This document shows, in pieces, positions 1 to 41,980 of a DNA stretch of 41,980 nucleotides. This DNA is from a virus. The notes under the pieces are model-generated. The model was not told the DNA's origin, searched no databases, and saw only the letters and a list, made by a program, of their open reading frames with translations. Where the stretch lies: positions 1 to 41,980 of the IMG/VR virus record IMGVR_UViG_3300027969_000181; one strand, written 5' to 3'. Both the position numbers and the translations under genes were made by a program. How positions within the stretch are numbered: position 1 is the first letter of the stretch; each line of letters begins with the position of its first letter.

Positions 1-2
1 AG

Positions 3-3000
3 GCTGTTACAGCTACTGTATTTACATCTGGTTCTTCGCTTTATTCTTCTGATATATCAGTAACGACACTTAGACTTAGAGATACTTATTCAGAGTTTTA
101 TACATATACAGTATCCACTGACACTTTTGCTCATAATATACAAGTACCATGGGTACCAATTCCAGGTAAATGGTATAACATTGTTGTTGCTGTAGATACA
201 ACACTTGTCTCTGCCAGCAGTCGAATTAAAATTTATGTAAATGGTGTGCTTTTATCTCACCAATCAGGAACTACTTACCCAACACAAAATTACAATACAA
301 TGGTGAACAAAGCAAGTTCTCACTTTCGTATTGGCCATGCTACTAGTGGCTCAGATGAAATTCAATATAATGATGCACAATATTCGGAAACCCAATTAAT
401 TGATGGACAACAATTGGATGTAACTACATTTGGACAATTTGACGCTAATAATAACTGGGTTCCAAAAACAGCATATACTGGTTCATATGGTCAGAATGGT
501 TTCTATCTGCCATATAATCAACCAAATACAACTACTGCCAGTTACGCTGCTAAATTTAATGGTTCCAACTATATCTCGCTTCCAGCAAATTCTGGATATG
601 CCTTTGGTACTGGTGACTTCACTGTTGAGGGATGGTTCTATGTAACTGCGCTTGGCGGTGGATATTCGTCATTCATTACTACACGTGGTGTTAGTGGAAC
701 TGGTTTTGATATTCAACAAGTTAGCGGACAGCTAATGCTTGGTGATCCTACTGGCGCAATTATTTCTGCGACCAACGTAATACCACTTAATACTTGGGTT
801 CATATTGCAGGTACTAGAGCAAGTGGAACTTTCTACATGTTTATTAATGGACAGCTGGCAGCTTCTGGTGCGTCTTCTAAAAACTTTACTGATACTGCTT
901 TCTATATTGGTTCTGGTTCTGGTGGTAACAATAACCAATGGTCTGGTTTTGCTTCTAATGTTCGTGTTGTAAAAGGACAAGCACTTTATACGGCAGCCTT
1001 TACTCCAACTGATTCACCTTTAACAACTACAAGTCAGGGTGCCACAGCTGGTAATGTTACATTATTAACTTTACAAAGTGCTACATTAGTTGATAACAGT
1101 TCGAATAACTTTACTGTTACAAATAGCAACTCTGCATTACCGCAGGTTGCATACCCATTCCAATATCCAAATACTTTACCAGCAAATTCAACATACGCAA
1201 TTCAATTGAAGGGTGTATCAACTAGCCAGTCTATTACTGCTGCATATAGCGCAGATTGGGATTTAGGTAACAGTGATTTCACTATTGAATTCTTCGGAAG
1301 ATCAGCTGATACTGCAAAACAATATCCATCACCTATCGGTAGATGGAAAGGTTCTGGTGAAGCATGCTGGGACGTTCGTATGGCTTCAGTTGATGCAAAC
1401 TATAACTTTGCGTTTATCTATTTTTCTAGTGGATCTACAACTGTAGTTAATAGTGGTGTTAAAGTCACTGACGGTATGTGGCATCACTTGGCCATTACTA
1501 GAACTGGCGGTAACCTAAGATTCTTCGTTGATGGTAAATTAGTATCTACCAATAGTATTGGATCTGCAACAATTTTCAATAATGCAACAGTTCCTTTATA
1601 CATTGGTGACACACCATATGGTTCTGCAGAAGGTTGGTACCAAGGTTTCTTGTCTAATATCCACCTTGTTAAAGGTACTGCTCTTTATACATCAAGTTTC
1701 ACTCCACCAACTAGCGCAATTACTGCAGTTGCAAATACTAAATTATTAACTGCAAAAAGTGCCACTATCGTTGATGTTGGTCCAAACGCTGTTACTCTAA
1801 CAAATAATGGATCTGTTGCTTCACCAGTTGTTGCCTATCCATTCCAAGATGGTGGTCCATTCTATTCAGCTGGATTTGATGGATATAATGGTTATCTAAC
1901 TTTCCCAAATAGTTCTGCCTTTGCCTTTGGTACTGGTGATTATACTATTGAGGGTTGGATTAATGCGCCAGCTGGAACTAACGATAAATTTATCCTTGGT
2001 GGTCGAAACGCAATTGGTGGTTCGTCAAACTTCTTAATCACAACTGGTGGTTATAGTGGATCAACAACAATTGGTGCTTTAAGATTCTATGTATCTGGAG
2101 CAGAAATTAGTTCTGGTTCCACTTTAATCGCAGATGGTTCATGGCACCATTTTGCTGTTACACGCACTGGAACTACTGCTAGATTATTCGTTGATGGTAT
2201 CCTTTGTGGTTCTGGTACAGATAGTGGAAACTATACTACAACTACTGGTACATGGTATATCGCTAGAAATGATGTTGGTTCTGGTAACTTCTTGCCTGGA
2301 TATATTTCAAATCTTAGAATTATTAAAGGTACTAATCTTTACACAGCAAACTTTGTTCCACCAACTAGCCCTTTAACAGCAGTTTCTGGTACTAGTATTT
2401 TAACTTGTAATACTCATGCTCCTTTTATGGATCAATCAGCATTGAGTACAAGAGCAGTAATGACAGTTAATGGTGCTGTGTGGGGTACAACGTATAATCC
2501 GTTTACTCCTAAACAGATTGGTTACGATTCTATGTCAAATAATCACGTTGGAACTTCATCAATATATCCAATTGATACACAATATGATTGTTTACCAGAC
2601 ACTCCATCTGATAATGTTGATGGTTCTGGTAATATTATTGGAAATTATAACTGTTTAAATTCTTATGATGTTAATGGTGCAGTTATATACAATGGTGGTC
2701 TGCAGCTGCAATCTGTTGGAACTGCTGCTTGGAGAAGTTCTAGAGCAACAATGACAATGACAACTGGTAAGTGGTATGCTGAGTTTACTCCAATATCAAA
2801 TACAACTTCTGCTAACTGTGATGTTCAAGTAGGAATACTTCAAGAAAACGCCACTCTTGGTGGTGAATTCACATCAATGCAAGGTATCGCTTATAGTTCT
2901 GGTGATGGAACTACATATATTAATGGTTCTAGTGTAGGAGCGATTGTCGCTTCATACACATATGGTGATATTATTGGTGTTGCATATAATGCTGATACTG

Positions 3001-4112
3001 GTGAAGTTTCTTGCTATAAAAATAATACTCTACAAAATACAAGTTATGTTTCTTCTTTAAGAAACGTAGGTGCAGTATTTGGTGTTTCTGCATATAGTAG
3101 AGGTGGTGGTACAATTACTGTTAATACTAACTTTGGTCAATTACCATTTGCATACGCTCCCCCTGCTGGATTTAAAGCACTTAATACTAAAAATGCAAAA
3201 GATGTTGGTGCATCTAATCTACCAGATTCCTTTGGCACTGTTGTTAATACTCCAGATTTAGTTTGGATTAAGAACAGAAATACAACACTATCTCATAACG
3301 TATATGATACAGTTCGTGGTCCAACCAAACGTCTACAGCCAAATTTAACAAATGCTCAAAGTATAGTTAGTGGTGTTACCGCATTTATTCCAAATGGAAT
3401 TGAAGTAGGTAATGCTACCGATGACGTAAATTACACACTTAATAATACATATGCTGCGTGGATGTGGAATCGTGGTGTAACTCCAGGATTTGATATTGTT
3501 CAATATGCAGGTAGGGGTGCTGGAACTGTAATTAATCATAATCTTGGTACTCAACCAGCGTTCGTTCTTATAAAACGCACAGATGCTATTTCTAACTGGA
3601 TTGGTTACCATAAAGGTTCTGGTGTTGACAAGTATTTTTATATGACAAGTGCTGCATTTGACAACCAAACTGCTGCTTGGAGACCAACAGCAAATGGATT
3701 TGGTATCTCACAAAATTGGACTGATGCTTCTGCAACTGCCGAAACTTTTATCGCTTACATGTGGGCAGAGGTTCCAGGATTTAGTAAGTTCGGTTCATAT
3801 ACTGGTAATGGTGCTGCAGATGGTCCATTTATCTATACAGGTTTCCGCCCTAAATTAGTAATCACAAAAAGAACAGATAGTGCCACTTCTGGAGATTGGA
3901 ACATAGTAGATTCTGTAAGAAATACAACAAATCCAGTAAACAAGTATATGTATCTTAATGCTACAAATGCAGAAGGAACAGCGACCATTTATGACTTTTA
4001 TTCAAATGGATTCAAGATTCGTGAATCTGGTGCTGGAACAAATGCATCTGGGTCACCTTACATCTATATTGCATTCGCTGAGTCTCCGTTCAAGTATGCC
4101 AACGCACGATAA
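3..4112 (+). CDS. Large LamG/SPRY-type tail adhesin, 5' end outside window
   Basis: The frame is open from the first bases of the window, so the true start lies upstream; a GTG at 246 is only an internal codon. The product is a beta-rich virion surface protein, probably a receptor-binding or distal fibre protein. Several LamG/concanavalin-like modules follow each other: one partial at about 3-400, then about 540-1080, 1190-1760 and 1860-2410. Each carries a 'ting/fvdG' strand and ends in a 'vkGt.lYt..FtPp.spLt' signature. A SPRY-like module follows at about 2640-3150. The C-terminal third holds two tandem 'PGF....YtGnG' units of the type common in marine phage adhesins. The gene ends in a double late-promoter box and is followed by small fibre genes. 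The LamG-family call is firm; the receptor role is inferred from family and context. Confidence 0.85.
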   Translation, partial: AVTATVFTSGSSLYSSDISVTTLRLRDTYSEFYTYTVSTDTFAHNIQVPWVPIPGKWYNIVVAVDTTLVSASSRIKIYVNGVLLSHQSGTTYPTQNYNTMVNKASSHFRIGHATSGSDEIQYNDAQYSETQLIDGQQLDVTTFGQFDANNNWVPKTAYTGSYGQNGFYLPYNQPNTTTASYAAKFNGSNYISLPANSGYAFGTGDFTVEGWFYVTALGGGYSSFITTRGVSGTGFDIQQVSGQLMLGDPTGAIISATNVIPLNTWVHIAGTRASGTFYMFINGQLAASGASSKNFTDTAFYIGSGSGGNNNQWSGFASNVRVVKGQALYTAAFTPTDSPLTTTSQGATAGNVTLLTLQSATLVDNSSNNFTVTNSNSALPQVAYPFQYPNTLPANSTYAIQLKGVSTSQSITAAYSADWDLGNSDFTIEFFGRSADTAKQYPSPIGRWKGSGEACWDVRMASVDANYNFAFIYFSSGSTTVVNSGVKVTDGMWHHLAITRTGGNLRFFVDGKLVSTNSIGSATIFNNATVPLYIGDTPYGSAEGWYQGFLSNIHLVKGTALYTSSFTPPTSAITAVANTKLLTAKSATIVDVGPNAVTLTNNGSVASPVVAYPFQDGGPFYSAGFDGYNGYLTFPNSSAFAFGTGDYTIEGWINAPAGTNDKFILGGRNAIGGSSNFLITTGGYSGSTTIGALRFYVSGAEISSGSTLIADGSWHHFAVTRTGTTARLFVDGILCGSGTDSGNYTTTTGTWYIARNDVGSGNFLPGYISNLRIIKGTNLYTANFVPPTSPLTAVSGTSILTCNTHAPFMDQSALSTRAVMTVNGAVWGTTYNPFTPKQIGYDSMSNNHVGTSSIYPIDTQYDCLPDTPSDNVDGSGNIIGNYNCLNSYDVNGAVIYNGGLQLQSVGTAAWRSSRATMTMTTGKWYAEFTPISNTTSANCDVQVGILQENATLGGEFTSMQGIAYSSGDGTTYINGSSVGAIVASYTYGDIIGVAYNADTGEVSCYKNNTLQNTSYVSSLRNVGAVFGVSAYSRGGGTITVNTNFGQLPFAYAPPAGFKALNTKNAKDVGASNLPDSFGTVVNTPDLVWIKNRNTTLSHNVYDTVRGPTKRLQPNLTNAQSIVSGVTAFIPNGIEVGNATDDVNYTLNNTYAAWMWNRGVTPGFDIVQYAGRGAGTVINHNLGTQPAFVLIKRTDAISNWIGYHKGSGVDKYFYMTSAAFDNQTAAWRPTANGFGISQNWTDASATAETFIAYMWAEVPGFSKFGSYTGNGAADGPFIYTGFRPKLVITKRTDSATSGDWNIVDSVRNTTNPVNKYMYLNATNAEGTATIYDFYSNGFKIRESGAGTNASGSPYIYIAFAESPFKYANAR

Positions 4113-4119
4113 ATAAATA
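4108..4119 (+). promoter_or_regulatory. Tandem late-promoter boxes
   Basis: GATAAATA (4108-4115) overlaps AATAAATA (4112-4119) and the adhesin stop codon. The boxes match the T4-like late consensus NATAAATA. Predicted transcription starts lie near 4121-4125, before an AGAGGA ribosome site and the ATG at 4146. Confidence 0.65.
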
Positions 4120-4145
4120 ATAGAATTCTTTAAGAGGAAAAACAA

Positions 4146-4661
4146 ATGTTCGCTTTAGTAAAAAATGACGGTAGTATTAAACTGTTCGCCCCATATACTA
4201 TTTGGGAAGACAAAAATGGAACTCAATATAGTCCAGATAGTCTTTTGACTTTGACTCAAGATCAGAAACAAGATCTTGGTATTTACGATGTTGCTTACGG
4301 CACTCGTGGAGATGATCGTTTCTATAATATAGTCGATCAAGAACCAGAGTTCGATGCACAGGAAAAAATCGTTAAGATTTCTTATTCTTCAACGCCAAAA
4401 ACATTAGAAGATGATGCACAGAATAATGGTTTAAAAACTGTGAATATTGAAGCAGTTAAACGTGTTGCTAATTTAGCTCTAAGCCAAACTGATTGGATGC
4501 TAGTTCGTAAAATTGAACGCAATATTGATGTCCCTGCTGAAACTGTTACTGCTCGTGCAGCTATCGTTGCAGAAGCTAATCGTAAAGAAGCAGCAATTGC
4601 CGCATCTACTAATATCGAAGAATTGATCGCTGCCGTAAACTCTTCACCTTCTGCAGAGTAA
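4146..4661 (+). CDS. Tail-fibre-assembly-like protein
   Basis: This 171-residue protein starts at an ATG preceded by AGAGGA. The N-terminal half is a small globular domain. The C-terminal half contains a 'sQtDWmlvRkiERn...vpaetv..R..Iv.ea' segment, a pattern seen near the C-terminus of many phage tail-fibre-assembly and XkdW-like proteins. It sits directly after the adhesin and before smaller fibre genes, and has its own late boxes and terminator. It probably helps fold or attach the adhesin or is a minor tail component; family assignment is by motif only. The minus-strand frame across it is a shadow. Confidence 0.6.
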   Translation: MFALVKNDGSIKLFAPYTIWEDKNGTQYSPDSLLTLTQDQKQDLGIYDVAYGTRGDDRFYNIVDQEPEFDAQEKIVKISYSSTPKTLEDDAQNNGLKTVNIEAVKRVANLALSQTDWMLVRKIERNIDVPAETVTARAAIVAEANRKEAAIAASTNIEELIAAVNSSPSAE

Positions 4662-4667
4662 AGTTTT

Positions 4668-4710
4668 GCTCGGTTGAAAGAGACCCCACCGAGCGTGGGG
4701 TTTTTATTTT
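4668..4710 (+). terminator. Intrinsic terminator with competing upstream hairpin
   Basis: CCCCAC (4684-4689), 5-nt loop, GTGGGG (4695-4700), then TTTTTATTTT form a standard intrinsic terminator. GCTCGGT (4668-4674) can instead pair with ACCGAGC (4688-4694), which overlaps the terminator stem, so the two hairpins exclude each other. Confidence 0.85.
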
Positions 4711-4724
4711 GCAGTAGTGAAAAC

Positions 4725-4732
4725 GATAAATA
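4725..4732 (+). promoter_or_regulatory. Late-promoter box GATAAATA
   Basis: A perfect NATAAATA box between the terminator and the GTG at 4755. The predicted start near 4738 is followed by GGGAGA at 4743-4748 as ribosome site. Confidence 0.65.
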
Positions 4733-4754
4733 AAGAGTAGAACGGGAGAATTCT

Positions 4755-5093
4755 GTGGCATCGATAGCAAATTTATACATAGATCAAGGTTCGACATACA
4801 GTAATATTATCACTGTAGCGTCAGCCTCAGGCTCAGCCTTAGATTTATCTGGATACACCATCGCTTCTCAAATGAGAAAGTCTTATGGTTCTTCCACTTA
4901 TTATACATTTACCGCAAGCGTTTATGACGCTGCAATAGGTAAGGTTAGATTACAACTAACATCGACACAAACTTCTGCGATTCCAGCAGGTAGATATCTT
5001 TATGATATAGAAATCACAAATACATCTACATCGGCAAAAACACGAATCTTAGAAGGTATTGTTATAGTAACCCCAGAAATAACTCAGACTTAA
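4755..5093 (+). CDS. Small fibre/baseplate-associated structural protein
   Basis: The 112-residue protein starts at GTG, chosen because GGGAGA lies about 7 bases upstream and no in-frame ATG gives a better fit. The sequence is all-beta in character: 'lyidqGstysniitv.....saldLsGyti.sqmRks', then 'GkvrlqLt..qTsaIpaGrYlYDIeit', ending in 'ILEGivivtPEiTqt'. This layout resembles the N-terminal domain of BppU-type baseplate proteins and small structural proteins beside cyanophage fibres. It ends two bases before the next gene. A virion role is likely; the exact position is unknown. Confidence 0.6.
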   Translation: MASIANLYIDQGSTYSNIITVASASGSALDLSGYTIASQMRKSYGSSTYYTFTASVYDAAIGKVRLQLTSTQTSAIPAGRYLYDIEITNTSTSAKTRILEGIVIVTPEITQT

Positions 5094-5095
5094 TC

Positions 5096-5350
5096 ATGGC
5101 AGAAATAATTGCAGTTGTAGATGATCCAAGCCAGTCAGTAATTACTGCTACCACAAGTACAGGTGGCACGACTATTTTAACAGGCAGTTCTTTGTCTAAT
5201 CCTCAATCAGTTGATTCTCTTTCAACGATTGGTAATGTAGATACGTCAACACTTAATAATGGGGCAGTATTAGTATACAAAACAAACACTAACAAGTGGA
5301 CTTCTACGACTACGCTTGATGCGCAGAACATGGAAGGTGGAGAATTTTAA
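5096..5350 (+). CDS. Small fibre-associated protein
   Basis: An 84-residue protein, low in aromatic residues and rich in Ser and Thr. It ends in 'NNGAVLVYKTNTNKW' followed by 'tLDAQNMEGGEF', a module widely seen in fibre proteins of marine T4-like phages. It begins two bases after the previous stop and is followed by AACGGAG-type spacing before the large fibre at 5364, so the three genes are one unit. I recognise the motif but not a defined function; it may be a connector or a fibre domain encoded separately. Confidence 0.55.
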   Translation: MAEIIAVVDDPSQSVITATTSTGGTTILTGSSLSNPQSVDSLSTIGNVDTSTLNNGAVLVYKTNTNKWTSTTTLDAQNMEGGEF

Positions 5351-5363
5351 CGGAGATTAAAAG

Positions 5364-8348
5364 ATGGCATCAATAATTAGAATAAAAAGATCGTCAGTAT
5401 CTGGCAATCCAGCAACGCTTGGTGCTGGAGAATTAGCCTACTCAGCATTAACTGATAACGGATCAAATGGTGGCGATAGATTATACATCGGTATAGGTTC
5501 AGAGACAGCTGGTAATGCTGCAAATCACTTTGTTATCGGTGGTAAATATTTTACCGACATGCTGGATCATACTCCAGGTACGCTGACTGCGTCATCTGCA
5601 TTAATTGCCGATTCTTCAAGTAAATTAAATAACCTTAAAGTTGACAATCTTGACTTAGATGGCAATACACTAAGTTCAACAGATACTAATGGTAATATTG
5701 TTCTTGCTCCAAATGGTACTGGTAAGTTAGTTCTTAACAATCCGTACATTAATGGTACAACAGATACTCTTGCCGAGTTTATCTATGATACAGTTGGTGG
5801 TGCGGTCACTGGTACAGCAAATCAAATTAGTGTTACTAACTCTGATGGTAGTAACACTTCTACAATCGCTTTAATTAACACTGCAGTAACTGCAGGTAGT
5901 TATGGTTCTGCCACTGCAATCCCAACATTCACTGTTGATGCACAAGGTCGTTTAACTGCAGCTTCCACTGCAAGTATCTCAACTACTCTTTCTATCGCTG
6001 GCGACACTGGTACTGATTCTGTTGCTCTCGGTACAGATACAATTACCTTTGTTGGTGGAACTGGTATTACCTCTGTTGTTGCTGCAGTTGGTGCAGCTAC
6101 CAGCGTAACTTTTGATATTGATAACACTGTTGCTACGCTAACTGGTACTCAGACTCTTACTAATAAGACTTTAACTAGTCCAACAATTAATAGTGCAACT
6201 ATTGGTTCAGCTGGTGCCACGTTCAATGGTTCTACTTCTGGTACAATCACTGTTCTTGCCACTGCAATTGCTGGTTCGAACTCATTAACTCTACCAGCTG
6301 CGACTGACACTTTGGTTGGTAAAGCAACTACTGATACTTTAACAAATAAATCTATTAGTTTTGGTTCTAACACCATTACTATGACGTCAGCTCAGTTGGC
6401 GACTGCGGTTTCAGATGAGACTGGTTCTGGTGCTCTAGTTTTCGCATCTAGTCCAACATTAGTAACTCCAACTCTAGGTGTTGCATCAGCTACTAGTATT
6501 AATAAAGTAGCAATCACTGCTCCAGCTACTTCGGCTACTTTAACTATTGCTGATGGTAAAACTCTTACTGCTAGCAATACACTAACCTTTACTGGTACAG
6601 ATACTTCTTCTGTGGCATTCGGTGCTGGTGGTACTGTTGCTTATGTGGCAAACAAACTAAGCGTATTCGCCGCAACTTCTTCGTCAGAACTTGCTGGTGT
6701 TATCTCGGATGAGACTGGTACTGGTGCTCTAGTATTTGCTAATACTCCAACTCTAGTCACTCCAGTTCTTGGTGCTGCAACTGCAACAAGTATTACTGCC
6801 ACTTCTGGCAATATGACTATTAATGCTGCTGCTGGCAATAATAGTGTTAATTTAGTTCCAACTGGTACTGGTACAGTTGACGTTGCGTCAAAGAGAATTA
6901 CTTCTGTTGCTGAACCTACTCAGGCACAAGACGCTGCCACTAAGGCATATGTTGACTCAATGTCCAATGGTCTTGATGTTAAAGCATCGGTCGTTGCGGC
7001 AACTACTGCTGCTCTAACAGTTACTTACTCAAATGGATCTTCTGGAGTTGGTGCTACATTAACTAACGCTGGTACTCAGGCTGCAATTACTATTGATGGT
7101 ATTGCTCTTTCATCTGGCGATCGTGTTCTTATTAAAGACCAAGCATCTGGTGCTCAGAATGGTGTTTATACTGTTACAACAGTTGGTACAATTTCTACAA
7201 ACTGGGTTCTTACTCGTGCCACTGACTTTGATAATAGTCCAGGTACTGAAGTTTCTCCAGGCACTTTCTTCTTCGTTGAGAATGGTAATACTCAGGCTGA
7301 CAATGGTTATGTAGTTTCTAATAATGCTGCTATTACAATCGGTACTACAGCGATTACGTTTAGTCAGTTCTCTGGTGCTGGTCAAATTACTGCTGGTGAT
7401 GGTTTAACTAAGTCTGGTAATACTTTAAATGTTGTAGGTACTGCTGGTCGTATTTCTATCTCTGCCGATGCGGTTGATATTGATTCAACTTATGTTGGTC
7501 AGACAACCATCACTACTCTTGGAACAATCGCCACTGGTACTTGGCAGGGTAGCGTTGTAGCTGGTGCCTACGGTGGTACTGGTGTAGCGAACACTGGTAA
7601 GACAATTACTATCGGTGGTAACTTTACTCACACTGGTGCTCATACACTTGGCTTAACAACTACTGCAAATACTTCTGTTACACTACCAATTTCTGGCACT
7701 CTTGCTACATTAGCTGGTACAGAAACATTCACAAATAAGACATTAACTGCACCAACCATTAATGGTGGAACTGCCACTGCATTAACTGGTTTAGCAATTC
7801 GTGATACTTCTGCAGCCTATGATGTTACCATCGCTGCAGTTTCTTCTACTACTTTAACTGCTGGTAGAACATTAACCCTTGATATGGTTAATGCTGCAAG
7901 AACTGTTAAGCTGGCTGGTAATATTGATATTGCTGGTAATCTTACTACTGCAGCTGCATTTACTACTTCTGGTGCTAATGCTCTTACATTAACTACAACT
8001 GCTTCAACCAATGTAACATTACCAACTACTGGTACTCTTGCTACTCTTGCTGGTTCTGAAACATTAACTAATAAAACAATCACTGGCGCAGTAATCACTA
8101 CTGGTAGTATTAACAATACACCAATTGGTGCTTCAACTACCAACACTGGTGCATTCACTACGCTTGCAGCTTCTGGTGCAGTCACTTTAACTGCAACAAC
8201 TGACGCTTCTGCTGTTGGTACTGCTGCGGTAGTTCTATCTGGTGGTTTGTCTGTTGCTAAAGCAATGTATATCGGCACTAACATAACTGGTGCTGGTGCG
8301 GCAACTTCAACTCTCGATGGCTTCAATATCGATGGTGGTACTTACTAA
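5364..8348 (+). CDS. Repeat-rich tail fibre protein
   Basis: This 994-residue protein begins with 'iiRiKRSsvsGnpatLgaGELAYs', the N-terminal module seen in many phage fibres (Mtd N-terminal type). The body is low-complexity beta structure rich in T, G, A and S, with repeated 'TGTQTLTNKTLTSPTIN' units (for example near 6140-6195, 7715-7760 and 8040-8080). A conserved central domain around 6900-7390 contains 'aqDAATKAYVDs' and 'sGDRVLIKDQasgaqNGvYtV'. It ends 'iDGGTY' with no recognisable chaperone domain. It is probably a long or side fibre. The repeats make it a likely recombination partner of the neighbouring fibre gene. Confidence 0.85.
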   Translation: MASIIRIKRSSVSGNPATLGAGELAYSALTDNGSNGGDRLYIGIGSETAGNAANHFVIGGKYFTDMLDHTPGTLTASSALIADSSSKLNNLKVDNLDLDGNTLSSTDTNGNIVLAPNGTGKLVLNNPYINGTTDTLAEFIYDTVGGAVTGTANQISVTNSDGSNTSTIALINTAVTAGSYGSATAIPTFTVDAQGRLTAASTASISTTLSIAGDTGTDSVALGTDTITFVGGTGITSVVAAVGAATSVTFDIDNTVATLTGTQTLTNKTLTSPTINSATIGSAGATFNGSTSGTITVLATAIAGSNSLTLPAATDTLVGKATTDTLTNKSISFGSNTITMTSAQLATAVSDETGSGALVFASSPTLVTPTLGVASATSINKVAITAPATSATLTIADGKTLTASNTLTFTGTDTSSVAFGAGGTVAYVANKLSVFAATSSSELAGVISDETGTGALVFANTPTLVTPVLGAATATSITATSGNMTINAAAGNNSVNLVPTGTGTVDVASKRITSVAEPTQAQDAATKAYVDSMSNGLDVKASVVAATTAALTVTYSNGSSGVGATLTNAGTQAAITIDGIALSSGDRVLIKDQASGAQNGVYTVTTVGTISTNWVLTRATDFDNSPGTEVSPGTFFFVENGNTQADNGYVVSNNAAITIGTTAITFSQFSGAGQITAGDGLTKSGNTLNVVGTAGRISISADAVDIDSTYVGQTTITTLGTIATGTWQGSVVAGAYGGTGVANTGKTITIGGNFTHTGAHTLGLTTTANTSVTLPISGTLATLAGTETFTNKTLTAPTINGGTATALTGLAIRDTSAAYDVTIAAVSSTTLTAGRTLTLDMVNAARTVKLAGNIDIAGNLTTAAAFTTSGANALTLTTTASTNVTLPTTGTLATLAGSETLTNKTITGAVITTGSINNTPIGASTTNTGAFTTLAASGAVTLTATTDASAVGTAAVVLSGGLSVAKAMYIGTNITGAGAATSTLDGFNIDGGTY

Positions 8349-8354
8349 TAAATA
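8347..8354 (+). promoter_or_regulatory. Late-promoter box AATAAATA
   Basis: The box overlaps the stop of the preceding fibre gene. The predicted start is near 8360, giving a leader of about 49 nt for the gene at 8409, beginning almost exactly at the hairpin 8362-8377. Confidence 0.6.
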
Positions 8355-8361
8355 AGTAGTA

Positions 8362-8377
8362 GGGAGTTTTTACTCCC
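8362..8377 (+). promoter_or_regulatory. Hairpin at 5' end of fibre leader (or weak terminator)
   Basis: GGGAGT (8362-8367), TTTT loop, ACTCCC (8372-8377). The downstream tract is mixed (CTTTCTTTGTTT), poor for termination. Because the predicted late start is only two bases upstream, a protective 5' stem-loop is an equally good reading. Confidence 0.5.
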
Positions 8378-8408
8378 CTTTCTTTGTTTCCTTTTTTAAG
8401 GTTTGGGT

Positions 8409-9932
8409 ATGGCGAATAAGGTTCTTCTTAAGAAGTCCTCAGTTGGGGCACGAGTTCCAACTACGAGTGACTTAGATTACGGTGAGTTAGCATTAAACTA
8501 CGCTGACGGAAAACTGTATTACAAAACTTCAAGCAACACCATTAAAAGTTTCACAGAAGATACTTCTGTTGTAACACTTACTGGCACCCAAACCCTTACC
8601 AACAAAACACTAACATCACCGACTATTAATAGCGGTGCATTATCTGGCACTTTCTCTGGTGCAATTACCCTTTCCGACACAACGGCATCATCTTCAACCA
8701 CTACTGGTGCACTGAGAATTGGTGGCGGTCTAGGTGTAGCTGGTGCAATCTATGCAGATCAGATTCGTCTAACGAATAATGGTGCTGGTACCAACGTATA
8801 CGTTGGCGATGATGTAGTTTTAGGTGATATAAACCAAGCAAACACTCTTGGAATTAGAGGTATACAAGATGCATCTCAAGGTTACATCGTATTCGGTAAT
8901 GCAAACAATACAGCCTATATTGGTCGTTCTGGAACAAATCCACTTCAAGTAACTGGTCAATTTAAAGTTGATTCTGGAACTGTTACTGGTGCATCTGCAG
9001 TTGCTATGCAAATTGCTGGTTATGCTAATAAAGGTGGTACTGGTTATCACGATTTCCTTAGCGTAACAAATGGTTATGGTTCTGCTACAAACGCAACTAA
9101 GTGGTTTCGTTTAAACAGCACTGGTGCACTAGAGATTATCAACAGTGCATATACTGCAAATATCTTTACATTAACAGATGCTGGTGTAGTTTCTTTTGGT
9201 GGCACGGCATTTCCTAACACTCAAGGGACTAATGGATATGTTTTAACAACCAATGGGGCTGGTACAGCAACATGGTCTAGTATTAGTGGTGCCAGTGGTG
9301 GTACAGTAACTTCTATAACTGCAGGTACTGGTTTAACTGGTGGTACAATTACTACCACTGGCACAATCGCCATTGATACTTCGGTTGTTACTACACTAAC
9401 TGGAACTCAAACTCTTACTAATAAGTCTTTAACTAGCCCAACAGTTACTGGTACTCTTACTGCTGGTGGTTCGACTGGCACTAATGGTTATTTCTTACAA
9501 TCTACAGGAACTGGGGTTCAGTGGGCACAGGCTAGCACTGCATATGCTGGTTTAGTAGAAATCTCTCAGACTGGTATTACAACATCAACAACTCTATATT
9601 CAGCTTCTGCAACAACATACAGAGGAGCTAAATATACAATACAGATTACTAACAGTACTGCATATGCGATGTATGAGTTCCTAGTTATGCATGATGGAAC
9701 TTCGGTTTTCTTCCCTTACATGTCAACTGCATATTCTGGTGACACTAATGGTAACTACCAAAACTTCTTTAGTGGTGACTATTTGGATAGCGTTGCTACT
9801 TCAAAGATTCAGGTAGGAAATACCTACCATGCTTTGAACTGGGAAGTAACTGGTGGTAATTTAGTATTTTCAGCTTCTTGTTCTTCTGGAACAATAAGCG
9901 TAAAAGGAACAGCACTTTTAATTAAGGCATAA
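8409..9932 (+). CDS. Second tail fibre protein
   Basis: I use the ATG at 8409 (507 residues) because AAGG at 8398-8401 is correctly spaced from it; an in-frame TTG lies at 8403. The N-terminus 'kvLLKKSSvgarvPttsDLdyGELALNYaDGKLYYK' is the same kind of attachment module as in the preceding fibre. Two 'TGTQTLTNKtLTSPT' repeats follow (about 8580-8633 and 9400-9450). The C-terminal about 130 residues change character ('yrgaKYTIQIt', 'MYEFLVMHDGTsVFF') and look like a globular tip domain. It lies immediately before the neck gene gp13, where T4 carries fibritin (wac), but has no fibritin coiled coil. A fibre role is secure; attachment site is not. Confidence 0.8.
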   Translation: MANKVLLKKSSVGARVPTTSDLDYGELALNYADGKLYYKTSSNTIKSFTEDTSVVTLTGTQTLTNKTLTSPTINSGALSGTFSGAITLSDTTASSSTTTGALRIGGGLGVAGAIYADQIRLTNNGAGTNVYVGDDVVLGDINQANTLGIRGIQDASQGYIVFGNANNTAYIGRSGTNPLQVTGQFKVDSGTVTGASAVAMQIAGYANKGGTGYHDFLSVTNGYGSATNATKWFRLNSTGALEIINSAYTANIFTLTDAGVVSFGGTAFPNTQGTNGYVLTTNGAGTATWSSISGASGGTVTSITAGTGLTGGTITTTGTIAIDTSVVTTLTGTQTLTNKSLTSPTVTGTLTAGGSTGTNGYFLQSTGTGVQWAQASTAYAGLVEISQTGITTSTTLYSASATTYRGAKYTIQITNSTAYAMYEFLVMHDGTSVFFPYMSTAYSGDTNGNYQNFFSGDYLDSVATSKIQVGNTYHALNWEVTGGNLVFSASCSSGTISVKGTALLIKA

Positions 9933-9935
9933 TAT

Positions 9936-10892
9936 ATGGCAGTCGGAACTAGAGAACAATTAAAACAATATTCGTTAAGAGCATTGGGTGCACCAGTACT
10001 CGAGATTAACGTAGATGAAGACCAACTAGAAGATCGTCTTGACGAAGCGTTGGAATACTTTAAACTATACCACTACGATGGTATTGAAAAACTTTACATG
10101 AAGCAAAAGATTCGTGCTTCAGAAATTGTTATTTCACAATCTATTGCACAAACATTCCAATTAGAAGATATCGTTACAGGACAAACTTCTGGTGCAACTG
10201 CTAAAGTTTCTTTAGAGTTAGGACGCCCATCTACGGGAACACTACTTTTAGTTCGCAATATTACTGGAACATTTCAGGCTGGAGAAACTATTCTGGCTGG
10301 AGCAGGACAATCAGCTACTTTAGTTTCAGCAACTAAACGTGAGTATGATAACAAGTACATTGAGATCGATGACTGGGTATATGGCATTACTCGTGTAATT
10401 CCTTTTGCTCAAGCATCATCCTCAAAGAATTTATTTGACTTGCAGTATCAATTGCGTTTGAATGACTTGTATGATCTGTCTTCAACTTCAATCGTTTACT
10501 TTAAAACTGTGATGTCACATCTAGCCATGCTAGATCTAGAATTAAATGGTTACCCACTATATCGTTTCAATCGTTTACAAGGTCGTTTGTATCTTGACAT
10601 TAACTGGGAAACAGATATTCCACTCGGTGACCATATCGTAGTTGAGGCATATCGTGCATTGAATCCCGCAGACTTTGCTAAAGTTTGGAATGAATCATGG
10701 TTGAAACACTATGTAACTGCTTTATTTAAAAAGCAGTGGGCAACTAACTTAAAGAAATTCTCTGGCATTCAACTTCCTGGTGGTGTAACATTAGATGGTG
10801 ATAAACTATACGATGAAGCAACATCAGAAATTAAAGATCTAGAAGACGAACTACAAAATAAATCAGCACCTCTTGAATTCTTTCTTGGATAA
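9936..10892 (+). CDS. 13: Neck / head completion protein gp13
   Basis: The 318-residue protein begins 'REQLKqYsLRaLGAPVLEINVDEDQLEDRLDEALEyfk', the conserved N-terminus of T4-like gp13. It closes the portal vertex after DNA packaging and, with gp14, forms the site where the tail joins. T4 gp13 is 309 residues. Residues about 65-130 contain a Gly/Thr-rich 'GqTSGATAkV ... GtFqaGEtIlaGaGqsAtlV' segment that looks like an inserted small beta repeat. It is followed after 3 bases by gp14, as in T4. Assignment is confident from sequence and order. Confidence 0.9.
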   Translation: MAVGTREQLKQYSLRALGAPVLEINVDEDQLEDRLDEALEYFKLYHYDGIEKLYMKQKIRASEIVISQSIAQTFQLEDIVTGQTSGATAKVSLELGRPSTGTLLLVRNITGTFQAGETILAGAGQSATLVSATKREYDNKYIEIDDWVYGITRVIPFAQASSSKNLFDLQYQLRLNDLYDLSSTSIVYFKTVMSHLAMLDLELNGYPLYRFNRLQGRLYLDINWETDIPLGDHIVVEAYRALNPADFAKVWNESWLKHYVTALFKKQWATNLKKFSGIQLPGGVTLDGDKLYDEATSEIKDLEDELQNKSAPLEFFLG

Positions 10893-10895
10893 TTA

Positions 10896-11825
10896 ATGCC
10901 AACCAATGTTTATTTTACTCAGGGAACTAAGAACGAACAGTTCCTAGTTGAAGACCTGATCATTGAATCGTTAAAGATTTATGGTCAGGAGATGATGTAT
11001 ATTCCAAGAACATTGGTTTCAAAAGATGAAATTCTTGGTGAAGATCGTCTATCAAAATTTACTTCATCATTCCCAATTGAAATGTATTTTGAAAACGTGG
11101 ATTCCTTTGCTGGTCAGGGTGCGTTTATTCAGAAGTTTGGTTTAATGATGGAGCAGTCTGCCACGTTGGTAGTTGCTCGTAGACGCTGGGAACAATTAGT
11201 TGGTCGTTATGGAGTTACTCAAATTCCTACTCGTCCGAATGAAGGTGATCTACTTTATTTCCCCTTGACTAAAGGTTTGTTTGAAATCAAATTCGTACAA
11301 CACCAAGATCCATTTTATCAGCTTGGTAAACTTTATGTTTACAAATTACAAGTTGAACTCTTCCAATACTCTTCCGAACAAATTGATACTGGTGTTCCTT
11401 CTGTTGATGCATTTGAAACTCTTAAAACTTTCAACACTAATACAACAAGAACACCTTATGGCGAAGTTAAGAGTATAACAGTGACTAATCAAGGTGCGGG
11501 ATATACTTCTGTTCCAACAGTATCATTTACTGGTGGTAGTGGTGCTGGTGCAGCTGCAACTGCTGTGCGTGGAACTGGAGCCAATATAGGTAAAATTATT
11601 CGTGTTGATATCACAGATCCAGGAGTTGGATATAAAACTGCACCAACTGTTGTATTTACTGGTGGGGGATTTAGCTCTACTGCAATAGCAACTTCATCAA
11701 TTGAAGCCAACATAGATAAACCAGAATCATTCGGTGATAACAACAAATTTAAAACAGAAGCACAGGATGTATTGTTTAGCGTAACAAACCCATTCGGTGA
11801 AGTAGATAAAGAGAATAATCCATAA
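10896..11825 (+). CDS. 14: Neck protein gp14
   Basis: The 309-residue protein contains the gp14-type core 'EQfLVEDLIIESLKIYGqeMmYIPRtLv.kDeILGEDrlSkFt' and 'LyfPltkglFEIkFVqhqdPFYQLGKLYvYkLqvELFqYSsE'. It forms the neck with gp13 on the packaged head. T4 gp14 is 256 residues. The extra length is mostly a Gly-rich insertion (about 11465-11700) with two 'GaGYtsvPTVsFtGG' repeats, also found in gp18 of this phage. Its stop overlaps the gp15 start (TAATG), indicating coupled translation. Confidence 0.9.
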   Translation: MPTNVYFTQGTKNEQFLVEDLIIESLKIYGQEMMYIPRTLVSKDEILGEDRLSKFTSSFPIEMYFENVDSFAGQGAFIQKFGLMMEQSATLVVARRRWEQLVGRYGVTQIPTRPNEGDLLYFPLTKGLFEIKFVQHQDPFYQLGKLYVYKLQVELFQYSSEQIDTGVPSVDAFETLKTFNTNTTRTPYGEVKSITVTNQGAGYTSVPTVSFTGGSGAGAAATAVRGTGANIGKIIRVDITDPGVGYKTAPTVVFTGGGFSSTAIATSSIEANIDKPESFGDNNKFKTEAQDVLFSVTNPFGEVDKENNP

Positions 11826-12568
11826 TGTTAAACAATCAGGTTTTCTATCATGGTCTTATCAGAAAGTGTATCGTTGGTTTCGGAACACTCTTCAGCGATA
11901 TTTACATTGATCGCAAACAGGGCGATTCTGTGACAGGAACAACTATACAACGACTGCAGATTCCCCTTGCATATGCACCAAAAGAAAAATGGATTGTTCG
12001 TTTAGATCAAGATCCAAATTTAGAAAACCACACCTATGTAACTTTACCACGTATGTCCTTTGAGATTACTGGTTACACGTATGATGCTGTTAGAAAAACA
12101 AATCGTATGCAAAAGATTACTTGTGGTGATGGAACAAATGCATTAACTTACATGTATGCTCCAGTGCCATATAATATTGACATCTCTCTTTATATTCTTA
12201 CAAAGACTCAAGAAGATGCAATGCAAATTATTGAACAAATTCTTCCTACGTTTACACCAGAATACACGTTATCAATCAACGCAGTACCAGATATGAACGT
12301 AAGACAAGATGTTCCCGTAATCCTAAATAGTATTGCGGTTCAAGATGATTACGATGGTGATTTTCAAACTCGTAGATTTGTGACACATACGCTTACCTTT
12401 ACGTTGAAGACTAACCTTTATGGTTCTGTTCAGGGTCAAGGTATTATTCAAGAAGTTAATACTAATATTGGTATTAATGATATTGACGTTCCAACTAGAA
12501 TTTATGATGTAAATGGTAATGTTACTACTGGTGCAGTAGTCAACGAAAGTTGGATTGACGGATTATAA
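11825..12568 (+). CDS. 15: Tail completion / sheath stabiliser gp15
   Basis: The 247-residue protein matches gp15: 'FYHGliRKcIVgFGTLFSDIYIdRk', 'qriqIPLAYaPKEKWivRLdqDPnlen' and 'tLPRMSFEItGytYDavRKtnRmqki'. In T4, a gp15 hexamer caps the tail tube and sheath and docks to the neck proteins. The start codon overlaps the gp14 stop. In T4 the next gene is gp16 (small terminase), but here gp17 follows after 3 bases. Confidence 0.92.
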   Translation: MLNNQVFYHGLIRKCIVGFGTLFSDIYIDRKQGDSVTGTTIQRLQIPLAYAPKEKWIVRLDQDPNLENHTYVTLPRMSFEITGYTYDAVRKTNRMQKITCGDGTNALTYMYAPVPYNIDISLYILTKTQEDAMQIIEQILPTFTPEYTLSINAVPDMNVRQDVPVILNSIAVQDDYDGDFQTRRFVTHTLTFTLKTNLYGSVQGQGIIQEVNTNIGINDIDVPTRIYDVNGNVTTGAVVNESWIDGL

Positions 12569-12571
12569 AAT

Positions 12572-14152
12572 ATGGCACAAATATATAATGCTAATGTGAA
12601 CTTGAAAGCAGCTGGGGTAAAGGTTCAATTTACTCCAGAACAGGTTCAAGAGTGGTTGAAGTGTGCCGCAGATCCAATTTATTTTATTGAATCATATTGT
12701 ATGATCGTGTCACTTGATCATGGTTTGATTCCCTTCAAACTTTATGAGTGTCAGGTAGAGAAGGTTAAAATTATTCATGAGAATAGAAAAGTTATTCTCA
12801 TGGAAGGTCGTCAGCAGGGCAAGACGACTACGTCAGCTGCTTATATTCTTTGGTATACCATTTTCCAAGAATCTAAAACAGTGGCTATCCTTGCAAACAA
12901 AGCAACTGCTGCACGAGAGGTTCTTCATCGTTATCAATTAATGTATGAGAATTTACCTCACTGGTTACAGCAGGGAGTTATTACTTGGAACAAAGGTGAC
13001 ATTGAATTAGAAAACAAGTCACTGGTATTTACGGCAGCAACAACTGCTTCTGGTATTCGTGGTAAGTCTGTTAATATGCTTTACGTTGATGAGACTGCCA
13101 TTATTCCAAACACTGTTGCAGAAGATTTCTTTACGTCAGTTTACCCAACTATTTCTGCTGGTGAAACTACAAAGATTCTTTTATCTTCAACACCATTGGG
13201 TTACAATCACTTCTGGAAATTCTGGAATGATGCTGAAAATAAAAGAAACGATTTCGTTCCGTTGTTTATTCCTTATTGGAGAATTCCTGGACGTGATGCA
13301 GCATGGGCTGAAACCCAGAAGCGTCAACTTGGTGAGCTGAAATATAACCAAGAGGTATTGTGTAAGTTCTTAGGTTCTAGTCTTACACTTATTAACGCTG
13401 ATACTATTGCTAGAATGTCTTTGGCTCAGACAGTTTATAGCAAAGATGGATTAGATGTATACGAAAAGCCACAAAGAGGTCATACGTATGTTATCGTGGC
13501 AGATACGGCAAAGGGAGTTGGAGGAGACTACTCTGCCTTTACAATTATAGATATAACTGAAGTACCATATAAATTAATCGGTAAATATAGAAACAATACA
13601 ATTAGCCCACTCCTTTATCCTAACGTGATTTTTGAGACAGGCAAAAGATATAATGAAGCATACGTTTTAGTTGAGATCAATTCTAGCGAACAGGTTCCTC
13701 ATATTCTTTACCAAGAGTTGGAATATGAAAACATACTTTTCGTAAATAGAACTACGGGATCTCAAGTAGTATCTGGGGGGTTTGGCGGAGGTAAAACTCA
13801 GTTAGGTGTTAATACTGATAAGAAGGTAAAACGCATCGGCTGTCATAACTTTAAGTCCCTAGTAGAAGAAAATAAATTGATTATTGAAGACGCAGATACA
13901 ATTTCGGAAATATCAACCTTCATCGAAACTAAGGGAACTTATCAGGCGGATGATGGTTATCATGATGATTTAGTGATGAGTTTGGTTCTGTTTAGTTGGC
14001 TCACTACCAACCCTTATTTTAAAGACCTAAATAATATTAATCTGAGAGAAATAATGTATAAGAAACAGATGCAAGCGATCGAAGATGAACTAACGCCATT
14101 TGGGGTTTATGACGATGGGAATAATGAAGAGAAAGCACCCCTAAATTTTTAA
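12572..14152 (+). CDS. 17: Terminase large subunit gp17
   Basis: The 526-residue packaging motor has an N-terminal ATPase and a C-terminal nuclease. Walker A is 'GRQQGKTT' (residues 79-86) and Walker B 'NMLYVDE' (168-174, catalytic E174). The RNase H-like nuclease shows 'VADTAKG' (D311), 'LVEINSS' (E369) and 'DGYHDDLVMS' (D465/D466). It docks on the portal gp20, drives DNA into the prohead and cuts the concatemer. T4 gp17 is 610 residues, so this is a shorter form. It starts 3 bases after gp15 with no gp16 between. Confidence 0.96.
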   Translation: MAQIYNANVNLKAAGVKVQFTPEQVQEWLKCAADPIYFIESYCMIVSLDHGLIPFKLYECQVEKVKIIHENRKVILMEGRQQGKTTTSAAYILWYTIFQESKTVAILANKATAAREVLHRYQLMYENLPHWLQQGVITWNKGDIELENKSLVFTAATTASGIRGKSVNMLYVDETAIIPNTVAEDFFTSVYPTISAGETTKILLSSTPLGYNHFWKFWNDAENKRNDFVPLFIPYWRIPGRDAAWAETQKRQLGELKYNQEVLCKFLGSSLTLINADTIARMSLAQTVYSKDGLDVYEKPQRGHTYVIVADTAKGVGGDYSAFTIIDITEVPYKLIGKYRNNTISPLLYPNVIFETGKRYNEAYVLVEINSSEQVPHILYQELEYENILFVNRTTGSQVVSGGFGGGKTQLGVNTDKKVKRIGCHNFKSLVEENKLIIEDADTISEISTFIETKGTYQADDGYHDDLVMSLVLFSWLTTNPYFKDLNNINLREIMYKKQMQAIEDELTPFGVYDDGNNEEKAPLNF

Positions 14153-14170
14153 ATTAGAAATGTGGGATTT

Positions 14171-14178
14171 CATAAATA
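14171..14178 (+). promoter_or_regulatory. Late-promoter box CATAAATA
   Basis: Perfect NATAAATA in the 93-base gap before the sheath gene. Predicted start near 14184, leader about 62 nt, with AAGGAG just before the ATG at 14246. Confidence 0.7.
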
Positions 14179-14245
14179 AATTAGTGATGACCATGCCCAT
14201 GCTTGTCAAAACAAATAACATGTTAATGTAATAAGGAGAATTACA

Positions 14246-16411
14246 ATGCCTTTTCAACTAAGTCCTGGCGTTGCAGTCGTAGAAAAAGACTTTACCTCTA
14301 TCGTTCCAGCCGTAGCTACCTCAACTGGTGGTTTTGCTGGTGCTTTTCAGTGGGGTCCAGTTCTTGAACCAGTAACTATCAACTCTGAGAATGTTTTAGT
14401 TCAGCGTTTTGGTAAGCCAACTGACGACAATGCAACTTCGTTTTTCACAGCTGCAAACTTTCTATCATACTCTAATAACCTTCTGGTTATTCGTGCTGAT
14501 ACCGCAAATCATCGCAATGCTGTAGCAACTAAATCTGGTACCATTACTGGTGTAACAATCGCTGGTACCAATAGTGGTTATTCATCAACTGCTGCTGCAC
14601 CTACTATTACTGTTGGTGCTCCAAATCAAACTGGTGGTGTTCAGGCAGTTTTAACTGCTGTTCTATCTGGTGGTGCAATTAGTGCTGTGGCAGTTTCTGC
14701 TGGTGGTACTGGTTATTCTGGTACTCCAACTGTAACTATCACTGCTCCATCTGGTGGTACTGGTGCTACATTTACAGTACAGACTTCTTCTGGTGTAATT
14801 ACTGGTGTTACAGTTGTTTCTGGTGGTTCTGGTTACAAAGGTACTGTTACTGCTTCCTTTACTGGTGGTGGTGGTTCTGGTGGTTCTGCTGGTGCAGTTA
14901 CTGTTGCTTCATCAAGTATCTCTAGCGTAACTATAACAAATCCAGGTACTGGATATACTTCTGCACCAACTGCTACCCTAAGTGGTACTGCTACTCTTAC
15001 CACTGCAGTTACTACTGGTGGTATTAAAATCAATAACACTGATACATACCTAACTACTTACGTAAATGGTGCTGGTGTTGTTGGTACTTGGGCTGCAAAA
15101 TATCCAGGTGAATTAGGCAACAGTTTGACTGTTTCTTATTCTGACTCATCTGGTTATGCAGCTTGGGCTTACAAAGCTGAATTTGAAGGTGCTCCAGGTA
15201 CTTCTGATTTCGTTGATACTGCTGGAGGTTCAGATGATGAACTTCATATTATCGTTATTGATACTCTAGGTCAATGGACTGGTGTTGCTGGTTCTATCTT
15301 AGAAAAATTCGCTTACGTTTCTAAGGCATCTGATGCCAAGAAAGGTGACGGTACAAATAATTACTATCGTGATGTAATTAACTCACGTTCTAAGTATATC
15401 TGGTGGATGGATCATACTACCACTGGCACTAACTGGGGTACTGTTGCTTTAAATAAAACTTTCGCTTCAATGACTACTGCTGTTACAGAAACTCTTTCTG
15501 GTGGTGTTGATGATCTAACTGCAACTGATGGCCAACTACAAACTGCTTGGGCTATCTTTGCTGACGACAGTCAGTATGACGTTTCTCTATTACCACTAGG
15601 TAAGGCATCGGCAGCTGTTGCTAATAGCGTAATCGCTATTGCTGAGGCACGTCTTGATTGTGTTGTGTTCGCTTCTCCAGAAAATACTACTACTGGTGAT
15701 TATATCATTGGTTCTGGTTCTGATGCTACTGATCAAATTATCGATTATCGTGATGCATTACCAAGTTCTTCATACGCTGTGCTGGATTCTGGTTACAAAT
15801 ACCAATACGATCGCTACAACGACAAATATCGTTGGGTTCCATTGAATGGTGACGTAGCTGGTCTATGTGCTCGTACTGATAATCAACAAGACCCATGGTT
15901 CTCTCCAGGTGGTTTAAATCGTGGTCAGGTTAAGAACGTAGTCAAATTGGCACACAATCCAACTAAGACAGATCGTGATAACCTTTACAAAGTTGGTGTA
16001 AATCCAGTTGTGACTTTCCCAGGACAAGGTACTGTGTTGTTCGGTGATAAGACTCTATTGGCTAAACCATCTGCTTTTGATCGTATTAACGTACGTCGCT
16101 TGTTTATCATCCTTGAGAAATCTATCGCTACAGCTGCTAAATTCCAGTTGTTCGAATTCAACGATGGATTTACTCGTGCACAATTCCGCAACTTGGTTGA
16201 GCCATTCTTGCGTGACGTACAAGGTCGTCGTGGTATTACTGACTTCGTTGTTAAGTGTGATGCTACAAACAACACTGGTGAAGTTATCGATGCAAACCAA
16301 TTCGTTGCGGACATCTTTATCAAACCAAATCGTTCTATTAACTTTATTACTCTCAATTTCGTTGCTGCTCGCTCTTCTGTAGCGTTTAGTGAAATTGGTG
16401 GTGGTCAATAA
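14246..16411 (+). CDS. 18: Tail sheath protein gp18
   Basis: The 721-residue contractile sheath subunit has the conserved N-terminus 'LSPGVaVvEKDfTsIvPaVaTSTGGFAGaFqWGPV'. The C-terminal 'NvRRLFIiLEKSIatAAKfqLFEfND.fTRaqFRnlVePFLRdVQGRRGItDFvV' is diagnostic of gp18. T4 gp18 is 659 residues. Between residues about 95 and 260 (about 14530-15020) lies a Gly/Thr/Ser-rich insertion with four 'GtGYsgtPTVTIt'-type repeats, probably a surface-exposed beta domain. AAGGAG supports the start, with a late box upstream. gp19 follows in canonical order. Confidence 0.95.
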   Translation: MPFQLSPGVAVVEKDFTSIVPAVATSTGGFAGAFQWGPVLEPVTINSENVLVQRFGKPTDDNATSFFTAANFLSYSNNLLVIRADTANHRNAVATKSGTITGVTIAGTNSGYSSTAAAPTITVGAPNQTGGVQAVLTAVLSGGAISAVAVSAGGTGYSGTPTVTITAPSGGTGATFTVQTSSGVITGVTVVSGGSGYKGTVTASFTGGGGSGGSAGAVTVASSSISSVTITNPGTGYTSAPTATLSGTATLTTAVTTGGIKINNTDTYLTTYVNGAGVVGTWAAKYPGELGNSLTVSYSDSSGYAAWAYKAEFEGAPGTSDFVDTAGGSDDELHIIVIDTLGQWTGVAGSILEKFAYVSKASDAKKGDGTNNYYRDVINSRSKYIWWMDHTTTGTNWGTVALNKTFASMTTAVTETLSGGVDDLTATDGQLQTAWAIFADDSQYDVSLLPLGKASAAVANSVIAIAEARLDCVVFASPENTTTGDYIIGSGSDATDQIIDYRDALPSSSYAVLDSGYKYQYDRYNDKYRWVPLNGDVAGLCARTDNQQDPWFSPGGLNRGQVKNVVKLAHNPTKTDRDNLYKVGVNPVVTFPGQGTVLFGDKTLLAKPSAFDRINVRRLFIILEKSIATAAKFQLFEFNDGFTRAQFRNLVEPFLRDVQGRRGITDFVVKCDATNNTGEVIDANQFVADIFIKPNRSINFITLNFVAARSSVAFSEIGGGQ

Positions 16412-16415
16412 TAGA

Positions 16416-16423
16416 GCTAAATA
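16416..16423 (+). promoter_or_regulatory. Variant late-promoter box GCTAAATA
   Basis: TAAATA core with C instead of A at the second position, between gp18 and gp19. The predicted start near 16429 leaves a 15-nt leader containing AAGGAG (16431-16436). Confidence 0.45.
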
Positions 16424-16443
16424 AAGGATAAAGGAGATAACAA

Positions 16444-17037
16444 ATGGCAAATATTGCTGACTTTAAAGCGGTTATGATTGGTGGCGGTGCACGCCCAAAT
16501 CAATTCCGTGTGCAACTTTCTTTCCCATCATATGTTACTGGTGGTATCGTAGCTGGACAGCAAGCACAATTCTTGTGTAAAGCTGCTCAGTTACCTGCTT
16601 CTACTTTAGAGAACATCGGTGTTCTCTATCGTGGTCGTCCAGTAAACTTTGCTGGTGAACGTACTTTCCAACCATGGACTATTACTTGCTACACTGACAC
16701 TTCGTTCAACATTCGCAATGCGTTTGAACAGTGGCAAGCTGGTATTCAGAACTACTCTGCAACTACTGGACGCACAAACCCACGTGACTACCAAGTTGAC
16801 ATGACTGTTCACCAGCTAGATCGTAATGGTGCAGACGTTAAAGTATATAAATTTACTGATGCTTTCCCAATTAACATTGGCGCAATCGGTCTTGACTTTG
16901 AACAACAAAACCAAATTGAAACTTTTGATGTTGAATTCCAATTCAATTACTTTACTAGCAATAGTACTGAGGGTAATAGTTTTGGCGTTAATGTTTCTGT
17001 TGATACTCCAATTGGAAATTTCCCAATTAACATCTAA
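16444..17037 (+). CDS. 19: Tail tube protein gp19
   Basis: The 197-residue protein contains the gp19-type signatures 'RPNQFRVqLsFPsYV', 'FLCKAAQLPASTLenIgVlYRGRpVnFAGERtFqPWTITcYtDtsFnIRNafEqWqagIq' and 'FeqqNqIEtFdVEFqfNYFtS'. Hexamers of this protein stack to form the inner tube through which DNA passes. T4 gp19 is 163 residues, so this is slightly longer. AAGGAG precedes the ATG. It lies between sheath and portal genes as in T4. Confidence 0.95.
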   Translation: MANIADFKAVMIGGGARPNQFRVQLSFPSYVTGGIVAGQQAQFLCKAAQLPASTLENIGVLYRGRPVNFAGERTFQPWTITCYTDTSFNIRNAFEQWQAGIQNYSATTGRTNPRDYQVDMTVHQLDRNGADVKVYKFTDAFPINIGAIGLDFEQQNQIETFDVEFQFNYFTSNSTEGNSFGVNVSVDTPIGNFPINI

Positions 17038-17058
17038 TTCGTTAGGTAAAATTTAATT

Positions 17059-18639
17059 ATGCAGGTTTTTGGATTTGAAATAAAACGTAAAAAAGAACAG
17101 TTGGATGTGGGGAGTGTTGTATCTCCCCCATCTGACGATGGTTCTACTGTCGTTGCGAGTGCCAGTGCCTATTATGGCATGGTCATGGACATCGAAGGTG
17201 TCGTTAAAAATGAAAATGATTTAATTCGCCGATATCGCGAAGCATCTCAGTATGCTGATTGCGATGCTGCAATTGAAGACATTATCAATGAAGCGATTAT
17301 CTCTGATGAACATAACTCTACGGTAAAAGTTAATCTTGATAACTTAAAGGTATCTGATAGTATCAAGAAAAAGATTCGTGATGAATTTGATATGGTCTTG
17401 CGTCTTTTTAGATTTAATATCAAAGGACATGATATATTTCGCTCATGGTATATTGATGGGCGATTATACTACCATATCTTAATTGATGAGAAGAATATCA
17501 AACAAGGTATCGTTGAGATGCGTTATGTTGATCCTCGTAAGATCCGTCGTATCAAGAACGTAACCAAAGAACGTAGTCCTGAGGGAGTTGAAATTGTAAA
17601 GAAGGTAGATGAATATTTTCTTTACAATGACAAAGGTATTACTGAGCAATCAACTCAGGGTGTAAAACTGTCGATTGATTCGATTGTTTATGCACCATCT
17701 GGTTTGCAAGATGCAAATACGGGAATGACACTTTCCCCATTGCATAAAGCAATTAAGCCAGTAAACCAACTTAAGATGATTGAAGATGCGGTTGTTATTT
17801 ACCGCATCAGTCGTGCTCCAGAACGTAGAGTGTTTTACGTTGATGTAGGTAACTTACCTAAGTTAAAAGCTGAGCAATATGTAAACGACATTATGAACAA
17901 GTTCCGTAACAAAGTTGTGTATGACGCAACTACTGGCGAAACTCGTGATGATCGTAAGCATCTTTCAATGATGGAAGATTTCTGGATGCCTCGTCGTGAA
18001 GGTGGTAAGGGTACAGAGATTACTACTCTTCCAGGTGGCCAAAACCTTGGCGACATTCAAGACATTGAATATTTCCAGAAAAAACTTTATCAAGCATTGA
18101 ATGTGCCAATGTCACGTATGCTTCAGTCTCAAGGTTTTAGCCTTGGACGTTCGCAAGAAATTACTCGTGATGAAATTAAGTTTAGCAAGTTTATTGCTAG
18201 ACTACGTAAGAAATTCTCTGTGCTATTCTCTCACACATTACGTGTTCAGTTAGTAGCAAAAGGAATTATCCGTGGCGATGAGTGGGATGAGATGGATCAG
18301 TTCATCACCTACGACTTCCAAGAGGATAATCACTTTAATGAATTAAAGGATGCTGAGTTGCTACAAAATCGTATTGCAATTCTGCAACAAATGGATCCTT
18401 ACATTGGCAAGTACTACTCGTCAAAGTGGATTCGTAAAAATGTTCTAATGCAGACTGATGCGGACATTGATCAGATGGAAAAAGAAATGCAAGAAGATCA
18501 GGATGATAAAATGAGTCATGCTGAAATTGAAGGTACTGTTGCTGGGGTTGCACAAACTGCTCAACAGAACTATGTTGTTCAAAATGCTTTGCCCGATCCT
18601 AATGAACAACAACAGACACAACAAGGAGATAATAAATGA
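17059..18639 (+). CDS. 20: Portal vertex protein gp20
   Basis: The 526-residue portal (T4: 524) shows 'LIrRYReaSqYaDCDAAIEDIINEaIisdE', 'GRLYYHIlIDekniKqGIvEmRYVDPRKIrrIknV', 'AIKPVNQLKMIEDAVVIYRISRAPERRVFYVDVGNLP' in sequence, and 'GgqnLGDIqDIeYFqkKLYqALNVPmSRM'. It forms the dodecameric ring that starts head assembly and binds gp17. The C-terminal tail is Gln-rich. Its last bases carry AAGGAG and overlap the start of the next gene (ATGA). Confidence 0.97.
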   Translation: MQVFGFEIKRKKEQLDVGSVVSPPSDDGSTVVASASAYYGMVMDIEGVVKNENDLIRRYREASQYADCDAAIEDIINEAIISDEHNSTVKVNLDNLKVSDSIKKKIRDEFDMVLRLFRFNIKGHDIFRSWYIDGRLYYHILIDEKNIKQGIVEMRYVDPRKIRRIKNVTKERSPEGVEIVKKVDEYFLYNDKGITEQSTQGVKLSIDSIVYAPSGLQDANTGMTLSPLHKAIKPVNQLKMIEDAVVIYRISRAPERRVFYVDVGNLPKLKAEQYVNDIMNKFRNKVVYDATTGETRDDRKHLSMMEDFWMPRREGGKGTEITTLPGGQNLGDIQDIEYFQKKLYQALNVPMSRMLQSQGFSLGRSQEITRDEIKFSKFIARLRKKFSVLFSHTLRVQLVAKGIIRGDEWDEMDQFITYDFQEDNHFNELKDAELLQNRIAILQQMDPYIGKYYSSKWIRKNVLMQTDADIDQMEKEMQEDQDDKMSHAEIEGTVAGVAQTAQQNYVVQNALPDPNEQQQTQQGDNK

Positions 18640-18881
18640 GTAACATTAATAATTTAATTAACGCTATTGCTGACGGTAATGCAATGGAAACTGAATCATC
18701 TTTCAATGCAGCTATTGCAGAAAAGATTTCCGCTCGTTTAGATGACATGCGTGCCAATGTAGCACAAGGTATGTTTAAGACACAAGAAGCTGTTGTTGAA
18801 GAAGAAGTAAATATTGATGAAGAAGGTTTAAGCGAAGAAGAAATTGCTGAAGCCAAGAAAAAGAAAATGGAGAAGTGTTAA
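18636..18881 (+). CDS. 67: Prohead core protein gp67-like
   Basis: This 81-residue protein has the length and position of T4 gp67 (80 residues), directly after the portal. It is helical and charged: 'ESsFnaAIAEKIsarLDDMRanVAqgMF' is followed by a strongly acidic stretch and a Lys-rich end. gp67 is part of the scaffold inside the prohead and is later degraded by gp21. The start overlaps the gp20 stop (ATGA); the stop overlaps the next start (TAATG). Assignment is by position, length and composition. Confidence 0.75.
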   Translation: MSNINNLINAIADGNAMETESSFNAAIAEKISARLDDMRANVAQGMFKTQEAVVEEEVNIDEEGLSEEEIAEAKKKKMEKC

Positions 18882-19024
18882 TGTCTGACTTAGTAAACTC
18901 TGTTCTTAAAGCACTTGATAGTGCTGCAGCATCATCTAACATCTTCACACAAAACATTGCTCAACAAGAAGTTGAAGCACCTGAAGTTGAAGAGAAACAA
19001 CCAGAAACTAAAGAAGCCGAGTAA
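18881..19024 (+). CDS. 47-residue acidic protein in the prohead-core cluster
   Basis: This short gene is coupled at both ends by TAATG: its ATG overlaps the stop of the gp67-like gene and its stop overlaps the start at 19024. The product begins 'MSDLVNSVLKALDSAAA', a short amphipathic helix. It continues through an Asn/Gln patch into an acidic Glu/Pro/Lys-rich tail. No close family is recognised. The overlaps and composition argue for a real minor prohead-core or internal head peptide rather than a chance frame. Confidence 0.65.
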   Translation: MSDLVNSVLKALDSAAASSNIFTQNIAQQEVEAPEVEEKQPETKEAE

Positions 19025-19584
19025 TGTACTACGGAGAGTTTTCTAAATCCCTAGCAAACAAATCTACTGGTGTAGATATTGTTGAGTCATTCCGTTCGTT
19101 CGGAAATTTGATTCAGAAAACTGCACAAGATAAAGTTCTAATCAATAACATTGTTACTGAATTTAAAACGATTGAAGAAGCAAGAACATACATTAAAACA
19201 AAACAACACTCAGAAGATCTAGAAGAAACTGTTACTAAAGAAATCTACGAAGAAATTACAGCGAATCGAATAGCGAATATAATTAAAGAATATCACGACG
19301 TTAAAGTTACTGATACACTAATTGAATCATACCTAGATCTTGCTTCTTCTAAAATTTTTACTATCGATCCAGTTGTTCAGGATATCCGTAAACTAAACAA
19401 ATTAGATATTGTAGTTGAAAACAAACTGCACTATCAACTAAGTGATGGTTCTGTTGTTGCAATAAATGAAGCGACTCAATCGTTACTAAATAACTTATTA
19501 CAAAACCAAAAAGAAATTATCGAGTACATGAGAGAAGATAAAGAAAATTTCCTTCATGTGCTTGAACGAATAGAGGAACAATAA
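19024..19584 (+). CDS. Unknown helical protein, prohead-core (gp68) position
   Basis: The 186-residue, highly charged, mostly helical protein sits where T4 has gp68 (141 residues), between gp67 and gp21. Features are 'EFSkSLanKStGVDIVESFRSFGnlIqkTAqDKVLIN', a Glu/Lys-rich middle, and a C-terminal helix 'LLNNLLqNQkEIIEYMRED' that looks like a coiled coil. A role in the internal scaffold is plausible from position and composition, but I do not see clear sequence identity to gp68. It is translationally coupled to the preceding 47-residue gene. Confidence 0.6.
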   Translation: MYYGEFSKSLANKSTGVDIVESFRSFGNLIQKTAQDKVLINNIVTEFKTIEEARTYIKTKQHSEDLEETVTKEIYEEITANRIANIIKEYHDVKVTDTLIESYLDLASSKIFTIDPVVQDIRKLNKLDIVVENKLHYQLSDGSVVAINEATQSLLNNLLQNQKEIIEYMREDKENFLHVLERIEEQ

Positions 19585-19585
19585 G

Positions 19586-20050
19586 ATGGCTGCTATTAGA
19601 ACAACAATAATTAAAAATACAAATCAAGAGACTATAATTAAGTTTGAAGGTAGTTCTACTGATACAGCAGCAACTATTGATATCTCTACATTAGCTGCTT
19701 CTACTCAAACAAGAAATTCTGATACTCCTACTGTTAACATTGTTAAATTTATGGCTTTGGGTTTATTAACTTCAGGAGTAACTATCACTAGAAATAGTGT
19801 TGTTGTAATGGCAGCTGCTCCAGAAAATGCTCCAGCTATTAATTTTACGCAAGACGGCATTAGCGATACTGTTAGCAATACTTCAAATATTGTTATTACT
19901 CTTGCTGGTGCTGCAAGTGTAGGATACTTAACCCTACGTAAAATTGCTGGTTGGGCAACTAAAGTTGAACCAGCTACTTATGGTTCTTATGATGACACTA
20001 CTCGTGTTGGTGCATCTACTACTGCTTCTGGCTCACCAGATAAGGCATAA
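19586..20050 (+). CDS. Probable virion structural protein
   Basis: The 154-residue beta-rich protein has abundant Thr, Ala, Ser and Ile ('TTIIKNTNQETIIKFEGSS', then 'TIDISTLAAsTQtRNsDTPtVNIvKfmalGLltsGVTITRnsVvVM'). It begins one base after the previous stop and ends two bases before gp21. Similar small structural proteins of unknown placement lie next to gp21 in other marine T4-like phages. The sandwich-like pattern would suit a head decoration or internal coat protein, but this is inference. Confidence 0.6.
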   Translation: MAAIRTTIIKNTNQETIIKFEGSSTDTAATIDISTLAASTQTRNSDTPTVNIVKFMALGLLTSGVTITRNSVVVMAAAPENAPAINFTQDGISDTVSNTSNIVITLAGAASVGYLTLRKIAGWATKVEPATYGSYDDTTRVGASTTASGSPDKA

Positions 20051-20052
20051 CT

Positions 20053-20709
20053 ATGAAACTTATTAGAGAAGTATTAGAAAACCCTGTAAACCTAGTTACT
20101 GAAAGTAAACTAGGTAAAGGTAAGACTCACTTTATTGAAGGTGTATTCCTTCAATCAGAATTAAAAAATCGTAATGGGCGTATGTATCCAGAATCAATTA
20201 TGGATAAAGAAGTCGTTCGTTACATTAAAGAATATGTCGAAAAGAATCGTGCTTACGGTGAACTCGGTCATCCAGAGAATCCACAGATCAATCTAGATCG
20301 TGTTTCTCACCTGATCACATCACTACGTAAAGAAGGCACTAACTACATCGGCAAAGCAAAGATTCTAGAGACACCTATGGGCAAGATCGCTATCGGTCTG
20401 CTTGAGGGTGGCGCAAACCTTGGCGTATCTAGTCGAGCACTTGGATCCCTTAAGTCAAATAATGAGGGTGTTCAAATTGTTCAAGACGATTTTATGCTGT
20501 CTACAGCAGCAGACATCGTTGCTGACCCATCTGCCCCAGATGCCTACGTTCGTGGGATTATGGAAAGCAAAGAATGGGTTTTCGTTGATGGAAAGTTTGT
20601 GGAACAACATATTGAAGAAGCGCAACGATTTATTCGTAAAACTTCTTCACGTAATCTAGAAGAAGCGAAGATCCTCGCTTTTCAAAATTTCCTGAGTAAA
20701 ATCAGATAA
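20053..20709 (+). CDS. 21: Prohead core protease gp21
   Basis: The 218-residue protease (T4: 212) shows the gp21 hallmarks 'NRNGRmYPeSIMdKEVvRYI', 'yGELGHPenPqINLDRVSHLIt' with candidate catalytic His (H73 or H86), and 'GGaNLGVSSRALGSlK' with the candidate nucleophile Ser (S126/S127). It cleaves scaffold and capsid precursors, typically after Glu in (L/I)xE sites, allowing head expansion. Such sites occur in gp22 and gp23 here. The stop overlaps a late-promoter box that drives gp22. Confidence 0.95.
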   Translation: MKLIREVLENPVNLVTESKLGKGKTHFIEGVFLQSELKNRNGRMYPESIMDKEVVRYIKEYVEKNRAYGELGHPENPQINLDRVSHLITSLRKEGTNYIGKAKILETPMGKIAIGLLEGGANLGVSSRALGSLKSNNEGVQIVQDDFMLSTAADIVADPSAPDAYVRGIMESKEWVFVDGKFVEQHIEEAQRFIRKTSSRNLEEAKILAFQNFLSKIR

Positions 20710-20719
20710 ATAATAAATA
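20705..20719 (+). promoter_or_regulatory. Tandem late-promoter boxes before gp22
   Basis: GATAAATA (20705-20712) and AATAAATA (20712-20719). The predicted start of the second is near 20725. A 27-nt leader with TTAGGAG leads to the ATG at 20752. Strong expression of scaffold and capsid would be expected. Confidence 0.75.
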
Positions 20720-20751
20720 ATTATAGAACTATTCCAGTTAGGAGAAAAACG

Positions 20752-21789
20752 ATGTCAATCGAACAAAAAATCGCTGAGATGCTTGCCGAGTCTAATAAAC
20801 AACAATTAGACGAGTTCACAGTATCAGGTAAAGAGGGTGGTATGGATACAGGTAAAGATGGTGCACAGGCTGGCGATCAGTCAGTTATGCGTACTGCTAC
20901 TAATACTGTTCCTAATGGTGGTGAAACACCTAACCCAGAAAATGATAAGAACAACGTCCAAGACGAAGATGAAGCTGCTAATGCTACTGCAAAGAAAGCA
21001 AATCGTGCAACTGCTAACGCAGTAGCTGGTGATGCTGCTGTAGTTCGTGTTGGTGACACTTCTGTTAAGGGTGTTAAAGAAGATATCGACGCACTTATGA
21101 ATGGTGAAGAACTCTCTGAAGAGTTCCGTGCTAAGGCAACTACCATTTATGAAGCTGCTGTCACGAGTCGTGTTAAAGAAGAAATGACACGAATCGAAGA
21201 AGAGTTTAATTCCAAACTTGCCGAGCAAGTTGAAGAAATTAAAGAGGGTCTTGTTGAAAAAGTTGATGGATATCTCGACTACGTAGTCGAGCAGTGGATT
21301 GCACAGAATGAAATAGCCCTTGAGCATGGTATGAAATCTGAGATTCTCGAAGGTTTTGTATCTGGATTGAAAGGTCTCTTTGAAGAGCACTATATCGATA
21401 TTCCTGAAGAGAAATTCGATGTACTAGGTTCTTTGGAAGAGCAAGTTGCAGAACTCGAAGCTAAGTTGAATGAAACAGTTGAGTCAAACATCGTGTTGAA
21501 TAAAACAATCGGTGAATTGAAACGTGCTGAATTAGTTCAAGAAGCTACAGATGGTTTGGCAGACACACAGGCTGAGAAGCTAAAGGGTCTTGCTGAAGAA
21601 CTAACTTATGAAGATGAAGCAACTTTCAAAACTAAGTTACAAACAATTCGTGAAAATTATTTCACAACTAAAGCACAAGCAGATGTTAAGTCTGTAGTTA
21701 CTGATGCACCAGTAGACACTCTAACTGAAGAAAAGAAATTAGATCCAGTTATGTCTGCTTACACAAGCATCCTAAACCGCAACAAATAA
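20752..21789 (+). CDS. 22: Prohead core scaffolding protein gp22
   Basis: The 345-residue acidic helical protein (T4: 269) is the major prohead scaffold. The N-terminus 'IEqKIAeMLAESNKQQLDEF' contains LDE, a candidate gp21 cleavage site. A Gly/Asn/Asp-rich low-complexity stretch follows, then long coiled-coil segments ('EEMTRIEEEFNSKLAEQVEE', 'SLEEQVAELEAKLNETVESN'). It ends 'PVMSAYtSILNR', the conserved gp22 terminus. It lies between gp21 and gp23 as expected. Confidence 0.92.
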   Translation: MSIEQKIAEMLAESNKQQLDEFTVSGKEGGMDTGKDGAQAGDQSVMRTATNTVPNGGETPNPENDKNNVQDEDEAANATAKKANRATANAVAGDAAVVRVGDTSVKGVKEDIDALMNGEELSEEFRAKATTIYEAAVTSRVKEEMTRIEEEFNSKLAEQVEEIKEGLVEKVDGYLDYVVEQWIAQNEIALEHGMKSEILEGFVSGLKGLFEEHYIDIPEEKFDVLGSLEEQVAELEAKLNETVESNIVLNKTIGELKRAELVQEATDGLADTQAEKLKGLAEELTYEDEATFKTKLQTIRENYFTTKAQADVKSVVTDAPVDTLTEEKKLDPVMSAYTSILNRNK

Positions 21790-21802
21790 AAGGAAATCTA
21801 AA

Positions 21803-23101
21803 ATGACTATTCGTCAAGATCTAGTAAAAAAGTGGGCTCCAGTATTGGACCACGAGGGCGCAGCCCCAATTAAAGAACAGTATCGTCGTGAAGTTACGGC
21901 TGTATTGTTAGAAAACCAAGAACGTGAAATGCGTCGTGGCCATGAAGCCATGGGCGAGTTGAACGAAGCTGCACCAGCTAACGCTGTTGGTAGCTACGGT
22001 GACACTGGCGGTTTCGCTAAGTTTGATCCAGTATTGATCAGCTTGGTACGTCGTGCAATGCCACAACTTATCGCTTATGACGTTGCTGGTGTTCAACCAA
22101 TGACTCAACCAACTGGCTTGATCTTCGCAATGAAGTCACGCTACTCTACTCAAGGTGGTACTGAAGCGTTGTTCAACGAAGCAGATACTGACTTCTCTGG
22201 TACTGGCACTCATGCTGGTTCTACTTGGAATCCATCAAGCAACACTACTGGTACTGGTCTATCCACTGCTGCTGGTGAGCGTCTTGGTCAAGGTGGTACT
22301 GGTGATGGTTCTTTCGGTGCAATGGCTTTCTCTATCGAGAAGCGTTCTGTAACTGCTAAGACTCGTGCTTTGAAAGCTGAATACTCTATCGAATTAGCAC
22401 AAGACATGAAATCTGTTCATGGTCTTGACGCTGAAGGCGAATTGAGCAACATCCTTTCAACTGAAATTCTTTCAGAAATTAACCGTGAAGTTATCCGTAC
22501 TATCTACACTACTGCTAAGACAGGTGCTGCAGTTGGTACTACTACTGCTGGTACTTTCGACTTAGACACTGACTCTAATGGTCGTTGGTCTGTTGAGAAG
22601 TTCAAAGGTCTATTGTTCCAAATCGAACGTGAAGCCAATGCTATCGCTCAGCAAACTCGTCGTGGTCGTGGTAACTTCATCATCTGTTCTTCAGATGTTG
22701 CAAGTGCTTTGGCAATGGCTGGTGTTTTGGACTACGCTCCTGCTCTTAACACTTCATTGAATGTTGATGAAGCAAGCACTACTTTCGCTGGTGTATTGAA
22801 TGGTAAGTACAAAGTATATGTTGACCCATATACTGCTAACCAAGGTACTAGTCAGTTCTTCGTTATGGGTTACAAAGGTACTTCAGCGTTTGACGCTGGT
22901 CTTTTCTACTGCCCATACGTTCCATTGCAAATGGTTCGTGCTGTTGATCCTAACAGCTTCCAACCAAAGATTGGCTTCAAGACTCGTTACGGTCTAGTTG
23001 CTAACCCATTCGTTCAGTTGGATAACTCTGACAGCGATGGTGCTTTGACTGCTGACGTAAACTACTACTATCGTAAAGTTGCCGTTACTAACTTGATGTA
23101 A
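21803..23101 (+). CDS. 23: Major capsid protein gp23
   Basis: The 432-residue HK97-fold capsid subunit (T4: 521) has 'LVkKWaPVLdHeGaapIkeqYRREVTAVLLENQErEM' at its N-terminus. The likely gp21 maturation site is 'ELNE|AAPANAVG' after E55. Further signatures are 'FDPVLISLVRRAmPqLIAYDVaGVQPMtqPTGLIFAMkSRYs' in sequence and the C-terminal 'qPKIGFKTRYGLVaNPFvq'. AAAAGGAA precedes the ATG. A strong UUCG-loop terminator follows. No gp24 vertex gene is seen next to it. Confidence 0.97.
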   Translation: MTIRQDLVKKWAPVLDHEGAAPIKEQYRREVTAVLLENQEREMRRGHEAMGELNEAAPANAVGSYGDTGGFAKFDPVLISLVRRAMPQLIAYDVAGVQPMTQPTGLIFAMKSRYSTQGGTEALFNEADTDFSGTGTHAGSTWNPSSNTTGTGLSTAAGERLGQGGTGDGSFGAMAFSIEKRSVTAKTRALKAEYSIELAQDMKSVHGLDAEGELSNILSTEILSEINREVIRTIYTTAKTGAAVGTTTAGTFDLDTDSNGRWSVEKFKGLLFQIEREANAIAQQTRRGRGNFIICSSDVASALAMAGVLDYAPALNTSLNVDEASTTFAGVLNGKYKVYVDPYTANQGTSQFFVMGYKGTSAFDAGLFYCPYVPLQMVRAVDPNSFQPKIGFKTRYGLVANPFVQLDNSDSDGALTADVNYYYRKVAVTNLM

Positions 23102-23140
23102 TCCATCGGTTATACGAAACTGACATAGAAGCAGTAATTT

Positions 23141-23167
23141 AAAAGGGGAACTTCGGTTCCCCTTTTT
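23141..23167 (+). terminator. UUCG-loop terminator after gp23
   Basis: AAAAGGGGAAC (23141-23151), TTCG, GTTCCCCTTTT (23156-23166) and a T-run. An 11-bp perfect stem with an exceptionally stable tetraloop. It ends the late capsid transcript. Confidence 0.93.
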
Positions 23168-23173
23168 TTATCT

Positions 23174-23181
23174 CCTAAATA
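23174..23181 (+). promoter_or_regulatory. Late-like box CCTAAATA abutting a start codon
   Basis: With T4-like spacing (box at -13 to -6) the +1 would be 23187, exactly the A of the next ATG. No ribosome-binding sequence lies between. See the matching arrangement at 41253. Confidence 0.4.
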
Positions 23182-23186
23182 ATTAT

Positions 23187-23723
23187 ATGACAAATACCGT
23201 TGCATGCCCACTTCCAGAAAACATTAATCCATTATCACCTAATGGGTTTTCGTTCACCATTCTAAAAATTCCTGCAGTGAATTTCTTTTGCCAACAAGCA
23301 AATCTTCCAGGATTGTCTTTTGGTGAGCCAGAGTTTGCCAACCCATTTAGATCTGTTCCAATTCCAGGTGACATCATTACGTATGACACTCTGCAAATCC
23401 AGTTTTTGGTTGATGAGCAGATGAGCAACTATAAGGCGATTCATAACTGGATAGTTGCGTTAGGTTTCCCTACCAGCTATGAAGAATATACCAGCTTTAT
23501 CGGCACTGATACAACTTCTCTCTCTATCTCTGAACTTGCAAAGAACTACTCTGACGCAACTTTACAAATCCTTGGGGTGAATAATTTGGCAGTGCAAACT
23601 GTTCAATTTGTTGACGTCTTCCCAGTGGCAATTGAATCTGTGTTGTTTCAATCAACAAATCAAGACGTTCCCTACATCGTAGGTAATGCAACATTCCGCT
23701 ACAGTTACTACAAATTTATTTGA
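23187..23723 (+). CDS. Tail-tube-fold structural protein (gp19-like paralogue)
   Basis: The 178-residue protein shows 'FSFTIlKIPaVNFFcQQANLPGLSfGepefanPFrsVPIPGDiItYdtLqIqFlVDEqMsNYkaIHNWIvaLGFP'. This pattern of tail-tube-fold phage proteins includes a shared early 'Q.AnLPg' motif with gp19 at 16444. In marine T4-like phages the gene between gp23 and uvsY/uvsW is usually a tail gene, sometimes labelled gp3 (tail terminator); I cannot separate a gp3 homologue from a second tube-like protein. No Shine-Dalgarno sequence precedes the ATG, so a leaderless start is possible. Confidence 0.7.
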   Translation: MTNTVACPLPENINPLSPNGFSFTILKIPAVNFFCQQANLPGLSFGEPEFANPFRSVPIPGDIITYDTLQIQFLVDEQMSNYKAIHNWIVALGFPTSYEEYTSFIGTDTTSLSISELAKNYSDATLQILGVNNLAVQTVQFVDVFPVAIESVLFQSTNQDVPYIVGNATFRYSYYKFI

Positions 23724-23748
23724 TTTTATTGCAGAATCGTAGTATAAT
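23720..23748 (+). promoter_or_regulatory. Sigma70-like promoter for uvsY-uvsW
   Basis: TTGATT (23720-23725), 17-nt spacer, TATAAT (23743-23748). It overlaps the end of the preceding structural gene and marks the switch from late to early/middle transcription. The expected start near 23755 is followed by GAGG and the uvsY ATG at 23775. Confidence 0.8.
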
Positions 23749-23774
23749 GTTACTACGACTAATTGAGGTATATT

Positions 23775-24212
23775 ATGAACTTAGAACAATTGCAGGATAT
23801 GTGGGACGTTGATTGCCAAATAGATGATAACTATCTTGGTGAACAATCAACAGCTACTCCAAAACTTCACGCCAAATATATTAGATTGCTTGTCAACATT
23901 AAGTTGAAGCATACTAAACTTTCTTCAGACTATAACATGTTGCGCAAAGCAAAGTTCCGCTACTATCGTGGCGAACTCTCTCGGGAAGAACTCCAAGTAT
24001 TAGACTGGCCACAATGGCAGGGAATCAAACCTATCAAGAATGAGATGGATGAATTCTTGAAGGGTGACTCTGAACTAAATACAATGCAGGTAAAAATTGA
24101 TTACCTCGAAACAATGATTTATTTTCTTGAATCTGTTCTCGGTCAGATTAAAGCCAGAGATTGGCAAATTAAGACTGGCGTTGAATGGAAGAAGTTTCTT
24201 GCTGGGATGTGA
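23775..24212 (+). CDS. uvsY: UvsY recombination mediator
   Basis: I start at ATG 23775 because GAGG at 23765-23768 fits it; an in-frame TTG at 23763 would add four residues. The 145-residue protein (T4 UvsY: 137) has the order 'LvnIKLkhtKLssDYnmLRKaKFRYYRGELsreEL', 'VKIdYLEtMIYFLEsVLgQIKaRdWqIKtgVEWkkF', matching the UvsY helical core and C-terminus. UvsY helps load the UvsX recombinase onto gp32-coated single strands. Its stop overlaps the uvsW start (TGATG). Confidence 0.88.
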   Translation: MNLEQLQDMWDVDCQIDDNYLGEQSTATPKLHAKYIRLLVNIKLKHTKLSSDYNMLRKAKFRYYRGELSREELQVLDWPQWQGIKPIKNEMDEFLKGDSELNTMQVKIDYLETMIYFLESVLGQIKARDWQIKTGVEWKKFLAGM

Positions 24213-25693
24213 TGAAAGTTAGTATTGAAAAATTAGATGAAGTCTATGTTCGTGTGTTCTCTGATCCAAGTATTGAACAAGAACTATCAGACTTCTTTAC
24301 CTATGAATATCCAGGTGCAAGATTTACACCTCAGTTCAGAGCAAGACTCTGGGATGGAAAAGTTAGGTTATACGATCAGGTAAGGAAAACTCTTTACCTT
24401 GGTCTGATTACTTACGTTGAAGAATTTTGTGTTCGCAATGGATACGAAGTTGAATATAAAAATGTAGTTTCAGTTGAACATGATTTAAGTCATGAAGACA
24501 TTGAAACCTATGCTCGTAGTTTACAACCAATGGGTCGTGGTAAACCTATTGAGATTCGTGACTACCAAGTAGAAGCAGTTAGGTCAGCACTTAACAAAGA
24601 ACGCACACTACTACTATCTCCAACTGCCTCTGGCAAATCTTTTATTATCTACACAACAATGCGCCAGCATTTAGATAATCATCGTAAGTGTATTATTATT
24701 GTTCCAACAACTTCATTGGTTGAGCAATTATACACTGACTTCCAAGATTACTCTAGTGCCAATGGTTGGGATACTTCTTTACATTGTCAAAAACTTTATT
24801 CTGGTTTTACAAAAGACTTTACCAAAGATGTACTAATTACAACATGGCAGTCAGTATACCTACAGCCAAAGGCATGGTTCAAACAGTTTGACGTAATCTT
24901 TGGTGATGAGGCACATCAATTCAAAGCCAAGTCCTTAACCACCGTAATGGAAAAGATGGACAACATACGTTATCGTATTGGCACAACAGGAACTCTTGAT
25001 AACAAGAAAGTCCATCGTTTGGTTCTTGAAGGAATGTTCGGTCCAGTGCATAAGGTTACCACTACCAAAGCGTTGATGGACTCAGGAAGATTATCAAACC
25101 TAAATATAACGTGTGTGATACTGAAGTACTCAGAAGAAATTCGTAAAGCACAAAAGAACATGACCTACCAAGATGAAATGGATTTTATCGTATCCAATGA
25201 GGCACGAAATAAATTCATACGCAATCTGGCGGTGAAGTCTGAAGGTAATACGCTGGTTCTTTTTCAATACGTTGAAAAGCATGGCAAAGTTCTTTACGAA
25301 GCTATTAAAAACAAAGCACATGATAAGCGAAAGATCTTTTTCGTTTATGGGGGAACAGAGACGTCCGATCGTGAATCAATTAGGCACATTACAGAAGGTG
25401 AAAGCGACGCTATTATTATTGCTAGTTTTGGTACATTCTCCACTGGCATCAACATACCGTCTATCGAGAATGTCATTTTTGCATCGCCAAGTAAATCCAA
25501 GATTCGTAACTTGCAAAGTATTGGTCGTGGATTAAGATTGAAAGAAGGTAAGACTCACTGTAATCTATTTGATCTTGCAGATGATCTGCATTGGAAGTCT
25601 TGGAAGAATCATACTCTTAATCATGCAGCCGAAAGATACAAAACTTATGCTGAAGAGCAGTTTGAAATAAAATTAGTGGAGGTCGATTTATGA
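24212..25693 (+). CDS. uvsW: UvsW ATP-dependent helicase
   Basis: The start at ATG 24212 (493 residues; T4: 503) overlaps the uvsY stop and gives the typical N-terminus 'VRVFSDPSIEQELSDFFTYE'. An in-frame ATG at 24185 inside uvsY is less likely. Superfamily 2 motifs are present: 'SPTASGKS' (136-143), 'IIVPTTSLVEQ', DEAH (232-235), 'GTTGTL' and 'LQSIGRGLRLKEG'. UvsW unwinds branched DNA and R-loops and drives the change from origin-dependent to recombination-dependent replication. Confidence 0.95.
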   Translation: MKVSIEKLDEVYVRVFSDPSIEQELSDFFTYEYPGARFTPQFRARLWDGKVRLYDQVRKTLYLGLITYVEEFCVRNGYEVEYKNVVSVEHDLSHEDIETYARSLQPMGRGKPIEIRDYQVEAVRSALNKERTLLLSPTASGKSFIIYTTMRQHLDNHRKCIIIVPTTSLVEQLYTDFQDYSSANGWDTSLHCQKLYSGFTKDFTKDVLITTWQSVYLQPKAWFKQFDVIFGDEAHQFKAKSLTTVMEKMDNIRYRIGTTGTLDNKKVHRLVLEGMFGPVHKVTTTKALMDSGRLSNLNITCVILKYSEEIRKAQKNMTYQDEMDFIVSNEARNKFIRNLAVKSEGNTLVLFQYVEKHGKVLYEAIKNKAHDKRKIFFVYGGTETSDRESIRHITEGESDAIIIASFGTFSTGINIPSIENVIFASPSKSKIRNLQSIGRGLRLKEGKTHCNLFDLADDLHWKSWKNHTLNHAAERYKTYAEEQFEIKLVEVDL

Positions 25694-26154
25694 ATGAACA
25701 TTTCGTAATCGTAAAACTTGTTTCTGGTGAACAGGTAATGGCAACTCTAACTAATGAAGATGCAACTACAGTAGAGTTACAATACCCAATGGTAATTCGC
25801 ATGATACCATTTGTTGAAGGACATCGTGCTCATGAGCATGTAACTGCTGCACCACTCTGTCAATTCTCTGACGATAAAACTTATCGCATTCCCAAAACCA
25901 ATATTATGTTTGTAAAGAAATTACATGAAGTGTTGATTCCGCATTATAACAGAATCGTTGATGAACATGAGAATACAGTTTTAGTTCGCTCAGACAAGAC
26001 AGGGCACATTGAGAGAATCAAAGAAGAACTTACTGTGGAAGACATTCAGAAGCGTATTGATATGCTAGAATCAATAGCAGGAATAGGGGGAGATACAGAA
26101 GGAGAAGAGGAAGAGACAGGGTATTACATTGAGGGAAACGAAACATTACATTAA
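25690..26154 (+). CDS. Sm-like-fold protein of unknown function
   Basis: The 154-residue protein starts 'FVIVKLVSGEQVMATLTNED', the first strands of an Sm/LSM-like barrel, and continues 'YPMVIRMIPF' and 'YRIPKTNIMFVKKL', as in a group of small phage proteins. The C-terminus is acidic (Glu-rich). The gene at 41470 has the same N-terminal pattern. It overlaps the uvsW stop (ATGA), so it is co-translated with the helicase. A nucleic-acid-binding or assembly role is possible; none is shown. Confidence 0.65.
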   Translation: MNEHFVIVKLVSGEQVMATLTNEDATTVELQYPMVIRMIPFVEGHRAHEHVTAAPLCQFSDDKTYRIPKTNIMFVKKLHEVLIPHYNRIVDEHENTVLVRSDKTGHIERIKEELTVEDIQKRIDMLESIAGIGGDTEGEEEETGYYIEGNETLH

Positions 26155-26206
26155 CCTTTATCGATCAACCCTAACACAGTTAGTATACTCTGTTGGCAAA
26201 TAAAAG

Positions 26207-26256
26207 GCAAGTATATTTTTCTGCAAGAAATGCAAGTCAATAATACTTGCTTTTTT
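26207..26256 (+). terminator. Terminator before gp55 with alternative pairing
   Basis: GCAAGT (26232-26237), 7-nt loop, ACTTGC (26245-26250), TTTTTT. An upstream copy GCAAGTAT (26207-26214) can pair with ATACTTGC (26243-26250) instead. The T-run side overlaps the -35 of the next promoter. Confidence 0.8.
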
Positions 26257-26275
26257 ACATGTATGGGGGTATAAT
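26247..26275 (+). promoter_or_regulatory. Sigma70-like promoter for gp55
   Basis: TTGCTT (26247-26252), 17-nt spacer, TATAAT (26270-26275). A weak TAAATA late-type box also occurs at 26282-26289, so gp55 might be read both early and late. Confidence 0.75.
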
Positions 26276-26304
26276 AGTTGAAGTAAATAAATGAGGGCAT
26301 ACAT

Positions 26305-26874
26305 GTGGCACACTACGTAAACAATGGCGAATTTTTAGTAGCAATGAAGGAGTACCGAGCGTCGGTTATTGACGCAAGGGAAAAGGGATTGCCCAAGCCG
26401 ATGGTAAGCAATTACATCGGCGATTGTATTTTGAAGATCGCAACTCATCTATCATACAAACCAAATTTCATTAACTACACATACAAAGATGACATGATCC
26501 TAGACGGGATCGAAAACTGTATTCATTATATTGATAACTTTGACCCAGCAAAATCATCAAACCCATTTGCTTACTTCACTCAAATTATTTACTATGCATT
26601 TATTCGTAGGATTGCCAAAGAAAAGAAACACTCTTATATTAAAAACAAACTTATACAGAACATGTCGTATGATGCCTTTGAATTACAAGAGCAAGATGAA
26701 GATGGACACTTTCATAATTCGTACTTAGACTTTATGCAAAGCAACCAACAATTTGATGACTTCATTGAACGTAAAGCAGCAAAACGTAAAAAGAAAAAAG
26801 CATCAACAACACTAGATGATTTTATAGAAGGTGATAATAATGAGCAACCACTCGATCAGAGATTGGATACGTGA
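26305..26874 (+). CDS. 55: Late-transcription sigma factor gp55
   Basis: The 189-residue protein (T4: 185) starts at GTG 26305, supported by GAGGG upstream and the conserved beginning 'YVNNgEFLvAMkEYRasV'. The core 'GIenCIhYIDNFDPaKSsNPFAYFTQIIYYAFIRRIaKEKK' is the sigma region 2-like part that recognises the -10 element of late promoters. gp55 directs host RNA polymerase to NATAAATA boxes, which are present throughout this window, with the gp45 clamp as activator. The last 35 bases overlap the next gene. Confidence 0.93.
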   Translation: MAHYVNNGEFLVAMKEYRASVIDAREKGLPKPMVSNYIGDCILKIATHLSYKPNFINYTYKDDMILDGIENCIHYIDNFDPAKSSNPFAYFTQIIYYAFIRRIAKEKKHSYIKNKLIQNMSYDAFELQEQDEDGHFHNSYLDFMQSNQQFDDFIERKAAKRKKKKASTTLDDFIEGDNNEQPLDQRLDT

Positions 26875-28036
26875 ACTTCACGAACATAGAGTTAGTTTTA
26901 ATGAATGGCCACCCACATCATTATCAAGTCGATTAAGAAAACGAAGAAAGACTAAATCAAAAAAACTTCTTCGTGGTCATGTTTGGGATGCTGCAGATAA
27001 TATATTTAATTTGAAAGAGATTATGAGTAACGATAACAAAATTTTCCTTGGAGTTTCTGACGTAGAAGATCTTATCACTTCTGAGGTCATGAAGCGTAGA
27101 GCAGAGACTGGCAAGACCACAGTGCAAAGAGAGACCACTGTTTTGTGTAATCGTGAACGCTGGGCATCATGGGCAGAAGGTCATTACAAAGATGAACTTT
27201 ATATCCAAAACAATTCTTCTTCTGGTATGATCATTGAAGAAGACACTGACAACTTTATCAAGTTCGATGTAAACTCCAACTCAACTACTGTTCGTGCATA
27301 TGGTGATGCTGAGTTTGCAGAAGATCAAATCGAAATCGTTGAATCAAACTTCTCTGTTGTTACATCTTACATTGAGTGGGTATACGGTAGCGATGGTAAC
27401 TCTGTTAATGTTCCATTGAATCGCGATCGTCTTCCTGTCGCTGAGATGTACCCATTCCTCAAAGGTGAATCTCTTGAGGACTACTATGATCGTTACATGG
27501 ATTCATCTGCAAACATTCTGCTGTTGATTGGTCCACCAGGAACTGGCAAAACTACGTTCATTCGTGGATTGCTGGCTCATCGCAATTCTTCTGCCATTGT
27601 AACTTATGATGCAGGCATTCTTGAGAAAGATGGTTTCTTTGCCAAGTTTATTGAGGATGATGCTGAGGTAATGGTACTTGAAGATTCTGATGCGTTTCTG
27701 AAATCTCGCAGTGATGGCAACACAATGATGCATCGTTTCCTTAACGTGGGTGATGGTCTTGTGACAACCAAAGGTAAGAAAATGGTTTTCTCTACAAACC
27801 TTCCAAGTGTTCGTGATATTGATTCTGCTCTTATCCGTCCAGGTCGTTGTTTTGATATTGTTGAATTCAAACCATTGTCTTTGTTTGATGCGCAGAAACT
27901 TGCAGAAAAACTTGATGCTAAATTACCACAACGTAATGCTGGTGATGTTGTTGAGTATTCTATCGCAGAAGTATTCAATAAGCAATCTGAACAAAGCAAA
28001 CAAACACAAGCAAACAGAAAGGTGGGTTTCATTTGA
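26840..28036 (+). CDS. AAA+ ATPase between gp55 and gp47
   Basis: I use ATG 26840 (398 residues), which has GAAGGTG upstream. It lies inside the gp55 gene. An ATG at 27024 would remove a basic N-terminal stretch and cannot be excluded. The C-terminal ATPase has Walker A 'GPPGTGKT' (231-238), Walker B 'VMVLEDSD' (278-285), a sensor-like 'FSTNLP', and 'RPGRCFD' with the arginine finger, resembling BCS1/CDC48-type AAA+ proteins in other marine T4-like phages. Substrate unknown. It is transcribed with gp55 and overlaps gp47. Confidence 0.8.
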   Translation: MSNHSIRDWIRELHEHRVSFNEWPPTSLSSRLRKRRKTKSKKLLRGHVWDAADNIFNLKEIMSNDNKIFLGVSDVEDLITSEVMKRRAETGKTTVQRETTVLCNRERWASWAEGHYKDELYIQNNSSSGMIIEEDTDNFIKFDVNSNSTTVRAYGDAEFAEDQIEIVESNFSVVTSYIEWVYGSDGNSVNVPLNRDRLPVAEMYPFLKGESLEDYYDRYMDSSANILLLIGPPGTGKTTFIRGLLAHRNSSAIVTYDAGILEKDGFFAKFIEDDAEVMVLEDSDAFLKSRSDGNTMMHRFLNVGDGLVTTKGKKMVFSTNLPSVRDIDSALIRPGRCFDIVEFKPLSLFDAQKLAEKLDAKLPQRNAGDVVEYSIAEVFNKQSEQSKQTQANRKVGFI

Positions 28037-29088
28037 AAGTAGCCATTATTACTGATCAACACTTCGGTGCTCGTAATGATAGTTTGACATTCCTTGACTT
28101 CTATCAAAAGTTCTATGACAACACTTTCTTTCCTACTCTCGATGAGCATGGTATTGACACTGTGCTTATTCTTGGTGATACGTTTGATAGACGTAAATAC
28201 GTAAACTTCTATTCTCTGCAACGTGCAAAAGAAATGTTCTTTGACAAGTTGGCTGAACGTAATATTAGAGTGCACATGCTTGCTGGTAATCATGACACTT
28301 ATTACAAGAATACCAATGATGTAAATTCTCCAGATCTACTTCTAGTTGAATATGGTAACATTGATGTTATCTCTAAACCAGAAACAATTATTGTTGATGG
28401 AACTAGTATCTGTATGATGCCGTGGATTTGCCCTGAGAACTATCAGGAAAGTATGGATGTAATCAAGAACACTACTGCTGAGATCTGCATGGGGCATTTT
28501 GAGATTGCAGGGTTCTCAATGTATAGAGGAATGGAATCGCATGATGGGTTATCTAAAGATCTTTTTGATAAGTTTGACCTCGTATTTTCTGGGCATTATC
28601 ACCATCGTTCTAGTAATAAGCACATACATTATCTCGGAAACCCATATGAACTTACTTGGCAAGATTTTAACGATCCCCGAGGATTCCACCTGTTTGATCT
28701 CGGAACACGACAACTCGAGTTCTTTCAAAATCCTTATACAATGTTCTCAAGGATTGAATATGACGACAAAGAAAGAGAAGTACTCGACCTGAACGAACTT
28801 GACCTGCAAGACAAGTATGTGAAGTTAGTAGTTGTAAACAAGACTGACTATTATAAATTTGACAAATTCATTCAATCACTGTATAATAAGGGATGCCATG
28901 AAATTAAAATTGTTGAGGATCTCTCTGAGTTTGAAGATGGAGAGGTTGGTGAGGAAATCAATCTTGAAGATACATTATCTGTCTTATCGAATTACATCGA
29001 TTCAATCGAAACTGATGTTGATAAAGAGCAGGTTAAAACCTTTATGAAATCACTTTATACCGAGGCAGTCAACGTAGAGGTAGTATAA
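28033..29088 (+). CDS. 47: Recombination endonuclease subunit gp47 (Mre11/SbcD-like)
   Basis: The 351-residue nuclease (T4: 339) begins at TTG 28033, overlapping the stop of the AAA+ gene (TTGA), with AAAGGTGG upstream. This unusual start is chosen because 'mKVAIITDQHFG' is the conserved first strand and no ATG is near. Metallophosphoesterase motifs follow in order: DQH, 'LGDTFDRR', 'AGNHD', 'CMGHFE' and 'SGHYHH'. With gp46 it resects DNA ends for recombination-dependent replication and host DNA breakdown. Confidence 0.95.
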   Translation: MKVAIITDQHFGARNDSLTFLDFYQKFYDNTFFPTLDEHGIDTVLILGDTFDRRKYVNFYSLQRAKEMFFDKLAERNIRVHMLAGNHDTYYKNTNDVNSPDLLLVEYGNIDVISKPETIIVDGTSICMMPWICPENYQESMDVIKNTTAEICMGHFEIAGFSMYRGMESHDGLSKDLFDKFDLVFSGHYHHRSSNKHIHYLGNPYELTWQDFNDPRGFHLFDLGTRQLEFFQNPYTMFSRIEYDDKEREVLDLNELDLQDKYVKLVVVNKTDYYKFDKFIQSLYNKGCHEIKIVEDLSEFEDGEVGEEINLEDTLSVLSNYIDSIETDVDKEQVKTFMKSLYTEAVNVEVV

Positions 29089-29372
29089 TGCAACAACTTG
29101 AAATTGAGTATTTCTTTCCACTGACGGAACAGATTCCTCTTGATCTGGATTATAGTGAATGTGATAAACCAAAAATTTATTGGACTACTGAAGTGCTTGG
29201 TACATCAGGACAAGTACTTAGTGTTGGTGCTGGGGGTGCTGGGTTGACCTTTGCAAATCCAACTTGGAAAACTGTTATCTCTGGATGGGAAGTTGGATCT
29301 ATAAATTATAAACCAAATCGTGTACACAAATTCTTTATGAAATTACTTCTTGGTTGGAAATGGAATGGATAA
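29088..29372 (+). CDS. Small protein between gp47 and gp46
   Basis: The 94-residue protein begins by overlapping the gp47 stop (TAATG) and ends immediately before the gp46 ATG, so all three are one translation unit. It starts 'LEIEYFFPLTEQIPLDLDYS', has a Gly-rich middle and ends in a basic aromatic segment ('KFFMKLLLGWKWNG'). T4 also has a small gene (47.1) in this gap, but I see no firm sequence match. Function unknown. Confidence 0.6.
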   Translation: MQQLEIEYFFPLTEQIPLDLDYSECDKPKIYWTTEVLGTSGQVLSVGAGGAGLTFANPTWKTVISGWEVGSINYKPNRVHKFFMKLLLGWKWNG

Positions 29373-31085
29373 ATGATCGTATTTAAATCTGTTGAATGGA
29401 AAAACTTTTTATCAACTGGAAACACAGCGAATAAAGTTCTTCTTGACAAATCTCAAACAACTTTAATTATTGGTAAGAATGGTGAGGGTAAATCTACAGT
29501 CTTAGATGCTCTCTGTTTCGCATTGTTTGGCAAACCATTCCGCAATATCAATAAAGGTCAGTTGGTCAATTCGATCAACGGTAAGAACTGCCTTGTCACT
29601 ATCGAGTTTGATATCAATGGTAGGGAATATAAGATCGTCCGTGGAATCAAACCACATGTGTTTGAAATCTGGGTAAACGATGAAGTAATGAATCAGGATG
29701 CTGCTGTTCGTGATTACCAGAAGGTTCTTGAACAACAAATCCTTAAGTTGAATTACAAAACATTTACACAGGTAGTTATCCTCGGCTCTGCTTCCTTTGT
29801 TCCTTTTATGCAGTTGCCAACTACTCAACGTAGAGAAGTGATTGAAGACATTCTTGATATCAAAATCTTTTCTACAATGAATTCGTTATTGAAGGAGAAA
29901 GCCAGTGAAACAAAAGAAAACATTGCGAGGATTGAAACAGAAATTAAGGTCGCAAAAGGGCAAGTTGATAATCAGACAGCTATTATCAAAACTCTCACTG
30001 AAGCAAAATCAGACAGCATTAAAGGACTTGTTGATAAAATCCGAGCGAATGAGATATCAATTAGCGAGTCGCAAAATCACATCAACTCAATTTCGGCTGA
30101 GATCCAAACTCTTAGAGAACAAACTAGCAGTAAAGCTGAAATCGATGCTGAAATCGAGCAAGCCAAAAACATCAGAAGTAAACTCAACGCCAAACTCGAG
30201 CACTGTGAAACCCATTCCGAATTCTTCAATGAGAACGATGTATGTCCATCGTGCTCGCAAGGTATCGCTGAGGATTACAAACAGAAAGTTATTGATGACC
30301 TCAATTCCAAGATTCTGGAAACTAATGGCAAGGCAGAAGAACTCAATAAGATTCTAACGCACTTGAATGATCAGTTATCTGGCATCAATATAATCTTAGG
30401 TCAAATCACTGATAAGAATATTGAGTTATCTACACACAACAGCACAGTTACTTTACTCAATAAACAAAATGCTCAATTACAAACTGAGATTGAATCTTCA
30501 AAGGCAGACACTTCTAACGTAGATGAAGAGAAGCGTAAGTTGAAAGAACTTGCTCAGGATGCCATGACCAAGATTAACTCAAAGACTGCTTTACAGGAGC
30601 ATCGTAATCTAGAAGAAGTCGCATCTATCCTACTCAAGGACACTGGTATCAAGACTGCAATTATACGTGAGTATCTACCAGTCATGAACAAGTTGATTAA
30701 CAAGTATCTAAATGCCATGGATACGTATATCCACTTTGAACTTGACGAAGCGTTCAACGAAAAGATCAGATCTCGTTTCCGAGATGAGTTTACTTATGCA
30801 AGTTTCTCTGAGGGTGAGAAGATGCGTATCGACCTTGCAATACTTTTCACATGGCGTCAGGTAGCCAAGATGAAGAACTCGGTAAATACAAATCTGTTAC
30901 TTCTCGATGAGATCTTTGACTCATCTCTTGATACAGCTGGTACTGATTACTTCCTCAACCTAATGAATCAGTTCGGTGAGAAGTCAAACATCTTTGTTAT
31001 CTCTCATAAGGGTGATCAGTTGTTTGATAAGTTCAGGTCGGTGATCAAATTCGAGAAAAGGAATGATTTCTCTATAATCGTCTAA
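29373..31085 (+). CDS. 46: Recombination endonuclease subunit gp46 (Rad50/SbcC-like)
   Basis: The 570-residue SMC-type ATPase (T4: 560) has Walker A 'GKNGEGKST' (34-42), long coiled-coil arms, a zinc hook 'CPSC' (C291/C294), the signature 'SFSEGEKMRIDLAILF' and Walker B 'LLLLDEIFDSSLD'. It holds DNA ends and powers the gp47 nuclease. The transcript unit ends downstream at a perfect 10-bp hairpin (31116-31140). Confidence 0.96.
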   Translation: MIVFKSVEWKNFLSTGNTANKVLLDKSQTTLIIGKNGEGKSTVLDALCFALFGKPFRNINKGQLVNSINGKNCLVTIEFDINGREYKIVRGIKPHVFEIWVNDEVMNQDAAVRDYQKVLEQQILKLNYKTFTQVVILGSASFVPFMQLPTTQRREVIEDILDIKIFSTMNSLLKEKASETKENIARIETEIKVAKGQVDNQTAIIKTLTEAKSDSIKGLVDKIRANEISISESQNHINSISAEIQTLREQTSSKAEIDAEIEQAKNIRSKLNAKLEHCETHSEFFNENDVCPSCSQGIAEDYKQKVIDDLNSKILETNGKAEELNKILTHLNDQLSGINIILGQITDKNIELSTHNSTVTLLNKQNAQLQTEIESSKADTSNVDEEKRKLKELAQDAMTKINSKTALQEHRNLEEVASILLKDTGIKTAIIREYLPVMNKLINKYLNAMDTYIHFELDEAFNEKIRSRFRDEFTYASFSEGEKMRIDLAILFTWRQVAKMKNSVNTNLLLLDEIFDSSLDTAGTDYFLNLMNQFGEKSNIFVISHKGDQLFDKFRSVIKFEKRNDFSIIV

Positions 31086-31115
31086 AATTCCCTTTCTAAA
31101 TCAATGACTTACGGC

Positions 31116-31140
31116 AATCCCCTCAGCTTTTGAGGGGATT
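31116..31140 (+). repeat. Conserved hairpin module, copy 1
   Basis: AATCCCCTCA, 5-nt loop, TGAGGGGATT: a perfect 10-bp stem without a T-run. It is preceded by CTAAATCAATGACTTACG (31096-31113) and followed by a sigma70-like promoter. Related modules occur at 33622-33657 and 41900-41961. Confidence 0.75.
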
Positions 31141-31152
31141 ATTACATTTAGC

Positions 31153-31181
31153 TTGCCTTTTATTCATTAATCAGGTAAACT
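31153..31181 (+). promoter_or_regulatory. Sigma70-like promoter for 31212 and the CobT-like gene
   Basis: TTGCCT (31153-31158), 17-nt spacer, TAAACT (31176-31181). It shares the 'TTTATT' run after the -35 with the other promoters of this region. A TATGAT at 31187 is an alternative -10. Confidence 0.6.
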
Positions 31182-31211
31182 TCTGTTATGATGATTAAAA
31201 AGGACTTAAAT

Positions 31212-31403
31212 ATGTGGGAAGACTTTAGCGATTTTGACTTAGCCGAGTTGGCTGGTAAATACGGTATCGAAGATGAACTTGTTTTCGCTGGCGACCTATC
31301 CCTTGCAAACCGATCCGAGATCGAGAGCCGATTGACTGCAATAGAGTACGATATGGCATTCCAAGAAGAAGTTGCCTTTAATTCAGAAGTAGCGTATAAT
31401 TAA
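31212..31403 (+). CDS. Small acidic protein, unknown
   Basis: I place the start at ATG 31212 (63 residues), because AAAAAGGA is well spaced to it. The earlier ATGs at 31188/31191 lie at the predicted transcription start. The product, 'MWEDFSDFDLAELAGKYG' and onward, is acidic and helical with no Cys. It lies 18 bases before the CobT-like gene under a common promoter. T4-like phages carry many such small early proteins; no function is recognised. Confidence 0.65.
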   Translation: MWEDFSDFDLAELAGKYGIEDELVFAGDLSLANRSEIESRLTAIEYDMAFQEEVAFNSEVAYN

Positions 31404-31421
31404 AGGACTGAGGAGAATTTT

Positions 31422-33608
31422 ATGAAAACAAATGCTGTTGATCTATCCGCAAAATTACTTGCAACCGAGAACATTACTGTAGTTCGTTCACGTGTTCGAA
31501 CTGCATCGTTTGATATCAAATCCCGTGTGTTGACTCTTCCGCAATGGAAAGAAATGTCACCCATGGTCGAAGGTATGTTAGTTGGGCATGAAGTCGGTCA
31601 TGCTCTTTACACTGACGAAACCTATCATGAGCCAATTATTGAAAATCGTAAGATGATGACTTATATGAACGTCCTCGAAGATGTTCGTATTGAGAAACTC
31701 ATCAAACGCAAATATCCAGGCATCCGTAAAACGATGAACGAAGGATATAAACAACTCAACGAACAGGACTTCTTTGGTGTAGCCAAAATGCCTTCTCTTG
31801 AGACACTGAACTTAATTGACCGTATTAATCTTTACTTCAAAGCTGGTTATTCATGCGGAGTTGAATTCAACCCAGAAGAAAAGGTATTTGTTCTACGTGC
31901 TGAACGTACTGAAACACCAGAAGAAGTTATTGCGTTGGCAAAAGAAGTTTATGCATTCTCCAAAGAACAAGCACAGAAACGTGCTGAAGAACGCAAAAAG
32001 AATAAGAACGAACTCGATCAAGAAGATGACGACCAAGAATTATTGGAAGACATGGAAGAGATCGACAGTGACTTCATGGATGATTCAGATATGGATGATT
32101 CCGAAGAAGGTGAAACCGATAAAGAAGATAAAGGGTTTGACACATACGATGAACCAGAAGCTGGGAGTGGTCGTACTGAATTGACTCAGGATGAGAAAGA
32201 CGAATTGCTCAAACAGAAGATGGAGCAAGAAGTTGAAGAAGAACTTGAAGTTAAGACTGAGAAAGTATTCTCTGAGAAACTGCAAGAACTCGCTGACGAA
32301 AACACTGAGTATCACTACTATCAATTAGATGAACAATACGTGTTCGATCCAATAGTAGGGTTCAAACGTATTCTCGCTGAAACTAAATCTGTAGATGAAA
32401 ATCTTAATGAATTCAGCAAGAAAGAATATGAAAAGTTTAATCTAGAATCTGGTCGTGTTGTAAACTATCTAATCAAAGAATTTGAGATGCGTAAGAGTGC
32501 AACACTTTACAAACGTGCTCAACAATCCAAGATTGGTTCGTTGGACATGAAGAAAGTCTGGTCTTACAAATTGAATGATGACTTGTTTAAACGTGTAATG
32601 ACTATGCCTAAAGGTAAGAACCATGGTATGATTTTCTTACTTGACTGGTCTGGTTCAATGGATGCAGTTCTCGATGATACCATCAAACAGGTTATCAGCC
32701 TAGCGATGTTCTGTCAACGTGCACAGATTCCTTATCAGGTATTTGCCTTCTCGTCACAATATACAATCTGTAAGACTGATGAGTTGGGAATGAAGTTGAA
32801 TGACAAACGTCGTGCTCACTATTCTCAGGATAAACTTCTTTCAAATGCAAGCACTGATTTTGCTTTGTTGGAATTCTTCTCAAGCAAAATGAGTAATGTT
32901 GAATTCAATACCATGGTTCGCCGACTGATCAACCATCGTAATTTGCGTTACGTTGATGGCAATGATTATGGTACTGGTGGAACTCCACTCAATGAAGCAT
33001 TGAGTTACATGGTAAATTACATCGGTAAGTTTATCAGTTCAAACAGTATTGAGAAAATGTCTTTGATTACTTTGTCTGATGGTGAAGGTGGTGCATTGCA
33101 AGGTGGTGGTCGTTACTGTTTGGAAGACTTTCGTGTTGATTATGCACCAGAATATAAAAGAATTCAACAGAAACATTTCCTTCTTGACCCAGTGACGAAG
33201 AAGTCATATTCTTTGAATCGTTACAGTTCTTTCCAAACTGAAGCAATCCTACGTATGATCAAAGATCGTTACAATGTGAACTCAGTAGGATTCTACATCT
33301 GCCGTAACGCAAGACGTGATCTTGCTCAAGCAGTGAAGACAAACATTCCTGGATTCACTGGAAGTGAATACAATATGGTTGATATCATGCGTCGTGATTT
33401 CCGTGATCAAGGGTTTGCCTCAATCAAGAACACTGGTCGTGACGATTTGTTTATCGTCCCACAGAACAAACTGATCGTTGAAGAGGGTGAGATGGTCGTG
33501 GATGAGAAACAAAATGCTCGCCAAATCGCTCGGAATTTCGGTAAAATGATGGCTGGCAGGAAGACTTCCCGAGTCCTACTCAACCAATTCATCGGATATG
33601 TTGCCTAA
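31422..33608 (+). CDS. CobT-like zincin/VWA-domain protein
   Basis: The 728-residue protein has an N-terminal zincin-like motif HEVGH (56-60) with a nearby 'NVLEDVRIEKLIK', the usual second part in this class. A very acidic linker follows (about 195-285). The C-terminal VWA domain has the metal-ion-dependent adhesion site 'DWSGS' (D408, S410, S412) and a later 'LSDGEGG' (D553). CobT of aerobic cobaltochelatase and related MoxR-partner proteins share this layout. The AAA+ partner candidate is the gene at 34049. Cobalamin synthesis is unlikely from this window alone, since no CobN is present; a protein-remodelling or metal-insertion system is more plausible. SD is GAGGAG. Confidence 0.8.
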   Translation: MKTNAVDLSAKLLATENITVVRSRVRTASFDIKSRVLTLPQWKEMSPMVEGMLVGHEVGHALYTDETYHEPIIENRKMMTYMNVLEDVRIEKLIKRKYPGIRKTMNEGYKQLNEQDFFGVAKMPSLETLNLIDRINLYFKAGYSCGVEFNPEEKVFVLRAERTETPEEVIALAKEVYAFSKEQAQKRAEERKKNKNELDQEDDDQELLEDMEEIDSDFMDDSDMDDSEEGETDKEDKGFDTYDEPEAGSGRTELTQDEKDELLKQKMEQEVEEELEVKTEKVFSEKLQELADENTEYHYYQLDEQYVFDPIVGFKRILAETKSVDENLNEFSKKEYEKFNLESGRVVNYLIKEFEMRKSATLYKRAQQSKIGSLDMKKVWSYKLNDDLFKRVMTMPKGKNHGMIFLLDWSGSMDAVLDDTIKQVISLAMFCQRAQIPYQVFAFSSQYTICKTDELGMKLNDKRRAHYSQDKLLSNASTDFALLEFFSSKMSNVEFNTMVRRLINHRNLRYVDGNDYGTGGTPLNEALSYMVNYIGKFISSNSIEKMSLITLSDGEGGALQGGGRYCLEDFRVDYAPEYKRIQQKHFLLDPVTKKSYSLNRYSSFQTEAILRMIKDRYNVNSVGFYICRNARRDLAQAVKTNIPGFTGSEYNMVDIMRRDFRDQGFASIKNTGRDDLFIVPQNKLIVEEGEMVVDEKQNARQIARNFGKMMAGRKTSRVLLNQFIGYVA

Positions 33609-33621
33609 GTTGTTGATTTTA

Positions 33622-33657
33622 GAGGGGAAAATAATCCCCTCAGGATCGTAGGGGATT
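33622..33657 (+). repeat. Conserved hairpin module, copy 2
   Basis: GAGGGGA (33622-33628) can pair with TCCCCTC (33635-33641). Alternatively AATCCCCT (33633-33640) pairs with AGGGGATT (33650-33657). The two forms exclude each other. A sigma70-like promoter follows directly. Confidence 0.7.
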
Positions 33658-33669
33658 ACAAAATATCGC

Positions 33670-33698
33670 TTTACTTTAATTGCAATCAGTGGTATAAT
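33670..33698 (+). promoter_or_regulatory. Sigma70-like promoter for 33729
   Basis: TTTACT (33670-33675), 17-nt spacer with TTAAT, TATAAT (33693-33698). Start expected near 33705; AAGGAA at 33717-33722. Confidence 0.8.
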
Positions 33699-33728
33699 TA
33701 TATTATGATGATTGAAAAGGAACTGAAA

Positions 33729-33995
33729 ATGATTAAAGTAAATGTTGGTGATGTGATCCGTAGTTATGACTTCAAACCTATGGTTGGTCGTGAAGATTGT
33801 TTCGTTGAAGGTGTGGTTGAGCGTATGACAAATGAGCAGGGTTACGATGCATATAAAATCACCGTAACAAAAGACTCATGGATCGATGAAACTGATCCAA
33901 GTGACAAAGGTCGAATTGGCAAAATTGTTTACGTGCCTGTGCAGGTTTCCTTTATGGAATACGCTGGTCGTGTGATCAACCTGTCAAGAATTTAA
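33729..33995 (+). CDS. Small unknown protein upstream of the CobS-like gene
   Basis: ATG 33729 (88 residues) is chosen for its AAGGAA at 6 bases; the ATGs at 33705/33708 would lie at or before the predicted mRNA start. The product 'VNVGDVIRSYDFKPMVGRED' continues with 'CFVEGVVERM' and 'AYKITVTKDSWIDE'. It looks like a small beta-barrel protein of a type frequent in marine T4-like phages. Function unknown. It has its own promoter and lies between the two CobT/CobS-like genes. Confidence 0.65.
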   Translation: MIKVNVGDVIRSYDFKPMVGREDCFVEGVVERMTNEQGYDAYKITVTKDSWIDETDPSDKGRIGKIVYVPVQVSFMEYAGRVINLSRI

Positions 33996-33996
33996 C

Positions 33997-34025
33997 TTGA
34001 CTTTAATTCGTGATAGTGGTATAAT
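33997..34025 (+). promoter_or_regulatory. Sigma70-like promoter for the CobS-like gene
   Basis: TTGACT (33997-34002), 17-nt spacer starting TTAATT, TATAAT (34020-34025). A near-consensus host-type promoter. Expected start near 34032. Confidence 0.88.
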
Positions 34026-34048
34026 AAATTTTTATGATGGAGAAATTG

Positions 34049-35191
34049 ATGAGTGATACATTCGTGCAGGACTTCGAGTCCAAATTGTTTGAGTTGTTCC
34101 CAGACGCTAAGACAAATGGCGTAGTGAAGAATTCAGAATTGCTTGATACAATGCGTGCCATGGGTACGACCAAGCAACCTAAGTGGCTGATGGTGAACAA
34201 GGTAGGTCGTGGCTTGTATGCCATCGATGGCTCCAAAGCACCAGTGGCTGGTAACCTAGCATTAAAACCAGAAGAGTCTTTCATTGTGGATTACACTGAC
34301 CTAACTTCCCTGATCCCTAAGAAGGATTCTAACTTTGTGCCCTTTGGCAACTTCACTGATCTTGAGAACATTATCAAGTCAGGTATTTTCTACCCAGCCT
34401 ACATCAGTGGTCCGACTGGGAACGGCAAGTCCACGATGGTGGAACAGATTTGTGCCAAACACAAACGTCCTCTGATCCGTATTAACTTGAACATGATGAC
34501 CGATGAGGAACAACTCATTGGCTCGAAAACCCTAGAAGATGGTAACGTAGAGATTGTAGAAGGTCCAGTCCTGATCGCAATGCGCAATGGTACTACCCTT
34601 TTGCTTGACGAGATTGACGCTGGCTCAGCAAATACTTTGCTCTGCTTGCAACCGATCCTCGAGGGTAAACCTTATTACTTCAAACTCAAGAATGAGATGA
34701 TCGTTCCTGCAGCTGGATTCAATGTTCTTGCAACTGCGAATACCAAAGGTAAGGGTAGTGACGATGGTCGTTACATCGGTACCAACGTACTGAACGAAGC
34801 ATTCTTGGAGCGATTCGCTGTTACTTTCGAACAGGAATATCCTAATGCGAAAGTAGAAGTTAAGATTATCAAGAATCTCATGGAAACTTATTCGTGTGTT
34901 GACGAAGAGTTTGCAGAGAATCTCGTTAAGTGGGCTGAAGCAATTCGTCGCACTTTCGAGGATGGTGGCGTAGATGAAACCATTACGACTCGTCGTATGA
35001 TTCACATCGTACGTGCCTTTGCAATCTTTAAAGATCGCAAGAAAGCAGTCGAGTTGTGTTGCAATCGTTTTGATTCTGCAACGAAGGTAGCATTCCAGGA
35101 CTTGTTCGAGAAGGTATGTAATCCCGAGCCAGAAGTGGTAGCACCTGAAGTTGCAAAGACTCCCGATGCAAACGCAGAAGTACCATTTTAA
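34049..35191 (+). CDS. cobS: CobS/MoxR-like AAA+ ATPase
   Basis: Starting at ATG 34049 (380 residues, GGAG at 34039-34042), the protein has an N-terminal small domain ending 'PKWLMVNKVGRGLYAIDG'. The AAA+ core has Walker A 'GPTGNGKS' (121-128), Walker B 'LLLDEID' (D187, E188), a 'ATANTKGKG' sensor 1, and 'LNEAFLERF'. It resembles CobS, which is widespread in T4-like cyanophages and named after the cobaltochelatase subunit. MoxR/CobS ATPases act with VWA proteins, and the gene at 31422 is the obvious candidate. The real substrate in phages is unknown; the cobS name indicates homology only. Confidence 0.82.
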   Translation: MSDTFVQDFESKLFELFPDAKTNGVVKNSELLDTMRAMGTTKQPKWLMVNKVGRGLYAIDGSKAPVAGNLALKPEESFIVDYTDLTSLIPKKDSNFVPFGNFTDLENIIKSGIFYPAYISGPTGNGKSTMVEQICAKHKRPLIRINLNMMTDEEQLIGSKTLEDGNVEIVEGPVLIAMRNGTTLLLDEIDAGSANTLLCLQPILEGKPYYFKLKNEMIVPAAGFNVLATANTKGKGSDDGRYIGTNVLNEAFLERFAVTFEQEYPNAKVEVKIIKNLMETYSCVDEEFAENLVKWAEAIRRTFEDGGVDETITTRRMIHIVRAFAIFKDRKKAVELCCNRFDSATKVAFQDLFEKVCNPEPEVVAPEVAKTPDANAEVPF

Positions 35192-35193
35192 AC

Positions 35194-35222
35194 TTGACTT
35201 TTATTGAAACTTGTAGTATAAT
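35194..35222 (+). promoter_or_regulatory. Sigma70-like promoter for 35253
   Basis: TTGACT (35194-35199), 17-nt spacer, TATAAT (35217-35222). It begins directly after the CobS-like stop. Confidence 0.87.
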
Positions 35223-35252
35223 TATATTTGAAACTTGAAAAGGAACTTGATT

Positions 35253-35717
35253 ATGTTGAAATTTGCTAGCCTATCCCTGTCACAGAAGAAGTGTGTTATT
35301 GCTTTGATTGAAGCAAATCCTTCTTTGAAGAAAGATGGTAAGATCTCTTTGAAAGAAGTGGTCGCCATTACCCAAGATCTCGCATCTAAGCGAGCATCTG
35401 GTGCTCCGAAAATCGGTTACCCAAACTGGTTGTTCAAGAGCAATAAAGTAGAACGTGGTTTGTATCAACTGCCACTACCTACTGAGAAAGAGTTGAGCGA
35501 TTATACCCAATCATCAACTAAACCTACTGCTGTGAAGCAGAAGGTCGCTAAGGTTAAGACTGCAAAGGTTAAGACCACAGCGAAGACTACTCAAGATAAA
35601 GCAGATACTGCTCTTGAGAAGTCACGTCTTCAGTCAATCATTGACGACTCTGTCGCTCATGATGAAGATGTTGAAGACTTCAATGCTATCCTCCGTGAGA
35701 ATGGTATCGAAGTTTAA
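35253..35717 (+). CDS. Protein sharing the N-terminal domain of the CobS-like ATPase
   Basis: ATG 35253 (154 residues) follows AAAAGGAA; an in-frame TTG at 35235 is less likely. The N-terminal part ends 'GYPNWLFKSNKVERGLYQLP', closely resembling 'PKWLMVNKVGRGLYAIDG' in the CobS-like protein. A Lys/Thr-rich flexible linker ('KVAKVKTAKVKTTAKTT') and a short acidic helix follow. It may compete for or share a binding partner of the CobS-like ATPase, for example as an adaptor; this is inference. A strong terminator follows. Confidence 0.65.
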   Translation: MLKFASLSLSQKKCVIALIEANPSLKKDGKISLKEVVAITQDLASKRASGAPKIGYPNWLFKSNKVERGLYQLPLPTEKELSDYTQSSTKPTAVKQKVAKVKTAKVKTTAKTTQDKADTALEKSRLQSIIDDSVAHDEDVEDFNAILRENGIEV

Positions 35718-35734
35718 TTTGTTATTTCCGTTAG

Positions 35735-35772
35735 TCGGGAGGGTAAACGCCATCACTCTCCCGATCTTTTTT
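35735..35772 (+). terminator. Intrinsic terminator
   Basis: TCGGGAG (35735-35741), 16-nt loop, CTCCCGA (35758-35764), then TCTTTTTTT. Confidence 0.85.
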
Positions 35773-35795
35773 TCAGATGGCAATATGGAGATATT

Positions 35796-36065
35796 ATGTC
35801 CAAACAAGCAAAGTTGTTAAACTATTTGCAAAATGGTAATGAGTTGACAGCAAAACAGATTTCTGGTACTTTTGGTATCGCTCATCCAGCTTCTGCAATT
35901 CGTAACTTGCGTGAGCAAGGTCATTGTGTTTACACAAACAACGCTAAACTTGCAGATGGTACGCCAACTGTAAAGTACCGTATCGGTACTCCAAGCAAGC
36001 GTATGGTTCGTGTAGTAAACGCAGTACTAGGTGCTTCTGCTTTCACAGCACAGCGTACACGCTAA
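35796..36065 (+). CDS. Winged-helix-like DNA-binding protein
   Basis: The 89-residue protein reads 'QaKLLNYLQnGneLTAKQISgtFGIahPaSAIRNLReqGhcVYtN', a helix-turn-helix followed by a beta wing ('TVKYRIGTP') and a basic C-terminus. It matches the small HTH proteins common in marine T4-like phages. It could be a transcription regulator or a DNA-organising protein. It is flanked by terminators on both sides, so it forms its own unit, yet I see no clear promoter in the short gap upstream; GGAG precedes the ATG. Confidence 0.75.
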   Translation: MSKQAKLLNYLQNGNELTAKQISGTFGIAHPASAIRNLREQGHCVYTNNAKLADGTPTVKYRIGTPSKRMVRVVNAVLGASAFTAQRTR

Positions 36066-36074
36066 GTGACCACT

Positions 36075-36116
36075 TGGGTCTGGACATCTCCTCAGGTATC
36101 CAGACCCATTTTTATT
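36075..36116 (+). terminator. Intrinsic terminator, perfect 10-bp stem
   Basis: TGGGTCTGGA (36075-36084), 14-nt loop, TCCAGACCCA (36099-36108), then TTTTTATT. Confidence 0.92.
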
Positions 36117-36126
36117 ATGGGTAATC

Positions 36127-36456
36127 ATGGCTACTAAAGACGAAGTTAAAAAGTCCCAATCAGCTACGACTGGTGGGCGAAAATTTGATGGTGGTAAACT
36201 ACAATATGGTTTGCTACCTCCACTTGCATTAAAAGCAACTGTGGAAATTCTAACATTTGGTGCAGAGAAATACGAACCAGATAATTGGAAGAATGTTCCT
36301 GACTCAAAACGTAGATACTTTGACGCAATGCAAAGACATCTCTGGGCATGGAAAGAAGGGGAACAAGATGATCCCGAAACTGGTAAGAATCATTTGGCTC
36401 ATGCAATGTGTTGCCTAATGTTCTTGTATGAGCATGATGTTAAATACTCAAAATAA
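36127..36456 (+). CDS. dATP/dGTP diphosphohydrolase-like protein (DUF5664 type)
   Basis: The 109-residue protein shows 'GgRKFDGGKLQYGLLPPLALkatVeILTFGAeKYEPDNWKNVPDskRRYFDAMQRHLWAWKeGEqdDPETGKNHLAHAMCCLMFLyEHD'. This is the complete pattern of the DUF5664 family, described as the N-terminal part of dATP/dGTP diphosphohydrolases, with an all-helical MazG-like metal site formed by the Glu/Asp/His residues. It probably adjusts nucleotide pools or removes unwanted nucleotides during replication. It lies shortly before the replication-clamp operon. Confidence 0.8.
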   Translation: MATKDEVKKSQSATTGGRKFDGGKLQYGLLPPLALKATVEILTFGAEKYEPDNWKNVPDSKRRYFDAMQRHLWAWKEGEQDDPETGKNHLAHAMCCLMFLYEHDVKYSK

Positions 36457-36458
36457 AT

Positions 36459-36487
36459 TTGACAGAAATACCATTTTCAGGTATAAT
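36459..36487 (+). promoter_or_regulatory. Consensus sigma70 promoter for the gp45 operon
   Basis: TTGACA (36459-36464), 17-nt spacer, TATAAT (36482-36487): consensus at both hexamers, the strongest promoter of this type in the window. It drives the Cys-rich gene and gp45. Confidence 0.92.
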
Positions 36488-36525
36488 GTATTATACATAG
36501 TAGTGTGAAACAAAAAGGAATTAAA

Positions 36526-36702
36526 ATGGATAAAATATATGTCCGCTGTCCTCTGGATGGGCACCAGAATCAAAAGTATTGTGGGCTCATTGAACACTAT
36601 AAAGAAACTGGTACAGCAAATGAATGTCTTCATCGACAGGAATGTAGTGAAATGAAACAACATATTATTAACGAAGAAGGAAGTCAATATGAAATTAAGT
36701 AA
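36526..36702 (+). CDS. Small Cys-containing protein upstream of gp45
   Basis: ATG 36526 (58 residues) follows AAAAGGAATT. The sequence contains four Cys (8, 19, 34, 40) in 'RCPLDGHQNQKYCGLIEHY' and 'NECLHRQECSEMK', suggesting a small zinc-binding fold. It overlaps the gp45 start by 14 bases, and AAGGAAG for gp45 lies inside it, so both are read together. T4 places the RNA-polymerase-binding gene rpbA near gp45, but no similarity is evident. Function unknown. Confidence 0.65.
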   Translation: MDKIYVRCPLDGHQNQKYCGLIEHYKETGTANECLHRQECSEMKQHIINEEGSQYEIK

Positions 36703-37351
36703 AGATACGGTAGGACTTTTTAAGAACTTTGCTGGCATTAACAGCAATCTTCTTTTGAAGCAGGGTAATAAACTTGCCACAATCTCAACTCAGAAGAATG
36801 TAATGTCCGACACAGTCGTGGCTGAATCATTCCCTGCAGACTTTGGGATCTATGACCTCAATGAGTTCCTAGGTGCCATGAGTTTGTTTGATGATCCAGA
36901 GTTGGACTTCAGCGATAAGTTTGTAACTATCAAAGAAGGTGGAGCAAGCATTAAGTATTTTGCTGCCGAAGTAGGTAACTTAGTTGTTCCTCAGAAAGCA
37001 ATCGTATTCCCAGAAGCAGAAATTGAATTCACATTGACATCAACCATGCTCAATATGATTCAAAAGACTTCTTCAGTTCTACGTGCAACTGACCTTCAAA
37101 TCGTTGGTGATGGTAGCAAGATGGTTATCCAAGTTGGTGATAAAAAGAATGCCACTGGTAATACATATAATGCTCAAGTCGGTAGCACTGACAAAGAGTT
37201 TAAGGTAAATCTAAAGGTAGAAAACCTAAAGATGCTTCCTGGTGATTACCTTGTAAGTATTTCTAGCAAGAAAATCTCTCGCTTCAAAGCCACTTCCAGT
37301 GAGTTGGTATATTATGTTGCGGTAGAAGCTGACTCTGTATTCAGTTTCTAA
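36689..37351 (+). CDS. 45: Sliding clamp gp45
   Basis: The 220-residue clamp (T4: 228) begins 'MKLSKDTVgLfKNFAgINSnlLLKqGnkL', contains 'IYDLNeFLGamSLfdDpeldF', and ends 'vaVEADSVFSF', all close to T4 gp45. Trimers encircle DNA, tether the polymerase and activate late promoters together with gp55. A GAGGGGA/TCCCCTC terminator lies directly after the stop, so gp45 can be made in excess of the clamp loader. Confidence 0.96.
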   Translation: MKLSKDTVGLFKNFAGINSNLLLKQGNKLATISTQKNVMSDTVVAESFPADFGIYDLNEFLGAMSLFDDPELDFSDKFVTIKEGGASIKYFAAEVGNLVVPQKAIVFPEAEIEFTLTSTMLNMIQKTSSVLRATDLQIVGDGSKMVIQVGDKKNATGNTYNAQVGSTDKEFKVNLKVENLKMLPGDYLVSISSKKISRFKATSSELVYYVAVEADSVFSF

Positions 37352-37356
37352 TTTGA

Positions 37357-37383
37357 GAGGGGACTTGCTCCCCTCACTTTTTT
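37357..37383 (+). terminator. Terminator between gp45 and gp44
   Basis: GAGGGGA (37357-37363), 5-nt loop, TCCCCTC (37369-37375), then ACTTTTTT. Probably partial, since no new promoter is evident before gp44. Confidence 0.87.
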
Positions 37384-37399
37384 ATATTATGGAGTTACT

Positions 37400-38350
37400 A
37401 TGATTGAATCAAGAGATAATTTGTTCTTGTGGGTAGAGAAGTATCGTCCACAGAAGATCGATGAGTGTGTCCTTCCCGAAGCACTAAAGAAAACCTTCCA
37501 TGAGTATATCGCTCAGGGAGAACTACCTACTTTCTTGTTCTGTGGTTCAGCTGGTGTAGGTAAAACCACTGTAGCCAAAGCACTGTGTAACGAGATCGGT
37601 GCTGAGTTCCTATTCATTAACGGATCTGAAGAATCTGGTATTGATGTTCTGCGAACTAAAATTAAATCCTTTGCATCATCGGTATCCCTTACCGATGCCA
37701 AGAAAGTTGTAATCCTTGACGAAGCGGATTACCTAAACCCCAACTCAACCCAACCAGCGTTGCGAGCATTCATTGAAGAATTCTCTGCCAACTGTCGCTT
37801 CATCTTTACTTGTAACTACAAGAATCGAATCATTGAGCCTCTGCATAGTCGTTGTGCAGTTATTGACTTCAAGATCGATAACAAAGACAAACAAGAAACC
37901 ATGGGTGCATTCTTTAAGCGTGCAGTCCAGATTCTAAAGCAAGAGAACATTGATTTTGATTCCAAGGTGGTTGCCGAAGTAGTGGCGAAACACTTCCCAG
38001 ATTACCGTAGGGTTCTGAATGAACTTCAACGCTATTCTGTTTCTGGTAAGATTGACACTGGCATTCTAGTCAATGTTGGTGAAGAGTCATACAAAGAACT
38101 CATGAAGAATCTGCGTGACAAGAACTTCACTGAAGTACGTAAGTGGGTGGGTAAGAACTCTGATATGGATTCAGTTGGTTTGTTTCGTGAACTTTATGAT
38201 AACGCAAGTACACTTCTTGAACAATCCAGCATTCCTCAATTGGTAATCACACTTGCTGACTATCAATACAAAGCAGCATTCGTTGCTGACCATGAGCTAA
38301 ATACTATGGCAGCATTGACAGAGATAATGGCAAACTGCAAATTCAAATAA
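37400..38350 (+). CDS. 44: Clamp loader large subunit gp44
   Basis: The 316-residue AAA+ ATPase (T4: 319) shows 'FLWVEKYRPQKIDECVLP', Walker A 'GSAGVGKT' (49-56), Walker B 'VVILDEAD' (about 103-110), sensor 1 'FTCNYKNRIIEPLHSRC' with the SRC arginine finger, and the C-terminal collar helices. Four gp44 subunits with one gp62 load gp45 onto primer ends. GGAG precedes the start. Confidence 0.96.
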   Translation: MIESRDNLFLWVEKYRPQKIDECVLPEALKKTFHEYIAQGELPTFLFCGSAGVGKTTVAKALCNEIGAEFLFINGSEESGIDVLRTKIKSFASSVSLTDAKKVVILDEADYLNPNSTQPALRAFIEEFSANCRFIFTCNYKNRIIEPLHSRCAVIDFKIDNKDKQETMGAFFKRAVQILKQENIDFDSKVVAEVVAKHFPDYRRVLNELQRYSVSGKIDTGILVNVGEESYKELMKNLRDKNFTEVRKWVGKNSDMDSVGLFRELYDNASTLLEQSSIPQLVITLADYQYKAAFVADHELNTMAALTEIMANCKFK

Positions 38351-38359
38351 GGAGTAATC

Positions 38360-38692
38360 ATGGAAATTATCTTGATGCTACTTGTCATGGTGGTTTGTTT
38401 TGTTTCTGGTTGGATTGCAAGAGAGATGGCTGCTGCACGTAGAATAGATCGTCTCATGGAATCTGTTCAGGTTGACATCAAAGAAAAGATTGAAGAAGAA
38501 CTAGAGAATCTTATTCCAATTAAGATTGAGTATGATAACTCTACATTCTTTGTTTACAATAATGATGATCACACGTTCATGGCTCAGGGAGCAACACGTA
38601 AAGAACTTGAGACTAATCTGGAGAAAAGATTTCCAGGTAAAAGATTTGCCGCACGTCAAGAGAATTTGAAAGACGTGGGGTTTAATAAATGA
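38360..38692 (+). CDS. Small membrane-anchored protein between gp44 and gp62
   Basis: The 110-residue protein begins with a hydrophobic segment 'EIILMLLVMVVCFVSGWIA' (residues 2-20), likely one inner-membrane helix. A charged helix and a soluble domain with 'IKIEYDNSTFFVYNNDDHTF' and 'ATRKELETNLEKRFPGKRF' follow. Similar proteins occur between gp44 and gp62 in some marine T4-like phages. AAGGAG lies 5 bases before the ATG, and its stop overlaps gp62 (ATGA). It could tether replication components to the membrane, but this is untested inference. Confidence 0.65.
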   Translation: MEIILMLLVMVVCFVSGWIAREMAAARRIDRLMESVQVDIKEKIEEELENLIPIKIEYDNSTFFVYNNDDHTFMAQGATRKELETNLEKRFPGKRFAARQENLKDVGFNK

Positions 38693-39066
38693 GTCCATTC
38701 GATTTTTTAAATGCAATAAATGATAACAAGAAGGATCTGTTTGAAGATCCCCAAGCAGAGAAAGACTATTCTGCTTTTATGGTAAATAGAGGTCTGTCAT
38801 ATTTTCCTGACACCATCCTTTATGCTAACGAGATGAATCGTTTCCCAGCGATTCCTAAGTCTTGGCAATTTTACTTTTTCCTAAATACTATACCAAAGAA
38901 GAAAAGGTTTAGTAAATGGGCTAAGAAAGATGCCGAGACTAAATCTCTTCAACTCATTAAGGAATACTATGGCTATTCCTTTGAGAAGGCGAAAGAGGCA
39001 TTGAGCGTCCTTTCGGTTGAGCAGTTGAGCATAATTGAAGAAAAATTACAAAAAGGTGGAAAATAA
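38689..39066 (+). CDS. 62: Clamp loader small subunit gp62, short form
   Basis: The 125-residue protein (T4: 187) matches the gp62 core: 'AEKDYSaFMVNrgLSyFPDtIlyANEMNrfpaIPKsWQfyFfLntIPKKKRFSKWAKK'. It completes the clamp loader with gp44. The N-terminal region present in T4 is missing here, a reduced form also seen in other marine T4-like phages. It overlaps its neighbours on both sides (ATGA and TAATG), so it is translated with RegA. Confidence 0.88.
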   Translation: MSPFDFLNAINDNKKDLFEDPQAEKDYSAFMVNRGLSYFPDTILYANEMNRFPAIPKSWQFYFFLNTIPKKKRFSKWAKKDAETKSLQLIKEYYGYSFEKAKEALSVLSVEQLSIIEEKLQKGGK

Positions 39067-39491
39067 TGACTGTTGAAATGATATACTACGACTGGACGCC
39101 AGAGTCCATGCTTGAAGTGACTTTGCCAGAACCAGATAACTTTCTCAAGGTTCGCGAGACACTTACTCGCATCGGAATCGCTTCCAGAAAAGAAAACAAA
39201 CTATACCAGTCTTGTCACATATTGCACAAGCAGGGTAGGTATTTCATCGTACATTTTAAAGAACTCTTTGCCTTGGATGGCAAGGAATCGAATATCACGT
39301 CTGGTGATATTGAACGTAGGAATGCAATTGCGGCATTGCTTCAGGATTGGGAACTATTAAATATTATAGCCTCAGCCAAAGCAGAGCCAAAAGCATCTCT
39401 CTCTCAGATTAAGGTTGTATCTTATAAAGAGAAAGAGCAATGGGAACTTGTTCCTAAATATAACATCGGTAAGAAAATTACTACTAAATAA
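39066..39491 (+). CDS. regA: Translational repressor RegA
   Basis: The 141-residue protein (T4: 122) contains 'EPDNFLKVRETLTRIGIASr' then 'KLYQSCHILHKQGRYFIVHFKELF', 'RRNAIAALLQDWELLnII' and 'YKEKEQWELVPKYNIGKK', near-identical to T4 RegA. It binds early messages around start codons and blocks translation. An extra N-terminal segment of about 15 residues precedes the T4 start position. In T4 and cyanophages gp43 (DNA polymerase) usually follows; here an accessory island does. Confidence 0.95.
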   Translation: MTVEMIYYDWTPESMLEVTLPEPDNFLKVRETLTRIGIASRKENKLYQSCHILHKQGRYFIVHFKELFALDGKESNITSGDIERRNAIAALLQDWELLNIIASAKAEPKASLSQIKVVSYKEKEQWELVPKYNIGKKITTK

Positions 39492-39510
39492 TTTTATATA
39501 AGAGGATTCT

Positions 39511-39687
39511 ATGATCAAACTTGACTTGACAGTAAACGAAATTAACACTATTCTGCGCTCATTAAGCAAGCATCCTTTCGAGGAAATTGCAAACTTAATC
39601 GGTAAGATTAAAACTCAAGGTGACCCACAAGTCGCTGAGATTGAAAAACAGTTGGCTGAGTCTAAAGCAGAACAACCAGCTGAATAA
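39511..39687 (+). CDS. Small conserved-type protein after regA
   Basis: This 58-residue gene starts at ATG 39511 with AGAGGA 5 bases upstream and ends in a stop that overlaps a late box. The product 'KLDLTVNEINTILRSLSKHP', then 'FEEIANLIGKIKTQGDPQVA', is a two-helix protein with a Glu/Ala-rich tail, of a type I associate with many T4-like phages. Function unknown. Confidence 0.7.
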   Translation: MIKLDLTVNEINTILRSLSKHPFEEIANLIGKIKTQGDPQVAEIEKQLAESKAEQPAE

Positions 39688-39690
39688 ATA
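39683..39690 (+). promoter_or_regulatory. Late-promoter box upstream of pqqA
   Basis: Perfect AATAAATA. The predicted start is near 39696, giving a leader of about 98 nt before the pqqA ATG. It would place PqqA production in the late phase. Confidence 0.6.
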
Positions 39691-39695
39691 AAAGG

Positions 39696-39793
39696 TATTC
39701 ATTAGATACAAATAATGATTTTCATTAGGGACTTATCGCCCATCGTGGGATAAGTAGTAGTGTCCAATAAGGACATTAACTAAGGAGATGATT
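39696..39793 (+). ncRNA. Structured leader of pqqA
   Basis: CTTAT (39732-39736) and CCCA (39739-39742) pair with TGGG (39746-39749) and ATAAG (39750-39754). TGTCC (39761-39765) pairs with GGACA (39771-39775) just before AAGGAG. Alternatively GGAC (39729-39732) can pair with GTCC (39762-39765). TTCATTAG is repeated at 39698 and 39721. A cis-regulatory role is possible; no known riboswitch family is recognised. Confidence 0.4.
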
Positions 39794-39865
39794 ATGTGGA
39801 CTAAACCAGAAGCAATAGAAATGCGTTATGGATTCGAAGTTACAATGTACGTAATGAATCGATAA
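39794..39865 (+). CDS. pqqA: PqqA, PQQ precursor peptide
   Basis: This 23-codon gene begins at ATG 39794, with AAGGAG 6 bases upstream. The peptide starts 'MWTKPEAIEMRYGFE' and continues VTMYVMNR. Family hallmarks are the 'MWtKP' start, 'GFEVTMY' core with Glu15 and Tyr19 in the E-x3-Y spacing, and the basic end. In host PqqA, these Glu and Tyr side chains are joined by PqqE (with PqqD) and trimmed to pyrroloquinoline quinone, the cofactor of methanol and other dehydrogenases. No pqqBCDE genes are in the window, so host enzymes would be needed. It is flanked by late boxes and structured RNA, between regA and hsp20. Confidence 0.93.
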   Translation: MWTKPEAIEMRYGFEVTMYVMNR

Positions 39866-39868
39866 ATA
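39861..39868 (+). promoter_or_regulatory. Late-promoter box overlapping the pqqA stop
   Basis: Perfect GATAAATA. The predicted +1 is near 39874, one base before the first stem of the structured RNA. It would drive that RNA and hsp20. Confidence 0.65.
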
Positions 39869-39873
39869 GTATT

Positions 39874-40036
39874 ATCCCAGGGATGGGAAGATAGGTTGGT
39901 AACCTATTCAATCACTACCAAGAATTCACCTTAGGACCGCTAAGTTACGAATCGTGGTAAAGCTGACAGTACGTTAAGCTGTCGCTGGAACTAGTAACCA
40001 GCAACCCTCTACGCCCATTTGGGGTAGAGTTATTTT
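39874..40036 (+). ncRNA. Candidate structured RNA between pqqA and hsp20
   Basis: At least five stems occur in about 160 nt. TCCCA/TGGGA (39875-39888) has a GGGA (GNRA-type) loop. ATAGGTT/AACCTAT (39891-39907) has a 3-nt loop. A compound stem is TACCA+ATTC with GAAT+TGGTA (39916-39959), enclosing CTTAG/CTAAG (39930-39944). GACAG/CTGTC (39965-39983) competes partly with GCTGG/CCAGC (39984-40002). A last hairpin CTCTAC/GTAGAG (40007-40029) precedes TTATTTT like a weak terminator. No protein frame fits. It may be an independent small RNA or the leader of hsp20; no known family is recognised. Confidence 0.5.
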
Positions 40037-40061
40037 AAAACTCGCTTAATAGGAGAAAACT

Positions 40062-40571
40062 ATGGGAAACAATATCCCTTTGCTATTTGGTCCAGGCTTT
40101 AAGGACTTCGACAAATTCTTTGTCGGTTTCGAAGACACTGCAAAACAACTACAAACTTTGCACGCTGATCTGACGAAAAACATTCCAAACTATCCACCAT
40201 ACAACATTCGTAAGAATGATGAGAACTCATACACAATCGAATTGGCAGTTGCTGGTTTCGGTGAGTCTGAGATCGACATCACTATCGATGGTGGTAAGTT
40301 AATTGTTAAAGGTAATGTTGACGCAACTACTGATGCACCAGAAGAAAACTTCTTGTTCAAAGGTATCGCTACACGTGCCTTCACTCGTGCCTTTGCTATC
40401 GATGATCACATCGAAGTTAAGAACGCAGAACTATTCAATGGTATGCTTAAGATCGCTTTGGAGCGTTTAGTTCCAGAAGAAGCAAAGCCAAAGAAAGTTC
40501 CAGTGAAGACTTCCAAGGGTAAACAATTCCTATCGGAGAGCGATTATGACAAAGCTGCTGAACAACTTTAA
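40062..40571 (+). CDS. hsp20: Hsp20-family small heat-shock protein
   Basis: The 169-residue chaperone contains an alpha-crystallin domain: 'YPPYNIRKNDENSYTIELAV' with 'AVAGFGESEIDITIDGGKLIVKG' overlapping, 'FLFKGIATRAFTRAFAIDDH' and 'NAELFNGMLKIALERLVPEE'. The C-terminus is Lys-rich. Phage Hsp20 proteins are common in marine T4-like phages and probably hold virion or scaffold proteins soluble. AGGAG precedes the ATG. The long structured leader may control it. The 3' end overlaps a 31-residue frame. Confidence 0.93.
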   Translation: MGNNIPLLFGPGFKDFDKFFVGFEDTAKQLQTLHADLTKNIPNYPPYNIRKNDENSYTIELAVAGFGESEIDITIDGGKLIVKGNVDATTDAPEENFLFKGIATRAFTRAFAIDDHIEVKNAELFNGMLKIALERLVPEEAKPKKVPVKTSKGKQFLSESDYDKAAEQL

Positions 40572-40641
40572 GAATATCGTTCTTGGTATCTCTGAAGGTA
40601 TCCAGATGTTCAAAGCCTATAAAGTAGGTAAGGTAAAATGA
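40546..40641 (+). CDS. 31-residue peptide overlapping hsp20 and rubrerythrin
   Basis: ATG 40546 lies inside the hsp20 end with GGAG 8 bases upstream, and its stop overlaps the rubrerythrin ATG (ATGA). The peptide 'MTKLLNNFKNIVLGISEGIQ', followed by a basic end, forms an amphipathic helix with Lys at both ends. The tight double coupling supports translation. Possible membrane-interacting peptide or simply a coupler; function unknown. Confidence 0.55.
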   Translation: MTKLLNNFKNIVLGISEGIQMFKAYKVGKVK

Positions 40642-41093
40642 GCACTTCTGTAACATTAAAGAATCTTGAGAGTGCGTTGGCTGGTGAGTCAATGGCACAT
40701 ATTAAGTATCGCTACTTTGCAAAGATTGCTCGTGAAGAAGGTTTCGAAGATGTTGCAAAACACTTTGAACATACCGCTGATCAAGAAATCAAACATGCAT
40801 GGAGTCATCTTGAATTGTTAATCGGTAAGCCATCCACTAAGGAATGTTTACAGAAAGCAATTGATGGAGAGACTTATGAGTATACAGAAATGTATCCACA
40901 GTTTGAAGCAATTGCAGTTTCAGAAGGAAATCTACATGCAGAAAAAGAAATGCGTGGACAGATTCAAGAATCTTTTGAACATGCAGAAGCATTCAAAGCT
41001 GTGTTGGCAAAAGCAGAAAAGCGTTTTAATGCTTTGAAGAAAGTGGAAGAGCGTCATGCTAATGCTTACAAACAAGTCTTGGGAGGTTTATAA
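40638..41093 (+). CDS. Rubrerythrin-type diiron protein (no rubredoxin domain)
   Basis: The 151-residue protein has a ferritin-like four-helix bundle with candidate diiron ligands E17 ('LAGES'), E50 and H53 ('QEIKHAW'), E81 and E84 ('EYTEMYP'), and E137 and H140 ('VEERHANAY'). Classical rubrerythrins carry a C-terminal rubredoxin domain; here it is missing and a free rubredoxin is encoded next. The pair would reduce hydrogen peroxide or store iron. Start overlaps the preceding peptide (ATGA), stop overlaps the rubredoxin start (TAATG). Confidence 0.88.
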   Translation: MSTSVTLKNLESALAGESMAHIKYRYFAKIAREEGFEDVAKHFEHTADQEIKHAWSHLELLIGKPSTKECLQKAIDGETYEYTEMYPQFEAIAVSEGNLHAEKEMRGQIQESFEHAEAFKAVLAKAEKRFNALKKVEERHANAYKQVLGGL

Positions 41094-41221
41094 TGGAACA
41101 TGTATGCGTAGTCTGTGGTCACGTCCATGATGAAGCAACCGAAGGTAAGTGGGATGAACTTCCTGCTGACTTTGAATGCCCAGAGTGTGGTGTTGGCAAA
41201 GATGAATACGAAATGATCTAA
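41093..41221 (+). CDS. Rubredoxin
   Basis: This 42-residue gene begins at the overlapping TAATG with GGGAGG upstream. The product has 'VCVVCGHVHDEATEGKWDEL' followed by 'PADFECPECGVGKDEYE', the full rubredoxin pattern with iron ligands C5, C8, C29 and C32 and a shortened loop. It would pass electrons to the rubrerythrin encoded just upstream. Electron source is unknown, presumably a host reductase. A UUCG hairpin follows. Confidence 0.9.
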   Translation: MEHVCVVCGHVHDEATEGKWDELPADFECPECGVGKDEYEMI

Positions 41222-41231
41222 ATCGTACGAA

Positions 41232-41256
41232 CATTAGGGGGACTTCGGTTCCCCTA
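41232..41256 (+). terminator. UUCG-loop hairpin after rubredoxin
   Basis: TTAGGGGGAC, TTCG, GTTCCCCTAA: a 10-bp stem with one G-T pair, no T-run. It resembles the gp23 terminator and likewise abuts a CCTAAATA box. Confidence 0.65.
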
Positions 41257-41260
41257 AATA
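41253..41260 (+). promoter_or_regulatory. Late-like box CCTAAATA abutting a start codon
   Basis: Same box, hairpin and spacing as at 23174. Predicted +1 near 41266, one base before the ATG at 41267. Confidence 0.4.
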
Positions 41261-41266
41261 GTTTGT

Positions 41267-41473
41267 ATGAAAGCAAAATTGTCTCCAAACCTAATATCGT
41301 TCGTAACAATACGACGTGGGGATTGGGTCATGAAGATTTCAGTTTACAGAACTAAAGAAGTGTTGGTTGTTGCTCAACATTATTTTGAAACCGAGAAGTT
41401 TGATATAAGACACTTCCATGATCAGAATGAAGCAGCAGATTATATTGAATTTTTAGCAAAGGATGAATCGTGA
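41267..41473 (+). CDS. Small unknown protein
   Basis: The frame gives 68 residues from ATG 41267; an internal ATG at 41330 would give 47 residues ('MKISVYRTKEVLVVAQHYFE' and onward), and neither has a clear ribosome site. The C-terminal part 'DIRHFHDQNEAADYIEFLAK' looks like a small alpha/beta protein. It ends overlapping the Sm-like gene (GTGA). Function unknown. Confidence 0.55.
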   Translation: MKAKLSPNLISFVTIRRGDWVMKISVYRTKEVLVVAQHYFETEKFDIRHFHDQNEAADYIEFLAKDES

Positions 41474-41781
41474 ATATAAAAGTTTTTAAGATGATGAATG
41501 GTGAAGAGATAATCGGTGCTGTTACTGCTGGTTCCGAGGTTGGATATTTCTTGGAGAATCCAGCAACAATTATGGTTCAACAAAATGAACAGGGACAAGT
41601 TGGAGTAGGACTTGCTCCGTATATGCCATATGTTCAGGGTAAGGTTTACATCTATAAATCAGCCATCTCCTCAGAAGGTGACCCAGAGCCAAAGATGGCT
41701 AAAGAATACAATCGTATCTTTGGCTCAGGTATTGAGGTTGTCCCAGCCAGTGCCCTAAGTGGGCTCAAGATAGTCTCCTAA
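41470..41781 (+). CDS. Sm-like-fold protein, second copy
   Basis: The 103-residue protein starts at GTG 41470, overlapping the previous stop. 'IKVFKMMNGEEIIGAVTAGS' then 'YFLENPATIMVQ', and 'VYIYKSAISSEGDPEPKMAK', fit the same small Sm/LSM-like group as the protein at 25690 ('VKLVSGEQVMATLT'). It lacks that protein's long acidic tail. Function unknown; RNA binding is possible for the fold. Two terminators follow. Confidence 0.65.
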   Translation: MNIKVFKMMNGEEIIGAVTAGSEVGYFLENPATIMVQQNEQGQVGVGLAPYMPYVQGKVYIYKSAISSEGDPEPKMAKEYNRIFGSGIEVVPASALSGLKIVS

Positions 41782-41793
41782 AGACCCTCTAGG

Positions 41794-41813
41794 ACGTCCG
41801 TAGGGACGTTTTT
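41794..41813 (+). terminator. Intrinsic terminator
   Basis: ACGTCC (41794-41799), 4-nt loop, GGACGT (41804-41809), run of T. Confidence 0.75.
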
Positions 41814-41869
41814 AGGCTCTCCTCGGGGGTTTACCCACCCCTACCAGCCCAGCGTCTCCTAGGCTCTTT

Positions 41870-41893
41870 AAACCCCTCAAAAGAGGGGTTTTT
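41870..41893 (+). terminator. Second tandem terminator
   Basis: AAACCCCTC (41870-41878), AAAA loop, GAGGGGTTT (41883-41891) and further T. The C-rich stretch between the two terminators (41814-41869) holds nothing I can name. Confidence 0.87.
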
Positions 41894-41899
41894 CTCATT

Positions 41900-41980
41900 C
41901 TAAATCAACAACTTACGTGCTCCCTATAGGGGGAGGATTCCCCTCAGATCCGTAGGGGATTGCAGGAATCCCTTTACTTT
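41900..41980 (+). repeat. Conserved hairpin-promoter module, copy 3 (cut by window end)
   Basis: CTAAATCAACAACTTACG (41900-41917) repeats the sequence at 31096-31113 with two changes. TCCCCT (41939-41944) pairs with AGGGGA (41954-41959). TTTACT (41973-41978) is the -35 of another promoter of the same family as at 33670; its -10 lies outside the window. Confidence 0.65.

Follow-up and report, generated by a model that had tools for sequence, protein, structure and literature searches.

The pqqA locus in the window

The window (the whole stretch of DNA analysed, 41,980 bases, taken from an IMG/VR virus record) contains T4-like genes for terminase (TerL), portal (phrog_213), major head protein (phrog_138), tail sheath, helicase, clamp, clamp loader, RegA and Hsp20. 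Between regA and hsp20 it carries a small reading frame whose product, MWTKPEAIEMRYGFEVTMYVMNR, scored 35.1 bits against Pfam PF08042 (cut-off 21.1) and 35.4 bits against NCBIfam TIGR02107 (cut-off 20), and no PF08042 match was found in 14 control genomes. Glu15 and Tyr19 of the peptide show the E-x3-Y spacing; the Glu and Tyr of this motif in PqqA are the residues that become PQQ. The sequence-only reading had called the phage T4-like, the product PqqA and the ribosome site good, and had given the coordinates of the gene exactly; all of this holds. Its placement of the gene between regA and hsp20 is right as to position, but regA is not the immediate neighbour, since a 58-aa open reading frame (orf58) intervenes. 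A host-homologous metabolic gene thus lies inside a true phage genome, as the hallmark genes indicate, and complete isolate genomes carry pqqA too.

Table 1. Features at and around pqqA in the window
Feature	Position	Strand	Basis or remark
regA, translational repressor, upstream neighbour	39066-39491	+	phrog_242, 3e-60
orf58, 58 aa, between regA and pqqA	39511-39687		
Late-promoter-like (T4-like) AATAAATA	39683-39690	+	suggestive only
Extra half-site TCATTAG	39700-39706	+	22 bp (about two helical turns) 5' of the operator's identical half-site; read directly
Host-type PQQ-regulon operator TAATGATTTTCATTAG	39713-39728	+	20.6 bits, matrix from host promoters only
Putative -10 GATAAG	39749-39754	+	20 nt 3' of operator
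Short leader hairpin GTCC-loop-GGAC	39762-39774	+	read directly; function putative
Shine-Dalgarno AAGGAG	39782-39787	+	6 nt 5' of the pqqA ATG; read directly
pqqA, 23-aa PQQ precursor peptide	39794-39865	+	23 codons, ATG at 39794, TAA ending at 39865; PF08042 and TIGR02107 above cut-offs
Further GATAAATA, overlapping the pqqA stop	39861-39868	+	suggestive only
Structured element ATTCACCTTAGGACC..CTAAG..GCTGG..CCAGC..GCTTAATAGGAG	39922-40050		conserved, before hsp20
hsp20, downstream neighbour	40062-40571	+	phrog_432, 7e-39
Rubrerythrin-like and rubredoxin-like genes	40638-41221		after hsp20

An alternative in-frame ATG at 39788, which abuts the AAGGAG, is unlikely to be the pqqA start. The putative -10 has a counterpart, TATAAG, with equal spacing in the relative L261 and in phage Melnitz, and the GTCC/GGAC leader hairpin is kept in L251, L260, L261 and L095. 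The fold z-score of the leader (-3.4) suggested a riboswitch-like element; this candidate was rejected, as the strongest conserved element is instead a DNA palindrome shared with hosts, and no Rfam family matched in the window. The late expression proposed earlier fared no better: the best-supported promoter signal is the host PQQ-regulon operator with a -10-like element, and the NATAAATA at 39683 is suggestive only. This motif occurs nine times on the plus strand and never on the minus strand of the window (6.9 and 4.9 expected), a count no higher than expected and hence no proof of late expression.

For comparison, we assembled 50 T4-like records, the window included, picked from relatives of the window clamp loader, and found pqqA in 10 of them. 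The gene sits in the interval from regA/orf58 to hsp20 in the window, L251, L261, L123, L259 and L288, all of the close clade; the L260 record stops short of hsp20. Because the close relatives L252, L254, L255, L264 and L309 keep hsp20 and regA and have no pqqA, the gene is dispensable or host-dependent. Downstream of pqqA, the structured element of Table 1 shows compensatory changes at four pairs and occurs in relatives both with and without pqqA; it is possibly an hsp20 leader RNA and has no relation to pqqA. No DNA match to it was found in the phage collection. The rubrerythrin-like and rubredoxin-like genes likewise follow hsp20 in L254 and L268.

A host-type operator upstream of pqqA

The operator of the window is an exact match to TMATGAWWWTMMKTAG and the only site there of at least 12 bits, the next best reaching 10.6. 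A phage-wide middle-promoter box was considered and discarded, since the operator is present once in 42 kb. At the position of the extra half-site, L260, L261 and L095 have CATTAG and L251 has a diverged CGTTAG; host promoters often have an additional TMATGA at a 23-bp offset. When EM motif discovery was run separately on 111 host and 105 phage pqqA upstream regions, one palindrome emerged, in the form TMATGAWWWTMMKTAG in hosts and TMATGATTTTC.TTA in phages, with log-likelihoods of 752 against 44 and 490 against 51 for shuffles of the two sets. Two-fold hold-out recovered the operator in 78% of host and 68% of phage promoters, compared with 0.5% and 1.5% of block-shuffled ones, the phage records being partly related even with near-identical promoters removed.

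The matrix trained on host promoters also singled out phage pqqA. At 12 bits or more it found 53 sites in the 20 kb upstream of phage pqqA genes and 38 in the remaining 1.1 Mb, a 76-fold difference in density, and at 18 bits it found 10 and 0, respectively. The top-ranked site lies 64 to 109 bp before pqqA in the window, Melnitz, Venkman, MEP301 and Manatee Spring virus; that of Melnitz scored 20.7 bits, with the next at 13.6. The evidence is weaker in P19250A, where the site ranks third, and in MEP402, where the best site is 240 bp off, and about one-third of phage pqqA promoters have no recognisable operator. In three T4-like records (L123, L259 and L319), a common element, CAAGGTAGAC..CTCTACTGA, stands upstream of pqqA in the operator's stead. 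Measured with a simple consensus as the -10 model, the distance from operator to -10-like hexamer is 44 to 47 nt in most hosts and mainly 21 to 23 or 43 to 46 nt in phages. The two phage spacing classes lie about two helical turns apart, a pattern to be expected of an activator site.

In ten Methylophilaceae genomes, most operator sites lie 5' of pqqA. Another precedes pqqBC in Methylophilus methylotrophus. Both Methylophilus and Methylotenera also have the operator before a gene for a TonB receptor. This receptor scores best with the PqqU model and has the PQQ transporter 9c4o among its relatives of solved structure; we call it PqqU-like only, because these truncated proteins reach about 465 to 484 bits and miss the model cut-off of 1200. 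The same operator precedes a gene for a glycine-zipper outer-membrane-like protein in three genomes (among L372, L374, L375 and L377) and one for a secreted-looking catalase-peroxidase in one Methylotenera genome. It seems from these gene positions that the operator marks a host PQQ regulon. In the open-access literature, we found no known operator for Methylophilaceae pqq genes.

Spread of pqqA among phages and hosts

A tblastn search with the window peptide against 50,697 phage records matched 12, and this and the other phage counts are lower bounds, the isolates MEP431 to MEP434 being listed in the taxonomy and lying outside the matched set. Nine matches are cultured phages of Methylophilales or Methylophilaceae (MEP401, MEP402, MEP301, Venkman, P19250A and four Melnitz strains); the other three are one Manatee Spring virus and two Acinetobacter-labelled contigs. 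One of the latter (L008, CAKLQF020000010.1, "Acinetobacter phage MD-2021a") holds a bacterial pqqABCDE operon and polyphosphate kinase; we therefore rejected it as a phage pqqA, and it looks like a mislabelled bacterial contig. Among IMG/VR records, at least 120 have the GFEVTMY coding pattern, and in 120 of 120 it belongs to a complete PqqA reading frame with its own start and stop. Because ten phage records encode peptides 74 to 83% identical to that of the window and all 120 frames are complete, the window PqqA is not a chance resemblance.

As the sequence-only reading had supposed, gene finders miss the gene: in cultured methylotroph phages pqqA is without annotation, and in Melnitz and Manatee Spring virus an opposite-strand frame is called over it (the hypothetical proteins UOF77531.1 and QZI94879.1; L003 2067-2195 and L007 4961-5056). 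Cultured methylotroph phages of the myo-, sipho- and podovirus types have pqqA, at differing genome positions. It adjoins tRNA-Leu and gp5 in Melnitz, opens a gene block in MEP401 and MEP402, and in siphoviruses lies amid small genes by the recombination module or elsewhere. At 94 IMG/VR loci, the largest neighbouring frames match several mutually unrelated phage families for portal, adaptor, helicase, polymerase and terminase proteins. Seven viral contigs (L012, L021, L026, L032, L033, L036 and L124) encode PqqA variants unlike the Methylophilaceae type, likely pointing to other PQQ-using hosts; those scored have no clear operator.

In phages, pqqA travels almost alone. No PqqE was found in 50 pqqA-bearing phage records, complete isolates included, where one weak radical-SAM match stayed below the cut-off. 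A PQQ alcohol dehydrogenase (methanol dehydrogenase) occurs in 1 of the 50 (G065, the record of L051); it lies at 34049-35731 of this 72-kb virus record, which thus encodes both genes, as Baikal phages do.

A genome scan for EMRFGFEVTMY returned mainly Methylophilaceae, the host sequences being selected by this core pattern, and the commonest peptide, MWTTPAATEMRFGFEVTMYVMNK, is identical to that of many phage copies. PqqA was present in 149 of 150 Methylophilaceae genomes, at 1 to 12 copies, and PqqE exceeded its cut-off in 39 of 41, so that the proposed methylotrophic host with PQQ enzymes holds at the level of the family. The peptide search against host genomes suggested earlier thus led to the Methylophilaceae PqqA family but not to the EMRY variant of the window itself, which is at most 87% identical to any peptide in the 150 sampled genomes; the window's own host is a presumed one. 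In Methylophilaceae strains from Lake Washington, pqqA is amplified to 3 to 12 copies, the other pqq genes usually forming one set (PMC4109929), which fits limitation at the level of the substrate. These solitary host genes resemble the phage ones in peptide family, in their multiple stand-alone copies and in the operator. They differ in the 44- to 47-nt distance from operator to -10, which in one phage class is about two helical turns shorter (21 to 23 nt), and the EMRY variant was unseen among them.

Selection on the peptide and its probable role

With a pattern restricted to the N terminus, which left the core free, we obtained 118 distinct PqqA copies, every one of which has the G-F-E-[VI]-T-[ML]-Y core. 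Outside the core, dN/dS was about 0.18 in phages and 0.16 in hosts, at high synonymous divergence. These values show the phage PqqA family to be under purifying selection, and together with the conserved core they favour a convertible substrate rather than a decoy.

According to the above-described analysis, the window probably carries a functional pqqA derived from a Methylophilaceae host. Its product would be a genuine PqqA substrate, made under control of the host PQQ regulon, and would sustain PQQ during infection. After acquisition of the gene from such a host, the host PQQ-regulon activator and sigma-70 RNA polymerase would transcribe it, and host PqqDEBC would turn its peptide into PQQ by way of a Glu15-Tyr19 cross-link. 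Methanol dehydrogenase would then stay supplied with its cofactor, and energy and formaldehyde carbon would flow on as host messages decay. In the PQQ pathway, one PqqA peptide is consumed per PQQ and the enzymes are catalytic; therefore, a phage would need to bring the substrate gene only. This stoichiometry, and the fact that hosts multiply only pqqA, would account for a cargo of pqqA without other pqq genes. Since unrelated methylotroph phages carry the same gene, usually with a host-like promoter element, they appear to maintain PQQ supply.

The earlier suggestion of a decoy, in which phage PqqA ties up PqqD or PqqE and thereby reduces host PQQ, is consistent with the conservation of enzyme-binding residues along with the rest of the peptide, and PqqD could be saturated if the peptide were very abundant. 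However, a decoy need not remain convertible, and many phage peptides match host ones residue for residue; because both cross-linked residues, which are needed for conversion beyond binding, are conserved in 118 of 118 copies, we consider this role very improbable. Extra PQQ released from infected cells might alternatively bar the receptor PqqU to rival phages that rely on it, as PQQ blocks a PqqU-targeting phage in E. coli (PMC12124388). A predicted PqqU-like receptor under the same operator in Methylophilus and Methylotenera speaks for such superinfection exclusion, although few genomes stand behind this putative link. We are aware of no methylotroph phage with a demonstrated use of PqqU and think this explanation very doubtful.

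It is extremely unlikely that the operator rather than the peptide is selected, sequestering the host PQQ regulator: the window operator is strong and conserved, but purifying selection acts on the peptide itself, about one-third of copies have no clear operator, and the fixed spacing from operator to -10-like hexamer is the one expected of a promoter. Likewise, a non-functional passenger gained by recombination, although easily captured because host copies are numerous and scattered, is hardly credible for a gene that recurs in unrelated phages with intact frames in all 120 records and with a dN/dS that already disfavours it.

Returning to a convertible substrate under host control, part of it has a precedent. 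In Lake Baikal, the T4-like Methylophilaceae phage population VP_266 encodes methanol dehydrogenase and PqqA, for which support of methanol oxidation was proposed (Coutinho 2020, PMC7678222); the novelty of phage-encoded PqqA is thus lower than the sequence-only reading assumed. That case is alike in having PqqA as a proposed auxiliary metabolic gene of a T4-like methylotroph phage. It is unlike the window in being a single annotated example, from a population with methanol dehydrogenase as well, whereas the window has pqqA alone, with a host-type operator, and the same gene recurs in unrelated cultured and uncultured phages. A 2026 survey of viral contigs from reservoir sediment lists pqqA, pqqE and pqqD among phosphorus-cycling auxiliary metabolic genes (PMC13188868); it likewise concerns virus-borne pqq genes from metagenomes, and the part available to us describes no operator and draws no link to methylotrophy. 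The publications describing the cultured phages name PQQ solely as a supplement of the medium (Melnitz) or leave it unmentioned (MEP401/402, MEP301). Taken as a whole, the sequence-only reading stands for identity, phage type, missed annotation and host family, and gives way on late timing, decoy and novelty.

The new part appears to be the breadth across phages and the regulation by a host-type operator. With somewhat better than even confidence, we propose that a stand-alone pqqA is near-universal in methylotroph phages, convergently acquired and mostly overlooked, and that it was captured with an undescribed host PQQ-regulon operator, so that a substrate gene is plugged into host cofactor control and no enzymes are carried. 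On this evidence, the supply of PQQ precursor seems to be a bottleneck of such weight that unrelated phages within one guild bring along the same 23-codon gene, one which annotation pipelines overlook. A further implication is that the hosts have a PQQ-regulon operator that has so far gone undescribed. Because Methylophilaceae phages are widespread in lakes and coastal seas, methanol and carbon cycling would be touched, and OM43 strain H5P1 with Melnitz and Venkman offers a clear experimental system.
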